In this document: piece after piece, positions 1 through 64,000 of the stretch | Position numbering within the stretch: the stretch's first letter is position 1 | How the letters are laid out: every line of letters begins with the position of its first letter | Source: Candidatus Latescibacterota bacterium | GTDB taxonomy: Bacteria; Latescibacterota; UBA2968; UBA8231 | Assembly: GCA_022827835.1 (NCBI GenBank) | Contig: JAJEIO010000019.1 | Coordinates: forward strand, 1-64,000 | Direction of reading: 5' to 3' | Length of the DNA stretch: 64,000 bases | Notes under the pieces: generated by a model | Seen by the model: the letters and a program-made list of their open reading frames with translations, nothing else | Told to the model about the DNA's origin: nothing | Databases searched by the model: none | Made by a program: the position numbers and the translations under genes

Positions 1-285
1 AGCCGCGCAGACGAGTCAGACGGACCGTACGCGGCTTTTCTGCAGGCCCTAGAGCAAGAGGTCATCCGCTTTGGCCGGCCAGTGGCCCTAGCCCACGGCG
101 ACTCCCACTATTTCCGCGTGGACAAGCCCCTGCGCCAAGCGGCCACGGGCCAGCGCTTGACGCGCTTCACGCGCATCGAACCCTTTGGCACGCCCGATAT
201 CCACTGGCTGCGGGTGATCGTCGATCCAGCCGAGACCGAAATTTTCCAAGTCCATACCGAAATCATCGAAGCCAATCTCGATTGA
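1..285 (+). CDS. Metallophosphoesterase-like protein, C-terminal fragment (5' end outside window)
   Basis: The reading frame is open from the first base, so the gene begins before the window; 94 residues of the C-terminus are visible. The fragment contains a segment reading AHGDSHYFRVDKPL and later FGTPDIHWLRVIVDP. This pairing of a GDSHYFR motif and an FG-(S/T)P-x-HW motif recalls the C-termini of secreted calcineurin-type metallophosphatase-like proteins; the GDSH histidine would be a metal or phosphate contact. A GTG at 82 could be mistaken for a start, but the frame continues upstream with protein-like sequence. It converges on the minus-strand dioxygenase gene. The family is recalled from motifs, and the N-terminal metal-binding half is not available to confirm it. 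Confidence 0.55.
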   Translation, partial: SRADESDGPYAAFLQALEQEVIRFGRPVALAHGDSHYFRVDKPLRQAATGQRLTRFTRIEPFGTPDIHWLRVIVDPAETEIFQVHTEIIEANLD

Positions 286-308
286 ACTAAGTCAGTCGCG
301 TCGAGATT

Positions 309-1517
309 TTACGCGAGGTCGATAATCTCCGAGGGCGTGGCATAGCCACCGGGAATGTGAGCAGCGAGCCACTCCGGCGCATCGCGGCGCGGCAGCGACA
401 GGGCTGGCTCGCCCTTGCAGCTCAAGCGGTACAGCAGCCGGGCATCGTCGAGCGAGTTGATATTCGACTTGAGCGGCGGCGAATTGTGCAGGGTCATATA
501 GTTGTCCCACAGCGTCACATCGCCCGACGCGTGCGGGTGGTCGTAGCGGAACTCCGGCTGTAGCACATGCGCTTCGAGCCGGTCGAGAAACGCGCGCGAT
601 GCTTCCGCGGACATCCCTTCCACTTCGATCGCCGGCCGCACCCGTGGCCGCGACGCCCAAATTGGACTGTGCAGGGACTTGATGCCAGAGCGCGGGTTGG
701 TGCGCACCAGCGGAGCGAGCCAGCCCTCGTCGCCCTCGTTCAACCGCCTCCGCAACTGCACTTGCTCCAGAGTCGCCTGCTCTGTCGGCGGCAGCGCCGC
801 AAAGGCCGCGGCCGTGTCGGCAAAGGCCGTTTCGCCGTTCAACGGCAGACACTTGCGGAGTCGCATGAGTTCGCGATCCGAGCCTTCGTAGTACGGATGA
901 GCCTTGCCGTCGTCGAGTGCCTGCACCCAATTCCCGCCAGGGGCATCGCGTGCCACCGGCGACTTGTGGGCGAGGAACATCGAGACGTAGATCGGCAAAC
1001 GCTCGTACTCAATGTCCGTGTGCCACGAGCCGCCTCCAGTCACCCTAGCAGATGGGGCACTGCGCTCCCCCCGAAAGTTGGACACAACCAGCACCGCCGG
1101 CGACTCGTGCGGCAGGCATTGCAGTTGGCCGGGAAAGGCGGCGTTGACCGAGGAGGCCGTGCGACGCTCAAAGGGAATCAATTCAAAGGGACCATCGCTG
1201 TCGCCATCTTGCTGGGCCGGTTTACCCCCGCGCATGAAGTTGTTGGGGTGCGGCACCGGCGCGCCCCAGTGGTTGGCGAAGCGTTCGAAGTGGGCTAGGG
1301 AAAAGGCTTCCAAGTCCTGCCCGGCAATGCTGACGATGCGAAACCGGCTCAGGGCGTCCAGCAGAAAGGCCACCTGCTCAGGATTGAGCGGGCGGCACAG
1401 ATCGATACCGATGAAGCGCCGCCCGGCACCGCTAACGGCCAGCGGCCCCTCGCTGCGGGCGTCCGTACCGAATAACTCGCGCAGCCTTTCATCTAACGAT
1501 TCTGTCTTTTGGCCCAC
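309..1517 (-). CDS. TauD/TfdA-family Fe(II)/2-oxoglutarate dioxygenase
   Basis: This 402-residue protein is a cytoplasmic non-haem iron oxygenase of the taurine dioxygenase fold. The iron triad is visible as H166-x-D168 in the segment SWHTDIEYE and a distal H344 in WDNYMTLHN. R364 in LLYRLS is the likely 2-oxoglutarate anchor. The substrate is unknown. It is longer than TauD (about 280 residues), with additional sequence between the HxD motif and the distal histidine. The start is GTG at 1517, six bases after the stop of the upstream PQQ dehydrogenase, so the two are almost certainly co-transcribed. A role in oxidising or clipping a small organic acid or sulfonate is inference. Confidence 0.8.
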   Translation of the reverse strand: MGQKTESLDERLRELFGTDARSEGPLAVSGAGRRFIGIDLCRPLNPEQVAFLLDALSRFRIVSIAGQDLEAFSLAHFERFANHWGAPVPHPNNFMRGGKPAQQDGDSDGPFELIPFERRTASSVNAAFPGQLQCLPHESPAVLVVSNFRGERSAPSARVTGGGSWHTDIEYERLPIYVSMFLAHKSPVARDAPGGNWVQALDDGKAHPYYEGSDRELMRLRKCLPLNGETAFADTAAAFAALPPTEQATLEQVQLRRRLNEGDEGWLAPLVRTNPRSGIKSLHSPIWASRPRVRPAIEVEGMSAEASRAFLDRLEAHVLQPEFRYDHPHASGDVTLWDNYMTLHNSPPLKSNINSLDDARLLYRLSCKGEPALSLPRRDAPEWLAAHIPGGYATPSEIIDLA

Positions 1518-1523
1518 GATGCT

Positions 1524-4500
1524 TTATCGCCCCCCCCCACGGTTCCTCCGGCGCATCCACGGAGGAGCGGCGCTGGAGTCTGCGTCCGTCTCCCCGGAGG
1601 CGGTCTCATGGTATTCTCTGAGCAACTCTTCGAGAGCCTCAGAGGTATCTATGAAGTTGGCCCACCTATAAGGCGGGACGTCAAAACGCCGATCCCCCAA
1701 CAAGGGGTCAGCACCCCGCGCCAACAGCAACTGGGCTATCTCTAGCTGATCGGCCATGACGGTTTTGTGCAGGGGCGTACTGCCGCGGTCGAACCGGCTA
1801 AATCCACTGGCATACCCGTTGACGTCCGCGCCGCGATCCAGCAAAAATTCCGCCGCTTCCAGCGCGCCGCAATAGGCCGCAAAGTTAAGCGCTTCCACCA
1901 CAATCTGCTCGGCGGTGAGCACGGTATCTGGGTCGGGGTGATATAGATGGCCGATCCCCTCTTTTAGCTGACCTTCAGAGTCGAAGAACTCGGCCATCAG
2001 ATCAACGCGGTTGACCGCGGCGGCAAAGCGCAAATCCACGTCTGCCCCCTCGGCGACCAACATGCTCGCCAACTCTAGATCCCTCTCCCTGAGCGCGTCC
2101 CATAAAATTTGGCCCCGGTTGCGGTTCACATCCACGCCATTGGTCACTAGGAGTTGGATCATTGCGGGTTTGCTCTCGGCCCATTCGAGCTGATCGCTTT
2201 CTATGAACATATCCAGCACGCTGACCGAGTCGTACGTGGCGGCGTTCGGGTCAGCACCTGCCGAGAGCAGGGCCGCGGCTAGTTCAACCGCGTTTTCGGG
2301 CAGCGGTACTCGTTGCGGCTCGCCAGCGAGGTGGTGCAAAAGCGTGGCCCCGCGAAAGTCCGGGTATTCGTAGTACTCGTCGAAATAGCCGCGCGCCGTC
2401 GCTAGCTCGGGGTATTCAGCGAGCAGCTTCTGTAGCGTCTCGCTGTCTCCGGCATCAATGGCCTCTACGGCTTCGTAAAAGGCTTTGTGGTCGGCGTCGC
2501 TGCGGTCGCGTCCTTGGGGCGGCAATTCTTCTCCATCGTGCGGAATGGCCAACGCCACCAGCTCGGGCGGTCGCCCGGAGCTGCCCACTGGCACGACCAC
2601 GTATTGGCGGTCGCCGACCGTATAACTCATCGGCGCGCCGTAGGCATTACTGGGCAATTCGACGCGACCAATCTCCTCGCCCGATACCAAATCGTACGCT
2701 CGCAGATACGCGTCGCGATCGACGAAGTAGTCCCTGCCTGCGTCGGCTAGATCGTGCGGGTCCTCGGAAGTAGCCAACAGGAGATTCGGCGTGGCCAACA
2801 CAAAGGTGCGGTTGTTCCAGCCCATATCTGGCAGGTCAAGGCCCTTGAGCGCCGGGTGATCGACCGGCCCCTTGCCTACCGCAGTCCGCCACAGATGCTC
2901 GCCGCTGTTGAGGTCAATCGCCGTGATGCTGCCGTACGGCGGCTTGACCAGCGGCAGACCGCGCGGGCCGAGGATGTGCCGACCGGCGCTGGCAGAAAAC
3001 GCCGAATAAGCATCTAGGTCGCGCACCGGCCGCAGCTCCACGTTGGTGATAATCATGTGCGACGGCACGTACAGCACGCCCGTGCGCGGATCGGCCGCGC
3101 CGCCCGCCCAGTCAGCACCGCCGACTTGGCCGGGAACCGACAAAACACCCTTCTCCGTCGGCGGCGTGTAGAGCGGACCGTAGTCGTACCGGGCGAGAAT
3201 GGCCTTGGCTTCCTCGCGCAACTCAGGCGTGAAGTCGATCAGATCGTCTTCTGTGAGACCTTGGCGCTCAAAGGCCGCTGGTTTGGTCGGAAACGGCTGC
3301 GTCGGCGAGGTCTTTTCGCCGGACACTTGCGATTGTGGCACCGGCTTTTCCTCAATCGGCCAGATCGGCTCGCCAGTCTCGCGGTCAAAGACAAAGCAAA
3401 AAGCCTGTTTGGTAAGCTGGGCTACTACCTTGCGCGGTTGGCCATCCACGACCACGTCCAACAGCAGAGGGACGGCCGGCGGATCGTAGTCCCACAGGCC
3501 GTGATGGACCAACTGGTAGTGCCACACCCGTTCGCCAGTCTCGGCCTTTAGACACACGACCGACTCGCTGAACAGGTTATCGCCGGGGCGCTCGCCGCCG
3601 TAGTAGTCGTGGCTAGCTGTGCTCACCGGCAGGTAGAAGCTGCCCAGTTCCTCGTCGGCTGTCATCGTCGCCCACACATTGGCCGCGCCATAGGTCTTCC
3701 ACGCATCGTTTTCCCACGTCTCGTTGCCGAATTCGCCCTCCTGCGGGATTGTGTGGAATTCCCACACTTTTTCGCCGGTGCGCGCGTCGAAGGCCTGCAC
3801 ATCGCCCGGGGGCATGTATTCGGGCGGCGGCCTGAAGCGCGCATCCATGATCGCCGAGCCAACGGCGACCACGTCGCGACAGACCACGGGCGGAGCCGTA
3901 ACTCCGTAGCCCCTGCGCTCCTCTTCACTCAGCGGCCGGCGCAGCAAGGCTCCCAAATCGACGCGACCATCTTCGCCAAAGTTGGGGTCGGGCAGGCCGG
4001 TCTTCACGTCTATGGAATACAGATAGGCGGTCGAAGTCGCCAGAAACACCCGCTCGATCTCGCCATCGGTCCAATAGCTCACTCCGCGCGAATTGCCCAC
4101 GAAACCAGAACCGGTCCGCCAAGACTCCGGGTCAAACGCCCACAGTTCCTCGCCGCTTTGGCCGTCAACAGCCGAGAGGACGTTGAATGGAGAGCCGTAG
4201 TAGAGCACGCCATTGACGGCCAGCGGCGTGCCGCGATTGTTGTCGAAGCGAGGACCACCGCGCCGCCAGCCGCCCCGACCGCGCCCCCGCTCCTCGCCTC
4301 GGTTAGCTCTAGCTCTGGCTCTCGCCGCCTCGTAGATCTGCACGTCGCGGGGCCGGTAGCGCCAGACCACGCTCAACTGGTCGAAGTTGTCGCGATTAAT
4401 CTGGTCCGCCGGAGTGTAGCGTTTGCCGCCCTGGTCGCCACCGTAATACGGCCAATCGACATCGTCGGCAAACGCCGAGAGCGAGAGCAACAGCGACAAT

Positions 4501-4535
4501 GCGATCGCTAAGGTCCGGCAGGCGCGTCTATTCAT
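1524..4535 (-). CDS. Periplasmic PQQ-dependent dehydrogenase fused to C-terminal ankyrin repeats (copy 1)
   Basis: This 1003-residue protein starts with a signal peptide (about residues 1-23, ending SAFA). It continues with an eight-bladed quinoprotein propeller of the glucose/alcohol dehydrogenase type. Recognisable propeller segments are DWPYYGGDQGGKRYTPADQIN, the HHGLWDYD segment (equivalent to HHDLWDMD in membrane glucose dehydrogenase), and GGADWAGGAADP. The membrane domain of that enzyme is absent, so the protein should be soluble in the periplasm. From about residue 675 onward there are ankyrin-type repeats, with motifs such as LLSAGADPNAAT, LDRGADVNGY and STPLHKTV, followed by an Arg/Gly-rich tail. 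The start ATG at 4535 has GGAG just upstream. The neighbour at 4707-7637 is a close paralogue. Substrate and electron acceptor are unknown. Confidence 0.85.
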   Translation of the reverse strand: MNRRACRTLAIALSLLLSLSAFADDVDWPYYGGDQGGKRYTPADQINRDNFDQLSVVWRYRPRDVQIYEAARARARANRGEERGRGRGGWRRGGPRFDNNRGTPLAVNGVLYYGSPFNVLSAVDGQSGEELWAFDPESWRTGSGFVGNSRGVSYWTDGEIERVFLATSTAYLYSIDVKTGLPDPNFGEDGRVDLGALLRRPLSEEERRGYGVTAPPVVCRDVVAVGSAIMDARFRPPPEYMPPGDVQAFDARTGEKVWEFHTIPQEGEFGNETWENDAWKTYGAANVWATMTADEELGSFYLPVSTASHDYYGGERPGDNLFSESVVCLKAETGERVWHYQLVHHGLWDYDPPAVPLLLDVVVDGQPRKVVAQLTKQAFCFVFDRETGEPIWPIEEKPVPQSQVSGEKTSPTQPFPTKPAAFERQGLTEDDLIDFTPELREEAKAILARYDYGPLYTPPTEKGVLSVPGQVGGADWAGGAADPRTGVLYVPSHMIITNVELRPVRDLDAYSAFSASAGRHILGPRGLPLVKPPYGSITAIDLNSGEHLWRTAVGKGPVDHPALKGLDLPDMGWNNRTFVLATPNLLLATSEDPHDLADAGRDYFVDRDAYLRAYDLVSGEEIGRVELPSNAYGAPMSYTVGDRQYVVVPVGSSGRPPELVALAIPHDGEELPPQGRDRSDADHKAFYEAVEAIDAGDSETLQKLLAEYPELATARGYFDEYYEYPDFRGATLLHHLAGEPQRVPLPENAVELAAALLSAGADPNAATYDSVSVLDMFIESDQLEWAESKPAMIQLLVTNGVDVNRNRGQILWDALRERDLELASMLVAEGADVDLRFAAAVNRVDLMAEFFDSEGQLKEGIGHLYHPDPDTVLTAEQIVVEALNFAAYCGALEAAEFLLDRGADVNGYASGFSRFDRGSTPLHKTVMADQLEIAQLLLARGADPLLGDRRFDVPPYRWANFIDTSEALEELLREYHETASGETDADSSAAPPWMRRRNRGGGR

Positions 4536-4540
4536 TGGAA

Positions 4541-4597
4541 TTCTCCTTTTTGAGGACTTCGCGCATGGCGTCGTTATCTCGCAGTAGCCCGCCCCAA
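4541..4597 (-). pseudogene. Trace of an ankyrin-protein C-terminus upstream of copy 1
   Basis: Read on the minus strand, these bases encode WGGLLRDNDAMREVLKKENS, and they run into the ribosome-binding site of the PQQ-ankyrin gene. The same position upstream of copy 2 encodes WAGYYENDAVREVLK. The match shows that the duplicated unit included the last residues of an ankyrin gene preceding the dehydrogenase. Nothing upstream of this stretch continues the homology; it is abutted by the 85-bp intergenic repeat. Confidence 0.55.
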
Positions 4598-4680
4598 AAG
4601 TTGCGGGGCACTACAGCTAATTAGACACCCTGTCGCCGCGATTCATTCCCGCGCATGTAGCTGTCGATCCGCTCGACGAG
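4596..4680. repeat. 85-bp dispersed intergenic repeat, copy 1
   Basis: This stretch aligns along nearly its whole length with 13752-13840, sharing blocks such as GCTAATTAGACAC and TCGCCGCGATTCATTCCC. It contains the inverted pair ACAGCT (4613-4618) and AGCTGT (4659-4664). In the second copy these have become ACGGCT and AGCCGT, so pairing is kept by a compensating change. It lies between the end of PQQ-ankyrin copy 2 and the upstream region of copy 1. Confidence 0.6.
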
Positions 4681-4706
4681 ACTGATCTGGTCCGCCAATC
4701 AGTATC

Positions 4707-7637
4707 CTAGCGGGTACCCGCCTTCTCTACGGCGGCCTCATGGTGCTCTTTGAGCAGCTCGTCGAGGGCCTTAGAGGTTTCTAAATAGTAAGTCCACCCA
4801 TAAGGCGTGGTGTCATAGGCCCGGTCTCCCACTAGCGAGTTCGCGCCCCGCGCCAAAAGCAACTGGGCCATTTCTAGCTGGTTGGTCATGACGGTTTTGT
4901 GCAGAGGCGTACTGCCGTGGTCGAAACGGTGAAACTCACCGGCAAAGCCGTCGATATCCGCACCGCGATCCAGCAAGAATTTCGCCGCTTCCAACGCGCC
5001 GCTATAGGCCGCAAAGTTAAGCGCTTCCACCACAATCTGCTCGGCGGTGAGCACGGTGTCTGGATTCGGGTGATAGAGGTGGCCCGTTCCCTCTTTCAAC
5101 TCGCCCCCCGAGTCGAAGAATTCCGCCATCAGATCAACGCGGTTGACCCCAGCGGAAAAGCGCAAATCCACGGGCGCACCCGCCGCAATCAACATGCGAG
5201 CTAGCGCCAAGTCTTCCTCGATAAGCGCGTCCCACAGCGCCCGACCTCGGTTGCGCTCTAAGTCCGCGCCCTCGGCGGCCAAGAACTGAACCATCTCGCC
5301 CTTGCTCCCAGCCCAATCGAGCTGGTCACTGCCTATCACCAAGTCCAGCACGGCGACTGAGTCCAGCGTCGCTGCATTGGGGTCAGCACCTGCTGAGAGT
5401 AGGGCGGCAGCTAATTCAATCGCATTTTCGGGCAGCGGTGCTCGTTGTGGCTCACCAGCTAAGTGGTGCAAGAGCGTGGCCCCGCGAAAGTAAGGATATT
5501 CGTAATACTCGTCGAAATAGCCACGCGCCGTCGCTAGCTCGGGGGACTCGGCGAGCAGCTTCTGGAAAGCCTCGGTGTCGCCAGCATCGATAGCTTTCAC
5601 AGCCTCATAAAAGGCTTTATGGTCGGCATCGCCTCGGTCGCGTCCTTGGGGCGGCAGGTCTTCTCCCTCGTGCGGAATGGCCAAGGCGACCAATTCGGGC
5701 GGGCGACCCGATTCACCTAGATAATAGTTGCCCAGCGATATAACCACGTATTGGCGACCGCCGGCCGTATAGCTCATCGGCGCACCGTAGGCGTTGCTCG
5801 GCAATTCGACGCGGCCAATCTCTTTACCCGACGCTAGCTCGTACGCCCGCAGATACGCATCGCGATCGACGAAGTAATCCTCGCCAGCTTCGGCGAGGCC
5901 ATGCGGGTCCTGCGAAGTGGCTAACAGGAGATTCGGCGTGGCCAAGACAAAGGTGCGGTTGTCCCAGCCCATATCCGGCAAGTCGAGGTTCTTGAGCGCT
6001 GGGTGATCAACCGGCCCCTTGCCCACCGTCGTCCGCCACAGGTGATCGCCGCTATTCAGGTCAATCGCCGTGATGCTGCCGTACGGCGGCTTGACTAGCG
6101 GCAGCCCGTGCGGGCCGAGGACGTGCAATTCGTTGCTAGCAGAAAACGCCGAGTGCGCCTCCGGGTCCTCTACCGGATTCAACCGCACGGTGGTAATGGC
6201 CATGTGCGACGGCACGTAGAGCACGCCCGTGCGCGGATCGGCTGCGCCGCCCGCCCAGTCAGCACCGCCCCATTGGCCGGGAACCGACAAAACACCCTTC
6301 TCCGTCGGCGGCGTGTACAGCGGACCATAATCGTATTCGGCGAGAATGGCCTTGGCTTCCTCGCGCAACTCAGGCGTAAAGTCGATCAAGTCGTCTTCGC
6401 TGATACCCTGGCGCTCAAAGGGAGCCGGCTTGGTCGGAAAGGGCTGCGTCGGCGAGGTTTTTTCGCTGGGCACCTGCGATTGCGGCACCGGCTTTTCCTC
6501 AATCGGCCAAATCGGCTCGCCGGTTACGCGGTCAAAGACAAAACAAAAGGCCTGTTTGGTTAGCTGGGCGACGATCTTGCGAGGTTGGCCATCGACGACC
6601 ACGTCCAACAGTAGGGGAACAGCCGGTGGGTCGTAGTCCCACAAGCCGTGATGGACGAGCTGATAGTGCCACACTCGTTCGCCGGTCTCGGCCTTTAGAC
6701 ACACCACCGACTCGCTGAACAGGTTGTCGCCGGGGCGTTCGCCGCCGTAGTAGTCGTGGCTGGCCGTACTCACCGGCAGGTAGAAGTTGCCCAACTCCTC
6801 ATCGGCCGTCATCGTCGCCCAAACATTGGCCGCGCCGTACTTTTTCCACGCATCGCTTTCCCACGTCTCGTTGCCGTATTCGCCCTCTAAAGGAATCGTG
6901 TGGAATTCCCACACCTTCTCGCCGGTACGCGCGTCAAAGGCCTGCACATCGCCGGGAGGGGTGTACTCGGGCGGCGGCTGGAAGCGCCAGTCGCCCATAG
7001 CCGAGCCAACAGCGACCACGTCGCGGCAGACCACCGGCGGGGACGTGATTCCGTAGTTCCAGCGATCTTCCTCGCTCAGCGGCCGGCGCAGCGAAGCCCC
7101 CAAATCGACGCGCCCGCCCTCGCCGAAGTTCGGGTCGGGCAGGCCAGTCTTGGCGTCTATGGAGTACAAATGGGAAGTCGAAGTCGCCATAAACACCCGC
7201 TCAACCTCGCCATCGGTCCAATAGCTAACTCCGCGCACGTTGCCCAAGAAGCGGAAGTTCACCCGCCAAGCCTCTGGGTCAAAGGTCCACAGTTCCTCGC
7301 CGCTTTGGCCGTCGAGAGCCACGAGAATGTTGAAGGGCGAGGCATAGTAGAGCACGCCGTTGACGGCCAGTGGCGTGCCGCGGTTGTTGTCGAAGTAGAG
7401 ATTGCGTCCCACCGGGTTGGGGCCAGCCGTCTCGTAGATCTGCTGATCGGGGGGGCGGTAGCGCCAGATCACGCGCAACTGATCAAAATTTTCGCGATTG
7501 ATCTGATCCGCCGGAGTATAGCGGGTGCCGCCCTGGTCGGCCCCGTAATACGGCCAATCGACCTCGTCGGCAAATGCCACCGTCGAGGGCAAAAGCGACA
7601 ATAGGATCAACAAGGCGCGGCAGGCGCGTTTATTCAC
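4707..7637 (-). CDS. Periplasmic PQQ-dependent dehydrogenase fused to C-terminal ankyrin repeats (copy 2)
   Basis: This 976-residue paralogue has the same architecture as the gene at 1524-4535: a signal peptide (ending AFA), a PQQ propeller with HHGLWDYD and GADWAGGAADP, then ankyrin repeats from about residue 670. The frame is open upstream to 7748, but the GTG at 7637 is preferred. It is preceded by AGAGGAGAATTCC and immediately gives the hydrophobic signal MNKRACRALLILLSLL, matching copy 1. The C-terminal Arg/Gly tail of copy 1 is missing; copy 2 ends in KEHHEAAVEKAGTR. The two proteins diverge most in the ankyrin part and at the N-terminal loop, which suggests that each may recognise a different partner while keeping the same chemistry. 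That is inference. Confidence 0.85.
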   Translation of the reverse strand: MNKRACRALLILLSLLPSTVAFADEVDWPYYGADQGGTRYTPADQINRENFDQLRVIWRYRPPDQQIYETAGPNPVGRNLYFDNNRGTPLAVNGVLYYASPFNILVALDGQSGEELWTFDPEAWRVNFRFLGNVRGVSYWTDGEVERVFMATSTSHLYSIDAKTGLPDPNFGEGGRVDLGASLRRPLSEEDRWNYGITSPPVVCRDVVAVGSAMGDWRFQPPPEYTPPGDVQAFDARTGEKVWEFHTIPLEGEYGNETWESDAWKKYGAANVWATMTADEELGNFYLPVSTASHDYYGGERPGDNLFSESVVCLKAETGERVWHYQLVHHGLWDYDPPAVPLLLDVVVDGQPRKIVAQLTKQAFCFVFDRVTGEPIWPIEEKPVPQSQVPSEKTSPTQPFPTKPAPFERQGISEDDLIDFTPELREEAKAILAEYDYGPLYTPPTEKGVLSVPGQWGGADWAGGAADPRTGVLYVPSHMAITTVRLNPVEDPEAHSAFSASNELHVLGPHGLPLVKPPYGSITAIDLNSGDHLWRTTVGKGPVDHPALKNLDLPDMGWDNRTFVLATPNLLLATSQDPHGLAEAGEDYFVDRDAYLRAYELASGKEIGRVELPSNAYGAPMSYTAGGRQYVVISLGNYYLGESGRPPELVALAIPHEGEDLPPQGRDRGDADHKAFYEAVKAIDAGDTEAFQKLLAESPELATARGYFDEYYEYPYFRGATLLHHLAGEPQRAPLPENAIELAAALLSAGADPNAATLDSVAVLDLVIGSDQLDWAGSKGEMVQFLAAEGADLERNRGRALWDALIEEDLALARMLIAAGAPVDLRFSAGVNRVDLMAEFFDSGGELKEGTGHLYHPNPDTVLTAEQIVVEALNFAAYSGALEAAKFLLDRGADIDGFAGEFHRFDHGSTPLHKTVMTNQLEMAQLLLARGANSLVGDRAYDTTPYGWTYYLETSKALDELLKEHHEAAVEKAGTR

Positions 7638-7946
7638 TGGAATTCTCCTCTTCCGTATTTGATGCCGCTTTGAGGACTTCGCGCACGGCGTCATTTTCGT
7701 AGTAGCCAGCCCAGTCGTAGGACGTCTCGTCCCAGCGAGCGTCTCCAATTGTCGTATCTGCGCCCTTTTCTAGCAAATAGCGAATCAGCTCGACATCTTC
7801 GGTATCCACGGCCTTGTGCAGGGCCGTGCTGCCCCAGTCCCACTCCCAGAAAAATCCGACTAAAGCGTCGATATTCGCTCGGCGTGCTAACCGGCAGATA
7901 GACAACAGTGTCAACGAGGCCGTTAGTCGCAACGCCCTCGGCAAAT
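7630..7946 (-). pseudogene. Frameshifted ankyrin-repeat remnant
   Basis: On the minus strand, one frame encodes GVATNGLVDTVVYL, overlapping the end of the upstream SDR gene. The neighbouring frame continues with ARRANIDALVGFFWEWDWGS, then STALHKAVDTEDVELIRYLL and GADTTIGD. Joined, this aligns without gaps to the last ankyrin repeats of both PQQ-ankyrin proteins (for example RGSTPLHKTVMADQLEIAQLL). A single frameshift near 7885-7900 therefore splits it, and the dehydrogenase-like portion is absent. The open frame ends in TAA at 7630, overlapping the GTG start of copy 2. This is the only content of the roughly 300-base gap. A short functional protein starting at TTG 7944 cannot be excluded. Confidence 0.6.
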
Positions 7947-8687
7947 TCAGCGGTACTGATCCAAGTTCCCCTTATACTCCAAGCCCAGCACTTCCCGGCC
8001 CCGCGCCGTATTGCAGGTAGTATCGGCTTCGGGCGTGCCGACCACGTGCAATACGTCAAATTTCACTTCGTCCCTTTCCAAGGCCAGTCGGCAGGCTTCG
8101 GCCAAATCGTGGCGGCAGACCAAGCCGTTGCGGACGTTCAATGGTTCCCGATACTTGCCGATCCCCAAGCGCGAATCCACGATGTAGTCGGGCCGCAAGA
8201 CTACGATGGGCAGCCCAAAAGCTTCGTGGATCTGGCGGCACATTTCCTCCTGCAGTCGCTTGCACACCGCGTACAAGCTGCCGTCGGGCCGCCGCACCTC
8301 TGAGGAAAAGAAAATTCCCTCGGGATGCACAGTCTGGCACGAGCCGATGTGTACTACTTTGCGGATACCCTGCTCTTGGGCCACTTGCAGGACATTCCAC
8401 AGACCCTTGAGGTTGATGAGGAAGGGCTTGTCGTCGGTGGGGTCGCCGACGAAGTAAACCGCGGTGTGAATGACGCAATCCACGCCGCTGATAGCTCGCT
8501 CCACCGCGTGGTAATCAGCTATATCGCCGTGGACCACTTCGCCGCCGTTCCAATCGCCGTCTATGTCGCGATACGCCTCCCAAGCTTGGGGGCCGTAGTC
8601 AAAGGCGCGGATGTTGTGCTTACCAGCTAGGTTTTGCAAGACGGCGCGGCCCAGCCAACCGGCGGCACCGAAGACCACTGTTTTCAT
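7947..8687 (-). CDS. NAD(P)-dependent epimerase/dehydratase (extended SDR)
   Basis: This 246-residue protein starts with the Rossmann motif FGAAGWLGR (GxxGxxG). It carries YAVCK as the catalytic YxxxK and CVIHTAVYF as the NB motif region, the pattern of sugar-nucleotide epimerases and related SDRs. It is shorter than GalE-type enzymes (about 330), so the C-terminal substrate domain is reduced. The start is ATG 8687 (MKTVVFGAAG), with AAGGAA upstream; an in-frame extension to 8720 has no support. The SDR at 60143-60895 is a distant relative of similar length. The substrate is unknown; the neighbouring PhyH and sulfatase genes suggest small-molecule or sugar catabolism. Confidence 0.8.
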   Translation of the reverse strand: MKTVVFGAAGWLGRAVLQNLAGKHNIRAFDYGPQAWEAYRDIDGDWNGGEVVHGDIADYHAVERAISGVDCVIHTAVYFVGDPTDDKPFLINLKGLWNVLQVAQEQGIRKVVHIGSCQTVHPEGIFFSSEVRRPDGSLYAVCKRLQEEMCRQIHEAFGLPIVVLRPDYIVDSRLGIGKYREPLNVRNGLVCRHDLAEACRLALERDEVKFDVLHVVGTPEADTTCNTARGREVLGLEYKGNLDQYR

Positions 8688-8725
8688 GGGGGATTCCTTC
8701 CTCGAAATTGCCGATGGCATCGCGT

Positions 8726-8754
8726 TCTGCGTCCATCTGCGTCCATCTGCGGAT
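8726..8754. repeat. CTGCGTCCATCTGCGGAT repeat, copy 1
   Basis: The intergenic space between the PhyH and SDR genes contains two tandem 10-bp units of CTGCGTCCAT followed by CTGCGGAT. Matching sequences recur at 9656-9685 and 33081-33098, always outside genes. Confidence 0.6.
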
Positions 8755-8805
8755 CGTCTGGTGAATGATGTAGGACTCCTATATCACGCCTAAAAGCGCA
8801 GTGAA

Positions 8806-9561
8806 TCACCGCTCCTCATAGCGGTCGGCGCGGCGGCGACCCAATAGCTTTGGGCACAGGAGTCGAAAGTCCTCGGGCATGCGCTCGTACGTCTCTGGCC
8901 ACAGAGGCTGGTGGCCGCCTTCAATCCAATTGTTAAACCAAGGAGGGTAATACGCGATATTCAGTCCTATCCGCACGTCCTCGCTCTGATTGGCCCGGGC
9001 TTGGTGAAAAAGCCCCCCGTGCCACAGCATCACGGAACCAGCGCGGCCTTCCACGGGCTTGATCAATGGGTTATCAGCACCCATATCGGGTGGTGGAGCG
9101 GGCCGCCGCGACCGGTGGCTCATGGGCACGACGCCAGTGGCGCCGTTGGCCTCGGTAAAATCTGTGAGCATCCAAATGGTGTTGATCATCCACGGCACAT
9201 CGGGCACTTGGGCAAACGAACCCGCAGAGTCCGCGTGTAAATGCTGAGCAGGGGCCCCGGGCCACGTGGGCTTGGAGCACGCTTCGACGACGCGGCAGCG
9301 CGGCCCCAAAAAGTGCCGCGCAAGGGCCACGGTATCCGGGTGGAAGGCGCAGTTCCAAACCTCGTCGTCTTGGTTGAGCATACCGAACAAAGTCTGATAG
9401 TACTCGTCGCCCACGACATACTCCTGACAGCGCGGATCGCTGTGCAGCGCCAGACAGCGACGGCCCAAAGCCAAGGCGGCCTCGCGTGGAATGCGATCCT
9501 TTAGCACGCAGTACCCATACGCGTCTAGATGCTCGGCGGCGACTTGCAATTCTTCGTTCAC
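8806..9561 (-). CDS. Phytanoyl-CoA dioxygenase (PhyH) family protein
   Basis: This 251-residue protein has the PhyH-type double-stranded beta-helix iron site: H109-x-D111 in HLHADSAGSF, distal H186 in HGGLFHQARANQ, and R197 in DVRIGLN for 2-oxoglutarate. The start is chosen at GTG 9561 because GGAGGTAG stands a few bases upstream, even though the frame is open to an earlier start at 9609. Members of this family hydroxylate varied small molecules; the true substrate is not predictable. It is preceded by a 95-bp element with inverted ends and followed by a repeat, so the operon is loosely spaced. Confidence 0.85.
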   Translation of the reverse strand: MNEELQVAAEHLDAYGYCVLKDRIPREAALALGRRCLALHSDPRCQEYVVGDEYYQTLFGMLNQDDEVWNCAFHPDTVALARHFLGPRCRVVEACSKPTWPGAPAQHLHADSAGSFAQVPDVPWMINTIWMLTDFTEANGATGVVPMSHRSRRPAPPPDMGADNPLIKPVEGRAGSVMLWHGGLFHQARANQSEDVRIGLNIAYYPPWFNNWIEGGHQPLWPETYERMPEDFRLLCPKLLGRRRADRYEER

Positions 9562-9601
9562 GCTTCTACCTCCACGCCAGCTTGAAATCGTCTCGTCGTC
9601 A

Positions 9602-9696
9602 TATAGCAACCCTGAATGAGTTGGACTTTGAGACGCGACTCCTCTCGTTTCTTATTCTGCGTCCACCTGCGTCCATCTGCGGATAAAATTGCTATA
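9602..9696. repeat. MITE-like element with 8-bp inverted ends, carrying the CTGCGTCC repeat
   Basis: The segment begins with TATAGCAA (9602-9609) and ends with its exact reverse complement TTGCTATA (9689-9696). Within it, 9656-9685 contains CTGCGTCCAC-CTGCGTCCAT-CTGCGGAT, copy 2 of the small dispersed repeat. It lies in the 5' leader of the PhyH gene and after the sulfatase stop. There is no coding capacity. Whether it moves is unknown, as only one copy with these ends is seen. Confidence 0.4.
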
Positions 9697-9708
9697 CGTC
9701 CGCAGATC

Positions 9709-11307
9709 TCACTCTACGACAAAGGTCGCACGGGTCTCTTGGCTCTCTTCGTACCCAATGCGGATCGCCCTGGCCCGCAAGGTGGTCGTCCCAACTTTCA
9801 TGCGCAACGGCTCGGTGTAGAGGTGCCAGTGCGGATCGTCGTCCACGGCGTACGCCATAGAAGCCCCCTGGGTGGCGCAGTGGAGTTGCACCAGCAGCGG
9901 CCCTCGGAATGTACCGCCTTCCAGCGCCGGCTCAGTCCCAAGGCTATCGGCGCAGATGGGCACGCACACCGGCGAGGCCGTCTGCGGCTGTTGGCCATCG
10001 GGATACCACTGTCGCACCATCTCGCTTTCCGCCATGCGACCCATGTCGCCTACTTCTTCCAGCCATTCGTCCAAAGCTCCGCGCAGGCGATCCCGCTCCG
10101 GCTGGTACTGGGGATTGGCCGCCAAGTTGTCGATCTCGTGTGGATCGGCTTCGGTGTCGTACAGCTCTTCGACCGGCCTCGGATAGCGGAACATGGCCGA
10201 TTGCGGCTCGGCCAGCTCGTCGGCCAGGTGCAAGCGCCACATCTCCTGCACAATGGGGTGCCGATTGCGATAGGGGATCCAGGCCAAATAGGGGAGGTCT
10301 GGCCGACAGTTGCGGATGTACTTAAAGCGGCGGTCGCGCACGGCTCGCACCATGTCGTACGCCTCGTCGTGCCGGTCGCGGCTCGCGTATATGTACTCTC
10401 GCGGCGGTTGGGCTTGGCGGCCCAAAAACGCGCGGCCCTGCATGTGGGCGGGCACATCAATCCCCGCGAGCGAGAGCATCGTAGGGCCTAGATCGACAGT
10501 GCTTACCAAGTCCTCGCAGACCTGCCCCGCTTCCATGCCGGGGCCACGGGCGATCAGGGGCACGTGAATGCCTGAGTCGTACGGCCAGCGCTTGCCGCGC
10601 GGCAGCGGGCCGTGATCGCTCCAGTGAAAGACGTACGTATTCTCGGACAAGCCGTCTTCGTCGAGTTGTTGCAGGAGTTGGGCCAGCTCTTGGTCGCTGT
10701 GCGCAATATGCGTGTACATCCGCGCCATGGCTTGGCGCACTACGGGAGTGTCGGGGAAATAGGGCGGCAGCGGGATGGCATCTGGATCGAACTCCGGCTC
10801 AGGGCACTTCTCCGGCCACATGCCGCTTTCGTGGGTGCGCGTGGGGTTGAAGACCGCGAAAAAGGGCTGGGCTGGATCGGGACGGTTGCGCCAGTGGGCG
10901 TGCGGACCGAGCGCGTCCCAAGCGGTCAGCGGGGGAGTAAACTGGTAGTCGGTCTTGGCGTTGTTGGAGCAATAATACCCAGCCGCTCGCAGGTATTCCG
11001 TGAAGCACTTTACGTAGTGCGGCACAACGGCCGAATACGGCGTGGGCATCTCCGGCGTAGCGCGATTGGCGTGCGTCGTGCGCATGTGGTGAGTGCCGAT
11101 CGAGGTCGCGTACATGCCGGTGATAATGGCCGACCGGGCCGGAGCGCAGACGCCGGCCGTGGAGAAGCAGCGCGTCCAGCGGCACCCCTCGGCTGCGAGC
11201 CGGTCCAACGTGGGCGTGCGCGCCACTGGATCGCCGTAGCACCCGTACCGGGGGTTGGTATCCTCAAATGAAATCCACAAGAAATTGGGTTTGCGATCCT
11301 TAGCCAT
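9709..11307 (-). CDS. Sulfatase with C-terminal chitobiase/hexosaminidase-type domain
   Basis: This 532-residue protein belongs to the formylglycine-dependent sulfatases. The recognition motif C54-A-P-A-R58 fits CxPxR. Early metal ligands are in SFEDTNPRYGCYGD, and later conserved segments include FHWSDHGPLPRGKRWPYD and HVPLIARGPG. From about residue 455 there is an extra beta-sandwich (LLVQLHCATQGASMAYAVDD ... TTTLRARAIR), which resembles the chitobiase C-terminal domain. No signal peptide is seen, which is notable since most such enzymes are exported. No formylglycine-generating enzyme is present in the window. It probably removes sulfate from a glycan or small sulfate ester; the substrate is unknown. 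Confidence 0.88.
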   Translation of the reverse strand: MAKDRKPNFLWISFEDTNPRYGCYGDPVARTPTLDRLAAEGCRWTRCFSTAGVCAPARSAIITGMYATSIGTHHMRTTHANRATPEMPTPYSAVVPHYVKCFTEYLRAAGYYCSNNAKTDYQFTPPLTAWDALGPHAHWRNRPDPAQPFFAVFNPTRTHESGMWPEKCPEPEFDPDAIPLPPYFPDTPVVRQAMARMYTHIAHSDQELAQLLQQLDEDGLSENTYVFHWSDHGPLPRGKRWPYDSGIHVPLIARGPGMEAGQVCEDLVSTVDLGPTMLSLAGIDVPAHMQGRAFLGRQAQPPREYIYASRDRHDEAYDMVRAVRDRRFKYIRNCRPDLPYLAWIPYRNRHPIVQEMWRLHLADELAEPQSAMFRYPRPVEELYDTEADPHEIDNLAANPQYQPERDRLRGALDEWLEEVGDMGRMAESEMVRQWYPDGQQPQTASPVCVPICADSLGTEPALEGGTFRGPLLVQLHCATQGASMAYAVDDDPHWHLYTEPLRMKVGTTTLRARAIRIGYEESQETRATFVVE

Positions 11308-11518
11308 AAACTCCTTGCCTTAGTTTTTGCTAACAAAGTGATGATTCTAACCTCCCACGCCGCGCCGAAAATTGCAGCGGGATGCGACACACTGTCAAGC
11401 GCGTGATTCATCTGCATCTCGACCGCTGGCTCGCTGGCGCAGGGTTGTTTTCGGCCCACTCGTTGCGCATAATATGCGCTGCCAATCTCGCAAACAGACG
11501 ACGCTAGAAGAAATCACC

Positions 11519-12628
11519 ATGAATGCCTATCGTCGCGTAAAAGCACTGCTCGAAGAGGCCGACGTGTGCATCGGCGGAGATCGGCCCTATGATATAGCAG
11601 TCCACGACGACCGCTTTTTCGCGCACGTGCTAGCCCACGGATCGCTGGGCGCGGGCGAGGCGTACATGGATGGGTGGTGGGACTGTCCGCAGCTAGACGA
11701 ACTTTGCGTGCGGCTCTTGCGCGCCCGGCTGGACCTGAAGTTGCGCGGGCGGTACCTGCTTCTGCCCTATCTGAAGTCACGGCTGCTCAACATGCAAACA
11801 CCCGCCCGCTCCTTCCAAGTCGGCCAGCGCCACTACGATATCGGCAACGACCTGTACCGGGCTATGCTCGACCAGCGCATGATCTATAGCTGCGGATATT
11901 GGCGCAATGCCGCCAATTTAGACGAGGCGCAAGAAGCCAAGCTCGATTTGTGCTGCCGCAAGCTGGGGCTGGAGCCGGGGATGACCCTACTCGACATCGG
12001 CTGCGGCTGGGGAGGCACCCTGCGGTTTGCAGTCCAGCGCTACGGAGTCAAAGGGGTGGGCGTCACCGTCTCCAAAGGGCAGGCGAAACTGGCAGAGGAG
12101 ACGTGCCGCGGGCTGCCGGTGGAGATTCGCTTGCAGGACTACCGCTCCCTAGACGAGCGCTTTGACCGCATCTTGTCGATCGGCATGTTCGAGCATGTGG
12201 GCGTCAAGAACTACTCGACCTTTATGCACACGGTCAAACGCTGCCTCGCTCCAGACGGGCGCTTTTTACTGCACACCATCGGCCGCAGCACTTCGGCGAT
12301 CAATAACGATCCGTGGATTGAGCACTACGTCTTTCCCAACTCCATGCTGCCTTCGGCCAAGCAGATAACCACGGCCGCTGAGGGGCACTTCGTCTTGGAG
12401 GATTGGCACGCCTTCGGCCAGCATTACGACCGGACGCTGATGGCTTGGCACGCCAACTTCAACGCGGCTTGGAGCGAACTCAAGGCCCACTACGACGAGC
12501 GCTTCTATCGGATGTGGACGTTCTACTTGCTGACCAGCGCCGGCTCCTTCCGCGCCCGGTCGAACCAGCTTTGGCAAGTGCTCTTTTCGTCTAGCGGGAT
12601 CAAAGGATCCTACGAAGTGCCGCGATAA
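11519..12628 (+). CDS. cfa: Cyclopropane-fatty-acyl-phospholipid synthase
   Basis: This 369-residue enzyme transfers a methylene group from S-adenosylmethionine to unsaturated acyl chains of membrane phospholipids. The SAM-binding motif is LLDIGCGWGG, followed by GVGVTVSKGQ. Other family blocks are SYMDGWWDC-like GEAYMDGWWD near the N-terminus, YDIGNDLYRAMLD, MIYSCGYW, and SIGMFEHVGVKNY. The length is close to the E. coli enzyme (382). The open frame extends upstream to 11372, but the ATG at 11519 begins the recognisable protein and has AGAAG upstream. It diverges from the sulfatase gene and stands alone. Confidence 0.92.
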   Translation: MNAYRRVKALLEEADVCIGGDRPYDIAVHDDRFFAHVLAHGSLGAGEAYMDGWWDCPQLDELCVRLLRARLDLKLRGRYLLLPYLKSRLLNMQTPARSFQVGQRHYDIGNDLYRAMLDQRMIYSCGYWRNAANLDEAQEAKLDLCCRKLGLEPGMTLLDIGCGWGGTLRFAVQRYGVKGVGVTVSKGQAKLAEETCRGLPVEIRLQDYRSLDERFDRILSIGMFEHVGVKNYSTFMHTVKRCLAPDGRFLLHTIGRSTSAINNDPWIEHYVFPNSMLPSAKQITTAAEGHFVLEDWHAFGQHYDRTLMAWHANFNAAWSELKAHYDERFYRMWTFYLLTSAGSFRARSNQLWQVLFSSSGIKGSYEVPR

Positions 12629-12697
12629 CAGCGTCCGTTGACACTATTTAACGCCAACTCTTCCTTCGATTGCTGAGACAAAACATTCAGGAGGCCA

Positions 12698-13258
12698 ATG
12701 TTGACCGAGGCAAAACACCTACCCATAGAAGCGCTAACCGCCGGGTTAGACGCCATTCGTCAGTCGCCCAAAGCCACGGGCGTACTGGAACTCATCGTGC
12801 GACGGCCGCAGACGGAGGCGCGGGAAGTCTTAGACGTGGGAGAACTCGACCTAGCCGAAGGATTGGTGGGCGACAATTGGAAACAACGCGGCAGCTCGCA
12901 AACTGCCGATGGATCAGCGAATCCAGACACGCAACTCACGCTGACCAATGCCCGCTTGATGGCCCTAGTGGCTCAAGACAAGCGGCATTGGCCCCTAGCT
13001 GGGGATCAGCTATACGTCGACTTCGACCTAAGCGTGGACAACATACCGCCCGGGACTCGCCTGTCTCTCGGCGCGGCCGTGATCCAAATCACCGAGCCGC
13101 CCCACACTGGCTGTAAAAAATATGCCGCGCGCTTTGGATTGGACGCCCTGAAGTTTATCAGTTCTCCAGCGGGCAAACAGCTTCAACTGCGCGGCGTCAA
13201 CGCCAAGGTCATTCGCCCGGGCGCGATACGGGTTGGTGACGTCGTGAAGAAGCTGTGA
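12698..13258 (+). CDS. MOSC domain-containing protein
   Basis: This 186-residue protein is a stand-alone MOSC domain of the kind related to molybdenum cofactor sulfurase C-termini and YiiM. The segment AEGLVGDNWK starts the domain, and TGCKKYAARFG near residue 140 carries the single conserved cysteine, which may bind sulfur or Moco. A good Shine-Dalgarno, AGGAGG, precedes ATG 12698. The function of isolated MOSC proteins is generally unresolved; detoxification of hydroxylated compounds or sulfur delivery are known possibilities. It ends one base before the convergent gene at 13260. Confidence 0.8.
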   Translation: MLTEAKHLPIEALTAGLDAIRQSPKATGVLELIVRRPQTEAREVLDVGELDLAEGLVGDNWKQRGSSQTADGSANPDTQLTLTNARLMALVAQDKRHWPLAGDQLYVDFDLSVDNIPPGTRLSLGAAVIQITEPPHTGCKKYAARFGLDALKFISSPAGKQLQLRGVNAKVIRPGAIRVGDVVKKL

Positions 13259-13259
13259 G

Positions 13260-13736
13260 TTAAAACCCACCGCCGCCCGGACCGCCGCCACCGCCCCGAG
13301 GCCCACCGCGCTGGCGCTGCTGCTGGCGTTGCGCCTGCTGTAGATGCGCTTTTAGGGCTTCGATCTGCTCGGCGTCTAATGCCGCGGCGAGCGCGGCCAT
13401 GATCTGTTCGCGCATCTTGCTCTGCTGTTCGCGCATTTTCTCGCGCAGAGCCCGAAAGTCGGTCTCGCCGCGACTGCCGCTGCTGAACATCTCCGCCATC
13501 ATCTGCCGTTGCTCGACGTATAGCGGCCCAAGCACCTCCCGCAGCACGATTAGCTGCTTGTCGGTCACGTTGAACTTCTCTTCAAAGGCCAGTAAGCCAA
13601 AAATCTGCTCCGGTGCCACGCCACCGCCCATGCCGCCGCCCGAGCTACCACGCCTGCCTCCTGGCTGGGCTTCGAGCGCCACGGTGCTCGACAAACAAAT
13701 AGCGACAATCCATAAGGCCATCTCGCGAATGCGCAT
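13260..13736 (-). CDS. Secreted Spy/CpxP-like protein with Gly-rich ends
   Basis: This 158-residue protein starts with a signal peptide (MRIREMALWIVAICL ... ALEAQ). A Gly-rich linker, a helical core with many Gln, Met and Arg, and a Gly/Arg-rich tail follow. The core includes LDAEQIEALKAHL, recalling the LTxxQ motif of Spy and CpxP periplasmic chaperones and of related Planctomycete or FCB proteins. The start is ATG 13736, with AAGGAG upstream; the frame extends to 13769 but without support. It may be a periplasmic metal or envelope-stress responsive protein. The copper genes 2 kb upstream make a metal link possible, but this is weak inference. Confidence 0.6.
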   Translation of the reverse strand: MRIREMALWIVAICLSSTVALEAQPGGRRGSSGGGMGGGVAPEQIFGLLAFEEKFNVTDKQLIVLREVLGPLYVEQRQMMAEMFSSGSRGETDFRALREKMREQQSKMREQIMAALAAALDAEQIEALKAHLQQAQRQQQRQRGGPRGGGGGPGGGGF

Positions 13737-13751
13737 CTCAGTTCTCCTTGT

Positions 13752-13840
13752 AAAAGTTTTGCGGGACACTACGGCTAATTAGACACGCTATCGCCGCGAT
13801 TCATTCCCACGCTTTTGCAGCCGTTGATCCGATCGGCGAG
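13752..13840. repeat. 85-bp dispersed intergenic repeat, copy 2
   Basis: This copy aligns with 4596-4680. It begins AAAAGTTTTGCGGGACACTAC and retains GCTAATTAGACAC and TCGCCGCGATTCATTCCC. The inner arms read ACGGCT and AGCCGT, against ACAGCT and AGCTGT in copy 1. It lies between the stop of the sulfatase gene and the start of the Spy-like gene, the same 3'-end-to-5'-end placement as copy 1. Confidence 0.6.
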
Positions 13841-13858
13841 GTCGGGCAACTTCCGTGT

Positions 13859-15274
13859 CTAGTACGTCCACTGCCGTGGCAGCGGCCGCTCGCGCTCTAG
13901 CAGCCGCTCTAGCAGCCGCTTGCGCACCGCTTGCAACCGGTCGGCGTATTCGCTTTCGCCCGCCACGTCCTCGTAGGCCAGCGGGTCGCGCTCCAAGTCG
14001 AAGAGTGCCTCCGCTCCGCTGGCATCCACCACGTAGCGCAACCCCTCCACGCGTAGCGTTTTCCAGTTGGGTTGCGGTTTGGTCGGCGTCATTTCCGTGA
14101 TAGCACAGCCGGGGCCAGCTCCCTCCTCGCCGCGCAAATCGGCCAAGAGGGAGCTGCCTTGCAACGCATCCGGCCGCTGAATTGCGGCGGCTTCCAGCAG
14201 CGTCGGCACCACGTCTAACGCCTCGACGATGCGAGAGCAATGCCCACCGGCTCTTGCTCCGCCGGGCCAGCGCATCAGCAGGGGGACGCGCGAGGCCGCG
14301 TCGTGCCCAGGATAGCCCTTGCCGTAGCGCAGATGTTCGCCGAGCCACTCGCCGTGGTCGGACGTGAAGACGACGATGGTGTTGTCCGCAATGCCGAGCC
14401 CGTCGAGCCGATCGAGAATGCGGCCGACGTGGTGATCGACCTCGGAGACCATCGCGTAATAGCCGTGGCGCGCAGAGCGCAATTCGTCGTCGGAAAAGTG
14501 CCGTGGGCCTCGACGAGCGTCGAGAGCCGGAGGGAAGGGCGGCAACGTCAGCGCGGCCGGATCGTAGAGATCGAGAAATTCTTGGGGAGCCACCCACGGG
14601 TCGTGTGGCGAATAGAAGCCGGCGACGCAGAGAAAGGGTCCGTCCTTGTGGCGCGTCAAAAACTCCATGGTCTGCTCGGCGACAAACGCCGTGTGGGTCA
14701 GGTCGCTGCGGCAGCGGCTGGCCAAGGCTTGCTTGACAAAGCGCTCTTCTGGATGCGCGATCCCATCGCGGACATTCATAATCCGCTTCCACTCGATTGA
14801 ACTGGGTGCCTCGCCGAGGCTGATGTGGTCGAGTTGCTCAGGAGCCTGCGCCGCCACCCAAGCGCGGTAGGCATCGTGATAGGAACCCGGTTCGTCCGAG
14901 ATTTCCAAGTGGTCGAAGCCGTAGTCGGGGTGAGGCTCGCGGTGGTCGCGGTTGGCGTGCGACAGAAAGTGCAGCTTGCCAATCTGGCCGCTGCAATAGC
15001 CATAGTTGCGCAGCAGGCGCGGCAAGGTCGGCGCATCCTCGGGCACGGGCACGCCCATGTGCGAGAGCCCCAGCGTGGACGGATACTGTCCGGTGAGAAA
15101 GCTCACGCGGCTGGGCATGCAGACCGGGTTCTGCACAAAGCAGTGGTCGAAATTTACTCCGGTAGCCGCGAGCCGGTCCAAGTGCGGCGTGCGGATTTCG
15201 GAGTTGCCGTTGACACCGAGGGCGTCCCACCGCTGCTGATCCGTGTAGAGGATGAGGATATTGGGTCTCTGCAT
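13859..15274 (-). CDS. Sulfatase (arylsulfatase / choline-sulfatase-like)
   Basis: This 471-residue enzyme carries the formylglycine motif C52-M-P-S-R56, preceded by the family N-terminus RPNILILYTDQQRWDALG with its metal-binding Asp. IVVFTSDHGEWLGEH is the second metal motif, and RVPLLMRWPG is also typical. It has no signal peptide, so it is probably cytoplasmic and acts on an imported sulfate ester. It differs from the 9709-11307 sulfatase by lacking the C-terminal chitobiase-like domain. It is separated from the downstream Spy-like gene by a repeat. The maturase is not in the window. Confidence 0.88.
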   Translation of the reverse strand: MQRPNILILYTDQQRWDALGVNGNSEIRTPHLDRLAATGVNFDHCFVQNPVCMPSRVSFLTGQYPSTLGLSHMGVPVPEDAPTLPRLLRNYGYCSGQIGKLHFLSHANRDHREPHPDYGFDHLEISDEPGSYHDAYRAWVAAQAPEQLDHISLGEAPSSIEWKRIMNVRDGIAHPEERFVKQALASRCRSDLTHTAFVAEQTMEFLTRHKDGPFLCVAGFYSPHDPWVAPQEFLDLYDPAALTLPPFPPALDARRGPRHFSDDELRSARHGYYAMVSEVDHHVGRILDRLDGLGIADNTIVVFTSDHGEWLGEHLRYGKGYPGHDAASRVPLLMRWPGGARAGGHCSRIVEALDVVPTLLEAAAIQRPDALQGSSLLADLRGEEGAGPGCAITEMTPTKPQPNWKTLRVEGLRYVVDASGAEALFDLERDPLAYEDVAGESEYADRLQAVRKRLLERLLERERPLPRQWTY

Positions 15275-15313
15275 GGTTGGCGTGGATTCCTTGGAGATGC
15301 TGTGTGGATGAGG

Positions 15314-15469
15314 CTATGGACCGGTCTGTGTCGGCGTCTGCTTGGCACACGCTGATTTTCGCCGCCTCTTAAAAAAGCGCTGCGGAAAATCCGGGCCGAT
15401 GATCGGACTCAGCGGAAACCACAGCAGCGCGTGGACGATCTTGATTATTTTGGACAAGACGTTTTTCAT
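15314..15469 (-). CDS. Small coupled membrane protein of the copper operon (51 residues)
   Basis: This short gene begins at ATG 15469, whose ATGA overlaps the TGA stop of the SCO1 gene, and GAGGAAGGA lies just upstream. It encodes a 51-residue peptide with one hydrophobic segment (IIKIVHALLWFPLSPIIGP) and a basic C-terminal part containing FFKRRRK. The stop is at 15314-15316. Coupling to SCO1 suggests it is translated and acts in the same process. I recognise no family. One cysteine near the C-terminus could bind copper, but that is speculative. Confidence 0.5.
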   Translation of the reverse strand: MKNVLSKIIKIVHALLWFPLSPIIGPDFPQRFFKRRRKSACAKQTPTQTGP

Positions 15470-16092
15470 GGTTTTCCTTCCTCGGCAAAGAGTTGCTCAG
15501 CTACCGCAGCCATCAGCTCTGGGCCGTCGCTCTGGCGGAAGAGGAACCGCACCTTGCCCTGCTGATCGATCAGGTAGGTATAGGTCGAGTGATCGACTAA
15601 GTAGGCTTCCTGCTCCTCTCCGAGGCTATAATGAGCGCCATACTGACGCACCACTTGGTCGATTTCCTCCTTGTCGCCGCGCAGGCCAATCGCATCAATG
15701 GCGAAGTAGTCGAGGTATTCCTCCAGCTTCTCCTGCGTATCGCGCTTGGGATCCACGGTGACGAAGAGGGTCGTCAGCTCCTGCTGATCCTCGTCTAAGA
15801 GCTGATAGACGCGGCCCATCTTCGACAGCGTCACCGGGCAGATGTCGGGGCAATAGGTGTACCCGAAGAAGAGCATGGCGGCTTGGCCGCGCAAACTTTG
15901 CAACTCAAAGGGCGCGCCGTGCTGATCCACGAGCGCGAAGTCGCCGCCAATGCCGCCGAAATCCTGCAAGGAGGGCACCTCCACCGGAGTGGGGGTTTCG
16001 GCAACCGGGTCCTTTTGGGCCTCTGGCTGTGCGCCGCAAGCTGCGAGCAGCGCAAACACCGCGCAACAGACCAGCGCATCACTCGCTCTCAT
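15466..16092 (-). CDS. SCO1/SenC-family copper chaperone lipoprotein
   Basis: This 208-residue protein delivers copper to, or reduces, the CuA site of cytochrome oxidase subunit II in Sco proteins. The metal residues are present: C81 and C85 in YTYCPDICP, and H168 in LVDHSTYTYLID. A lipobox LLAAC places C19 as the acylated residue, so it should be anchored to the membrane facing the periplasm. The start is ATG 16092; it overlaps the end of the upstream PCuAC gene by 14 bases. No oxidase subunits are in the window. Confidence 0.9.
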   Translation of the reverse strand: MRASDALVCCAVFALLAACGAQPEAQKDPVAETPTPVEVPSLQDFGGIGGDFALVDQHGAPFELQSLRGQAAMLFFGYTYCPDICPVTLSKMGRVYQLLDEDQQELTTLFVTVDPKRDTQEKLEEYLDYFAIDAIGLRGDKEEIDQVVRQYGAHYSLGEEQEAYLVDHSTYTYLIDQQGKVRFLFRQSDGPELMAAVAEQLFAEEGKP

Positions 16093-16519
16093 AAAGACCT
16101 TTCTTTTGCACCGGCATTTGTACGCGCCTTTCCGTTCCATCGCCAAAGCGCAACACCAACTCTACCTCGTCGCCGTCCCGCAGCGGCTGGCGCAGTTCCA
16201 TCAGCATCAAATGGGTACCACCCGGCTTCAGCGCAACCTCTGCGCCTGCTGGAACCTGTAGCTCTTCGACTCGGCGCATCGTCATCCGGTCGTCTTCGTA
16301 TTCCATTACGTGTATCTCGGCTCGCTCGGCAGCTTCGGTTGCCACGGCGACCAATGCGATGGGGTCGCCGCCTCGGTTTTCGATGACCAAGTAACCAGCG
16401 GCCGGGCTGCGCGGCGGCGGCTCGCGGATCCAAGCGTCGCGCACGACGATGGGGTCGCCGGTATGCTCTTGTCCACATCCAACTGCCGCGAGCAACAAAA
16501 ATGCAACGACAATTCTCAC
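16079..16519 (-). CDS. PCuAC-family periplasmic copper chaperone lipoprotein
   Basis: This 146-residue protein binds Cu(I) and passes it to Sco and the oxidase. The His/Met copper motif is visible as H70-V-M72, M79/M81 and H103-L-M105 in THLMLMEL. The start GTG 16519 gives a lipoprotein signal ending AAVGC (C15), with AAGGAAG eight bases upstream; the frame is open up to 16681 but overlaps the methyltransferase gene. It is first in a three-gene operon with SCO1 and the 51-residue protein. PCuAC with Sco is the standard arrangement for assembling the CuA centre. Confidence 0.85.
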   Translation of the reverse strand: MRIVVAFLLLAAVGCGQEHTGDPIVVRDAWIREPPPRSPAAGYLVIENRGGDPIALVAVATEAAERAEIHVMEYEDDRMTMRRVEELQVPAGAEVALKPGGTHLMLMELRQPLRDGDEVELVLRFGDGTERRVQMPVQKKGLYESE

Positions 16520-16550
16520 CGGATGTCTTCCTTCGGTTGGCTGTCGGTCC

Positions 16551-17363
16551 TCAGACCTTGACACCAATAGCGCCAACCATGGGTGGCGATGAAATGCTAG
16601 CTCGCGGATCGCGGGCGTTTGCCTGCCATTCTTCCCAATGCGCGGCGCACTCTTCCTCGCGCAGTACGCCACGCGCCACAAGTTCGGGCAGATACATGCG
16701 CAGGAACTGCTCTATCCAGCGCCAGATGCGATTGCCGGGACGGGCAATACCCCCGATGGGGACGATCTCCACGGCCTCCAAACCACACCGCGCCATTAGC
16801 TCCGGCAGCTTCCCGCCGATATCCAACCTCTCTTCAAAACTCTCATGGACCGCTTGCAACACGCGCCGCAAGTCAGGGTACTCAATCCGGGCGACAAACG
16901 CCCCATAAGCGCAGTAATCCACAACCACTAAGCGACCGCCCGTTTTCAGTACCCGCGCCACCCGCTCTATCACCCCTTGCGGCTCCTCTATGAAGCAAAG
17001 CAACCAGCGGGCGAACGCTGCGTCCATAGAAGCGGCCGGCAGGTCGAGGGTGCGGACATCCGCTACGGCGACCTCGACTTGCTGCAAGCCGACTGACGCA
17101 GCGCGGTGTCGGAGAAAATCCGCGAACTTCGGCGACCCATCAACCGCCAACACGCGCCCCTCTGCTCCCACGCGCTCGGCCAGTTCCAAGCTGGTAAAGC
17201 CCGGTCCGCAACCTAGATCGAGAATCACCTGCCCGGCACTGAAATCGGCACGCTCCCACAAGTCTGCGGTCTCGGGGTGCCACGTGTCGTGCTGCGCTTG
17301 CAGGCGACGCAGTTCCTCGTCGTCGGTCCCCAACATGTAATCGCGTTCGGCAGCGGTGCTCAC
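16551..17363 (-). CDS. Class I SAM-dependent methyltransferase
   Basis: This 270-residue protein has motif I as ILDLGCGPGFTS, motif II-like VLAVDGSP and acidic ARWLLCFIEEP near post II. The fold is the ordinary UbiE/Methyltransf_11 type. The N-terminus MSTAAERDYMLGTDDEELRRL and the tryptophan-rich lead to ADLWERADF are typical of small-molecule methyltransferases. It is 6 bases downstream of the amidohydrolase stop region in the operon order. The substrate is not predictable. Confidence 0.8.
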   Translation of the reverse strand: MSTAAERDYMLGTDDEELRRLQAQHDTWHPETADLWERADFSAGQVILDLGCGPGFTSLELAERVGAEGRVLAVDGSPKFADFLRHRAASVGLQQVEVAVADVRTLDLPAASMDAAFARWLLCFIEEPQGVIERVARVLKTGGRLVVVDYCAYGAFVARIEYPDLRRVLQAVHESFEERLDIGGKLPELMARCGLEAVEIVPIGGIARPGNRIWRWIEQFLRMYLPELVARGVLREEECAAHWEEWQANARDPRASISSPPMVGAIGVKV

Positions 17364-17369
17364 GGGTGC

Positions 17370-18590
17370 TTACTCCGGCGGCAGGACCAAGTACTCACCC
17401 TCGCGGATCCCATAGCTGTCGCCGAGTTCGGGGTAGTCGATCCCCGCGCGGCCATTCCAATCCCAGACCACTTCTCCATCCTTGACCGTCAGCTCGCAAA
17501 ACAGCCGCTGGCGGCCGTCCAACCGACCGTCGAACGAATCGGCGTAGCCAAAATTCCCCTCCATCAGCTTCAAGACCGCCACATCGGCTACAGCACCCAC
17601 CGACAGATGCCCCAACTCCGGGTGGCCAATCTCCCGCGCCGGGTTGATGGTTGAGGCGCGTATGACCTCGCCGAGCGGCATACCCATCACCAGAAATTTC
17701 GACATGGTAGTAGCCATGTCGAGCATACCCATGTTCATGCAGAGGACGTGCAGGTCGGTCGAAATCGAGTCTGGATAGAAGCCTTGGGCGATGGCTGGGA
17801 CCGCGTTGCGAAAACAGAAACTGCCGCCACCGTGTCCCACATCCAAGATGACGCCTCGTGCCCGCGCCTCGTGCAGATAGGGCAGCACCTTGCCCTCGGC
17901 GTCAAACCACGGCGTCGGACCGCGGAAGATGTGGGTGCTTATGTCGCCTGGGCGCAGTTTTTCGCCCAAGAGTTGGTAGTAGGGCCGTTCCTTTCTGAAG
18001 TAGCCAAAGTCGATCATCACCCGCGTCGCGGCTTTTTCGGCGGCCGCGAGCGCGCGATCGACCGAAATCCATTCGGGGCCTTTGTAGTGCGCCGTCTTGA
18101 TGCCTACTACTACGTCCTCGTTTTCCCGCGCCACGCCCGCTGTCTTGTTGGGATCCATGTCGTACGGATTCTGCTCGTGGTCGATTGAAGTCATCCCGGT
18201 CCCGGCAATATTGACCAACGCGAAGAGCCGCGTCTGACAGCGGTCGATGACCCGATAGCGAAAATCCTCAAAGTTGCGCCAGCCCGCACTCCCAGTATCC
18301 ACCAGCGTCGTCACGCCAGTGCGAAAACTAAAGCCGTCGGGCAAGATGCTGTTGTCGCCGGCCCACGTATCGCGGTGACCGGCCGTGGCATAGGCGTGGA
18401 TGTGAATATCTACCAGCCCCGGCGTCACGTAGAGTCCGCTCACGTCGATGACCTGCCCGGCACCCTCCGTCGGCAGGTCCGTATCTACGGCCGCAATTAC
18501 CTTCCCTGTGATGCCGATGTCCTTGGGCGCGTCAATGCCGTTTTGGGGGTCGATCAAATGACCGCCCTTGAGTACGAGATCAAACTGCAT
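17370..18590 (-). CDS. Amidohydrolase (dihydroorotase/deacetylase-like metallohydrolase)
   Basis: This 406-residue enzyme belongs to the amidohydrolase superfamily. The HxH metal motif appears in GLVDIHIHAYA, near residue 65. Later conserved parts include ISTDLHVLCMNMG (an Asp of the active site) and VGAVADVAVLKL, which is the small beta-sandwich domain. The pattern is that of the amidohydrolase/deacetylase family related to EF_0837. The start is ATG 18590. It runs toward the methyltransferase gene with a 6-base gap, so the two may share a transcript. A cyclic amide or N-acyl amino acid substrate is likely but not shown. Confidence 0.75.
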   Translation of the reverse strand: MQFDLVLKGGHLIDPQNGIDAPKDIGITGKVIAAVDTDLPTEGAGQVIDVSGLYVTPGLVDIHIHAYATAGHRDTWAGDNSILPDGFSFRTGVTTLVDTGSAGWRNFEDFRYRVIDRCQTRLFALVNIAGTGMTSIDHEQNPYDMDPNKTAGVARENEDVVVGIKTAHYKGPEWISVDRALAAAEKAATRVMIDFGYFRKERPYYQLLGEKLRPGDISTHIFRGPTPWFDAEGKVLPYLHEARARGVILDVGHGGGSFCFRNAVPAIAQGFYPDSISTDLHVLCMNMGMLDMATTMSKFLVMGMPLGEVIRASTINPAREIGHPELGHLSVGAVADVAVLKLMEGNFGYADSFDGRLDGRQRLFCELTVKDGEVVWDWNGRAGIDYPELGDSYGIREGEYLVLPPE

Positions 18591-18665
18591 GGTGAAATTT
18601 CTCCGATAATTTGATGGAGAGTTAAAAATAAAGAACGGTCCCGCTGTCTGCTAAGCGCCGCAACT

Positions 18666-19706
18666 TCAGGCCGCTGCCTCCACATGCGAGGGCAGCTTGC
18701 GCGTAAACCGCGCAAACAGTGCTTTGAGCGCAACGTCGCTGCGTGCCGCAAGGCTGGTCACGATCACGGTTGCCCACACGCTGCGCCGCGAAATTTTGAC
18801 CTGCTCTCCACTGGTAAAGTCCGCGTGGGCGTGGATGCGGCGCAATGTCAGCACGGCCATGCCCAACGCCCAAAGACAGAACCGGCGAATGCCAGTTTCG
18901 CGCCCGGGAATGAGCAACGTAAACGCCAGCGCATTGCCGAGGTGCATTTGGGCCACGCCGACCAATTGGCTCAGTGCCGTGCGGAACGCGGGATTCGTCT
19001 GGCCGGCCTCAAGCGAGCGCAAGTCAAACCCGGCTTGCTGGAACACGTCGCGTGGCAGCCAACACGCGCCGCGCGCCCGGTCGTCCCAGATGTCCTTGAG
19101 GATGTTGGTCATCTGCAAGCCCTGGCCGAACGACACGGCGAGCTGCAACAACTTCTTGCGATGGCGCTCGATTTCCGCCGAATAGTCGCAGAACAGCTCG
19201 GTGAGCATCTCGCCGACGACGCCGGCGACGTGGTAGCAATAGCGGTCGAGGTGGGGGAGGTCGTCTAGGCCTTTGAGGCCCGGGCTCTGCTGAAATTCGG
19301 CCATGCCATGCGACATGATCCGCACGCAACGCACGAGTGCAGCGCGCTGCCGCTCGGAAAACCCCTGCGTGAGCCGCAGCACCCGAGGGGTGTTGGCCAC
19401 AAGCTGGCGCTCGGCGGGCAACATGCTGTCGGACAGGCGCGGCGCGAGCTGCTCGGCGAATGGGGCAGGCGGCTCCTCGCCCGCGACGACTCGGATAAAT
19501 CGCTCGGAAAACTCGCGCTTTTCGCTAGCCGAAAGGGCTGGCTCATCCTCGATGGTGTCTGCGATGCGGCACAGCAGGTACGCGTTGCCGACGACATCGC
19601 GCAGGCCCGACGGAAGCTGCGGAATGGTGAGCGCAAACGTGCGCGAGACATCTTGCAGGATCGCGCTCTGCCATGCCAGATCAGCGGTATGTTCGTCAGT
19701 CGTCAT
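18666..19706 (-). CDS. Squalene/phytoene synthase family protein
   Basis: This 346-residue prenyltransferase joins two isoprenyl diphosphates. The two aspartate-rich motifs are visible as DTIEDE, near residue 49, and NILKDIWDD, near residue 200. DRYCYHVAGVVGEMLTELF is the other conserved block. It resembles eukaryotic-type squalene synthase (Erg9) more than HpnC/HpnD. No hopanoid or carotenoid cyclase or desaturase lies within the window, so the final product is unknown. It diverges from the amidase at 19860. Confidence 0.82.
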   Translation of the reverse strand: MTTDEHTADLAWQSAILQDVSRTFALTIPQLPSGLRDVVGNAYLLCRIADTIEDEPALSASEKREFSERFIRVVAGEEPPAPFAEQLAPRLSDSMLPAERQLVANTPRVLRLTQGFSERQRAALVRCVRIMSHGMAEFQQSPGLKGLDDLPHLDRYCYHVAGVVGEMLTELFCDYSAEIERHRKKLLQLAVSFGQGLQMTNILKDIWDDRARGACWLPRDVFQQAGFDLRSLEAGQTNPAFRTALSQLVGVAQMHLGNALAFTLLIPGRETGIRRFCLWALGMAVLTLRRIHAHADFTSGEQVKISRRSVWATVIVTSLAARSDVALKALFARFTRKLPSHVEAAA

Positions 19707-19859
19707 AGGTAGTCAGCCCTAAAGGGTCGGTGAAGCTCGATGTGTTTTCGTATTTCGTATAATATATCTCAATGCTGGCTCTATAACGAAACGGCCCTAT
19801 TGGTTTGAATCCTCCGCGTCCGTTGCCGCGAACGCATCTTCCCTCTACTATACCATATC

Positions 19860-20489
19860 ATGGAAATAGACCTTAATCACCGCTTCAAAGGCGTCAACTA
19901 CATCGAATCGCCCAATCAAGGCGGCCCCTTTGCCTCGGGGCTGCCCGACACCATCGTCATCCACTATACGGCCGGTGCCAACGCCGAGTCGGCCGTCCAC
20001 ACGCTCTGCGACCGAGAGCGCAAGGTCTCGGCCCACTTGGTCGTCGGCCGCGACGGTGCCGTGACGCAGCTTTTGCCCTTTAACATCGTCGGCTGGCACG
20101 CCGGCCGCAGCCAATGGGGAGAGCGCACAAGCCTCAACCAGTACTCCATCGGCATTGAGATCGACAACGCGGGCCAGCTCTCGGAGCGGGATGGCCGCTA
20201 CGAGTCGTGGTTCGGGCAGACGTATCCGGCCGCAGAGGTCGTGCGCGACGCACACCGCAACCAGAACCTGCCCGGTGCCCATCCGCAGATCCGTCAGCCT
20301 GTTTGCTATTGGCATCGCTATGCAGAAGTGCAATTCGAAGTCGTCGAGACCATTTGCGCCGCGCTGATTGCAGCCTATGGAATACGCTACATCCTCGGTC
20401 ACGAAGAGATCGCCCCCGACCGCAAGGTCGATCCCGGCCCGGCCTTTCCCCTCGACGAAATGCGCGACCGGCTTTTGGCCATCGCCTAG
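19860..20489 (+). CDS. N-acetylmuramoyl-L-alanine amidase (amidase_2 / AmpD-like)
   Basis: This 209-residue protein has a zinc amidase core. IVIHYTAGANAE gives the first zinc histidine, AHLVVGRDG the region of the catalytic network, and ILGHEEIAPDRKVDPGPAFP supplies the second His and Asp, with the conserved Lys. No signal peptide is evident, so it is probably cytoplasmic and involved in recycling of cell wall fragments (like AmpD), or it is a lytic amidase released otherwise. It precedes the ABC exporter by 21 bases; whether they are functionally linked is unknown. Confidence 0.85.
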   Translation: MEIDLNHRFKGVNYIESPNQGGPFASGLPDTIVIHYTAGANAESAVHTLCDRERKVSAHLVVGRDGAVTQLLPFNIVGWHAGRSQWGERTSLNQYSIGIEIDNAGQLSERDGRYESWFGQTYPAAEVVRDAHRNQNLPGAHPQIRQPVCYWHRYAEVQFEVVETICAALIAAYGIRYILGHEEIAPDRKVDPGPAFPLDEMRDRLLAIA

Positions 20490-20510
20490 CGCGCAGGAGG
20501 CGCGAAACCT

Positions 20511-21485
20511 TTGGCAGCACCCGCCATTGATGTCCGCGAATTGAGCAAGACCTATGAGGTCCCCGTGCGCGAAGGTGGCTTGGCCGCGGCGCTCAAGAGT
20601 CTCGTGCAGCGCCAGACGCGCCACGTCGAGGCGGTCAAGCAGATCAGCTTTGCGGTCGCGCCCGGTGAAATCGTCGGCTTCTTAGGGCCGAATGGCGCGG
20701 GCAAGACCACCAGCCTCAAGATGCTTTCGGGCCTCCTGCATCCCTCCGGTGGGCAAGGGCGCGTCCTCGGTTTTGAGCCGTTCAAACGGCAGCACGATTT
20801 CCTCCGCCAGATCACTTTGGTAATGGGCAATCGCAACCAGTTGCTGTGGGATATCCCCGTAATCGACTCCTTTGAGCGCAACCGGGCTATCTATCGCCTA
20901 GAGCGGAGTGCATACCGGCAAACGGTCGAAGAGTTGACCTCGCTGCTCGACTTAGACGCGCTCCTCGACAAGCCCGTGCGCAACCTCTCCTTGGGCGAGC
21001 GCATGAAGTGCGAAATTGCCGCCGCGCTTTTGCACAAGCCGCAAGTCCTCTTCCTCGACGAGCCGACCATTGGCCTCGACGTGACCATGCAGCGGCGGAT
21101 CCGCGCGTTTTTAACCGAATACAATCAGCGCTACGGTGCCACCGTGCTCCTCACCAGTCACTACATGGCCGACGTCGAGGCGCTGTGTAAACGGGTGGTG
21201 GTCATCCACCGCGGACTGCTGCTGTTTGACGGCCAGCTCACCGAGCTTGTGCAGCGCTTCTCACCGCACAAGACGATCATCGTCGAACTGGAAAACGGGC
21301 ACGGAGATCTCGGCAATTACGGAGAGATCGTCGCCAGTAGCGAGGGACGCGTATCGCTGCGAGTGCCCAAGGCGGAAACCGCGCAGGTGACCGGGCGGCT
21401 CCTCAGCGAGCAACCCGTCCTCGATCTGACGGTGGAGGATCCGCCGATTGAGGACGTGATTGAAGAGGTCTTTGAACGCGCATGA
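20511..21485 (+). CDS. ABC transporter ATP-binding protein (ABC-2 exporter)
   Basis: This 324-residue ATPase has Walker A GPNGAGKTTS, signature LSLGER and Walker B VLFLDEPTIGLD. The C-terminal extension of about 80 residues is typical of drug or polysaccharide exporter ATPases. The start is TTG 20511 with AGGAGG upstream. ATGA overlap (21482) couples it to the permease gene. Together with the two following permeases it forms a complete exporter; the substrate cannot be inferred. Confidence 0.88.
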   Translation: MAAPAIDVRELSKTYEVPVREGGLAAALKSLVQRQTRHVEAVKQISFAVAPGEIVGFLGPNGAGKTTSLKMLSGLLHPSGGQGRVLGFEPFKRQHDFLRQITLVMGNRNQLLWDIPVIDSFERNRAIYRLERSAYRQTVEELTSLLDLDALLDKPVRNLSLGERMKCEIAAALLHKPQVLFLDEPTIGLDVTMQRRIRAFLTEYNQRYGATVLLTSHYMADVEALCKRVVVIHRGLLLFDGQLTELVQRFSPHKTIIVELENGHGDLGNYGEIVASSEGRVSLRVPKAETAQVTGRLLSEQPVLDLTVEDPPIEDVIEEVFERA

Positions 21486-22285
21486 GGGGACTAGCCGACA
21501 TCTACACTACGCTCTTTCGCACCGATCTGGCCGTGCAGTTCCAGTACCGGGCGGCGATGGTGATCTGGCTGATCGGGCGCATCGTCGATACGCTGGTCTT
21601 CCTTTCGGTGTGGACTGCGGTGGCCCGCTCCCAAGGTGGGCAGGTGGGGGACTTTTCTAGCGGAGACTTCGCCGCCTACTACATCGTCATGATGATGATG
21701 GGGCACCTAACCTTCACTTGGTTCATGTTTGAGTTCGAATATCGGGTGCGGTCGGGAGCCTTCTCGCCGCTCCTGCTCCAGCCCCTGCACCCGATCCACC
21801 GCGACATCGCCACGAATATCTCTTACAAGTTCCTGACTCTGGTGGTCATGCTGCCGACGGTGGGGCTGATGGTCTGGATCTTCGATCCGGTCTTCGACCC
21901 GCCAGCTTGGGCCATTTGGGCCGCGATACCCGTCGTTCTGCTGGCGTTCCTGATGCGCTTTTTCGTCGAGTGGGCACTGGCTTTAGTGGCCCTGTGGACC
22001 ACGCGCACGGCCGCGGCCAACCAGCTCTACTTTGCGGCCTCGCTTTTCTTTTCGGGCCAGATGGCACCGCTGTCGCTTTTGCCCGAGTGGCTCCAGACGT
22101 TGGCCGCGATTTTGCCCTTCCGCTGGATGCTGGCCTTCCCGACCGAACTCCTGCTCGGTCGGCTCACGCCCTCCGAAGTGCTCTGGGGCGCAGCAGCACA
22201 GGTGATGTGGCTGGGGCTGAGTTGGGGGATTCTGGGCGCAGTCTGGTCGCGCGGCGTGCGCAGATACTCGGCGGTCGGCTCGTGA
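21482..22285 (+). CDS. ABC-2 type exporter permease 1
   Basis: This 267-residue protein has about six hydrophobic segments, beginning after YTTLFRTDLAVQFQYRAAM. It belongs to the ABC-2 family of the PF06182 type (formerly DUF990), in which two separate permeases pair with one ATPase. The ATG overlaps the upstream stop (ATGA), and its own stop overlaps the next start (GTGA). It forms the membrane channel with the next protein. Confidence 0.75.
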   Translation: MRGLADIYTTLFRTDLAVQFQYRAAMVIWLIGRIVDTLVFLSVWTAVARSQGGQVGDFSSGDFAAYYIVMMMMGHLTFTWFMFEFEYRVRSGAFSPLLLQPLHPIHRDIATNISYKFLTLVVMLPTVGLMVWIFDPVFDPPAWAIWAAIPVVLLAFLMRFFVEWALALVALWTTRTAAANQLYFAASLFFSGQMAPLSLLPEWLQTLAAILPFRWMLAFPTELLLGRLTPSEVLWGAAAQVMWLGLSWGILGAVWSRGVRRYSAVGS

Positions 22286-23067
22286 ACTATTTGCGGCTCC
22301 TGTGGATCTTTCTGCGCATCGGCGCAATGAACGAACTGGCGTACCAAGCCAATTTCTGGGTGCAGCTAGTGCAGAGCTTGCTCAATCTGGGCGTCGCGCT
22401 GGCGGGTTTGGCGGTGATTTTTTCGCACACCGAAGAACTAGGCGGCTGGCAGCCGGCCGAGTTGGTAGCACTCTTGGGGGTGTTCTTCCTGATGAGCGGC
22501 CTGATTGGCGCGCTGATCCAGCCGTCGATGCAGCGCTTTATGGAGGATATCCGCCTAGGCACGCTGGACTTTACCCTCACCAAGCCGGAGGATGCACAAG
22601 TGCTAGTGAGCATCGGCGAGGTGCGGATCTGGAAGTTTTTGGACGTAGTGCAGGGAATGGCACTGATTGCAGTGGCCCTAGTCGAAATCGGGATGCGGAC
22701 GGGCCTTGCACACGCCGCGGGATTTGCCTTGACGCTTGCGGCTGGCGCGGCAATCGTCTACAGTTTTTGGCTGGTGCTAGCAACGACTGCGTTCTGGTTT
22801 ATCAGAGCGGAGAACATCCTCGTCATCTTCCAGGCCGTTTACAGTGCTGGCAAGTATCCGGTAGCCATCTACCCGCGCTGGCTCAAGCTGGCGATGACCT
22901 TTCTGGTGCCTGTGGCCTTTGCGGTGACCGTGCCGTCGGAGGCCTTAGTGGGGCGGTTGTCGCCGGAGGTGTTGGGGGGCGCTCTGGCGATGGCGGGGGG
23001 AATGCTGGTGGGAGCACGGGCTTTTTGGTTGTGGGGGGTGCGGCACTATTCAGGAGCGTCGGCCTAG
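22282..23067 (+). CDS. ABC-2 type exporter permease 2
   Basis: This 261-residue membrane protein begins at GTG 22282, overlapping the preceding stop (GTGA). The frame is open upstream to 21907, but that part lies inside the previous gene. It contains about six hydrophobic stretches, such as LLGVFFLMSGLIGALIQ and ILVIFQAVYSAGKYPVAIYP. The YPVAIYP-like motif is typical of the second permease in PF06182-type exporters. It pairs with the protein at 21482-22285. Confidence 0.75.
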   Translation: MNYLRLLWIFLRIGAMNELAYQANFWVQLVQSLLNLGVALAGLAVIFSHTEELGGWQPAELVALLGVFFLMSGLIGALIQPSMQRFMEDIRLGTLDFTLTKPEDAQVLVSIGEVRIWKFLDVVQGMALIAVALVEIGMRTGLAHAAGFALTLAAGAAIVYSFWLVLATTAFWFIRAENILVIFQAVYSAGKYPVAIYPRWLKLAMTFLVPVAFAVTVPSEALVGRLSPEVLGGALAMAGGMLVGARAFWLWGVRHYSGASA

Positions 23068-23107
23068 CGGCGGTCCATTTTGCATTTTGCTAGAAAGGGG
23101 CACAGAC

Positions 23108-24124
23108 ATGAGTGACGGACAAAGCGGCATGCACGTCGGAGTGCAGGGAATCGGGACCTCAAAGATGGAATTGGAGTTTCTGGTGCGACACGGGGTGACG
23201 CACATGGACGCCAGTGTTGAGGACAACGAGGTCGAGACCTTAGTGCGGCACAAGGAAGAGGCGGCTGAGTACGGGGTGAGTATGGAGTCGATTCACATCG
23301 GCGTGCCCAAAAGCATCACGCTGGCGCAGGACCCGCAGCGGGACCGGGACCTCGACGAGGTCTGCCGCTGGATCGAAAACGCGGGCAAGGCCGGGCTACG
23401 GGCATTGCTCTACAACTTCTGCATCCTGCCGCACCAGCGCACCGAGCCTACGCCTGGACGAGGAGGCGTGACGTATAGCTCATTTGATCTAGCGAAGTTC
23501 GACAACGAAACGCTGAGCGAAGCGGGCGTAGTCAGCCGCGAAGAAGCGTTTGAACGGGCGGCCTACTGGCTGGAGCGCGTGATTCCAGTGGCCGAGGAAA
23601 ACAAGGTGCAGATGGCCTGCCATCTCAACGACCCACCAGCTCCGGTCCTGCGCGGCGTCGAGCGCTGGAACTGGCCGGTAATGGAGGGGCTCAAGCGCTT
23701 TTCCGAACTGGTCGATAGCCCGTATCACGGCTTTAACTTTTGCTGCGGCGTGGCGTCTGAGGGGCTGGAAAATCCGGCCGAGGAACTCTGCGACATCGTG
23801 CGCTACTTCGGCGAGCGGGGGAAGCTCTTCAACATCCACTATCGCAACATCAAGGGCGGGCTGCACAATTTCCAAGAGGTCTGGCCCGACGAAGGCGACG
23901 TCGATATGCACGAGGTGGCGCGCACCTTAAGGGACGTCGGCTATGAATACATGCTGATGCCCGACCACGCGCCATCCCACCCCGACGACAAGGCACCCGA
24001 GGGCGTATCGGGCCGGGTGCGTCAAGCCTGGGCCTTTCAGTTCGGATATATCATTGCCATGATTCAAGCGGTGAACAAAGAGCGGTCCGGCCTCAGCATT
24101 GGGGCCGCAGCGCAAACGGCCTAG
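23108..24124 (+). CDS. Mannonate dehydratase-like TIM-barrel enzyme (UxuA family)
   Basis: This 338-residue protein resembles mannonate dehydratase, which converts D-mannonate to 2-keto-3-deoxygluconate. Its blocks FNIHYRNIKGGLHNFQEVWP and DEGDVDMHEV, and MPDHAPSHP near the C-terminus, correspond to the family metal-binding regions (His and Cys ligands in CHLNDP and FCCGVASEG). It is shorter than E. coli UxuA (394), so some substrate shift is possible. The start is ATG 23108 with GAAAGGGG ahead. The next genes include an AGE epimerase, which also fits sugar-acid catabolism. Confidence 0.7.
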   Translation: MSDGQSGMHVGVQGIGTSKMELEFLVRHGVTHMDASVEDNEVETLVRHKEEAAEYGVSMESIHIGVPKSITLAQDPQRDRDLDEVCRWIENAGKAGLRALLYNFCILPHQRTEPTPGRGGVTYSSFDLAKFDNETLSEAGVVSREEAFERAAYWLERVIPVAEENKVQMACHLNDPPAPVLRGVERWNWPVMEGLKRFSELVDSPYHGFNFCCGVASEGLENPAEELCDIVRYFGERGKLFNIHYRNIKGGLHNFQEVWPDEGDVDMHEVARTLRDVGYEYMLMPDHAPSHPDDKAPEGVSGRVRQAWAFQFGYIIAMIQAVNKERSGLSIGAAAQTA

Positions 24125-24145
24125 GGCTGAAACGGAAACTGCGGC

Positions 24146-25048
24146 ATGTCGATTCATTGGCTGAGAGCAGCACTATTGCTGGTCCTGCTCAGCTCGTTTA
24201 GCGGAGCGCAGCCCCGAGCCGAACAGGCGTCGAAGCAGGACCTGCAGGCGTTGAAGGGTGTCGTCTATATGGTGGGCTTGGCCAGTGGAGCGGCCCTGTT
24301 GGTCTCGCTGGGGCTGCTCGTTGCGCGGTGGCGGATCGGGACGGTGCGGGCGCGGCGCTTTGTCTTGCGCGGCGATGAGGGCCAACCAATCGCTCAATTG
24401 GTGCAAGGCCCAAATGGCAGCGGCGAGTTGGAACTGAGGGATGCCGACGGTGAACTCACCGCGGTGCTGGGCAGTGGACTCAAGTTGTGCGACCGAGCAG
24501 GACGGGTGCGGGCCGACTTGCGGCTGGAGAGCGATAAGACCCCGCTGCTGGAACTCTACGACGAGCGAGGCGAAGTGCGGGCGGGCTTTTCGCTGAGCGA
24601 GGACGGGGCTGGCAGTTTGGCCTTTTACGACGAGACCGGGCGGCCTCGCGCTGGCCTCGGCAGCGGCCACGCCGGCGCAATGCGGTTGAGTTTTTTCGAT
24701 AAGCAAGGACGGATGCGGCTGCAAAGCGGCATTGAAGACGAAGAAGTGCCTTCGTTCAAGCTCTACGATGCTCAAGGCGAGGTGCGCGGTGCCTTGAGCG
24801 TGCGGGCCGATGGCATGACCTTGCTCGAAATGCGCGACCAAGACGGCCACACGCGCACCATCGTCGGTGTCCTAGAAGATGGAATTGCTTGGCTTGGGGT
24901 TCTCGATGAGGAACAGCGTTTCCGCGCGGGATTAGGCGCACCGACCGGCGGCAACCCAAGGCTGGACTTCTACGACGAAGACGGGGAAACGCGGGCCTCT
25001 TTGCGCATCGACAACCAAGGCCGCTTTAAGACCGATCCAGACTCGTAG
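24146..25048 (+). CDS. Membrane-anchored repeat protein (LYDxxGxxRAxL-type repeats)
   Basis: This 300-residue protein has an N-terminal signal-like segment (LRAALLLVLLSSF), then a second hydrophobic stretch (VVYMVGLASGAALLVSLGLL). About eight imperfect repeats of 25-30 residues follow. Each has the pattern hydrophobic-x-hydrophobic-(Y/R/F)-D-x-x-G-x-x-R-(A/T)-x-hydrophobic, for example LYDERGEVRAGFS, FYDETGRPRAGLG and FYDEDGETRASL. The pattern suggests a beta-solenoid or hairpin-stack outside the membrane. The function is unknown. It sits between two sugar-enzyme genes with short gaps and may be part of their transcript. Confidence 0.65.
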   Translation: MSIHWLRAALLLVLLSSFSGAQPRAEQASKQDLQALKGVVYMVGLASGAALLVSLGLLVARWRIGTVRARRFVLRGDEGQPIAQLVQGPNGSGELELRDADGELTAVLGSGLKLCDRAGRVRADLRLESDKTPLLELYDERGEVRAGFSLSEDGAGSLAFYDETGRPRAGLGSGHAGAMRLSFFDKQGRMRLQSGIEDEEVPSFKLYDAQGEVRGALSVRADGMTLLEMRDQDGHTRTIVGVLEDGIAWLGVLDEEQRFRAGLGAPTGGNPRLDFYDEDGETRASLRIDNQGRFKTDPDS

Positions 25049-25063
25049 CTCTGGGAGGGCGTT

Positions 25064-26275
25064 GTGGATATAGCGGGGAAAAGTCTGGGCGCTCTCAGAG
25101 ACCACTATCGGCATTACCTCTTTGAAGAGTACCTGCCCTTTTGGGACAAATATGGTATCGACCACGAGTTGGGCGGGTTTATCTGCGCTCTAGATCACGA
25201 CGGAACTCTCGTAGAAGACAGCAAAAACATCTGGTATCAGGGGCGCGGTCTGTGGACCTACTCGTACCTGTACCAGCACTTTGGCGGGGAGGAACACTTG
25301 CAGGTGGCACGCAAGGCCCGCGACTTTCTCCTCGCGCATGGCCGAGACCAAGCCGGCGATTGGGTAACGGCGTTGGACCGGCGAGGGCGGGTCGTCTCGC
25401 CGGCAACGCAGCGGGGCTACGAGGGCCTTTTCGTCGCCGAAGGGCTACAAGCCTACGCCCGGGCAACCGGCGACTCAGAGGCCCTCGAAACGGCCATCGC
25501 CAGCCTCTGGCGCTCGGTTGCTCTTTTTGACGATCCCGAGCGCTTCGCAGAGGAAAGTTACATCCCGCACAACTATCCAGGGATGCGGATACTGGGCAAC
25601 CACATGGTTCTCGTGTTGGTTCTGACCCAGCTGCTAGAACAGGTTGCCGACCCCAAGTTGGAAGCGCTCTCCGACCGAGTCGTCGATGCGATTGTCCATC
25701 GCTTCTGGCATCCCGAGTATCGCCTGATGAACGAGGCACTAGACCACGATTACAGACGGCCCGACGATCCCAATGAGGACTTCATCTACTTGGGCCACGC
25801 CATCGAGACGCTGTGGATGCTCCTGCCCGAGGCCATGCGCCGCAGAGATCGCGCGCTCTTTGATCTGGCCACCACGCGCTTCCGCCGTCATCTCGAAGTG
25901 GCTTGGGATGATGTCTATGGCGGGCTTTTCCGCGCGATGCACGTACACGGCACCTATACCTTCGACAAGGTGCTCTGGTTGCAGGAAGAGGCCCTGATCG
26001 GCTGTCTGATTCTGTTGGAACACGCAGGACTGGAGTGGGCTGCGGAGTGGTTTGGACGAGTTTTCGATTACGTAGAAGAGCGGTTTTCGCTCAAGCAGTA
26101 CGGACATCTATTGTATTTGTATGGCGGGGACCGCAAGGTGAATTATATCGACCACGTCTCTCGCAAAGAGCACTACCACCATCCGCGGTGCGTGATGCGG
26201 AACTTACTGGCGTTGGAGAGGATGATCGCGCGGGATGGTGCCGTATCGGACTTCTGGAGCGCGGAGGCGGGCTAA
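25064..26275 (+). CDS. AGE-family epimerase/isomerase (N-acylglucosamine 2-epimerase-like)
   Basis: This 403-residue protein has the (alpha/alpha)6 barrel of the AGE family. Landmarks are WYQGRGLWTYSYLY, LGHAIETLWML (GHxxE), DKVLWLQEEALIG (W-x-Q-x-E) and YHHPRCVMRNLLALE, with the expected active-site His residues. It interconverts sugar epimers or ketose and aldose pairs; the true substrate is unknown (N-acylglucosamine, cellobiose and mannose are family options). The start is GTG 25064, with GGGAGGGC before it. It converges on the minus-strand genes ending at 26284. Confidence 0.85.
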   Translation: MDIAGKSLGALRDHYRHYLFEEYLPFWDKYGIDHELGGFICALDHDGTLVEDSKNIWYQGRGLWTYSYLYQHFGGEEHLQVARKARDFLLAHGRDQAGDWVTALDRRGRVVSPATQRGYEGLFVAEGLQAYARATGDSEALETAIASLWRSVALFDDPERFAEESYIPHNYPGMRILGNHMVLVLVLTQLLEQVADPKLEALSDRVVDAIVHRFWHPEYRLMNEALDHDYRRPDDPNEDFIYLGHAIETLWMLLPEAMRRRDRALFDLATTRFRRHLEVAWDDVYGGLFRAMHVHGTYTFDKVLWLQEEALIGCLILLEHAGLEWAAEWFGRVFDYVEERFSLKQYGHLLYLYGGDRKVNYIDHVSRKEHYHHPRCVMRNLLALERMIARDGAVSDFWSAEAG

Positions 26276-26283
26276 AGAAGCGC

Positions 26284-26724
26284 TCACAACTCGCCGTACC
26301 GCGGCACCTGGTCGGTGAAGCCGCGATCGGCGACATAGCAGTAATGGACCAAGCCATTGGTGACCAAAAGACAGCGGGCCTGAACCACGCGGTTGTACGC
26401 GGCGATTTGGTCGAAGGTCTCCTGACTGATGGAGACCTCCGGCTCTTTGCACTCGGCCATTAGCACAGCACGGCCCGCGCGGTCGTGGACGATCACATCG
26501 GCGCGAAACCGCTTGCCGTGGAGGTCAATGCCTTTCTCAATGGCGATCAACCCGCGCGGGTAACCCAAGTCCGAGATTAGGTATTGCACCAAGTGCTGCC
26601 GCACCCACTCCTCGGGCGTCAATCGCACGTACTTGCGGCGCAAGGGGTCGAGTATCTTGCACTTGCCTTCGACTTGGCGGATGTCAAAAGCTGCGGCCGG
26701 GAGGTTGAGGCGCTGCATGGGCAT
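26284..26724 (-). CDS. Type I restriction enzyme HsdR N-terminal-like domain protein (orphan)
   Basis: This 146-residue protein consists of a single domain like HSDR_N_2. The nuclease-fold motif is visible: FRADVIVHD gives the Asp, and LMAECK the Glu-x-Lys of a PD-(D/E)xK site. The N-terminus includes KYVRLTPEEWVRQHLVQYLI, a pattern common to these standalone proteins in Bacteroidetes and relatives. No methylase or helicase gene is nearby. It lies 2 bases after the upstream gene in the same direction. Stand-alone members occur widely in that phylum; their role is unresolved. Confidence 0.75.
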   Translation of the reverse strand: MPMQRLNLPAAAFDIRQVEGKCKILDPLRRKYVRLTPEEWVRQHLVQYLISDLGYPRGLIAIEKGIDLHGKRFRADVIVHDRAGRAVLMAECKEPEVSISQETFDQIAAYNRVVQARCLLVTNGLVHYCYVADRGFTDQVPRYGEL

Positions 26725-26726
26725 GG

Positions 26727-29072
26727 CTATTTGAGCAACAGCATCTTGTGGACCAAGGAGGCCGTGCCTTTCTGGAGGCGCGCCAAATAAACGCCCGTGG
26801 CCACAGGCTTTCCGCTAGCGTCCGTCCCATCCCATTCAACTTGGTAAACGCCCGGTCCTACATCGCCGTCGGCGAGCGTCTTCACTCTCTGGCCCTGTAC
26901 GTCGAAAATCTCCAAGCGCACCCGACCCGGCTCTGCGATGCGGTAGCGGATGGTGGTGGAGCTATTGAACGGGTTGGGATAGTTCGGGTCTAGGGCAAAT
27001 TCTCGCGGCGCAGCGATTCGGTCGTCCTCTTCCCCTATAGCCGTAACACCTCCAGAGTACTGAGCGGCGACCAAGCGGATTTCGTCGAGGTAGAAGGTTC
27101 CGCGCAGGCTGCCGATTAAGCGCAGCGATTCAATAGGGCCATCGAGGGCCAATTCATCCAAGGCGATCTCAACGGTCTGCCATTGGTCCAAGTCCAGATC
27201 AATTTGGTCAATGAGACTCAGCGGGCGGGCGGTCTCGCCGTTGACGACAAGGCCCAAGGAGGGCCGGAAGCCGCCGGTGGCCGTGCCCGGATGCAAGGCT
27301 AAGCGCAGCATCGTGTAGCCGATGCTGGCGACCGGCACGCGGGGTAGGAATTCAATGGTAAAACCTCGGGCCTCCACCCGCAGCGCTCGCTGGCCGGCGA
27401 ACACGGTATCGGCATGGGTCGGGTCGAGTTGTGCGCTGTAGAGTGCGCCTTGCTCCCATGCAAGCTCGTCGGCAAAGAGGACTTGATCCTCTCTGGGTAG
27501 CACGACGATAGAATGCACTAGCTTGGTCTCCTCGTCGCCTTGCGCGAGATGTACCACCAGCTTTTTGCGGCCATTGTGCTCACCAGCCGAGAGGTCGGCT
27601 TCAAGGCGATAGGTCCGGTCGTCTATCACTTGCAGGGGCAGGGCCTCGGGACCATCCAACGCACTCAGATCAGCCGTGAGCTGCGCTAGTTCTGCGCCCT
27701 CTACCTGCCGCCGGAGGCGAATCGTCGAACGCAAGGATAGCGCCGCGCCGACGAGCAGGGTATCGGGCGGCGGGTCCTCCCACGTGCCTTGGAGGGGACT
27801 GGCCTCAACGCGGAAGATGGCTTGGGTGAAGTCATCGCTGGTTACGTAGAGGCGTCCGGCCTCGTCGGTAGTCAGCCCGACGGGCTTACCCCATACGGCC
27901 TTTTCGTTGGGATCGGGCCGGAACCCTGTGAGGAAGTCGGCGATGCGAGCATTGGAGCCGTCCGGCTCGGCAAAGAGCGCCATGACCTTGTAGCCGGGAT
28001 CGTTGCCTAGGACACCCGCGCGGAAGGCGACAAACGCGGCGTGTTTGTACTGGGGAGGAAACTGGTCGTGCTCGTAGAAATGCAGACCCATCGGTGCCAA
28101 GTGGGCGGGGACGAGAGCCGCCGGAAGCTCCATGCTGGCAACCAACAGCGAGTCAGCATCGGTCAGCGGGAAGATCGCCTGCCGATAGGCTCCAATAGAG
28201 AAATCGGTCCAGACCTGATAGGCGTACGCCAAGGGCCAGCCATAGAAGCCGCCGTCGCGGAGCGGGGTGATCCACTCCGGCGGCAGGTCTCGACCCTCGC
28301 GGTCGTGTCCGTTGCCAGCGCCCCACAATTCGCCGGTGACCGGGTGCAAGTCGAGGCCGATGGCATTGCGCAGTCCAGAGGCGTAGATTCGCCGACCGCT
28401 GCCGTCGGTGTTCATCTGGATGACAGTGGCCCGCTCCGGATCGTCTTCGCGGCAGAGGTCGCAACTCGAACCGGCGTGGAAGTAGAGCTTGTCGTTGGCT
28501 TCGTCGAAAACCAGCGTATGCGTCACGTGCTCAGAGGAGCGGCCCATAAAGCCGGGCACCTCGGCGAATACGGCGCGCTCCTCATAGAAGCCGTCTGAAT
28601 CCCGGTCTTCAAGGCGGTAGATCGCATCGTCGTCAGCGACGAAGAGCGCTCCTTGGTAGAAGGCGATGCTGTGCGGCCAGTGAAAATCGTCAGCGGCCTT
28701 GTACACGGTGTCGGCGCGGCCATCGCCGTCTTTGTCGGGCAAGGCCAACACCGTGCTCTGGCGACCGGAGGCCGGACTCCATTGATTGCTTCCCCGAGTC
28801 TTCATATTCGCCACGTGCAAGACGCCGTGGTCGTCCCATGCCATAAAGCGGGCTTTATCTACTTGGTCGGAGAAGAGCTTTACCTTAAAGCCGGGCGGGA
28901 GATTGAGCGTGCGGTCGGGGAGTCCCTCAACAGGGGTTGGTTCAAGCTGGAGGTCAATCTTGGGCGTTAAGCGGATCTGACCGGGAGGGTATTCAGCGCG
29001 GATGGCCGTGCTGCTTGTCGCCAGTACTGGCGACGCACTCGCGAGAAGCAGACAGAACAGGTGGGCGAGCAT
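26727..29072 (-). CDS. Secreted sGDH-type (PQQ-dependent sugar dehydrogenase-like) protein with FlgD-like C-terminus
   Basis: This 781-residue protein has a signal peptide (MLAHLFCLLLASASPVLA) and then a six-bladed propeller of the soluble glucose / L-sorbosone dehydrogenase type. Landmarks are NLPPGFKVKLFSDQ, GLRNAIGLDLHPVTGELWGAGNGHD and DGGFYGWP. The middle part is beta-rich. The last 80 residues form a FlgD-type or secretion module (NPFNSSTTIRYRI ... GQRVKTLADGD ... GVYLARL). The start is ATG 29072; the frame extends up to 29369 but lacks a signal. The 18-bp palindrome at 29017-29034 lies inside the signal peptide codons (ASPVLA). PQQ binding is not proven. Confidence 0.75.
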   Translation of the reverse strand: MLAHLFCLLLASASPVLATSSTAIRAEYPPGQIRLTPKIDLQLEPTPVEGLPDRTLNLPPGFKVKLFSDQVDKARFMAWDDHGVLHVANMKTRGSNQWSPASGRQSTVLALPDKDGDGRADTVYKAADDFHWPHSIAFYQGALFVADDDAIYRLEDRDSDGFYEERAVFAEVPGFMGRSSEHVTHTLVFDEANDKLYFHAGSSCDLCREDDPERATVIQMNTDGSGRRIYASGLRNAIGLDLHPVTGELWGAGNGHDREGRDLPPEWITPLRDGGFYGWPLAYAYQVWTDFSIGAYRQAIFPLTDADSLLVASMELPAALVPAHLAPMGLHFYEHDQFPPQYKHAAFVAFRAGVLGNDPGYKVMALFAEPDGSNARIADFLTGFRPDPNEKAVWGKPVGLTTDEAGRLYVTSDDFTQAIFRVEASPLQGTWEDPPPDTLLVGAALSLRSTIRLRRQVEGAELAQLTADLSALDGPEALPLQVIDDRTYRLEADLSAGEHNGRKKLVVHLAQGDEETKLVHSIVVLPREDQVLFADELAWEQGALYSAQLDPTHADTVFAGQRALRVEARGFTIEFLPRVPVASIGYTMLRLALHPGTATGGFRPSLGLVVNGETARPLSLIDQIDLDLDQWQTVEIALDELALDGPIESLRLIGSLRGTFYLDEIRLVAAQYSGGVTAIGEEDDRIAAPREFALDPNYPNPFNSSTTIRYRIAEPGRVRLEIFDVQGQRVKTLADGDVGPGVYQVEWDGTDASGKPVATGVYLARLQKGTASLVHKMLLLK
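29017..29034. repeat. 18-bp palindrome repeat, copy A (inside a signal peptide)
   Basis: GTCGCCAGTACTGGCGAC is a perfect palindrome, preceded by GCTT and followed by GC as in the other copies. It encodes the ASPVLA part of the signal peptide of the sGDH-like protein. Related copies lie at 29117-29134 and 39785-39802. Confidence 0.65.
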
Positions 29073-29116
29073 GGGACTCTTTCTATAGACGGGTAGAACA
29101 GACGTGAGAGCTTCCC

Positions 29117-29134
29117 GTAGCCAGTATTGGCGAC
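29117..29134. repeat. 18-bp palindrome repeat, copy B (intergenic)
   Basis: GTAGCCAGTATTGGCGAC differs from copy C by one base. It is flanked by GCTTCCC on the left and GC on the right, exactly as in copy C. It lies 100 bases from copy A, in the gap between the PHP gene and the sGDH-like gene. Confidence 0.65.
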
Positions 29135-29155
29135 GCAATTCCGGTGGTTTAAGGT

Positions 29156-30295
29156 CTAACGGTCGCGGCTGGCGTCTAAGAGAATTGCCGACGTGAGAAA
29201 GTGCTTGGGGGCCGGTGGTCCTGGGGCCGGGCGAGCGCGGCTCTCGGCGATTATGCGCAGGCGCACAAAGCCTTGGACATCGGGCGGGATCTCCAGCGTC
29301 CATTCGCAGCGGCCAGCGGGCCGGGACGCTAGGCACTCCAGCACGGCGGGCGCGACGTTTGGCTGCCACTGGCCAATCAGCTCAACCTTTTCAATCGCTT
29401 CGGTTGCCTCAAAGGCAACGCGCAAAACACCGGGGCCTCCCGTCCAAGTGTCGCCGATAAAACGGTCATCGACCGAAAAATCGCCGAGGTCGAGCCAGTG
29501 CCCTTGGGAGGCACACGTGCGCCCACGGCGCAGGCCAGCGAAGATCGCCTCTGGGGTAGGTGGGTGCCCTGCCTCCACGCCAACCCGGACGTGATTGAAG
29601 ATGCCCAGCGGATAATCGGGCTGACGCCGTTGCTTGTGGACGTGGAAGTCGGAGTTCAACAGCAGGGAAAATGGCCGCTGGCAGGCGTACACTTGATCAA
29701 CCAATCCCCCGACCGCTCCTCCCGGATAAGCACACGGATCCATCGCCGCGACTTTGGCGTGCGCTTGATGTCCGTGCAAGGCTTCGATGCCAACGACAAG
29801 GGCCGCCACTTCTACGCTCGCGCCATCAGCGGCGAGATAGCGATTAATGCTCTCCGTGGACCACTGGCCGGCAGCAGGGTGGTTGAAGAAGAGGACGGGG
29901 CGTTCCACCGCCGGCAGCGCGTTCAAGTGCTCTAACGCCGCCTCTACGCTGCTAGGAGCCGCAGCCCCCAGCCGATCGTGGGCTGCGGCGAAGGCATAGG
30001 CATTTTCGGCCTCGCGCTCACCTATGGGAAAGACGAGTCCTGCGTGGCCTCCCAGCGGTGCGTTCCACTCTAGCCCGAAGAAGATGGGGAACCCCGGCAG
30101 GATGCGGCGCGCTTGCTCAATCATGCGGTGCTGCTCAAAAAAGACGGGCTTTTGCGCGTGATTGGTCAACGCGATAAAATCGAGTGTGTCGCATGCTCCA
30201 GCCAAATGCTCAGCGACCAAGGCATGATCTTCACAGTGGTTGTGTATGTCGCCGCGGAGCCACCTCAGAGGCCCGCGCGTTATTTTGTCAGCCAT
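29156..30295 (-). CDS. PHP-superfamily metallohydrolase domain protein
   Basis: This 379-residue protein has features of the PHP metal-dependent phosphoesterase fold. GDIHNHCEDH gives the HxH metal pair (H18, H20), FIALTNHAQ and FGLEWNAPLGG follow, FFNHPAAGQWS supplies another His, and LLNSDFHVH is the conserved SDFH. The remaining C-terminal part is beta-rich, with an immunoglobulin-like stretch (VLRVAFEATEAIEKVELIGQW). Cytoplasmic or periplasmic location is uncertain, as no signal peptide is seen. The start ATG 30295 has no good Shine-Dalgarno; an earlier in-frame start at 30355 is possible. Confidence 0.7.
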   Translation of the reverse strand: MADKITRGPLRWLRGDIHNHCEDHALVAEHLAGACDTLDFIALTNHAQKPVFFEQHRMIEQARRILPGFPIFFGLEWNAPLGGHAGLVFPIGEREAENAYAFAAAHDRLGAAAPSSVEAALEHLNALPAVERPVLFFNHPAAGQWSTESINRYLAADGASVEVAALVVGIEALHGHQAHAKVAAMDPCAYPGGAVGGLVDQVYACQRPFSLLLNSDFHVHKQRRQPDYPLGIFNHVRVGVEAGHPPTPEAIFAGLRRGRTCASQGHWLDLGDFSVDDRFIGDTWTGGPGVLRVAFEATEAIEKVELIGQWQPNVAPAVLECLASRPAGRCEWTLEIPPDVQGFVRLRIIAESRARPAPGPPAPKHFLTSAILLDASRDR

Positions 30296-30436
30296 GGGCA
30301 AAACGGACGGTTGCGTATATTCTCTATGTCGCCTCTCGGCTTGAGCTTGAGACACAAGCCTTATAGATTAAGCGAAAATTTGGACCGCGTAAAAGAGTCG
30401 CTGGCAACCTAGGCGGCTGGCTCAAGGAGTAAAACA

Positions 30437-32461
30437 GTGTACAAATGGTCAATTCTCATCGCGCTTGCGCTTTCTACCGCACCGGCATCCGCCCAGATTT
30501 CGCTGTGGAAAATGGGCGGCCAAGGCTTGGCTTGGAGCCAGAATGACAGCAGCGAAGTCTTTATCGACTTCCAAACCTTTCCCGGCTCCATTGCGCCGAC
30601 CTACTTCGACGGCGAGGAAAATATCCTTTCTAAGCTCCCTTTCTGGTCGCCCTTTAAGTTTCCCACCGACTTGGGCTACGAAGACGGCCTCATTCCGCGG
30701 GTCTGGCGCGCAGCCAACGGCTTCTATTGGTTCACGGCCGGAACCCTTACTACCGAGTGGGTCGATGGCGACAGCTCTTCTTACAGCCCGCCGGTAGCGC
30801 GCGGCATCAATTCGGAGTGGTACACTTTCGACGTGGGGGTTCCAGTACCTGCCAACGTAGTCGGGTTCTACACGCCGCCGCACGGTTTTCGCGCCGACGG
30901 CACGCTGCTGCGCGACGACATCTTCAAGGCGTTTGAAGTCTCTATCGCCGAAGAGTTCGATCCGGTCCTCAACCTCGAAAACAACGACAACGACTATCAC
31001 CGCCTAGAGACCTTGATCGCCGATGTGCCGCTCAATTTCGACGCCAATGTCCAGCTCGAATTTCCCAAGCAGTACGTGCGTTTCATCCGCCTGCGCCGCA
31101 ACCCTTCCATCGACGACAAAGCCTTTGCTTCAGGCCAAGCCAATGTCCAGCAGGGAACCATCGGCGAATTCGAACTCAAGGGCGAAGGGGTGCCCAAGCG
31201 GGTATTTTATCTTTCTAAAATCATCTCCCTCGGGCGCACGGTGAATTTCGGGCGTCTATTCTGGGACGCCACGCCCATGCGAATGGTCAACGGGGTCCCC
31301 ACTCCCGTTGACAACGCCCAAGCCCGACTTGCAATCTCCGTGCGCTCTGGCCGCGACGACGACCCCAACGTCTATCACGAATTTACCGACACCGGTGCCG
31401 AGCGCACGGTCTCGCGCGCGCGCTTCGAGAAAGAACTCAAGCAACCAGACCAAACTACCGGCGGCCAGATCCAAGAAGGCAAGCCCGGCCTTAGAGCCTC
31501 TATCATTTACGACCAAGACAACTGGACCTTCTGGTCTTTTCCCATCGCCGAGTCTGGGCAACCCGCACCGCTGGAGCGCGGCAACCACATCCAAGTGAGA
31601 CTCACCTTCGAGAGCAGTTCCTTCTTCGACTTCGTGCGGCTCGACTCGCTGTGGGTTGAGACCGCACCGCCGTTGGCCTCGCAAGTCATCGGCGAGGTCG
31701 CCCGCTTTGACGAGCCGACGCCCGATGGCGGCCTAACCGAAGTGTACTTAGGTGAGATGACGGACTTTACCTACGATGTGCGTGCCCAGTTCGACGCAGC
31801 GAGCCAGCCGGGCTTCGATACCATCCGGATCCGCACAGGTAGCCGCCCCCAGTTCAAACGGCTAGAAATGGGCCAGCCACTCCAAGTCATAGAACCGACC
31901 GAGGTTATAGAGGCGGAGAGTGAGCTAGTAGTGCGCTTGCCGCAGTCGATCACGCGTAGCCGCAATGAACCCGTGCGGCTGGTCTTCGGCACCGAGGTCT
32001 TCATCTTTGCCAACACGTTCGCCGGCGAGGTGTTTGACGCGAACGAGGAGAGCCTGCCGCAGCAGATTGAGGCCGGTAACGCCTCCGACGAAATCAATAC
32101 CAACAGCTTGCGGGTTTTGGGTGGCGCACAAGATGCCGGGGCACCCATCGAAAACCTAGCTTTTTCAAGCGACATATTGACCCCCAACGGCGATGGTGCC
32201 AACGATGTGCTAGCCATCAACTACACCTTGTTTCGCCTGCCCGGCCCGGTGCCCGTGGCCCTCAACATCTACGACTTGCGCGGCATCCAGGTCCGTAGCC
32301 TCAACGTCGGAATGCAGGGGGCCGGGCCGCAAACCGTGCATTGGGATGGCCGCGACGCGGACGGCGAGTTGTTGGTCCCGGGTCTGTATCTGGTGGAGGT
32401 CGCCCTTAAATCGGAATTCAAAACTTTTCGCCACCAGCAGCCGCTGGGCTTGGCCTATTAG
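30437..32461 (+). CDS. Large secreted protein with C-terminal FlgD-like module
   Basis: This 674-residue protein has a signal peptide (MYKWSILIALALSTAPASAQ). Its N-terminal 400 residues are beta-rich with no motif I recognise. The C-terminal part has DILTPNGDGANDVLAINYTLF ... LNIYDLRGIQVRSL ... WDGRDADGELLVPGLYLVEV, the gliding-motility / FlgD-like module common in FCB-group secreted proteins. The start is GTG 30437 with AGGAGT upstream. The cargo is unknown; surface or extracellular location is inferred from the terminal module. The following methyltransferase is only 13 bases downstream. Confidence 0.6.
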   Translation: MYKWSILIALALSTAPASAQISLWKMGGQGLAWSQNDSSEVFIDFQTFPGSIAPTYFDGEENILSKLPFWSPFKFPTDLGYEDGLIPRVWRAANGFYWFTAGTLTTEWVDGDSSSYSPPVARGINSEWYTFDVGVPVPANVVGFYTPPHGFRADGTLLRDDIFKAFEVSIAEEFDPVLNLENNDNDYHRLETLIADVPLNFDANVQLEFPKQYVRFIRLRRNPSIDDKAFASGQANVQQGTIGEFELKGEGVPKRVFYLSKIISLGRTVNFGRLFWDATPMRMVNGVPTPVDNAQARLAISVRSGRDDDPNVYHEFTDTGAERTVSRARFEKELKQPDQTTGGQIQEGKPGLRASIIYDQDNWTFWSFPIAESGQPAPLERGNHIQVRLTFESSSFFDFVRLDSLWVETAPPLASQVIGEVARFDEPTPDGGLTEVYLGEMTDFTYDVRAQFDAASQPGFDTIRIRTGSRPQFKRLEMGQPLQVIEPTEVIEAESELVVRLPQSITRSRNEPVRLVFGTEVFIFANTFAGEVFDANEESLPQQIEAGNASDEINTNSLRVLGGAQDAGAPIENLAFSSDILTPNGDGANDVLAINYTLFRLPGPVPVALNIYDLRGIQVRSLNVGMQGAGPQTVHWDGRDADGELLVPGLYLVEVALKSEFKTFRHQQPLGLAY

Positions 32462-32474
32462 CTTAGCCGCTTCA

Positions 32475-33062
32475 ATGCCTGCCAGAGACATCTGCCGTCT
32501 GGGCGAAGACATCGTATTTCAAGAGACTCTCCGGGGACGCGCTTTTACCTTCCACTCCACTTGGGGCCTTTTCAACCCCAAGCGCATTGACCCAGGGACG
32601 CGGCTGCTCATTGACCACATCAAAGCCGGACCGGCCGATTGCTGCCTCGACTTAGGGTGTGGATATGGTCCAATCGGCTTGGCATTGAGCCATCTCTGCC
32701 CCGAAGGCGAGGTCCATCTAATCGACAAGGATTTCGTCGCCGTCGAGTACGCGGCGCAAAACGCCGCACGCAACGGGCTGACCAATTGTCGCGCCTATTT
32801 GAGCAACGCCTTCAGCCACGTGCCCGCCCATGTGCGCTTTGACACTATTGCCTCCAACTTGCCCGCGAAAACAGGCAACGAACTCCTGACGATCATCATG
32901 CACGACGCCTGCGCCCGCCTCGAGCCGGGCGGGCACCTGTGGGTCGTCACCATTGCTGGGCTAAAGGAGTACATCAAGCGCAATTTCAGGGAAGTCTTCG
33001 GCAACTACAAAAAGATCAAACAGCGAGGGACCTACCTATTATCTCTGGCGGTTAAAGAGTAG
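32475..33062 (+). CDS. RsmC-like class I methyltransferase
   Basis: This 195-residue protein resembles small-domain rRNA/tRNA methyltransferases of the RsmC type. FTFHSTWGLFNPKRIDPGTRLL precedes motif I CCLDLGCGYGPIGLAL, and FDTIASNLPAKTG gives the NPP-like motif (here NLP), typical of RNA or protein N-methylation. The start ATG 32475 lies 13 bases after the previous stop. The reading frame extends upstream but overlaps the previous gene. The target (rRNA base) is inferred from family resemblance. Confidence 0.7.
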   Translation: MPARDICRLGEDIVFQETLRGRAFTFHSTWGLFNPKRIDPGTRLLIDHIKAGPADCCLDLGCGYGPIGLALSHLCPEGEVHLIDKDFVAVEYAAQNAARNGLTNCRAYLSNAFSHVPAHVRFDTIASNLPAKTGNELLTIIMHDACARLEPGGHLWVVTIAGLKEYIKRNFREVFGNYKKIKQRGTYLLSLAVKE

Positions 33063-33080
33063 AGTTTCTTTCTCCCGCCT

Positions 33081-33098
33081 CTGCGTCCATCTGCGGAT
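33081..33098. repeat. CTGCGTCCATCTGCGGAT repeat, copy 3
   Basis: One unit lies in the 38-base gap between the convergent methyltransferase and enolase-superfamily genes. It matches the distal part of copies 1 (8726) and 2 (9656). Confidence 0.55.
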
Positions 33099-33100
33099 AC

Positions 33101-34153
33101 CTAGAGCAACTCCTCGTTCACCTCGACGCCAAATCCCGGGCCTTCGGGCAGTACTAAGTGACCTTCCTGCGGTTGTGGCTCCCCCAGCCACAGCTTGTCG
33201 CGCATCGCACCGCGCTGGCCCATGACCATCTCGGCCAAATTGTCGCCGTAGCCGGCCGCCAAAAAGTGCAGCCCCCAAACCTCGCCGCCGCGGTGAGGTA
33301 CCAAGGGGACGCCATGGGCTTGAGCGAGCTCGGCAATGCGCAGCGCCGCCGTCAGACCACCGCACCAAGTGACGTCCGGTTGCCACAAGTCCAGTGCCCG
33401 CACGCTGGCGATATGCCTGAAATCCCGTGCAGTGAATTCGTGTTCGCCGCCAGCTAACAAAATGGGGTGGATCTGCGGACGCAACGCCGCCAAGCCATCC
33501 AGGTCGTCGGGGAGTAGCACGTCTTCAAACCAGTATATGTTGAATGGCGCGAGTTGCTGCGCCACGGCCACGGCAAAGTCGGGCGACCACGACATGTACG
33601 CGTCAATCATCAAGAGCGCGTCTTCGCCCAAGGCCTGTCGCGCCCCTTCGGCCCACTCAAGTATGCGCGCCGCATCAGCAGCCTGGCTTCCTTGCCGCGT
33701 CTGTGAAGACTTATGGGCATTAAAGCCCAAGTCGCGATACCAAGCGCTATCTGGGCCTGTGGCGTAGGCTCGCACCTCGTCCCGCTGCCGACCACCCAAC
33801 AAGTCGCAGACGGACTTTCCTTCGGCCCGACCCAAGACGTCCCACAGCGCCAAGTCCACGCCGCTGATAGCCATGACGGTGATCCCGCTGCGACCGTAGG
33901 GCAAGCTGGCCTTGTACTGGTCGTCCCAAAGCCGGGCGACATCTTCAACGCTGTTGATGCTGCGACCCACCAGCAACTCGCGCAGGTGGCGGTTGATCAC
34001 CTCTACGGCAGCAATCCCACCGCCCCCCGCTCCCCAGCCGCTGACGCCGACATCTGTATCTACCCGCACGACCATCTGCCAGAAGTGCCGACGCCAAGCC
34101 GCGGGCGCGACGCGATAGCGGGGATACATCGACTGCACTTCGGTTATTTTCAT
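33101..34153 (-). CDS. Enolase-superfamily acid-sugar dehydratase (mandelate racemase/L-rhamnonate dehydratase-like)
   Basis: This 350-residue protein has the capping and barrel domains of mandelate racemase-like enzymes. Metal ligands are visible as the Asp in LLMIDAYMSW, the Glu in YWFEDVLLP and the Glu in LAGGEHEF. The His in VPLVPHRGG is the general acid/base. DLWQPDVTWCGGLTAALRI closely resembles the L-rhamnonate dehydratase segment, so dehydration of a six-carbon aldonate is the best guess. It diverges from the regulator gene at 34275 with a 121-base AT-rich gap, which may hold a shared operator. Confidence 0.78.
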   Translation of the reverse strand: MKITEVQSMYPRYRVAPAAWRRHFWQMVVRVDTDVGVSGWGAGGGGIAAVEVINRHLRELLVGRSINSVEDVARLWDDQYKASLPYGRSGITVMAISGVDLALWDVLGRAEGKSVCDLLGGRQRDEVRAYATGPDSAWYRDLGFNAHKSSQTRQGSQAADAARILEWAEGARQALGEDALLMIDAYMSWSPDFAVAVAQQLAPFNIYWFEDVLLPDDLDGLAALRPQIHPILLAGGEHEFTARDFRHIASVRALDLWQPDVTWCGGLTAALRIAELAQAHGVPLVPHRGGEVWGLHFLAAGYGDNLAEMVMGQRGAMRDKLWLGEPQPQEGHLVLPEGPGFGVEVNEELL

Positions 34154-34274
34154 ACGTAACCCCTTGTGTACATTTTGTTTTTATTGCCTTCCGTTTTGCT
34201 AATAATCCGCTTCGTGTCGTATTATTTACATATCAAACACCTTGTATTCTATATCCCCATTATAGGAACAGTCC

Positions 34275-35357
34275 ATGTCCTTAGGACGCAACCTGAAAGA
34301 GCTGCGACAGAAACAATCGCTCAACCAGAAAGACCTCTCAGACCGCTCCGGCGTCTCCCAAGCAACAATCTCTCGCATTGAAACCGGCCGAGTGCGCCAG
34401 CCAGGCTCGTCGGCTCTAAAAAATTTAGCTGACGCCCTCGGCGTCTCGGCAGACTCCCTAATGGACGATACGGCGCACTTGGCCCGCGTCCACAAAGACC
34501 GTCTGCATCAAATCGCCGAGGCCCTCAACGCCTTTGTCATCCACGAAAATGGACACCTGCTCTTCATTAGCCAGACCTTAGCCGACTTATTGGGTTATCG
34601 CGGGGAAGAATTGCTAGCCAAAGACGGCATTGAGCTACTGTTCGCTCCCCAGACCCGTCCCACTGCCCGGCACATAGTCGCCAGCGATTCGTCCAATGCC
34701 TGTGAAGCACTCATGGTGCGCAGTGACGGCAGCTTTCTTCCCGTCGAGATCACCAACGTCAATATCAGCGAAAAAGCGCGCTTGGTCATTGTGCGCGATA
34801 TTACTGCTTACGGCTGTCAGCAAGGGGCCTTCCGCGTCTTGCAGGCTGGTTGCGAAGCCGAAACCGTGCGCGATCTAGGCAAGGTCGTGCGCATCCTCGG
34901 CGACGAATTAGAGGCGATGGGCGTCCAATTCGAGGCGGTTGACCTACAGGTCATAGACGAACAAAGAAACCTCTTGGCTTGCTATCGCGCCTATTCCGCA
35001 GCGCGTGGTTACCGCTCCTTACAGAACGTGGTAAATCTCCAAGAATCCCTCGGTCGCTTTGTCTCCTTGCGGAGATTGGTTAGCTACTGGCATCGGGACA
35101 AAGCCTGGGAGCGCGAGGCCGACGAGGATTTTCGTCAGATGACCAAAAAAATTTTCTCGGACTCAATGTATCGCCCCGGACTGCTGATTGACGTGCCCTT
35201 TGCACAGGGGATGTTAGGTCTGGGGCTACCCATAGGCGGGCCTAGGCGCACCGAACAGCTAGCGACCATATTGGGCGAGTTTGCCCGCTCTATCTCCTTG
35301 GTCGTCAAACGGCTGTTTGAGTTTCTATCGTTGCGCGAAAAGCTGGATTCTACCTAG
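34275..35357 (+). CDS. XRE-type transcriptional regulator with PAS sensor and GAF-like region
   Basis: This 360-residue protein has an N-terminal HTH (LRQKQSLNQKDLSDRSGVSQATISRIETG, residues about 9-37). A PAS-like domain (FVIHENGHLLFISQTLADLLGYRGEELL ... RSDGSFLPVEITNVNI) follows, then a GAF-like C-terminal part. It presumably senses a metabolite and controls flanking genes, probably the divergent dehydratase and the convergent sulfatase-transport locus. Its TAG stop shares the four bases CTAG with the stop of the opposite-strand sulfatase. Confidence 0.72.
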   Translation: MSLGRNLKELRQKQSLNQKDLSDRSGVSQATISRIETGRVRQPGSSALKNLADALGVSADSLMDDTAHLARVHKDRLHQIAEALNAFVIHENGHLLFISQTLADLLGYRGEELLAKDGIELLFAPQTRPTARHIVASDSSNACEALMVRSDGSFLPVEITNVNISEKARLVIVRDITAYGCQQGAFRVLQAGCEAETVRDLGKVVRILGDELEAMGVQFEAVDLQVIDEQRNLLACYRAYSAARGYRSLQNVVNLQESLGRFVSLRRLVSYWHRDKAWEREADEDFRQMTKKIFSDSMYRPGLLIDVPFAQGMLGLGLPIGGPRRTEQLATILGEFARSISLVVKRLFEFLSLREKLDST

Positions 35358-36712
35358 GAGCGCGCTTCTTCAGGGCTGACCTTCCGCTGGCCCGAGCGGA
35401 GCTGCTCGGCCTCTTTGATGTGGGGACGATCCTCTCCGGCTTCTTCCATGCGTCTCAAGAGCCGTTCCCGCATTACCTGAGCCACTTCTCGGTGCGACTC
35501 AAGGCCGACTAGATTGTTCAGTTCGTAGGGATCAACCTGCAGATCGTATAGATACTGCTCTTCGTAATGAGCGGCTCCTGCCACATCTCTTCCTTGCCCA
35601 TCTGGAGCGTCCACCCCGTACTTCCATCGATGAGTGCGGACGGCCCGCCCCACTTGGGCTTCGCTAATCTGCACGAAGACCTCTGAGGGCCAATCGGCTC
35701 CTCCTCCGCGCAAAAGCGGCATGAGCGAGCGGCCCTGCATCTGCTCGGGAATTTCCAAGCCAGCCGCATCCAAAAGCGTTGGCGGCAGGTCGATCAAGCT
35801 AATCAGTTCTTGCAGTTGGCCGCCGCGAAAACCAGGTCCGGTCAAAACCGTCGGCACGCGGACCGAGCTTTCGTGGCAAGAGCGCTTGTACTCGTTGTTG
35901 CGCGTCTTGAAATGACAGCCGTGATCCGACGTAAAGAGCACGATAGTGTCGTCGGCCAACTCCAAGCTCTTGAGCGCGTCGTGCAGGCGGCCATAGGCTT
36001 CATCGAGCCGCTTGACCATCCCGTAATAGCCGCCTAAGTGCTGGTGCGTCGAGCCACCCAATGCCGCTAGATCGGGCGGAATCCAGCCTCCAGTATAGGC
36101 TTCCCGGTAGCCGTCGGGGGGTGGATAGTCGTCCAAGTGGTTCTGGTGATGGGGTTCGATATAGGAGATAAAAAGAAAAAAGGGGCGATCCTGGTGCGCA
36201 TCCACGTAGCGGATTGTGGCGTCTGTGACCGCATCCACGCGATAACCGGGTAGGCGGACCGGCTGGTCGTCATTGTCGTAGAGGACCGTGCTGTAGGCGT
36301 CGGAAGTAAACTCGAGAACATTCGACGCCAACCAGTACTGGTAGCCAAAGCGGTCCGCGGCCGGCACCGGACCGATGGTCCCCCTGTCGTGAAGATGCCA
36401 CTTGCCTATATATCCAGTGTCGTAGCCTGCCTCGGCAAAGTAATGGGCGAGGGTTTGGCTGTCTGTAGGCAGGGGAATGCCGTTGCGGTAACAGCCTGTG
36501 GTCGTGGCGTAGAGACCCGTTTGCAGACAAGAGCGCGCCGGGCCACAGACGGGTTGGCACGTAAAGGAATGAGCCGCGTGGGTGTACTCGCGGGCCAAGC
36601 GATCGAGATTCGGCGTAAGGCCCAGCGGATTGCCGTGTAGCCCCGTTGTGTCCCAGCGCTGTTGGTCTGTAAAAAAGACGATGACGTTTGGTTTTTTGCG
36701 GTCTTCAGTCAT
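35354..36712 (-). CDS. Sulfatase of the sugar-transport locus
   Basis: This 452-residue sulfatase has the formylglycine motif C56-G-P-A-R60, and PNVIVFFTDQQRWDTTGL as its metal-binding N-terminus. IVLFTSDHGCHFKTR is the second metal region. It has no signal peptide, so it would act in the cytoplasm on an imported sulfated sugar. It lies 24 bases after the solute-binding protein gene and is the last gene of this transport operon. That position strongly suggests that the transporter imports the sulfatase substrate. Confidence 0.88.
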   Translation of the reverse strand: MTEDRKKPNVIVFFTDQQRWDTTGLHGNPLGLTPNLDRLAREYTHAAHSFTCQPVCGPARSCLQTGLYATTTGCYRNGIPLPTDSQTLAHYFAEAGYDTGYIGKWHLHDRGTIGPVPAADRFGYQYWLASNVLEFTSDAYSTVLYDNDDQPVRLPGYRVDAVTDATIRYVDAHQDRPFFLFISYIEPHHQNHLDDYPPPDGYREAYTGGWIPPDLAALGGSTHQHLGGYYGMVKRLDEAYGRLHDALKSLELADDTIVLFTSDHGCHFKTRNNEYKRSCHESSVRVPTVLTGPGFRGGQLQELISLIDLPPTLLDAAGLEIPEQMQGRSLMPLLRGGGADWPSEVFVQISEAQVGRAVRTHRWKYGVDAPDGQGRDVAGAAHYEEQYLYDLQVDPYELNNLVGLESHREVAQVMRERLLRRMEEAGEDRPHIKEAEQLRSGQRKVSPEEARS

Positions 36713-36736
36713 TTCACACTGCCTCTCCTTTTTCGC

Positions 36737-38059
36737 CTACGGCTCAAGCGTCTGATTCGCTGCGCGTTGTAATTCTTCCACCACCTGTTCGACGTCCCCG
36801 CCTTCAATCGCCTCCATCATCGCCTCTCGAATCAATCGCCGCACTCGTTCATACCCTGCCATCGTCGGCTCTGATTTTCCGTAGTCCAACATGCCAAACG
36901 CCACTCCATAGTGCGGGTTTTCCGCAAAATAGCTTTCCAGCTCTTGTGCCGTACTTTTGCGCACCGGAAAGTAGTTGCTTGCCCGCACCCACCGCGCTTG
37001 TTGCTCCGGGGCCGTAAACCACTTGAGAAAAAGCCACGCCGCTAGCTGTTTTTCGGGCGTACCGGCACAGATCGACACGCTAGCTCCGTACACATCAACA
37101 ACCGGCTGCGCGCCCGTCTGAGGCGGATGGGTCACACCCCACTCAAAGGCCAACCCAGAGTCCTCAATGCCGCTCTTGTAAAAAGGCAGCCCAGAGGAAG
37201 AATCCTGAGAGAAGAGGATCTGGCCGGTGACGAACTCGTTTAGCTCGACATCCTGTTCGCCGGCGATGTCTATTGCGCTGTCCCGCGCTAGTTCCTGTAG
37301 CAGTTCCAGCACTGCTTTAACTTCGGGCGAATCCAGCGCATAGGCAGTGCCGGTCGCATCTGCTAGGTCGCCGCCGCGGCTGAAGACCATCGCCGCGAAT
37401 CGGCTGGCGTCAACATCGAGCAAAAAACCCAAACTGCGCGCTGGGTTTTCGTTTTTGCTAAAGGGTTGCTCTTTGGCCAAGCGGCACATCGTGGCAAAAT
37501 CGTCCCACGTCACCGGCGGGGCATCGTAGCCCAACTCGCGCAGCCAATCAGCATTGTAGTAGAGCAATTCCATCGAGCGATTCGGCGGGAAACCAACCTG
37601 CACTCCACCGATATTGTCCTGCGCCAGAAACGCTTGGACGTAGTCGCTGCGCTCCTCTGGCGACAAGCCCCATTGGGGTGAATCCATATAGGGCGCTATA
37701 TCCACTATGCCATCGGCTTTGTAGTAGGCTCGGGCTTGGTTTTGGTAGGCTACGACCAAGCTAGCAGCCAGCGAACCACTCTGGATACCCACGTTCATCT
37801 TGTTGTAGATGTCCCCATAGCGGCCCATGTACTCGCCGCGAACCTCAATTCCATAGCGATTGGTCTGGTTAAAGTCGGCAATCAGCTCTTGCAGGGCGTC
37901 TTCGCGCTGGCCGGTGTGTTGGTACCAAAAGACGATCTTCTGGCCCTGTGGATCGAGGGCTTCGAGATTGGTCTGCGGTTCGTGCACGGCCTCTTGCTGG
38001 CCGCCACAGGCCCACAGAAGGGCACATCCAACCAACGTCATCGCACATTTTGCTTTCAT
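36737..38059 (-). CDS. ABC sugar transporter solute-binding lipoprotein
   Basis: This 440-residue lipoprotein belongs to family-1 extracellular solute-binding proteins (UgpB/MalE-like). The lipobox is LLWAC, after the signal MKAKCAMTLVGCALLWAC. Typical segments are IVFWYQHTGQREDALQELI and FLKWFTAPEQQARWV near the C-terminus. The start ATG 38059 is the natural one; the frame is open up to 38221 but unsupported. The ligand is unknown, but the sulfatase downstream suggests a sulfated oligosaccharide. Confidence 0.85.
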   Translation of the reverse strand: MKAKCAMTLVGCALLWACGGQQEAVHEPQTNLEALDPQGQKIVFWYQHTGQREDALQELIADFNQTNRYGIEVRGEYMGRYGDIYNKMNVGIQSGSLAASLVVAYQNQARAYYKADGIVDIAPYMDSPQWGLSPEERSDYVQAFLAQDNIGGVQVGFPPNRSMELLYYNADWLRELGYDAPPVTWDDFATMCRLAKEQPFSKNENPARSLGFLLDVDASRFAAMVFSRGGDLADATGTAYALDSPEVKAVLELLQELARDSAIDIAGEQDVELNEFVTGQILFSQDSSSGLPFYKSGIEDSGLAFEWGVTHPPQTGAQPVVDVYGASVSICAGTPEKQLAAWLFLKWFTAPEQQARWVRASNYFPVRKSTAQELESYFAENPHYGVAFGMLDYGKSEPTMAGYERVRRLIREAMMEAIEGGDVEQVVEELQRAANQTLEP

Positions 38060-38063
38060 CGCG

Positions 38064-38900
38064 TTATCCTTTGAGTCCAGATATGGAAATGCCTTCGGTG
38101 AACTCTCGCTGAATGAGAAAATACGCCAAAAGTACGGGAGCCGTCGCAATGACGGCTCCGGCCATTTGCAGGTGGACTTCGGTCCCAGCCTCACTGGCAA
38201 ATTGCTGCAAACCCACGGCAATCGGACGCCAATCCGGCGTATTGGTCACCAGTAGCGGCCAAGCCAAGGCGTTCCATGAACCAATAAACGTAAACATACC
38301 GACCGTCAAAAGGGGTGCTCGGCACAGGGGGACCGCGATCTGAAACAGAAAGCGCACGTGGCCAGCTCCCTCAATCCGGGCTGCATCCCACAGTTCGTTG
38401 GGCAGGCCCCGCATAAACTGGCGCAAGAGAAAGATGCTAAAAGCACTGGCCATAAAGGGAATGGTCAGGGCCGGCCAGCTATTGAGCCAAGCAAACGGCG
38501 TATTGCGGTGCAACCACGTCACGACGAGAAAATTCGGCACGATGGTCACGGCCTCGGGGATCATCAGTGTAGCCAAGACGCCGGTAAACACCACATCGCG
38601 TCCGCGAAACTGCATCCGCGCCAGCGGATAGGCCGCCATCACCGAGAACAGCAGGGTTCCACTGACCTGTAGGACGGCGATGATCAGCGAATTCTCAAAG
38701 TAGAGACCAAAATCCGCCTCTTGCCACGCTTCAATGTAATTGTCCCACTGTACGCGTTCGGGCAGCAACACCCGCCGCAGCGATTCGCCGCGGCTCATAA
38801 AAGAGGCCAACAGCATCCACGCGAACGGAAATCCCGCAGCCAGCCCCCCCGCGCTCAAGCCGCAGTAAATCAGCCTAGCATTGCCGCTCCTAGTCGCCAT
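38064..38900 (-). CDS. ABC sugar permease (MalG/UgpE-like)
   Basis: This 278-residue inner-membrane protein has about six hydrophobic segments. The EAA loop is RGLPNELWDAARIEGAGHVRFLFQIAVPL, which contacts the ATPase. It ends 4 bases before the binding-protein start and overlaps the upstream permease by 11 bases. No ATPase gene is present, so a shared MsmX-type ATPase is likely encoded elsewhere. Confidence 0.88.
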   Translation of the reverse strand: MATRSGNARLIYCGLSAGGLAAGFPFAWMLLASFMSRGESLRRVLLPERVQWDNYIEAWQEADFGLYFENSLIIAVLQVSGTLLFSVMAAYPLARMQFRGRDVVFTGVLATLMIPEAVTIVPNFLVVTWLHRNTPFAWLNSWPALTIPFMASAFSIFLLRQFMRGLPNELWDAARIEGAGHVRFLFQIAVPLCRAPLLTVGMFTFIGSWNALAWPLLVTNTPDWRPIAVGLQQFASEAGTEVHLQMAGAVIATAPVLLAYFLIQREFTEGISISGLKG

Positions 38901-40056
38901 AAAACACCCGCCTGCCGAGCACCCGGTTTTGCAGCAGCGTCAACGCCAAAATCGCGATGAAGAGCACAAAGGCCATCGCCGAGGCATAGCCGGCGTTGTG
39001 GTACTCAAAAACCTGATCGAAAATGGCAATGCTGAGCACATCGACCGAGTCGCGGGCACCCGGCGTCCGCAGGATATAAACGTGATTAAAGGCTTTGAAG
39101 GTCCCAATGACGGCTACCATTGACAGAAAAAACAGGGTTGGTGAAACCAAAGGCAGGGTAATATGCCGGAAGACTTGCCACTCACCAGCACCGTCCATCT
39201 CCGCGGCTTCGTAGTATTGCTTGGGGATCGCACTGAGGCCGGCCAGTAAAATCACCGTGTCGTAGCCGACATAGACCCAAATGTTGTAGAGGATGATCGA
39301 GGTCAGAGCTAGGCTCGGGAAGACGCTGTCCACCCACCCGGGGTAGGAAGCAAAGCCAGCTCCCTGTAGTAACAGGGCTACGACGGACTTGCTCTCGTAG
39401 AGCCAGCGCTGATTCTCCAGCCCCCAAAGGCTCCAGAAACGGTTGGCCAGCGAGGAAGGATGCGGACTAAAGATGGTGCGAAAGACCACAGCCGAGGCGA
39501 TAATCGGCGTGATATAAGGCAGGAAAAACAGCGTGCGAAACGCGCCTCTAGCCCGCGTGATCTTGAAGAGCAAATACGCCAGTCCGGTGGCCAAGCTCAG
39601 TTGGAACGGAATTGTCCCAACCGCATAGAAAAACGTGACCTTGAAACCGTTGTACAGCGCTGGATCGCCCGTCTCCACTAGGCCACCCAAGCCCTGAGCC
39701 AACCCTAACCAAAGCCCCGATAGCGCGACTACGACCCAAGTGATGCGGACATAAAGGGGACGCAGACCGCGCTCGGCGCTTCCCGTCGCCAGTATTGGCG
39801 ACGCTAACGTGACACGCAGGCGATAGGCTGCCCAGATGAGAACGATCCCGGCGACGAAGGGTAGCAGATAGTGCGGGTCTCCCAAGGCACGGACATAGTG
39901 GTCGAATCCAACCACCGCTTCCTTCTTAATCCGCCACCTGTGCAGGCTGACGTACAAGGCATAGCCAATAGGGAAGAGTCCAAACGCGCCCAGCACGACA
40001 AGGGCCGGCGCGAGGAGGCCCCAAGCAAGCTGTTGTTCTCTGATGCGGGTACTCAT
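38890..40056 (-). CDS. ABC sugar permease (MalF/UgpA-like) with extra transmembrane insert
   Basis: This 388-residue permease is longer than usual (about 300). The typical segments are QLAWGLLAPALVVLGAFGLFPIGYALYVSLHRW at the N-terminus and the EAA loop AIPKQYYEAAEMDGAGEWQVFRHITLP. After GFDHYVRALGDP there is an insert of roughly 70 residues containing two additional hydrophobic segments (LLPFVAGIVLIWAAY and WVVVALSGLWLGLAQGL). The loop between them contains ASPILATGSA, encoded by the 18-bp palindrome (39785-39802). Confidence 0.82.
   Translation of the reverse strand: MSTRIREQQLAWGLLAPALVVLGAFGLFPIGYALYVSLHRWRIKKEAVVGFDHYVRALGDPHYLLPFVAGIVLIWAAYRLRVTLASPILATGSAERGLRPLYVRITWVVVALSGLWLGLAQGLGGLVETGDPALYNGFKVTFFYAVGTIPFQLSLATGLAYLLFKITRARGAFRTLFFLPYITPIIASAVVFRTIFSPHPSSLANRFWSLWGLENQRWLYESKSVVALLLQGAGFASYPGWVDSVFPSLALTSIILYNIWVYVGYDTVILLAGLSAIPKQYYEAAEMDGAGEWQVFRHITLPLVSPTLFFLSMVAVIGTFKAFNHVYILRTPGARDSVDVLSIAIFDQVFEYHNAGYASAMAFVLFIAILALTLLQNRVLGRRVFYGD
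39785..39802. repeat. 18-bp palindrome repeat, copy C (inside the permease gene)
   Basis: GTCGCCAGTATTGGCGAC is preceded by GCTTCCC and followed by GC, as in copy B. It lies in the loop between two extra hydrophobic segments of the permease and keeps the frame open. On the coding strand it gives ASPILATG. Confidence 0.65.
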
Positions 40057-40133
40057 CGGCGTGAGGTAATGCTGGGGGAGAAGCTAAATGCGGGGAGATT
40101 GGCGGCCTCGTCCCGGTTCTCGGCAGGACTAGG

Positions 40134-40173
40134 CCAAAAGAAGAAGGCTCCTGAAGCGTTCCCTTCAGGAGCC
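40134..40173 (-). terminator. Strong intrinsic terminator downstream of the tRNA cluster
   Basis: Bases 40146-40173 form a perfect 11-bp stem (GGCTCCTGAAG / CTTCAGGAGCC) with a 6-base loop. On the minus strand it is followed by TTCTTCTTTT. It stands after the tRNA-Gln gene, in the direction of tRNA transcription. Confidence 0.8.
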
Positions 40174-40178
40174 GATAT

Positions 40179-40254
40179 TGGCTGCCCCCCTAGGGCTCGA
40201 ACCTAGAACCTCCTGATCCAGAGTCAGGCGCACTTCCAATTGTGCTAGAGGGCA
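40179..40254 (-). tRNA. tRNA-Gln (anticodon CUG)
   Basis: The minus strand folds with acceptor arms TGCCCTC / GGGGGCA, D arm GCAC, anticodon stem CCTGA-CTCTGGA-TCAGG (anticodon CTG), T arm CTAGG-TTCGAGC-CCTAG, and G73. CCA is encoded in the genome. The length is 76 with CCA. Confidence 0.9.
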
Positions 40255-40266
40255 ACTAACGAAAAT

Positions 40267-40360
<94 letters not shown>

Positions 40361-40437
40361 GCGACCATTGCAAAATAAACTTTTTACGTACTCCCACCGC
40401 TAAAAGGGATGGGATTGTGGCGGCATCAACTGGTAAA

Positions 40438-40524
40438 TGGCGGAGGGTGAGGGACTCGAACCCTCAAGGGCGTGAGCCCGGCGGTTTTCAAGACCGCTGC
40501 CTTACCAATTAGGTCTAACCCTCC
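40438..40524 (-). tRNA. tRNA-Ser (anticodon UGA)
   Basis: The acceptor arms GGAGGGT / ACCCTCC pair. The anticodon stem is GCGGT-CTTGAAA-ACCGC (anticodon TGA). The variable arm contains GGGCTCACGCCC, and the T arm GAGGG-TTCGAGT-CCCTC follows. CCA is encoded. It is the first of three serially arranged minus-strand tRNA genes. Confidence 0.9.
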
Positions 40525-40567
40525 TTTTCCCTGGAGGAGAAAAATATACATGAGGCCCTACCTTAGG

Positions 40568-43123
40568 TCAACCCAACGCTTCCTCATCGGCCGCGCCGTT
40601 TTCCGGACTATCCTCGTCCTCGTCCTCGTCCTCGCTGATGGGCAGGGGAGCCATGTCGATAACGCGGTCACCCTCGTCCAGATTGATCAATCTGACTCCT
40701 TGGGTGTTGCGCCCAATGGTGGATATCTCTTGTACGGGTATGCGGATCATAATACCGTTCTGGGTCACCACCATGACCTCCTCTTCCGATTCTATCTCCC
40801 TACAGGCTACTACGGGGCCGTTGCGCGGGGAGGTCTTGATGTCAATGACGCCTTGGCCGAGGCGACGCTTGCTGGCGTACTCGGTCTGGCTAGTGCGCTT
40901 GCCATAGCCGTTTTCGCAGATGGTTAGCAAGGTGCTGCTTTCGCGCACCACGACCATGTCCACAACCTCGTCCTCGTCCTCTTCGCGTAAGCTGATGCCT
41001 TTAACTCCAGTAGAAACCCGGCCCACCGAGCGGACTTCGCTTTCGCTGAAGCGCATAACTCGGCCGTTGCGCGTCAACAGGGCAATATCCTGCTGTCCGT
41101 CGGTAATGGCCGCCCCAATCAGATCGTCATCATCTTGGATCTTCAGGGCAATGATCCCGTCGCGACGGATGTTCTGGTAGGCCGAGAGCTTGGTCTTCTT
41201 GACAATGCCCTTGCGCGTAGCCGTGAACAAGTACCGATCATCAGAGAACTCCCGGACGGGTACGATGGCGCATATTTGATCGTCTTGACCAAGCGGCAAC
41301 AAGTTGGCTATCGATCGTCCCTGAGCCGTGCGGTCGCCTTCGGGTATGCGAAAGACCTTGAGCCAATAACACTTACCCTTGGCCGTCAAAAACATGATAT
41401 AGGAATGGGTTGACGCCACGAAGAGGTGTTCGACAAAGTCCTCTTCCTTGGTTTTCATGCCTGTCACCCCGCGGCCGCCGCGATTCTGTACTCGGTAGGC
41501 CCTAGGAGGTAGGCGCTTGATGTAGCCACTGCGCGAGATGGTGACGACCATATCCTCTTCGGCAATCAAGTCCTCAATATCGAATTCCTCGGCCGCATAG
41601 ACGATCTCAGTGCGGCGCTCGTCGCCGAAGCGCTCGGCCAGATCATCAATCTCGTCCTTGATGATCTGCATCTGCCGCTCGCGGCTGGCGAGAATGGCCC
41701 TTTTGTCCTCAATCGTCGTTACCAATTCCTTGTACTCGGCTTCAATTTTGTCGCGCTCCAAACCCGTTAAGCGCTGCAACGGCATGCTTAGGATGGCTTG
41801 GACCTGCCGTTCGCTTAACTCGAATTGCTCGTCGGCATCTTTTTCGAAACTCCCGGAAAGTGCCCGAGTTTGCGGCGTCGGGCGAATGCGAGCCAGCCGC
41901 TCCTGAGCATCGGCCGGATTCGACGAGCGGCGGATGGTCTCAATCACTAGGTCAATGTGATCTAAGGCGAAGCGCAGGCCCTCCAAAATGTGCGCCCGCG
42001 CTTCGGCTTTCTCCAAGTCGAATTGGGTGCGGCGCACGATCACCTCGTGGCGGTGATCAATATAGTGCTGCAGCATCTGCTTGAGATTGAGCATCTCAGG
42101 ACGGCCATTGACGATGGCCAGCATCATTACTCCATAGGTGGTCTGCAACATGCTATGGCTATAGAGCTGGTTAAGCACGACTTCGGCTTGGGCATCCCTC
42201 TTGCATTCAAATACAATGCGCAGACCCTTACGGCCCGATTCGTCGCGGATATTGGCAAGTCCGTCGATGGTTTTGTCGCGCACCAGATCGGCGATTTTCT
42301 CTAACAGGCTAGCCTTGTTTACCAAGAAGGGGATTTCGGTGACGACGATGTTTTCGCGGCCGTTCTTGAGGGTCTCGATATCCGCCCGCGCTCTGATGTA
42401 GATCAGTCCCCGGCCCGTTGCGTAGGCTTGCTGTACTCCGCTCATGCCGTAGATGATCCCGCCGGTGGGAAAGTCAGGGGCTTTGACGTGATCAAGCAGT
42501 TCGGCAATGGAGATATCGGGATGATCAATCAGTGCCTTGAGGCCACTGGCGACTTCCCGCAAGTTGTGCGGCGGGATCTTGGTGGCCATGCCGACAGCAA
42601 TGCCCATTGAGCCGTTGCATATCAGGTTGGGAAACCTAGACGGCAACACCAGCGGCTCTTGCTGCGTCTCATCGTAGTTGCTGGCGAATTCAACGGTGTC
42701 TTTGTCGAGATCCGCTAGCAATTCCATCGCCGGCCAGCTCAGCCTCGCCTCCGTGTAGCGCATGGCCGCCGGAGGATAGCCGTCAATAGAACCGAAGTTG
42801 CCTTGGCCTTGGACCAGCGGATATCGCAGGCGAAAGTCTTGCGCCATATGCACTAAGGTCGGATAAACAATGTCTTCGCCGTGCGGGTGGTAGTTGCCAG
42901 AGGTGTCGCCGGCAATTTTGGCGCATTTGCGGTAGCCGCGGTTGGGAAAAAGGCTTAGGTCGTTCATCGCTACCAAGATGCGGCGCTGAGACGGCTTGAG
43001 ACCGTCGCGGACGTCGGGTAGGGCACGCGACCGTATGAAGCTCATGGAATAGTCGAGAAAGGAGGTTTTGAGCTCTTCCTCAATCTTGACCCGTAGGACC
43101 CGGCTTTCTTGCTGTTCGAGCAT
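40568..43123 (-). CDS. gyrA: DNA gyrase subunit A
   Basis: This 851-residue protein cuts and rejoins DNA during supercoiling. The catalytic Tyr is in [11 protein letters not shown]. The GyrA-box-like QNRGGRG is in the C-terminal propeller, which supports GyrA rather than ParC. The protein ends in an acidic tail rich in Asp and Glu. The quinolone-determining stretch reads [17 protein letters not shown], so the usual Ser83 and Asp87 positions (E. coli numbering) are Asp and Pro. It is downstream of gyrB with a 31-base gap and is transcribed away from the origin. Confidence 0.95.
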
Positions 43124-43154
43124 TAATTAAATCCTAGCTTTTTAGTCTATTAGT

Positions 43155-45535
<2,381 letters not shown>

Positions 45536-46549
45536 CCACTATGTCCAATAGTTCTCCTATCCGACCTGAATCCAACTCTGAAAAAGCATCGTCTAAGAGC
45601 AGTACTGGCTGCTGACCCGTTTGCTCTTCCATGTAACGGGCCTCGGCTAGCTTCCACGATATGAGTACGGTTCTTAGTTGGCCCTCAGAGGCATAAAGTT
45701 CGGCCGGTTCTCCGTTCAATATGAACTTCAAATCATCGCGGTGTGGCCCACACAGCGTATAGCCTATTTGGGTTTCCTGCTCCCTGCGGCGACTGAGTGC
45801 CTCGCGCAACTCGGCTCTAAGGGCCTCCAAGTCCTTTTCCTTAGCACCTTGATAGATAATAGCTGCCTCTTCACCAGCTAGGGCGAAGCGGCCGTAATAA
45901 CCGAGAAAGGGCGCTCTCAATCTATTCAGCGCCTCTAGGCGATATAGTCGAAGTTGGGCACCCAAATCCACTAGCTGTGCATCCCATGGTTCCACTGCCC
46001 GACTGTCGACAAGCCCATGCCCCGACTTCTTTGCGGTACGCAACAAGTGGTTTCGCTGGGCTAACACGCGGTAATAGCGCTGCATATATCGCAAGTACGC
46101 TGCGCTAGACTGCGCGATAAGTATGTCGAGGAGCCGCCTTCGCTGGGCTGGGAAGCGCAACACCAGCGATACGTCTTCAGGAGAGAAGTGAACGGTGCGG
46201 AAGGTGCCCAGCAGTTCCGAGACTCGAGGCAAGGGAGTGGCATCGACAAATGCCTTCTTACCTTCCTTTTTACTGTAAAAGACGCGTACTTGCTGGTCGT
46301 GGCGACCATCACTACACAAGGATCGAATATCAAAGAAGTCTTCGCCGTGCGGCACGACGTGTTGATCCTTGGCCCCGCGCACTGACTTACCGATAGATAA
46401 GTAGGAAATCGCTTCTAGAATATTGCTTTTACCGCGGCCGTTTGGGCCAAAAATCAGCATGTGCTCTGCTGCAAGGCCCAAGTGAATCGCGGCAAAATTG
46501 CGGAAGGGTCTCAGCGTTAATTCACGGATCCGCACTATTCCCGCTTACC

Positions 46550-47713
46550 TCATCCTGTTGGCCGCAAGGGCATTAGCAAGCAGAAGTAATCCTCACCTTC
46601 CTTTTGTTCTACCGGCCGCAACAAGGCTGCAGTGACGTGGTCGTTGAGCTGGAAACAGACCTCGGACGCGTCCATTCTGCGCAGGATCTCCATCAGATAT
46701 TGAGCATTGTAGCCAACCTCTATCTCTTCAGAGGCGTATTGGGCCGGTACGCTTTCCCTCGCTTCGCCACCGATTTCGGGGCTGGCGGCAGACAGCTCAA
46801 CCTGACCACTGTCCAGCCTAAAACGCACTTGACGCGTATAAGAGCTGGAGAGGATGGATACCCGGCGTACGGCCGGCAGCAAATCTTCGCTAGCTATTCT
46901 TAGCTCTTTTGTGTTGTTTTGCGGAATGACTTGAGCATAGTTGACATACGGTCCTTCGATCAGACGCGACAGCAAATGCGTATGTCCTATATCAAACAGG
47001 ATCTGGGTCTCGCCCAGCGTGACATTGACCGGCTCTTTATGGCTACCCAACAATTTGACGATCTGGTTCAACGCTTGGGGGGGGACGATGACCGCGGTCT
47101 CTTGGTCGTCCTGTATCTGTTCCTGCAGATCTATGGCTTTTCTGTAACAAGCCAAGCGCGACCCATCGGTAGCCACCATCTCCATTCCCTGAGCATCAAT
47201 GCGCCAGAGTACCCCATTGAACACGGGACGCGTATCATCGCCAGAGACGGCAAAGACCGTCTTGTTGATCATGTCTGCTAGAACATTGGTCTCGCCTTCG
47301 TCCCCTCCCAGACTCAGGCTTACGCCATCGAGGGCTGTCGGCATAGGGGGAAACTCGTCAGCCTCTATTCCCGACAGGCTATACGCTCCTTCGCTGCTTT
47401 CGGCGTCCCCGAGCCGCCCTGAGAGCTTGAGTCGCTCGTCCTGCACCTCAATACTCACTTCCGCCTCGGGCCATTCTCGGGTGATTTCTGCCAGCTTGCG
47501 CGCCGAAACAGTCGTCCTTCCATTTACCTCTACTATAGCAGGGACTTGAGTCCGGATGGACAAATCTAAATCCGTCGCCGATAGAGATAGGATTTTCTCA
47601 TCGGCCTCAAGCAGGATATTAGCCAACACCGGTAGGGAGGGTTTTGACGACACGGCTTCTAATACAGTATCAATGCCCCGCCATAGTTCACTGCGATCCA
47701 CTCTTAACTTCAT
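46550..47713 (-). CDS. dnaN: DNA polymerase III sliding clamp (beta)
   Basis: This 387-residue clamp begins at ATG 47713 (MKLRVDRSELWRGIDTVLEAV), with GAGAAG upstream; the open frame extends to 47767 without support. Typical blocks are SSKPSLPVLANILLE, the central AVSGDDTRPVFNGVLW, and the C-terminal LLMPLR. It forms the ring that keeps polymerase III on DNA. Confidence 0.95.
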   Translation of the reverse strand: MKLRVDRSELWRGIDTVLEAVSSKPSLPVLANILLEADEKILSLSATDLDLSIRTQVPAIVEVNGRTTVSARKLAEITREWPEAEVSIEVQDERLKLSGRLGDAESSEGAYSLSGIEADEFPPMPTALDGVSLSLGGDEGETNVLADMINKTVFAVSGDDTRPVFNGVLWRIDAQGMEMVATDGSRLACYRKAIDLQEQIQDDQETAVIVPPQALNQIVKLLGSHKEPVNVTLGETQILFDIGHTHLLSRLIEGPYVNYAQVIPQNNTKELRIASEDLLPAVRRVSILSSSYTRQVRFRLDSGQVELSAASPEIGGEARESVPAQYASEEIEVGYNAQYLMEILRRMDASEVCFQLNDHVTAALLRPVEQKEGEDYFCLLMPLRPTG

Positions 47714-48259
47714 AAGTGCTTCTCGGAGAATCCTTCTGATGAAATTGCCCTTGTGAGTACTAATCATAAACTTAGCTTTTATCCCTACTTACGTCAAGTA
47801 CTATATATATAGGGTCCCATTTTTCAGAACAGGTAAACACATGAGTAGATGTGTATAAAGAAGAAAAAAGGTGTGTGTAATCAAAAACCACAATCCACAC
47901 TCACACTTCTAATAGGACTACACTTTTTTGTGTTCTTTTATTTTTTTCTGTTCTAGTTATGGTGTGGATATGTGGATAACTAGCTTAAATAGTTATCTAT
48001 AAATAGCAAAATGTATTGTTAATAAGATACTTATGTAATCAAGTTGATAACTTGGTAACAGGAGCCTGTCTGTGGATTGTGGAGTGGAAAACTTTGGTTT
48101 TTCACACGCAAGAGGTCAAAAATGACGGTTTTCTTTTTTCGACAGACTTATCCACACTCAATCAATACCCAAGCGGGGATAGATGTTAATAGTTTTCCAC
48201 TGCCAAATAGGCACTATAGTAGTGAGAAATACAGACAGAGAAGACTAAAGAGATGGGGG
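47714..48259. other. Putative chromosomal replication origin (oriC)
   Basis: The 546-base dnaN-dnaA gap has no gene. It is AT-rich, with runs such as TTTTTTTCTG. Perfect DnaA boxes TTATCCACA occur at 48148-48156 (plus) and 47971-47979 (minus, TGTGGATAA). The latter is adjoined by the near-match TGTGGATAT (47963-47971). Weaker, mutually inverted sites CAATCCACA (47891-47899) and TGTGGATTG (48071-48079) flank them. Location beside dnaA, dnaN and the strand switch supports the call. Confidence 0.7.
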
Positions 48260-49654
48260 CTAGCGGCTTTGCCGACGGATAGTATCCGACAAATCTTCGA
48301 CTAGTCTAGCAAAGGATGGATCGTTTTTATTCCGCTTCTCAACAGTGTTTACAGCGTGGATGACCGTGCTGTGGTCGCGGTTGCCGAAGTGCAAGCCGAT
48401 GGTAGTGAAATGACTACCGAGGAGAGTCCTGATTAAGAACATGGCAATATGCCGTGCAGTTGCCACGTCTTGCTTGCGTCCTTTTCCAATAAGTTGCTCG
48501 CGAGTCAAATTAAAGTGGTCGGCGACCTGCTGTTGGATTGCCTCAATGCTCACTTCCGACGGGCTGGGCCCCAATTCATCTAGAATGTGCTTGGCCGCCT
48601 CAATGTCGAGTTCCTTCTTTTGAATTGAGCAGTAGGCCATCAAGCTAATCAACGTACCTTCGAGTTCTCGGACATTCGATCTGATGTGATTGCCTAACAG
48701 AGCGGCCACATCGTCGGGAATCCGTATGCCGTTGCGCTCGGCCTTTTTGTGGAGGATGGCAATCCGGGTTTCGAGCTCAGGCGGATTTATTGCGGTGGCC
48801 AAACCCCATATGAAGCGGGATTTTAACCGTTCTTCTAACCCATCAAGATGGCCAGGGGCACTGTCGCAGGTCATGACAATCTGCTTCTCGGACTGGTGCA
48901 AGGCATTAAAGGTGTGAAAAAATTCGTTTTGGGTCCGTTCGCCGTGGAGCAGAAACTGGATGTCGTCAACAAGGAGGATATCCGCGCTGCGGTAGAAACT
49001 CTTAAACTCACTCGTCTTATCGCGGCCTTGAGCGAGCGCTTGGACGAAATCGCCCATAAATTTTTCCGAGGTGACGTAAACGACCTTCTCAGCGAGGTTG
49101 AGACTATGGGCTTGATGCCCAATCGCTTGGAGCAGATGCGTTTTACCTAGCCCAGCGCCGCCGTAAATCACGAGGGGATTAAATTCCGTCTTACCTGGGG
49201 CATTGGCTACAGCTAAGGCTGTTGCAAGGGCAATTTGATTGCTATCGCCAATGATAAATTCTTCAAAGGTATAGCGCTTGTTCAGCGATTGAGCAGGAGC
49301 TGCTTCTATTTCTTGTTCATCTTCTGCGGGGTCTCCTTCGTTTGCAGGTACCTCCTGCTCAACAGGTAGCACTCGATCGCCAACGGATTGGGGGGCTTGT
49401 GTAACCACAAAGGAGATATTGGGAGTCAGTGCCGTCTCTTCCCACACTACGGATTGGATCATCTGCAAGTAGTGCTCTTCTATCCAAGCGGCAGAAAATG
49501 CGCTGGGAACTTGGATGACCAATAAGTCTTGGTCGAAGTGGCTTACTGAAGTCTGCTTAAACCAATTAGTAAAACTCTGGGGACGAACTTGACGCTCGAT
49601 ATTGAGCAGACATTGGGCCCAAAGTTCTTGGGGATCTTGTATTTCCAGCGCCAT
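48260..49654 (-). CDS. dnaA: Chromosomal replication initiator DnaA
   Basis: This 464-residue protein binds DnaA boxes and opens the origin. Walker A is GGAGLGKTHLL, Walker B is ILLVDDIQFLL, and the C-terminal DNA-binding signature is GLHFGNRDHSTVIHAV. The start is ATG 49654 (MALEIQDPQELWAQCL). The N-terminal DnaB/DnaA-interaction domain is present, with an acidic linker (PANEGDPAEDEQEIEAAPA). Transcription is toward the putative oriC. Confidence 0.97.
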   Translation of the reverse strand: MALEIQDPQELWAQCLLNIERQVRPQSFTNWFKQTSVSHFDQDLLVIQVPSAFSAAWIEEHYLQMIQSVVWEETALTPNISFVVTQAPQSVGDRVLPVEQEVPANEGDPAEDEQEIEAAPAQSLNKRYTFEEFIIGDSNQIALATALAVANAPGKTEFNPLVIYGGAGLGKTHLLQAIGHQAHSLNLAEKVVYVTSEKFMGDFVQALAQGRDKTSEFKSFYRSADILLVDDIQFLLHGERTQNEFFHTFNALHQSEKQIVMTCDSAPGHLDGLEERLKSRFIWGLATAINPPELETRIAILHKKAERNGIRIPDDVAALLGNHIRSNVRELEGTLISLMAYCSIQKKELDIEAAKHILDELGPSPSEVSIEAIQQQVADHFNLTREQLIGKGRKQDVATARHIAMFLIRTLLGSHFTTIGLHFGNRDHSTVIHAVNTVEKRNKNDPSFARLVEDLSDTIRRQSR

Positions 49655-49775
49655 TTATTGAAGCGGAGATCGCAGTTTTTAAGGGAGATTTTCAACCTAT
49701 GAAGAAGGCGTACGTCAGTCAAGAGTTTCCCGCGAAGTTTCATTGAATTCGCTAGCGTTCAAAGAGTTGAAAGTA

Positions 49776-49804
49776 TTGACACTTAGCAGAATAGCCACTA
49801 AATT
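49776..49804 (+). promoter_or_regulatory. Sigma70-like promoter for rpmH operon
   Basis: TTGACA (49776-49781) is followed by a 17-base spacer and TAAATT (49799-49804). It lies 54 bases before the rpmH start in the 203-base dnaA-rpmH gap. Confidence 0.5.
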
Positions 49805-49857
49805 GGAACGTTTCTGCGTATGCTGCACATAAACCAACGCGAGGTGAGAATTTTATT

Positions 49858-49992
49858 TTGAAACGCACATTTCAGCCTAGCAACAGGCGCCGCCGCAATA
49901 AGCACGGTTTTCGCAAGCGCATGAGCACGCCGGCCGGTCGCAATATCATCAATCGTCGCCGGAGAAAGGGCCGCAAACAGCTAGCCGTCTAG
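49858..49992 (+). CDS. rpmH: Ribosomal protein bL34
   Basis: This 44-residue basic protein is too short for many gene callers. It begins with [21 protein letters not shown] and ends GRKQLAV, the L34 signature. The start is TTG 49858 with GAGGTGAGA upstream. The stop TAG is in the same frame as rnpA, which begins 7 bases later. Confidence 0.95.
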
Positions 49993-49998
49993 TGCTTG

Positions 49999-50268
49999 AT
50001 GGATTGGGTTAGAGGCCGCTGTTTTTGGATCCGCTGCGGTCGAGAAGATCGCGGTCAAATTTTTGTCGTCCGACGCAAACTGGGCAATGCTGTAAAGCGC
50101 AATCGGCTCAAGCGGCGCCTGCGCAGCATTTGCCGCAGTCGTCCGTACTTTCCTTGTGATATAGTCGTTTTTTGCCAACCGTCAGCCATCGAAACTCCCT
50201 TTGCTGACTTGGAAAGGGAACTGGACTCCTTGGTGGCCAAACTACCTATTTTTCTTGCCCCACAATGA
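49999..50268 (+). CDS. rnpA: Ribonuclease P protein component (short form)
   Basis: This 89-residue protein has the RNase P signature RRKLGNAVKRNRLKRRLRSI (RNR motif). The usual length is 110-130 residues. The N-terminal region before the signature is only about 25 residues here, so part of the first helix and strand is missing or very divergent. The start ATG 49999 is forced by the rpmH stop in the same frame. Its TGA overlaps the yidD ATG (ATGA). Confidence 0.85.
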   Translation: MDWVRGRCFWIRCGREDRGQIFVVRRKLGNAVKRNRLKRRLRSICRSRPYFPCDIVVFCQPSAIETPFADLERELDSLVAKLPIFLAPQ

Positions 50269-50474
50269 AGCAAATCGCCATTTTCGTCGTCCGCGCCTAC
50301 CGTCTTCTCCTGTCTCCATATCTTCCCCCGTCCTGTCGTTATCTACCTACTTGTTCCCAATATGCCGAAGAAGCACTAGATAAGTACGGAGCATTCAAGG
50401 GCGGAATGCTTGCGCTAAAGCGGATTAGTAGATGCCATCCTTGGGGAGGGCATGGATGCGATCCTCTGCGTTGA
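50265..50474 (+). CDS. yidD: Membrane protein insertion efficiency factor YidD
   Basis: This 69-residue protein has the family pattern: LLLSPYLPPSCRYLPTCSQYAEEALDKYGAFKGG and RCHPWGGHGCDP. The Cys-rich blocks and basic N-terminus are conserved. It is coupled to rnpA by ATGA and precedes yidC by 44 bases. Confidence 0.95.
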   Translation: MKQIAIFVVRAYRLLLSPYLPPSCRYLPTCSQYAEEALDKYGAFKGGMLALKRISRCHPWGGHGCDPLR

Positions 50475-50518
50475 ATATGTTGTATAACATATTGTTTATA
50501 AAAGGGTAAGTAAAACCT

Positions 50519-52249
50519 ATGGAAGATAAGCGGACCCTGTTGGCCTTTCTTTTTATCGGCCTGATTTTCCTCTTGCTTCCCTATTATAATGAATGGTTTG
50601 GGTTAAATCCCAAGCCCCTGCCTCCGTCTCAGGAATCAGTGCCGCAAGAATCGGTGCCTGAAGTGGCCCCTGTTGCTGAAGAGCAAGCTGAGCCCGAGCG
50701 CACACGAGGTCCCGAGTCTGCGGAACAACTCCTTTCGGAAGGGGAAGGGCCAGCACCTATTAAGCCTCAGGCCGTTGAAAGGGTCGAATCGGCCGAAAGT
50801 CCGGTCTTTATCTCGGAAGACAGGGTGGACACAATTGTAGTGCAAACTCCGCTTCAGAGAGTTGGATTCTCTACAAAAGGTGGTACTATTGTATCGTGTG
50901 AACTATTAAAATACAGAGATATAGATGGAAGTGTTATCGAACTACTGCCTCCAACCGGCCGCGGTTTGGGAATTCATCTACAAAGAGCGAACTACAGGGA
51001 GGATATCTCCTCGGCGGAGTTTGTTGCCAACCAATCGAGTCTGCAGGTCGGACCCGGGGAAGAGCAATCCCTAATCATGGTAGCCCAACTCGGTGGCGGT
51101 AGAAGACTGGAAAAGGTCTTGACCTTTAATGGGGACCGCTATGGATTCGATCTCCAGGTGCGCTACGAAGGGTTTGACGACGATACCGAAGCCATACTCA
51201 CTTGGGAAAACGGTATCGCGTTTACCGAGCGTGAGCCGGAAATTGACCTACCTGAAATGCGGGCTTTTGCCTATATCAACGAAGAACGGGTCGAACTCAA
51301 GGTGGATGATGGAGAATCGGACGAATTAGAGGACAAAGGGTTGCTAAAATGGGCGGGTATTCGCAACAAGTACTTCTTGATTTCCTGTGTCCCTGCCGAT
51401 AGGGAGCAGCGTTCTCTCGTCGTCTTACAGGGCAACCACCAAGGGGCGAATTTGCTGCCCGACTATTCTTTTCAGGTAGGTCGCCGGCTCGAACGGTCTG
51501 GCTCTTGGCACAACACGATTTATCTAGGCCCACTCAACTACGACGAGCTTGTCGGCTATGAGGCCGAACTAGAGCAGGCTATTGATTTCGGGTGGCCGAT
51601 CGTAAGTCAAATAAGCCGCTTTCTACTCATTCTATTTATCGCCACCCATCAATACATCCCCAACTATGGTTGGATCATCGTCGTTTTCGCCGTTGTCATT
51701 AAAATTCTCGTCTATCCGCTTACCCACAAAACCTATGAGTCCGCGGCGAAAATGCAGGAACTTCAGCCGAAAATTACGGCGCTACGCGAGAAGTACAAGA
51801 ACGATAACCAACGCCTAAGCCGAGAGACTATGAAGCTCTATAAGGAAGAAGGCGTCAATCCTCTTAGCGGGTGTCTTCCTCTCTTGCTGCAGATGCCCAT
51901 TTTCATTGCGCTCTACAATCTTTTTGGCAAAACAATCGAGTTGCGCCAAGCCCCCTTTATTCTTTGGATACAAGATCTTTCCCTTCCTGACGAATTGCTT
52001 ATCGGCGGTTTTGGTCTTCATATTCTGCCATTGTTAATGGCGGTCTCCATGCTCATCCAACAGAAGATGACGATGAAGGATCCCAAGCAGGCCGTTCTGG
52101 TTTACATGATGCCGGTACTGATGATATTTATCTTTTGGAGCATGTCGTCGGGATTAGTGCTCTACTGGACCATCTTCAATGTCTTGACCATCGGTCAACA
52201 GCTATTGGTCAATCATTTTAAGAAGAAAGCTGCTCCTTCCAGCACTTGA
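50519..52249 (+). CDS. yidC: Membrane protein insertase YidC
   Basis: This 576-residue inner-membrane insertase starts with the N-terminal transmembrane helix TLLAFLFIGLIFLLLPYY, followed by a large periplasmic domain of the Gram-negative type. The C-terminal insertase core contains MQELQPKITALREKYKNDNQRLSRETMKLY and GCLPLLLQMPIFIALY. The presence of the large periplasmic domain fits a diderm. It is in the rpmH-rnpA-yidD-yidC operon. Confidence 0.95.
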   Translation: MEDKRTLLAFLFIGLIFLLLPYYNEWFGLNPKPLPPSQESVPQESVPEVAPVAEEQAEPERTRGPESAEQLLSEGEGPAPIKPQAVERVESAESPVFISEDRVDTIVVQTPLQRVGFSTKGGTIVSCELLKYRDIDGSVIELLPPTGRGLGIHLQRANYREDISSAEFVANQSSLQVGPGEEQSLIMVAQLGGGRRLEKVLTFNGDRYGFDLQVRYEGFDDDTEAILTWENGIAFTEREPEIDLPEMRAFAYINEERVELKVDDGESDELEDKGLLKWAGIRNKYFLISCVPADREQRSLVVLQGNHQGANLLPDYSFQVGRRLERSGSWHNTIYLGPLNYDELVGYEAELEQAIDFGWPIVSQISRFLLILFIATHQYIPNYGWIIVVFAVVIKILVYPLTHKTYESAAKMQELQPKITALREKYKNDNQRLSRETMKLYKEEGVNPLSGCLPLLLQMPIFIALYNLFGKTIELRQAPFILWIQDLSLPDELLIGGFGLHILPLLMAVSMLIQQKMTMKDPKQAVLVYMMPVLMIFIFWSMSSGLVLYWTIFNVLTIGQQLLVNHFKKKAAPSST

Positions 52250-52270
52250 AATTTCAGCCGGACCTCGACC

Positions 52271-53632
52271 TTGATACAGTCGGATACTGTTGTCGCGATC
52301 TCTACGCCACGGGGGGAGGGGGGTATCGGGATCGTGCGTTTGAGCGGGCCGGAGGCCCTAGCGATAGGTCAGCAGATTTTTCGGTCTCGTCCTCCGCTCG
52401 GCAAGCGAGTCCGATATGTCGAATACGGACGCATATGGGCTGGTGGTCGAGCAATCGACACAGGCGTCGCTTGGGTCTTTGCTGCACCGCACTCTTATAC
52501 CGGTGAAGATACCGTCGAGATTAGCTGTCACGGCAGCATGGTCGTATTAGAGTCCGTCGTCGAGGAAGCGCTTTGCTTGGGGGCCGTCGTTGCCGCACCA
52601 GGAGAGTTTACTCGCCGAGCTTTTCTCAATGGCCGATTGGACTTATTAGAAGCTGAGGCAGTAATCGACCTCATCCAAGCCAGTTCTAAAGCGCATCTCG
52701 ACAATGCCTATGGCTTGGCCCGTGGCCGTCTATCTAAGATGGTAAAAGATCTTAAGAATCAGTTGGTTAAGATGCTATCACTGCTTGAGATAGGGCTAGA
52801 TTTTTCCGACGAAGACATCGATAGTATTGGGCGTCAAGAAATACAGACCGCGCTGCGCGAAGTAGTTGAGTCCTCTTTGCGGCTCGCTGAAACATTCGAG
52901 GGAACAAGGCGTCGCCAAGAGGGATATTTAGTCGTGCTCATCGGGCGTCCCAACGTAGGTAAGTCCACGTTGCTCAACGTGTTACTCGGCGAAGATCGGG
53001 CCATAGTTACTCCCTTACCAGGAACGACGCGAGACTTAGTAGAAGGTCGGACTACGTGGGCAGGAGAGACGATCCGGCTAGTCGATACGGCTGGGATTAG
53101 GCAAAGCCATAACCTGATCGAAAAAGAGGGAATTGAACGAGCGTCGCAGGCGATTGGGGAAGCGGATGTGGTTTTAGCAGTATTTGACAGTTCGACTGAG
53201 TCGCATGAGGACGATATGGCTGTGTTGGACCTGCTCCCGCCGGATAAGAAGTCAATTGGTGTCTTCAACAAAATTGATTTGCCGGGTGCTAGCACCCGAT
53301 CTAAGATTGAAGCACGGGTCTCGGTATCTGTTGAAATATCAGCACTTAGGGAATTCGGTATTGAGAAATTAAAGAGAGAAGTGACGGCCCAGCTGCCTCA
53401 TAGAGCGGAAGTAGATGGGATCGGAATCACTCGCCAGCGCCACCAAGATTGCCTGTTGCGAGTAGCTAAATCTGGCGCTATCGCAGAGGAGCTTCTAAAG
53501 TCCGGCCAGCCCGATGAGTGCGTCGTTGCCGAGCTTCAGGACGCATTGAATGCCTTAGGTGAGATGCTGGGAGAGACCGTAGAAGAGGAAGTTCTCGATT
53601 CCATCTTTTCCCAATTTTGCATCGGCAAGTAG
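52271..53632 (+). CDS. mnmE: tRNA modification GTPase MnmE
   Basis: This 453-residue GTPase acts with MnmG in uridine-34 modification of tRNA. DTVVAISTPRGEGGIGIVRLSG begins the N-terminal folate-binding domain. The G motifs are GRPNVGKST, DTAGI and NKIDL, and the C-terminal Cys is in FCIGK. The start TTG 52271 is the only candidate that keeps the N-terminal motif. It is 21 bases after yidC. Confidence 0.93.
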   Translation: MIQSDTVVAISTPRGEGGIGIVRLSGPEALAIGQQIFRSRPPLGKRVRYVEYGRIWAGGRAIDTGVAWVFAAPHSYTGEDTVEISCHGSMVVLESVVEEALCLGAVVAAPGEFTRRAFLNGRLDLLEAEAVIDLIQASSKAHLDNAYGLARGRLSKMVKDLKNQLVKMLSLLEIGLDFSDEDIDSIGRQEIQTALREVVESSLRLAETFEGTRRRQEGYLVVLIGRPNVGKSTLLNVLLGEDRAIVTPLPGTTRDLVEGRTTWAGETIRLVDTAGIRQSHNLIEKEGIERASQAIGEADVVLAVFDSSTESHEDDMAVLDLLPPDKKSIGVFNKIDLPGASTRSKIEARVSVSVEISALREFGIEKLKREVTAQLPHRAEVDGIGITRQRHQDCLLRVAKSGAIAEELLKSGQPDECVVAELQDALNALGEMLGETVEEEVLDSIFSQFCIGK

Positions 53633-53648
53633 TGTTCCACGTGAAACA
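53633..53648. promoter_or_regulatory. parS-like site 1
   Basis: TGTTCCACGTGAAACA differs from the ParB-binding consensus TGTTTCACGTGAAACA by one base. It begins directly after the mnmE stop codon. Confidence 0.75.
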
Positions 53649-53706
53649 TTGAACCTCGTCTCAAATGCTCCACAAAACTCTTCCAAGCCATATTGAGCTA
53701 GTTTAA

Positions 53707-54336
53707 ATGTTCCACGTGGAACATCTTGATATGGTGATTCAATTGCCCTCTGATATTCAGGAGGACTTTGAAAGATTAAAAAGAAAGAGCGTTCTCTCTG
53801 GTTCTTTTGAAGATATCTGGCCTAAGCTGGAAATATATCTATATATCTTGAGTCGGTGGTCGAGAAGAGTCGGCCTTGTCTCTCGGCGAGATCAGTCCGT
53901 CGTAGCAACTAAGCACTTGAGGCAGGCGTTGACTATGGTTCCGGTCGTAGCAAGTCTCCCGCATCGGCTAGTTATGGATCTGGGATCAGGAGCTGGATTT
54001 CCGGCAATTCCTCTGAAAATAGCTCTTCCCAATGCATACTTTATGCTCGTCGAAAGCAGGAGGAAGCGGGCGCATTTTCTCAAGGAAGTTATAAGGTCGG
54101 TGGGGCTTGACCGAATAGAGGTTGTAAACGAGCGGATAGAGAGTTTGAGTCCGGTGTGCGCGGATTTGGTGACGGCAAGAGCCGTGGCTTCGCCGGATAA
54201 ATTGCTTGATTTAGTACAAAGACATTTATCTCCTCATGGCTGGATTCTTTCAACGCTTGGAAAAGATGCTGCTCATTCGGAGTTGTTGGCATGGAGGGCC
54301 GATCGGGTGGGGAGTGCATTGGGGCTATTCTACTAA
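53707..54336 (+). CDS. rsmG: 16S rRNA (guanine527-N7)-methyltransferase RsmG
   Basis: This protein of 209 residues (201 if translation starts at ATG 53731) has SAM motif VMDLGSGAGFPAIPLKIA, MLVESRRKRAHFLKEV, and RAVASPDKLL at the post-motif. The first ATG (53707) gives MFHVEHLD, codons formed by the parS-like site. Either the site is in the leader, with the true start at MVIQLPSDIQ, or it is translated. No parAB genes follow in the window, unlike in many bacteria. Confidence 0.9.
   Translation: MFHVEHLDMVIQLPSDIQEDFERLKRKSVLSGSFEDIWPKLEIYLYILSRWSRRVGLVSRRDQSVVATKHLRQALTMVPVVASLPHRLVMDLGSGAGFPAIPLKIALPNAYFMLVESRRKRAHFLKEVIRSVGLDRIEVVNERIESLSPVCADLVTARAVASPDKLLDLVQRHLSPHGWILSTLGKDAAHSELLAWRADRVGSALGLFY
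53708..53723. promoter_or_regulatory. parS-like site 2 (within the rsmG start)
   Basis: TGTTCCACGTGGAACA is a perfect 16-bp palindrome of the ParB-site type (as in the Pseudomonas variants). It lies 59 bases beyond site 1 and overlaps the first codons of rsmG. Confidence 0.75.
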
Positions 54337-54657
54337 TTGCTATTGTCGGGCGTTCCGAGTGTAGTTTTACATAGTTTTACACATACTTATCCACACCCAA
54401 AAATTAAAAGAGTTGTGATATTTAGGCCCTTTGAGGGACGTATATGTCTAATTTTATCTAATAGATAGGCCATAATTTAGCGAAGTACTGAGTAGAGACG
54501 GTGAGGTTTGATGTGGAAAACTTGTTCTTAAGAAAGTGGAAAGATCGGCGGTAAATCCTTTGGAGGAAAAGAAAAAAACGAGTATATTTTTAATGTAGTT
54601 TCCGAGGACAAGGATTCTCAATGGCCACTCTCAAGCGTCTGCGAAATAGGTTCTTTT
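54337..54657. other. AT-rich noncoding gap with one DnaA box
   Basis: The 321-base region between rsmG and the phosphatidyltransferase gene has no supported gene. A perfect DnaA box, TTATCCACA, lies at 54387-54395. The frame of the downstream gene is open back to about 54532 without any ATG, GTG or TTG, which means its start is unclear. I see no hairpin terminator or further motif. Confidence 0.5.
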
Positions 54658-55278
54658 TTGCTAGATAAATATCTGAAAAAGTGGTGTCTGGTCATCCTTA
54701 GGCCGTTGGCGCATTTGTTTATTCGCTTGGGCTTCAGACCCGATTGGCTGACGCTGATGGGGCTAGTTATGAACGTGGGGGCAACTGCGGCGTTTGCCAA
54801 GGGCTATTTGCAATGGGGGGCTCTCATTATGATAGTGGCGGGCCTCTGCGACATCTTGGATGGACAAGTTGCAAGAGAGGGCCACAAGGAGACCAAGTTC
54901 GGAGCCTTATTGGATTCGACGACAGATCGATACTCTGAGATATTTATTTATTTTGGCATCGGTGCGTATTTGATCGGCCGCGATGAATGGATTGCCTCGG
55001 GGATTCTCTTTTTTGCTATTACTGGTTCGCTGATGGTTAGTTACGTAAGGGCTCGTGCAGAGGGGCTGGGCGAGGATTGCAAGGTGGGCTTCATGCAGCG
55101 CCCAGAACGTCTAACGGCCTTGGCTGTGGGGAGCCTGATCGGCCACCAAGGTTTGGTTTTCGTACTGGTTTTATTGGCCGTTACGACCAACTATACTGTT
55201 GTTGAGCGCCTCGCTCATATCCGCAACAGGCTGAAATCAGGTCCCAATTCGCCCGCCTCTGTCCAGCAGTCCCAATAA
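54658..55278 (+). CDS. CDP-alcohol phosphatidyltransferase (phosphatidylinositol-phosphate synthase-like)
   Basis: This 206-residue membrane enzyme joins CDP-diacylglycerol with an alcohol. The signature DGQVAR-x8-G-x3-D-x3-D is complete (DILDGQVAREGHKETKFGALLDSTTDR, about residues 75-101). Several hydrophobic helices surround it. RARAEGLGEDCKVGFMQRPERL resembles inositol-phosphate or archaetidylinositol-phosphate synthases. The start TTG 54658 has a weak Shine-Dalgarno, and upstream open frame exists without a normal start codon, so the N-terminus is uncertain. Confidence 0.8.
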   Translation: MLDKYLKKWCLVILRPLAHLFIRLGFRPDWLTLMGLVMNVGATAAFAKGYLQWGALIMIVAGLCDILDGQVAREGHKETKFGALLDSTTDRYSEIFIYFGIGAYLIGRDEWIASGILFFAITGSLMVSYVRARAEGLGEDCKVGFMQRPERLTALAVGSLIGHQGLVFVLVLLAVTTNYTVVERLAHIRNRLKSGPNSPASVQQSQ

Positions 55279-55294
55279 GCATCTCCTCGCCGTC

Positions 55295-55936
55295 GTGTCC
55301 CAAGGTCATTTCATCGCGTTTGAGGGGGTTGATGGCAGTGGAACTACAACCCAATCCCGCCTGCTAGCGTCGCATTTAAGAGAAGCAGGTCTTCCGGTTA
55401 CACTGACCAGAGAGCCAGGTGGGACGCCGGTCGCAGAAAAGATCCGCCAGCTTGTTCTCGATCCAAGCCTAGAGGGAATATCCCCAACAGCAGAATTGTT
55501 CCTCTATGCAGCCAGTCGTTCACAGCACGTAGAAGAGGTGATCGCACCGTCGCTCAACCGGGGAGATGTGGTTATTTGCGACCGCTATATTGCCTCATCA
55601 ATAGCGTATCAGGGATATGGGCGCGGTTTGGATCTTGAAGTGATCGAACAAGTCAATCGGCTGGCTGTGGGGGAGTGTTTACCGGACGCGACAATATATC
55701 TGCTCTTGCCCGTAGAAGTGGCTTGGGCTCGCCTGAGATGGCGGGATGTCGCGGATAGGTTGGAGCAAACAGGAATGGCACTACAAGAGAAGGTTTCCCG
55801 AGGCTACCAACAGATAGCCCAAAAAGATCCAACAGGCTTGGTTTTTGACGCGCAGCTCGGAATAGATCGACTAGCTGAAGGGATTCAGGACGCGTTGCGT
55901 CGGCAGTGGTCGTGGTTTCCCGAGGAGAAAAAATAG
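55295..55936 (+). CDS. tmk: Thymidylate kinase
   Basis: This 213-residue kinase makes dTDP from dTMP. The P-loop is FEGVDGSGTTTQS, TREPGGTPVAEKIR is the DR-like motif, and CDRYIASSIAYQGYGRG gives the LID and dTMP-binding parts. The start is GTG 55295. It overlaps no neighbour, and the S41 protease starts 3 bases after its stop. Confidence 0.93.
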   Translation: MSQGHFIAFEGVDGSGTTTQSRLLASHLREAGLPVTLTREPGGTPVAEKIRQLVLDPSLEGISPTAELFLYAASRSQHVEEVIAPSLNRGDVVICDRYIASSIAYQGYGRGLDLEVIEQVNRLAVGECLPDATIYLLLPVEVAWARLRWRDVADRLEQTGMALQEKVSRGYQQIAQKDPTGLVFDAQLGIDRLAEGIQDALRRQWSWFPEEKK

Positions 55937-55938
55937 CT

Positions 55939-57795
55939 ATGCGACACTTCTTAATGGGATTGATTTTTTTAATTGCAAGTGCGAACGCAATCCAGGCGGC
56001 GCCTACGGAAGATCCGTATGCGGAGGTAAATGCCAGTTGGGAGCGTTTCGGAGCCGTGTATTCGCGCATTCTGGAAAACTATTACGCCCGTCTGGACCAA
56101 AGGGAGGTTATGAGCGCAGCCATCAAGGGCATGCTCGGCCAACTGGATCCATACAGCGAGTATTACGACGAGGAGGGTTTGCGCCAGTTGCGCCAAGACA
56201 CGACGGGCAAGTTCGCGGGATTGGGGATTACGGTTGCCATAAAAGATCGCTTTCCCGTGGTAATTTCCCCTATTGAAGATACTCCTGCCTTTCGGGCGGG
56301 GCTGAGACCGGGAGACTTGATCGTCGCTGTGGAGGGCAAAAGTACCTTGGATATGCAGCTTGAATCTGTGGTCAATGCACTGCGCGGAGAACCTGGCACA
56401 AAGGTCGCAATCTCGGTCGCTCCCCACTTAGGAGCCACGCCGCGCGAAGTTGAAATTCAACGGGAAATAATCACGATCAGGAGCGTTGTGCTGGTAGAGG
56501 AACTCCAAAAAAAGATCGGTTATATAAGTATGCGCCAGACGCGTTTTTCCGAGCATACCTCCAGTGAAGTGGAAGAGGCGATAAAAAGTCTCCCTCGGGT
56601 TGAAGGGCTAATTTTAGACCTGCGAGGAAATCCCGGAGGCTTGTTTAGTCAAGCCACCCAAGTTGCCGATTTGTTCTTACCCCAAGGAGTGCCGATCGTT
56701 TCGATTAAGGAACGCGACGGGCGGAGAGAAGAAGTCAAGTATTCCCACCGTCATTCTATTGCGCGCAATGTGCCCTTGGTAGTTCTGATTGACGAGGGGA
56801 GCGCCAGCGCCTCCGAAATCGTTGCTGGAGCCATCCAAGACAACGATCGAGGCGTGGTTATCGGAGCGGCATCATTTGGCAAAGGTTCGGTACAGACCAT
56901 TTTCGACCTACGTGAACGCGAAGAGGAAGCTAGTGCCTTAAAGCTGACGACGGCACTCTACTACGCGCCCAGTGGGCGCAGTATTCACCGCGAACAAGAC
57001 ATCGCCAAGCCCGTACATAGCGTTCTGTTCGGCGATAGAGAATTGCCGCATCAGTTGGTGATGGACCTTATTTTGCGTTCAGAGAATAGGGCGAAGGCCC
57101 TTTCTGCACTCCAATCTCATTTTGATATGGATTCCGAGTCCGCGGAGAGCGTTCTCCTGATCCGTTTGGGCGATTTAGTGGGTAAATCCAAGATGGGGGC
57201 GGCTGGATTGCCGGATAGTATGGGGAACCAAACCTATTATACCCAGCGAGGTCGCAAGGTCTTCGGCGGCGGCGGTATTAGGCCCGATATTAGTGTTGAG
57301 TCGGAACCATTTCCTCCCTATGTACAAGAGTTAGAGCGTCGCCGGCTGTTCTTCGACTTTGTCATAGATTATGTATCGACCGACTCGTCTTGGGCCGAGG
57401 AACATCCAGACCTGACTGTCAGCGATGAGATGGTTGAGGGCTTTATGGAGTTCGTCCGCACTAAGGACATAGGTCTAGACCAAGGCCAAAAAGGATTAAA
57501 TCAAATAGCAGACCTTGAGGACTTGGCGGAGAAAATGGATTGGGGTGAGGCTGCACAGGAGTCGATCCAGCAGCTACGAGCAGCGGTGAAGCAGGAGTGG
57601 GAGCGGCGGTATAGCAGCGAGTTGGAACCTTATATAAAGAGTGCTTTACGTCGAGAACTAATTTTGCGCTTCAGGGGGAGAAAGGCTCAACTGCTTGAAG
57701 GATTGCAGGAGGATGTGCAGCTAGCCAAGGCGATAGAGGTGCTCGCAAACCGAGAACAGTATCTGGGGGTATTGGCCGCGGAGGAAGCCAAGTGA
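55939..57795 (+). CDS. Periplasmic S41 C-terminal processing protease with PDZ domain
   Basis: This 618-residue protein starts at ATG 55939 with a signal peptide (MRHFLMGLIFLIASANAIQA). The PDZ domain is around residues 85-170 (LGITVAIKDRFPVVISPIEDTPAFRAGLRPGDLIVAVEG). The catalytic Ser is in IDEGSASASEIVAGAIQD and the catalytic Lys in GAASFGKGSVQT. The C-terminal 200 residues form a helical extension, longer than in CtpA, more like Prc. It removes C-terminal segments from envelope proteins. Confidence 0.9.
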   Translation: MRHFLMGLIFLIASANAIQAAPTEDPYAEVNASWERFGAVYSRILENYYARLDQREVMSAAIKGMLGQLDPYSEYYDEEGLRQLRQDTTGKFAGLGITVAIKDRFPVVISPIEDTPAFRAGLRPGDLIVAVEGKSTLDMQLESVVNALRGEPGTKVAISVAPHLGATPREVEIQREIITIRSVVLVEELQKKIGYISMRQTRFSEHTSSEVEEAIKSLPRVEGLILDLRGNPGGLFSQATQVADLFLPQGVPIVSIKERDGRREEVKYSHRHSIARNVPLVVLIDEGSASASEIVAGAIQDNDRGVVIGAASFGKGSVQTIFDLREREEEASALKLTTALYYAPSGRSIHREQDIAKPVHSVLFGDRELPHQLVMDLILRSENRAKALSALQSHFDMDSESAESVLLIRLGDLVGKSKMGAAGLPDSMGNQTYYTQRGRKVFGGGGIRPDISVESEPFPPYVQELERRRLFFDFVIDYVSTDSSWAEEHPDLTVSDEMVEGFMEFVRTKDIGLDQGQKGLNQIADLEDLAEKMDWGEAAQESIQQLRAAVKQEWERRYSSELEPYIKSALRRELILRFRGRKAQLLEGLQEDVQLAKAIEVLANREQYLGVLAAEEAK

Positions 57796-57862
57796 ACGGC
57801 GATAAGCGGGACTTTGAAATCGCCGATACTGATATTATGACTACTAAACGTGAGGACAGATC

Positions 57863-59386
57863 GTGCAAACAGAAATTTTTATCAACCAAGGCATTCACGA
57901 ATCCCGTATTGCCATCTTGGAAGATGGGCGTCTAGCTGAGGTCTGGATCGAAAGACCCGAAAACGAGCGGACGGTAGGGGATATATACAAAGGGATTGTA
58001 ACGGCCGTTTTGCCTGGGTTACAGGCCGCCTTTGTCGAGATAGGCCATGACCGCACCGCGTTTCTCCAAGTGCGCGATATGATGGAAGCAGACAGAGACG
58101 AGACCGATGGCGCGCGTAACGGGCGCCGTTCTCGCCATCGCGGTTATCCTGCTATTCAAAACCTGATCAAGAAGGGCGAAGAGGTGTTGGTGCAGGTTAC
58201 CAAAGAGCCCATCGGCACCAAAGGTGCCCGTGTGACAACGCAGCTATCGCTTCCGGGTCGCTTCATGGTGCTGGTTCCGGGCGGCAACTGGGTTGGTGTG
58301 TCCCGCAAGATCATCAGTCGAAACGAACGCAAAAGACTGAGAGATCTGGTATTTAAGATCAAACCCGATGGCTACTCGGTAATCGTGCGCACAGAAGGGC
58401 AAGGGCAGAGTGATCGCGAGTTCAAACGCGATATGAAGCAGCTAGTGAAAAACCACGAGCGTCTGATCAAGACGAGCAGAAAGGTCGAAGCACCTGCCTT
58501 GGTGTACAAGGAGATGGGCATGACCTCCAGCATAATACGCGACCTATTCACCGACAATGTGGAACGACTAGTCGTCGATAGCAAAGAACTGTACAAGGAG
58601 ATCACAGCTTATTTGCGCCAAGTTTCACCTAAATTGCGCCAAAGGGTGGAGCTTTACGGGGATCGTCGGCCCATTTTCGATGCCTTCAACATTGAGGAAG
58701 ATATTGAGAAGGCGACCAATCGCACCGTGTGGTTGCGGCGGGGCGGAGCCTTGGTCATCGACTACGCCGAGGCAGGAACCTTTATCGACGTGAATTCAGC
58801 CCGTTACCTCGGCTCCGACGATCAGGAGGAAAACAATCTCAATACCAATCTGAGGGCAGCTCGTGAGATTGCCCGCCAGCTCAAGCTCCGCGACATTGGC
58901 GGCATTATAGTCATCGACTTTATCGATATGAACGAGGAGCGCAATCGCAAAAAGGTCGTTGACTGCTTGGTTGATGAATTCAAACGGGATCGGGCGAAAG
59001 TCTCGATCAGCCCACACATCAGCGAGTTTGGCTTGGTCGAAATGACGCGCCAGCGCGTCCGGCCAAACCTTTTGCACACTCATAGTGAACCTTGTCCCAT
59101 TTGCAGCGGCACGGGCCGGATTATGGGGCCAGACACCACCCTGACTTGGATTGAACGCTGGCTTCAGCGTTCTTATGCTGCCACCCGCGAAAGGCGCTAC
59201 GTGTTAAAGGTCCATCCCGAGGTGGCCACCTATATGCTAGAAAACCGCGAAGAACGGCTCAAATCATTGCGCAAGGCGACCAAAGCTCGCCTCCAAATAG
59301 AGACCGATTCTACGTTGGGCCCCCAAGACTATCGGTTCTTCTCGACCAAACGCAGTCTAGATGTGACGGCTGAGTTCCGAGTTTGA
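57863..59386 (+). CDS. rng: Ribonuclease E/G family protein
   Basis: This 507-residue endoribonuclease has the S1 domain (GDIYKGIVTAVLPGLQAAFVEIGHDRTAFL) with an insert rich in Arg. The catalytic Asp residues sit in GGIIVIDFIDM and the RNase E/G block VEMTRQRVRPNLLHTHSEPCPICSGTGRI supplies the zinc-link Cys. The start GTG 57863 gives MQTEIFINQG. It lacks the long C-terminal scaffold of E. coli RNase E, so RNase G is the better name. Confidence 0.92.
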   Translation: MQTEIFINQGIHESRIAILEDGRLAEVWIERPENERTVGDIYKGIVTAVLPGLQAAFVEIGHDRTAFLQVRDMMEADRDETDGARNGRRSRHRGYPAIQNLIKKGEEVLVQVTKEPIGTKGARVTTQLSLPGRFMVLVPGGNWVGVSRKIISRNERKRLRDLVFKIKPDGYSVIVRTEGQGQSDREFKRDMKQLVKNHERLIKTSRKVEAPALVYKEMGMTSSIIRDLFTDNVERLVVDSKELYKEITAYLRQVSPKLRQRVELYGDRRPIFDAFNIEEDIEKATNRTVWLRRGGALVIDYAEAGTFIDVNSARYLGSDDQEENNLNTNLRAAREIARQLKLRDIGGIIVIDFIDMNEERNRKKVVDCLVDEFKRDRAKVSISPHISEFGLVEMTRQRVRPNLLHTHSEPCPICSGTGRIMGPDTTLTWIERWLQRSYAATRERRYVLKVHPEVATYMLENREERLKSLRKATKARLQIETDSTLGPQDYRFFSTKRSLDVTAEFRV

Positions 59387-59461
59387 CAGAAAAATTCTGA
59401 CCCATATCTTTAAAAGCCTCTTGGTTGATTGCGAAGTAGTCTTAGCGTAGGAGTGCAATTC

Positions 59462-59779
59462 ATGTATGCAGTTGTCAATATCGCCGGCCATCAGGTCAAA
59501 GTCGATAAGGGTCAGTGTCTGCGCGTACCCCGGCTTCAGGTCGAAGAAGGTAGCACCCAGGAATTTACCGACGTCCTACTAGTTTCCGGCGACGACGAGA
59601 CTAGGGTTGGCAGCCCCGCGGTCGAGGGAGCCAGTGTTTCGGCGACGGTCGTCGGTCACGGTCGCGGCGATAAGATTGTCGTTTTTAAGAAGAAACGGCG
59701 CAAGAAATACCGGCGGCGCACCGGCCACCGCCAAGATTACACCGAGATTCGGGTCGAGGACATCGTTTTCCCGAACTGA
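59462..59779 (+). CDS. rplU: Ribosomal protein bL21
   Basis: This 105-residue protein begins at ATG 59462 (MYAVVNIAGHQVKVDKG), with TAGGAGT upstream. The C-terminus has the L21 motif KKKRRKKYRRRTGHRQDYTEIRV. It is 19 bases before rpmA, the usual pairing. Confidence 0.95.
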   Translation: MYAVVNIAGHQVKVDKGQCLRVPRLQVEEGSTQEFTDVLLVSGDDETRVGSPAVEGASVSATVVGHGRGDKIVVFKKKRRKKYRRRTGHRQDYTEIRVEDIVFPN

Positions 59780-59798
59780 AGTGAGAAAGGACTAGATC

Positions 59799-60053
59799 AT
59801 GGCTCATAAGAAGGGTGTCGGCAGTTCCAAAAACGGGCGCGATAGCAATGCCCAGCGTCTAGGCGTTAAGCGCTTTGGCGGAGAGAAGGTCAGCGCCGGC
59901 ACGATTATCGTGCGGCAGCGCGGGACGCGCATTCATCCGGGCGTCAACGTCAAGAAGGGCGGGGATGACACGCTCTTCGCCACCATTGAAGGGCAGGTGA
60001 AATTTGAGTCTTTTGGCAGGAAGGGCAAGCGGGTGAGCGTTTACGCCGCCTGA
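59799..60053 (+). CDS. rpmA: Ribosomal protein bL27
   Basis: This 84-residue protein begins [29 protein letters not shown], the L27 signature, with no N-terminal propeptide. It is the last gene before a strong terminator. Confidence 0.96.
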
Positions 60054-60099
60054 TAAGATGCGTTAATAAGTCACAACGCGAATCGTCCATAGTAATTGA

Positions 60100-60137
60100 A
60101 GCAGGCTCTACCAGCATGGTTGGGCCTGCTTTTTTTG
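60100..60137 (+). terminator. Intrinsic terminator after rpmA
   Basis: AGCAGGC (60100-60106) and GCCTGCT (60124-60130) form a stem, with an additional CCA/TGG inner pair, and a run of seven T follows. It ends the rplU-rpmA transcript. Confidence 0.8.
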
Positions 60138-60142
60138 ACTTT

Positions 60143-60895
60143 TCACTCCTCCAGCGTCAGGTGCGATTTAGGCTCCCAGCCCAAAACAGCTCGTGCTTTG
60201 GACATGTTCATCTCGCGGTGGTCGGCGTCGCCCGATATGAAGAAGGCGTCGCAGCGGCCATGACCTGTGCAAACGTAGTCCAGAGCGGCTAGATAGGCCC
60301 TAGCCAAATCTTCCTCATCGGTAAAGTAAAGACTGCCGGGAGGATAATGTGGTGGATTTTTGGCTTGTTCTATGAATTGCCCTCGAGTGCGCGGACCGGT
60401 AATGCGAAGGACCGCCAAGTTCAGGTCAAATTGGCGGGCGAAATAGTGACAAATGCCCTCGGCTAGCCCTTTAGTGAAGCCGTACACACTGGGGCTATCG
60501 AGCGGCACTTCTTCCTCGGACGGATAATAGGAGCGGGCGCGGTAGTGGGCGCTCATGGTGGAGGTGTGGACGCCTCTTTTAATACCTAGCCTCCAAGCTG
60601 TGTACAGAAGCAGATGCAGTCCCAGACAGTTGACCGTGTAGTTATCGACGATCTGGGTCTCGGTCTGGTGGCTGTCGAGGCCGCCTTGGCCGCTCTTCAT
60701 GGTCAAGTTGATGAAGGCATCCACTCCGTCTAGGGCACGAGCGAGGGCCTCCGGGTCGGCGATAGAGCCTTCGATGTATTCTACCTCGTGCCGAGGCTTG
60801 GCGATGTCCAACACGCGCAGGTCGTGATGGCGTCTAAGGTAGGGAGTAGTACAGGTGCCGACGTGACCGGCCCCGCCGACTAACAAGATTTTCAC
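60143..60895 (-). CDS. NAD(P)-dependent epimerase/dehydratase (extended SDR)
   Basis: This 250-residue protein has the Rossmann motif VGGAGHVGT and the catalytic YGFTK (YxxxK). NLTMKSGQGG and ITGPRTRG follow. It resembles the SDR at 7947-8687 in length and general pattern but not closely. The start ATG 60895 is clear, followed by MKILLVGGAGHVG. It lies opposite to rpmA and sucC and is probably transcribed alone. The substrate, probably a sugar nucleotide, is unknown. Confidence 0.8.
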   Translation of the reverse strand: MKILLVGGAGHVGTCTTPYLRRHHDLRVLDIAKPRHEVEYIEGSIADPEALARALDGVDAFINLTMKSGQGGLDSHQTETQIVDNYTVNCLGLHLLLYTAWRLGIKRGVHTSTMSAHYRARSYYPSEEEVPLDSPSVYGFTKGLAEGICHYFARQFDLNLAVLRITGPRTRGQFIEQAKNPPHYPPGSLYFTDEEDLARAYLAALDYVCTGHGRCDAFFISGDADHREMNMSKARAVLGWEPKSHLTLEE

Positions 60896-61066
60896 GGGCT
60901 ACCTCCTCAAAGTCTTTGGATGTGCCTGAATATTACGGGACTTTCCCAACGATCAACAGCCCTAGTTTGGTACTTGTGCAGGTCGCTTCCTAGATCGCCT
61001 TGCTGGTAGGGGAAGGTTTTTATAGTCTTTTGCGTTCCTTTCACCGATATAGAATAGATAACGCTC

Positions 61067-62224
61067 ATGAAAATTCACGAATATCAAGCCAAAGAAATTT
61101 TGCGCCAGTACCAGGTCGCCGTACCGAGCGGCCACGTGGCCACGACAGCGGATCAAGCCGAAGGCATGGCCGCCGAATTGGGTGGGAAGGTCGTGATCAA
61201 GGCCCAAATCCACGCTGGAGGTCGCGGCAAAGGCGGAGGCGTCAAACTAGCCGCTAGCCCCGCAGAGGCGCGCCAAGCGGCCAGTCAGATTCTCGGCATG
61301 CAGCTCGTCACCCACCAGACAGGCCCTGAAGGCCAAAAGGTCAAGCAAGTCCTCGTGGAGAAGGCCTCGGATATAGAACGCGAGCTTTATCTGGGCATCA
61401 CCCTTGATCGAGCCCAAGGCAAGCCAGTGGTCATGGCCAGCCAAGAGGGCGGAATGGAGATCGAGGAGGTCGCCGCAGAGACCCCAGAGAAAATTCTCAA
61501 GGAAACGGTTGATCCCGCAGTAGGGCTACAGGCATTCCAAGCGACGCGCCTAGCATTTGGGCTTGGCTTCGAGGGCAAGCAGGTGCGCCAAGCAGCCAGT
61601 TTTATTCTTAGCCTCTACAGAGCCTATGTCGATGCCGATTGCTCACTAGTCGAGGTCAATCCTTTGGTGGCGACCGCCGATGGGCAGCTTTTGGCGCTGG
61701 ATGCCAAAATGGACTTGGACGACAACGCACTCTTCCGCCACCCCGACTTAGCGGCAATGCGCGACTTGGATGAAGAGGAAGAGTTAGAGGTAGAAGCCGC
61801 CAAATACGATCTGAACTACATCAAGCTCGACGGCAATATCGGCTGTATGGTCAACGGCGCTGGGCTGGCGATGGCGACCATGGACATTATCAAGCTGTCC
61901 GGTGCAGAGCCGGCCAATTTTTTGGACGTAGGCGGGGGGGCCAGCGCTGCGACCGTGGAAAATGGCTTCCGCATTTTGCTCTCCGACCCGAATGTAAAAG
62001 CCATTCTCATCAACATCTTCGGCGGCATTGTGCGCTGCGACCGCGTGGCCGCTGGCGTGATTGAGGCGCGCAAAAACATCGAAGTCAATGTGCCGGTCGT
62101 CGTGCGACTGGCTGGGACCAACGCGGATGTGGCTGCCGAGATGCTGGAAAACTCCGACATGGACTTTGCCGTCGGGCACGGGCTGCAAGACGCGGCGGCG
62201 ATGGTCAAGGCGACTATTCAGTAA
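61067..62224 (+). CDS. sucC: Succinyl-CoA ligase beta subunit
   Basis: This 385-residue subunit has an ATP-grasp N-terminus ([20 protein letters not shown], then [17 protein letters not shown]). Downstream, [23 protein letters not shown] is the metal-nucleotide site, and [13 protein letters not shown] ends the CoA-linked interface. It forms the TCA cycle enzyme with SucD, 12 bases downstream. No strong Shine-Dalgarno is seen. Confidence 0.96.
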
Positions 62225-62236
62225 AGGAATACAGGG

Positions 62237-63106
62237 ATGAGCGTTTTAATCAACGAAAACACCAAGGTCTTCGTACAGGCGATTACGGGGTCGGAGGGGT
62301 CATTTCACACGCGACAAATGCTGGAGTACGGCACGAAAGTGGTCGGGGGAGCAACACCTGGCAAGGGTGGCCAAGAATTTGAAGGCGTTCCGGTGTTTAA
62401 CACGGTCGCCGAAGGCGTTGAGGCCTCGGGAGCCAATGCTTCGATCATCTTTGTGCCAGCCCCCTTTGCCGCCGACGCCATCATGGAAGCGGCCGATGCC
62501 GGTATAGAGCTAGTCATCTGTATCACCGAGAACATCCCCGTGAGCGACATGGTTAAAGCCTACCATTACGTACAGGCGCGCTCTACTCGGCTGGTCGGGC
62601 CTAATTGCCCCGGCGTCATCTCGCCGGGGAAGTGCAAAATCGGCATTATGCCCCACTTTATTCACCAGCCAGGGCGCGTGGGGATTATCTCGCGCAGTGG
62701 AACGCTGACCTATGAAGCCGTGGGGCAGCTCACTGAGCGAGGCTTAGGCCAATCCACAGCCATCGGCATTGGCGGCGATCCAATCATCGGGACGCGCTTT
62801 GTGGACGCGCTGGCTCTCTTTAAGGACGACCCCGAGACCGATGCGGTCGTGATGATCGGCGAGATCGGCGGCATGGCTGAAGAGGAAGCGGCTGCTTATA
62901 TCAAAGAGTGCTACGACAAGCCCGTCATTGGCTTTATCGCGGGGCGCACGGCACCTCCAGGGCGGCGGATGGGACATGCAGGAGCTATTATTTCAGGCGG
63001 TAAGGGGACGGCCGAGGACAAGATGGCGGCGATGCGGGAAGCAGGGATTCACACCTGTGAGAGTCCGGCGGAAATTGGGGAAACGGTAGCGAAGGTACTG
63101 AGCTGA
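62237..63106 (+). CDS. sucD: Succinyl-CoA ligase alpha subunit
   Basis: This 289-residue subunit has CoA-binding [33 protein letters not shown] and the phosphohistidine site [38 protein letters not shown] is also conserved. It works with SucC for substrate-level phosphorylation. Confidence 0.96.
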
Positions 63107-63177
63107 TTTAATTAGGGAACGTTTTTCTACGCAACTGCCTCTCCCCCAACAGTTCAGTTGTAATCGGGAGGAGCTAA

Positions 63178-63984
63178 TTACCTCCTAGTCAACAGCGGCA
63201 TAATGGTGGGTTGGCGGCTGAGAAGCAGGAGGCTGGCAAGCAGGAGTAGGCCGGCGAGCAGGGCCAAAGGCATGGGGAGATGTTGGGAGGGGCCGAGGCC
63301 ATCTATGCCTAAGTAAGTGCGCAAGTTGATCCCAATTATCGAAGTCAAGTTGTTGATCGCGTGGGCGAGCATGGCAGGATAGATGCTGTGAGTCCAGTAA
63401 ACTAAAGCGCCGAGAAAGAGTCCAAAGAGGAAGAGGGGGATCATTTGCCAAGGATTGAAGTGAGAAATGGCAAACAGCAGGGCCGAACCGCCTAGCGCCC
63501 AACGCGGCCCATAATGGGCGCAAAGACTCGTGAACACAAGTCCGCGAAAGAGAGGCTCTTCGCAAAACACAGGTACTAGCACTAGTGTTACCACTCCCTT
63601 CGGGATCTCCGCTAGTCCGCGGACAATCTGAATCTCCAGCAGGTTTTTCTGAAAAGACAGTGGCATGGACAGGTCTATCAGGCCGAGAAGATAGGCCAGA
63701 TATAAGTCGAGTTCGGCGATTACGAGGCTACAGCAAATAGTCGCCGGAATTGTCAGTAACAGGGTCGCAGCCGGTGTAGCGTTGAACAGAAGCAGGTCTT
63801 CGGCAATTAGGCGATGACGGCGAATATAAAGAGCCACAAACCACAGAAGGGTGCATTCGGCGGCAATAATACCAGCATGTAGGGATAAAAGGCCGACGAT
63901 GGGCCAAACTACGAAGTGGGCTAGCAGGAGCGCAGGTAGCGCTACGCGGAAGACTTGGGAGAAGCGGGGATAGTGCGTACGCAT
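63178..63984 (-). CDS. CPBP-family intramembrane protease
   Basis: This 268-residue membrane protein has the CPBP motifs: FCEEPLFRGLVFTSL (EExxxR), FAISHFNPWQMIPLF and LAHAINNLTS. Seven or eight hydrophobic segments are visible. It resembles Rce1/CAAX-type proteases and bacteriocin-processing relatives; the substrate is unknown. The start ATG 63984 lies 16 bases from the right end of the window, so an upstream continuation cannot be excluded. Confidence 0.82.
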   Translation of the reverse strand: MRTHYPRFSQVFRVALPALLLAHFVVWPIVGLLSLHAGIIAAECTLLWFVALYIRRHRLIAEDLLLFNATPAATLLLTIPATICCSLVIAELDLYLAYLLGLIDLSMPLSFQKNLLEIQIVRGLAEIPKGVVTLVLVPVFCEEPLFRGLVFTSLCAHYGPRWALGGSALLFAISHFNPWQMIPLFLFGLFLGALVYWTHSIYPAMLAHAINNLTSIIGINLRTYLGIDGLGPSQHLPMPLALLAGLLLLASLLLLSRQPTIMPLLTRR

Positions 63985-64000
63985 GAGGCCGTATAATATA

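What the first reader, a model, noticed from the sequence alone, without database searches (positions are those of the whole stretch)
1524..7637. Tandem duplicated PQQ dehydrogenase-ankyrin fusions linked to a TauD dioxygenase
Two adjacent genes each join a signal peptide, a complete PQQ propeller (HHGLWDYD, GADWAGGAADP) and a C-terminal ankyrin array. A TauD dioxygenase starts six bases after the downstream copy. I do not know of a described role for ankyrin repeats attached to a periplasmic quinoprotein. They may dock an electron carrier or a surface partner, and the two copies differ most in the ankyrin half. The architecture is seen directly; the function is inference.
Basis: partly seen in the sequence, partly recalled or inferred. 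Interest (0 to 1): 0.6.

Follow-up and report, generated by a model that had tools for sequence, protein, structure and literature searches.

The report
Tandem quinoprotein dehydrogenases with ankyrin tails
Two neighbouring genes in an uncultured, probably sponge-dwelling bacterium encode exported sugar- or alcohol-oxidising enzymes with an ankyrin protein-docking tail, a single-origin fusion family I found no description of, in bacteria that cannot make the enzymes' cofactor PQQ but carry an importer for it.

Summary
Window 1524-4535(-) and 4707-7637(-) each encode a signal peptide, a complete PQQ propeller (PF01011, E about 1e-182) and a C-terminal ankyrin array (about eight helical repeats in a confident AlphaFold2 model). 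TauD starts 6 bases after the downstream copy. A third tandem copy once lay upstream: only a relic (7640-7903) remains here, while relatives keep it intact.

The fusion recurs in 13 genomes of four genera of this bacterial family. Trees of both halves agree on one ancient fusion, vertically inherited, with one later loss of the tail. TauD linkage is limited to this tandem locus within the genus. Catalytic D, K, W and R are kept in both window copies; side branches have D to N. Both halves are under purifying selection.

The lineage lacks pqqC and pqqE but carries PqqU, the TonB-dependent PQQ importer (published signature in 16/16). In one relative pqqU is divergently adjacent to a fusion gene, followed by a pentahaem cytochrome c. 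Two relatives extend the fusion with a gluconolactonase domain.

Best reading: an exported, PQQ-scavenging, glucose-dehydrogenase-type enzyme whose ankyrin tail docks a redox or pathway partner. The docking role is inferred. New variant of a known kind.

The parts
1524..4535 (-). PA1: signal peptide + PQQ propeller (about 23-665) + linker + ankyrin module (about 684-983), 1003 aa
   Evidence: AlphaFold2 model mean pLDDT 88.8, pTM 0.87
4707..7637 (-). PA2: tandem paralogue of PA1, 82% identical, 976 aa, GTG start
7640..7903 (-). relic of a third tandem fusion gene (PA3): a 9-codon piece equal to PA3 residues 274-282, then residues 876-961 (77% identical to G001 PA3); the rest deleted
   Evidence: full-length PA3 in G001, G007 and G009, cut by a contig end in G002
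309..1517 (-). TauD/TfdA-family 2-oxoglutarate dioxygenase, six bases after the PA1 stop; probably same operon
   Evidence: PF02668 E 2e-28; order kept in G001, G002, G004, G007, G010
7947..8720 (-). SDR/NAD-dependent epimerase family gene upstream of the tandem array
   Evidence: PF01370 E 2e-21; conserved position
8806..9609 (-). PhyH-family dioxygenase, conserved neighbour
   Evidence: PF05721 E 1e-23
9709..11307 (-). sulfatase, conserved neighbour
   Evidence: PF00884 E 2e-35

Best explanation
PA1 and PA2 are exported (periplasmic) PQQ-dependent dehydrogenases of the membrane-glucose-dehydrogenase sequence type, without its membrane anchor, that carry a C-terminal ankyrin module as a docking domain. 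The bacterium cannot make PQQ; it imports PQQ made by other organisms through PqqU and loads it on the apo-enzyme in the periplasm. The enzyme most likely oxidises an aldose or a related alcohol to a lactone or aldehyde. The ankyrin module sits where quinohaemoprotein alcohol dehydrogenases have their cytochrome c domain, and most likely holds a partner (haem protein or lactonase) next to the propeller. SHOWN: architecture, signal peptide, conserved catalytic residues, single origin of the fusion, purifying selection on both halves, no pqqC/pqqE found, presence of PqqU with its signature, and a pqqU/fusion/pentahaem-cytochrome cluster in one relative. INFERRED: PQQ use, substrate class, partner identity and the docking role.
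For: Domains. Confident model of the whole chain; closest folds are quinohaemoprotein ADHs 1kb0, 8gy2, 1yiq. E. coli Gcd D466, K493, W404, R266, D354 kept in PA1 and PA2. pqqC absent in all 11 fusion-family genomes tested, including single-contig G004 and G007, while three controls ring at E about 1e-107; no pqqE over cut-off. PqqU homologue in G000 and 9 of the 10 other genus members with F99, R304, R365, K274, Q84 kept in 16/16 (signature from PMC12124388, which reports PqqU without PQQ synthesis in Latescibacterota). G017: pqqU, PQQ-Ank fusion and pentahaem cytochrome c + TPR are contiguous. G017 and G012: PQQ-Ank-gluconolactonase tri-domain proteins (PF08450 E 1.9e-42 in G017). Matching trees of both halves. 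dN/dS below about 0.3 in nearly all within-genus comparisons of propeller and ankyrin parts.
Against: No cytochrome c in the 64 kb window. H262, N355 and N607 of E. coli Gcd are not kept (the N607 alignment is unsure). The score is well below the TIGR03074 cut-off (387 against 832), so the substrate class is not fixed by family. The lactonase-fused relatives have D466 changed to N, which weakens the aldose-plus-lactonase argument. No partner of the ankyrin module is identified. PqqU identity is only about 32%, its R536 is not kept, and R304 aligns beside a gap.
Confidence: 0.55

Rival explanations
1. The propeller no longer uses PQQ: it is an 'empty' quinoprotein kept as a binding scaffold, in an organism without PQQ synthesis.
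For: No pqqC or pqqE in the lineage. Six of 55 aligned propellers have the catalytic D466 changed to N, all within this lineage. A model named 'acido-empty-quinoprotein' (TIGR04528) matches at E 5e-66.
Against: Window copies keep D466, K493, W404, R266, D354; TIGR03074 scores higher than TIGR04528 (387 against 223 bits) and TIGR04528 is far under its cut-off of 650. PqqU with its signature is present and sits beside a D-type fusion gene in G017.
Confidence: 0.15
2. The ankyrin tail is a host-facing eukaryote-like module: the protein is secreted or surface-exposed and binds sponge proteins (as ankyrin proteins of sponge symbionts are reported to alter phagocytosis), with the propeller as enzyme or carrier.
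For: Close relatives are MAGs probably from sponges; ankyrin proteins are enriched in sponge symbionts and have been linked to evasion of phagocytosis (PMC8163846). Exported proteins. Weaker constraint on the ankyrin half.
Against: The ankyrin module's relatives in the same class are leaderless stand-alone proteins and ECF sigma-factor fusions, i.e. cytoplasmic. The signal peptide is ordinary Sec-type and no surface-sorting domain was seen. Fusion genes of relatives sit beside enzymes, cytochromes and pqqU. No sign of positive selection.
Confidence: 0.12
3. The ankyrin module is only a structural extension (stabilising or spacing) without a specific partner.
For: No partner is conserved next to all fusion genes; one sub-branch lost the module and kept the propeller.
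Against: Conserved over the whole family at dN/dS about 0.1-0.3; the same module is used in other protein contexts.
Confidence: 0.15

Closest known systems
Membrane-bound PQQ glucose dehydrogenase (E. coli Gcd; TIGR03074, PF01011)
   Same: Propeller with HHxLWDxD motif; D466, K493, W404, R266, D354 kept; PQQ-auxotrophic host with PqqU, as in E. coli
   Different: No N-terminal membrane domain but a Sec signal peptide; C-terminal ankyrin module; H262, N355, N607 not kept; below the TIGR03074 cut-off
Quinohaemoprotein alcohol dehydrogenases (1kb0, 1yiq, 1kv9, 8gy2)
   Same: PQQ propeller with an extra C-terminal domain; best fold matches
   Different: The C-terminal domain is ankyrin, not cytochrome c; no CxxCH
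Acido-empty-quinoprotein group A (TIGR04528)
   Same: PQQ-like propeller in an organism without PQQ synthesis
   Different: Far below the cut-off; catalytic residues kept; PQQ importer present
Ankyrin proteins of sponge symbionts
   Same: Ankyrin repeats in probably sponge-associated bacteria
   Different: Here fused to a redox enzyme with a signal peptide; no evidence of host targeting
ECF sigma factor-ankyrin fusions of the same class (L149, L150)
   Same: Homologous ankyrin module (GATLLH..AG.P...P.P.N; DLR.AA)
   Different: Cytoplasmic regulator in place of a periplasmic enzyme

Membership tests
PQQ-dependent dehydrogenase superfamily | Full-length PF01011 propeller | tested here: met
   E 9e-182 and 4e-185, profile 1-595 of 595
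PQQ-dependent dehydrogenase superfamily | Catalytic Asp, Lys, PQQ-stacking Trp, Arg | tested here: met
   Gcd D466, K493, W404, R266 kept in PA1 and PA2; their roles are from general knowledge
PQQ-dependent dehydrogenase superfamily | PQQ binding and dye-linked dehydrogenase activity | not testable with these tools
   needs purified protein
Glucose/quinate/shikimate membrane PQQ dehydrogenase (TIGR03074) | Score over the curated cut-off | tested here: not met
   387.5 and 389.3 bits against 832.65
Glucose/quinate/shikimate membrane PQQ dehydrogenase (TIGR03074) | N-terminal membrane domain | tested here: not met
   only a signal peptide precedes the propeller
Glucose/quinate/shikimate membrane PQQ dehydrogenase (TIGR03074) | H262 and N607 of the PQQ site | tested here: not met
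   V/L and P at these columns; alignment near N607 is unsure
Quinohaemoprotein alcohol dehydrogenase | C-terminal cytochrome c domain (CxxCH) | tested here: not met
   no CxxCH in any ORF of 80 aa or more in the window
Acido-empty quinoprotein (TIGR04528) | Score over the curated cut-off | tested here: not met
   223 and 220 bits against 650
Ankyrin repeat proteins | Ank profiles over gathering score and helix-turn-helix repeats | tested here: met
   PF00023 53.3 bits (cut-off 21.1) and others; paired helices 686-981 in the model
TauD/TfdA dioxygenase | PF02668 domain with HxD...H...R | tested here: met
   E 2e-28; WHTD, TLHNSP and YRLS read in the sequence
PqqU importer (in the genome, G000:C45) | Y/F/W99, R304, R365 | tested here: met
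   F, R, R in 16/16 homologues; signature from PMC12124388
Host-directed ankyrin effector | Export beyond the periplasm and effect on host cells | not testable with these tools
   only a Sec-type signal peptide is seen

The most novel reading that the evidence does not exclude
A lineage of probably sponge-associated bacteria evolved once a periplasmic quinoprotein in which an ankyrin docking module replaces the built-in cytochrome or membrane anchor, runs it on PQQ scavenged from the community through PqqU, and plugs the module into different partners (pentahaem cytochrome with TPR, fused lactonase).
Probability: 0.3. Interest if true: 0.68.

Novelty: new variant of a known kind. Interest (0 to 1): 0.5.

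Why it matters
Each half is a known family, but the combination is not described in the papers I could search. It would show how a periplasmic dehydrogenase can be wired to its electron acceptor or next enzyme by a protein-interaction repeat. It also ties a probable sponge symbiont's carbon oxidation to a cofactor it must obtain from others, which can be tested as PQQ cross-feeding.

Tried and rejected
(1) Chance or assembly artefact: rejected; 25 fusion proteins in 13 genomes, including the single-contig G004 and G007. (2) Fusion beside TauD as a general rule: rejected; no TauD in the flanks of other-genus or dispersed copies. (3) Diversifying selection on the ankyrin half: not supported. (4) Fusion outside the family: none among the other 22 genomes of the class, the rest of the phylum set (64 genomes), 16 genomes of the phylum of G175, or the best 80 named loci beyond this lineage; PQQ-only there. 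(5) Cytochrome c partner in the window: none. (6) Papers: nothing found on a PQQ-ankyrin fusion (open-licence papers only). (8) The apparent ankyrin-only gene in G012:C108 was first taken as an independent secreted ankyrin protein; its sequence shows a decayed fusion (internal deletions and an altered end).

Full report
OBSERVATION. Two minus-strand genes, PA1 (1524-4535, 1003 aa) and PA2 (4707-7637, 976 aa, GTG start), each carry a Sec signal peptide, a full PF01011 propeller (E 9e-182 and 4e-185) and ankyrin repeats above gathering scores. TauD (309-1517) starts six bases after the PA1 stop. The window is the start of contig C60 of a 5.84 Mb, 64-contig genome. An AlphaFold2 model of PA1 on a 60-row alignment has mean pLDDT 88.8 and pTM 0.87, with strands throughout the propeller and paired helices from 686 to 981, which I read as eight ankyrin-like repeats. 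The best solved folds are quinohaemoprotein alcohol dehydrogenases, in which, from general knowledge, a cytochrome c domain takes the C-terminal place.

A LOST THIRD COPY. In G001, G002, G007 and G009 a third, more divergent fusion gene (PA3, about 54% identical to PA1) lies upstream of PA2. In the window it is a relic: the sequence after the SDR gene jumps to codons for PA3 residues 274-282 and then to 876-961. In G010 PA3 is absent, and in G004 a 1390-aa gene lies in its place. The order TauD-PA1-PA2-(PA3)-SDR-PhyH-sulfatase is otherwise kept where the contigs reach; in G002 and G004 PA2 and PA1 overlap by 8 bases, in line with one operon.

DISTRIBUTION AND ORIGIN. This genome also has a dispersed fusion copy (C42, 76% identical) and three propeller-only paralogues (C38, C27, C60:117 kb). 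Fusions occur in the window's genus (g1, with a divergent type in G005) and in genera g3, g5 and g6 of the same family, 13 genomes in all. None were found in the other families of the class, the rest of the phylum set or the phylum of G175. A sponge origin is inferred from these isolate codes and the literature on such MAGs (PMC8163846, PMC12993501), not verified. The tree of propellers puts all 25 fusions in one supported clade that also holds a propeller-only branch (C38/C27 type). The tree of ankyrin halves puts the same 25 together (100/96), apart from ECF-sigma-fused and stand-alone relatives, with the same well-supported subgroups. The simplest history is one fusion, vertical descent, duplication, and one loss of the tail.

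SELECTION. PA1 against PA2 in the window: dN/dS 0.22, 0.07 and 0.18 for three propeller parts and 0.20 for the ankyrin part. Lower identity in the ankyrin half reflects weaker constraint. G007's two copies have lower dS (0.13 in the core) than between-species comparisons, suggesting gene conversion there. These are simple pairwise Nei-Gojobori estimates.

IS IT A WORKING QUINOPROTEIN? Aligned to E. coli Gcd, PA1 and PA2 keep D466, K493, W404, R266 and D354; T424 is S; H262, N355 and N607 differ. Over 55 propellers K493 is invariant and D466 is D in 49; the six with N are all from this lineage, namely the lactonase-fused branch and its sisters plus the C38 type. No pqqC is found in the 11 fusion-family genomes tested while three positive controls ring; pqqE gives only sub-threshold radical-SAM hits. 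A PqqU homologue is present in G000 and 9 of its 10 genus relatives searched, and 16 of 16 aligned homologues keep the published signature F/Y99, R304, R365 together with K274 and Q84. PMC12124388 reports PqqU without PQQ synthesis in Latescibacterota. So PQQ use by scavenging is the better reading; PQQ-free use remains possible, most of all for the D-to-N branches.

PARTNERS. In G017 the fusion gene at C29 is flanked by a divergent pqqU, and by a pentahaem cytochrome c with TPR repeats 49 bp downstream, then an FG-GAP/ASPIC protein. G012 has the same block with a decayed fusion gene. G017 C44 and G012 C29 encode PQQ-Ank-SGL tri-domain proteins; the SGL (gluconolactonase-like) domain scores E 1.9e-42 in G017, and the G012 protein has the same length and C-terminus. 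G017 C44 is followed by a PIG-L deacetylase, a monohaem c-type protein and a dihaem protein. In G005 a monohaem c + TPR protein is three genes on, and the fusion has a lipoprotein-type signal. No CxxCH protein lies in the window. The links to cytochrome and lactonase are therefore from relatives, and the lactonase-fused propellers have D466N.

MECHANISM. Exported apo-enzyme, PQQ imported by PqqU, oxidation of an aldose or related alcohol, electrons to a haem protein or quinone, ankyrin module as docking surface. The first steps rest on the evidence above; substrate and docking are inference. The TauD, PhyH, SDR and sulfatase neighbours suggest breakdown of modified, perhaps sulfated, sugars, but this is untested.

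VERDICT. Real, conserved, apparently undescribed domain combination; a new variant of PQQ dehydrogenases, not a new kind of system.

Noticed in passing
window 7640-7903 (-): Relic of a third tandem PQQ-ankyrin gene with two deletions; intact in related genomes.
   Followed up: yes
L139:3304-7062 (-), L140:2711-6469 (-): Tri-domain PQQ-ankyrin-gluconolactonase proteins of 1252 aa, with the catalytic Asp of the propeller changed to Asn.
   Followed up: partly
L215:6423-14541: pqqU homologue divergent from a PQQ-ankyrin gene, with a pentahaem cytochrome c + TPR gene next downstream; candidate PQQ-uptake and oxidation cluster.
   Followed up: partly
L149:3753-5678, L150:3639-5435: ECF sigma factors with the homologous ankyrin module at the C-terminus.
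   Followed up: partly
G000:C20 about 5460-10199, C11 about 16366-18141, C24: Other long ankyrin genes in the genome, including two adjacent ones of about 1000 aa on C20.
   Followed up: no
L137:9586-13758 (-): In G004 a 1390-aa exported protein gene lies where other genomes have PA3.
   Followed up: no
L213:5936-6769 (-): Decayed PQQ-ankyrin gene: most of the propeller deleted in frame, signal peptide and part of the ankyrin module left.
   Followed up: yes
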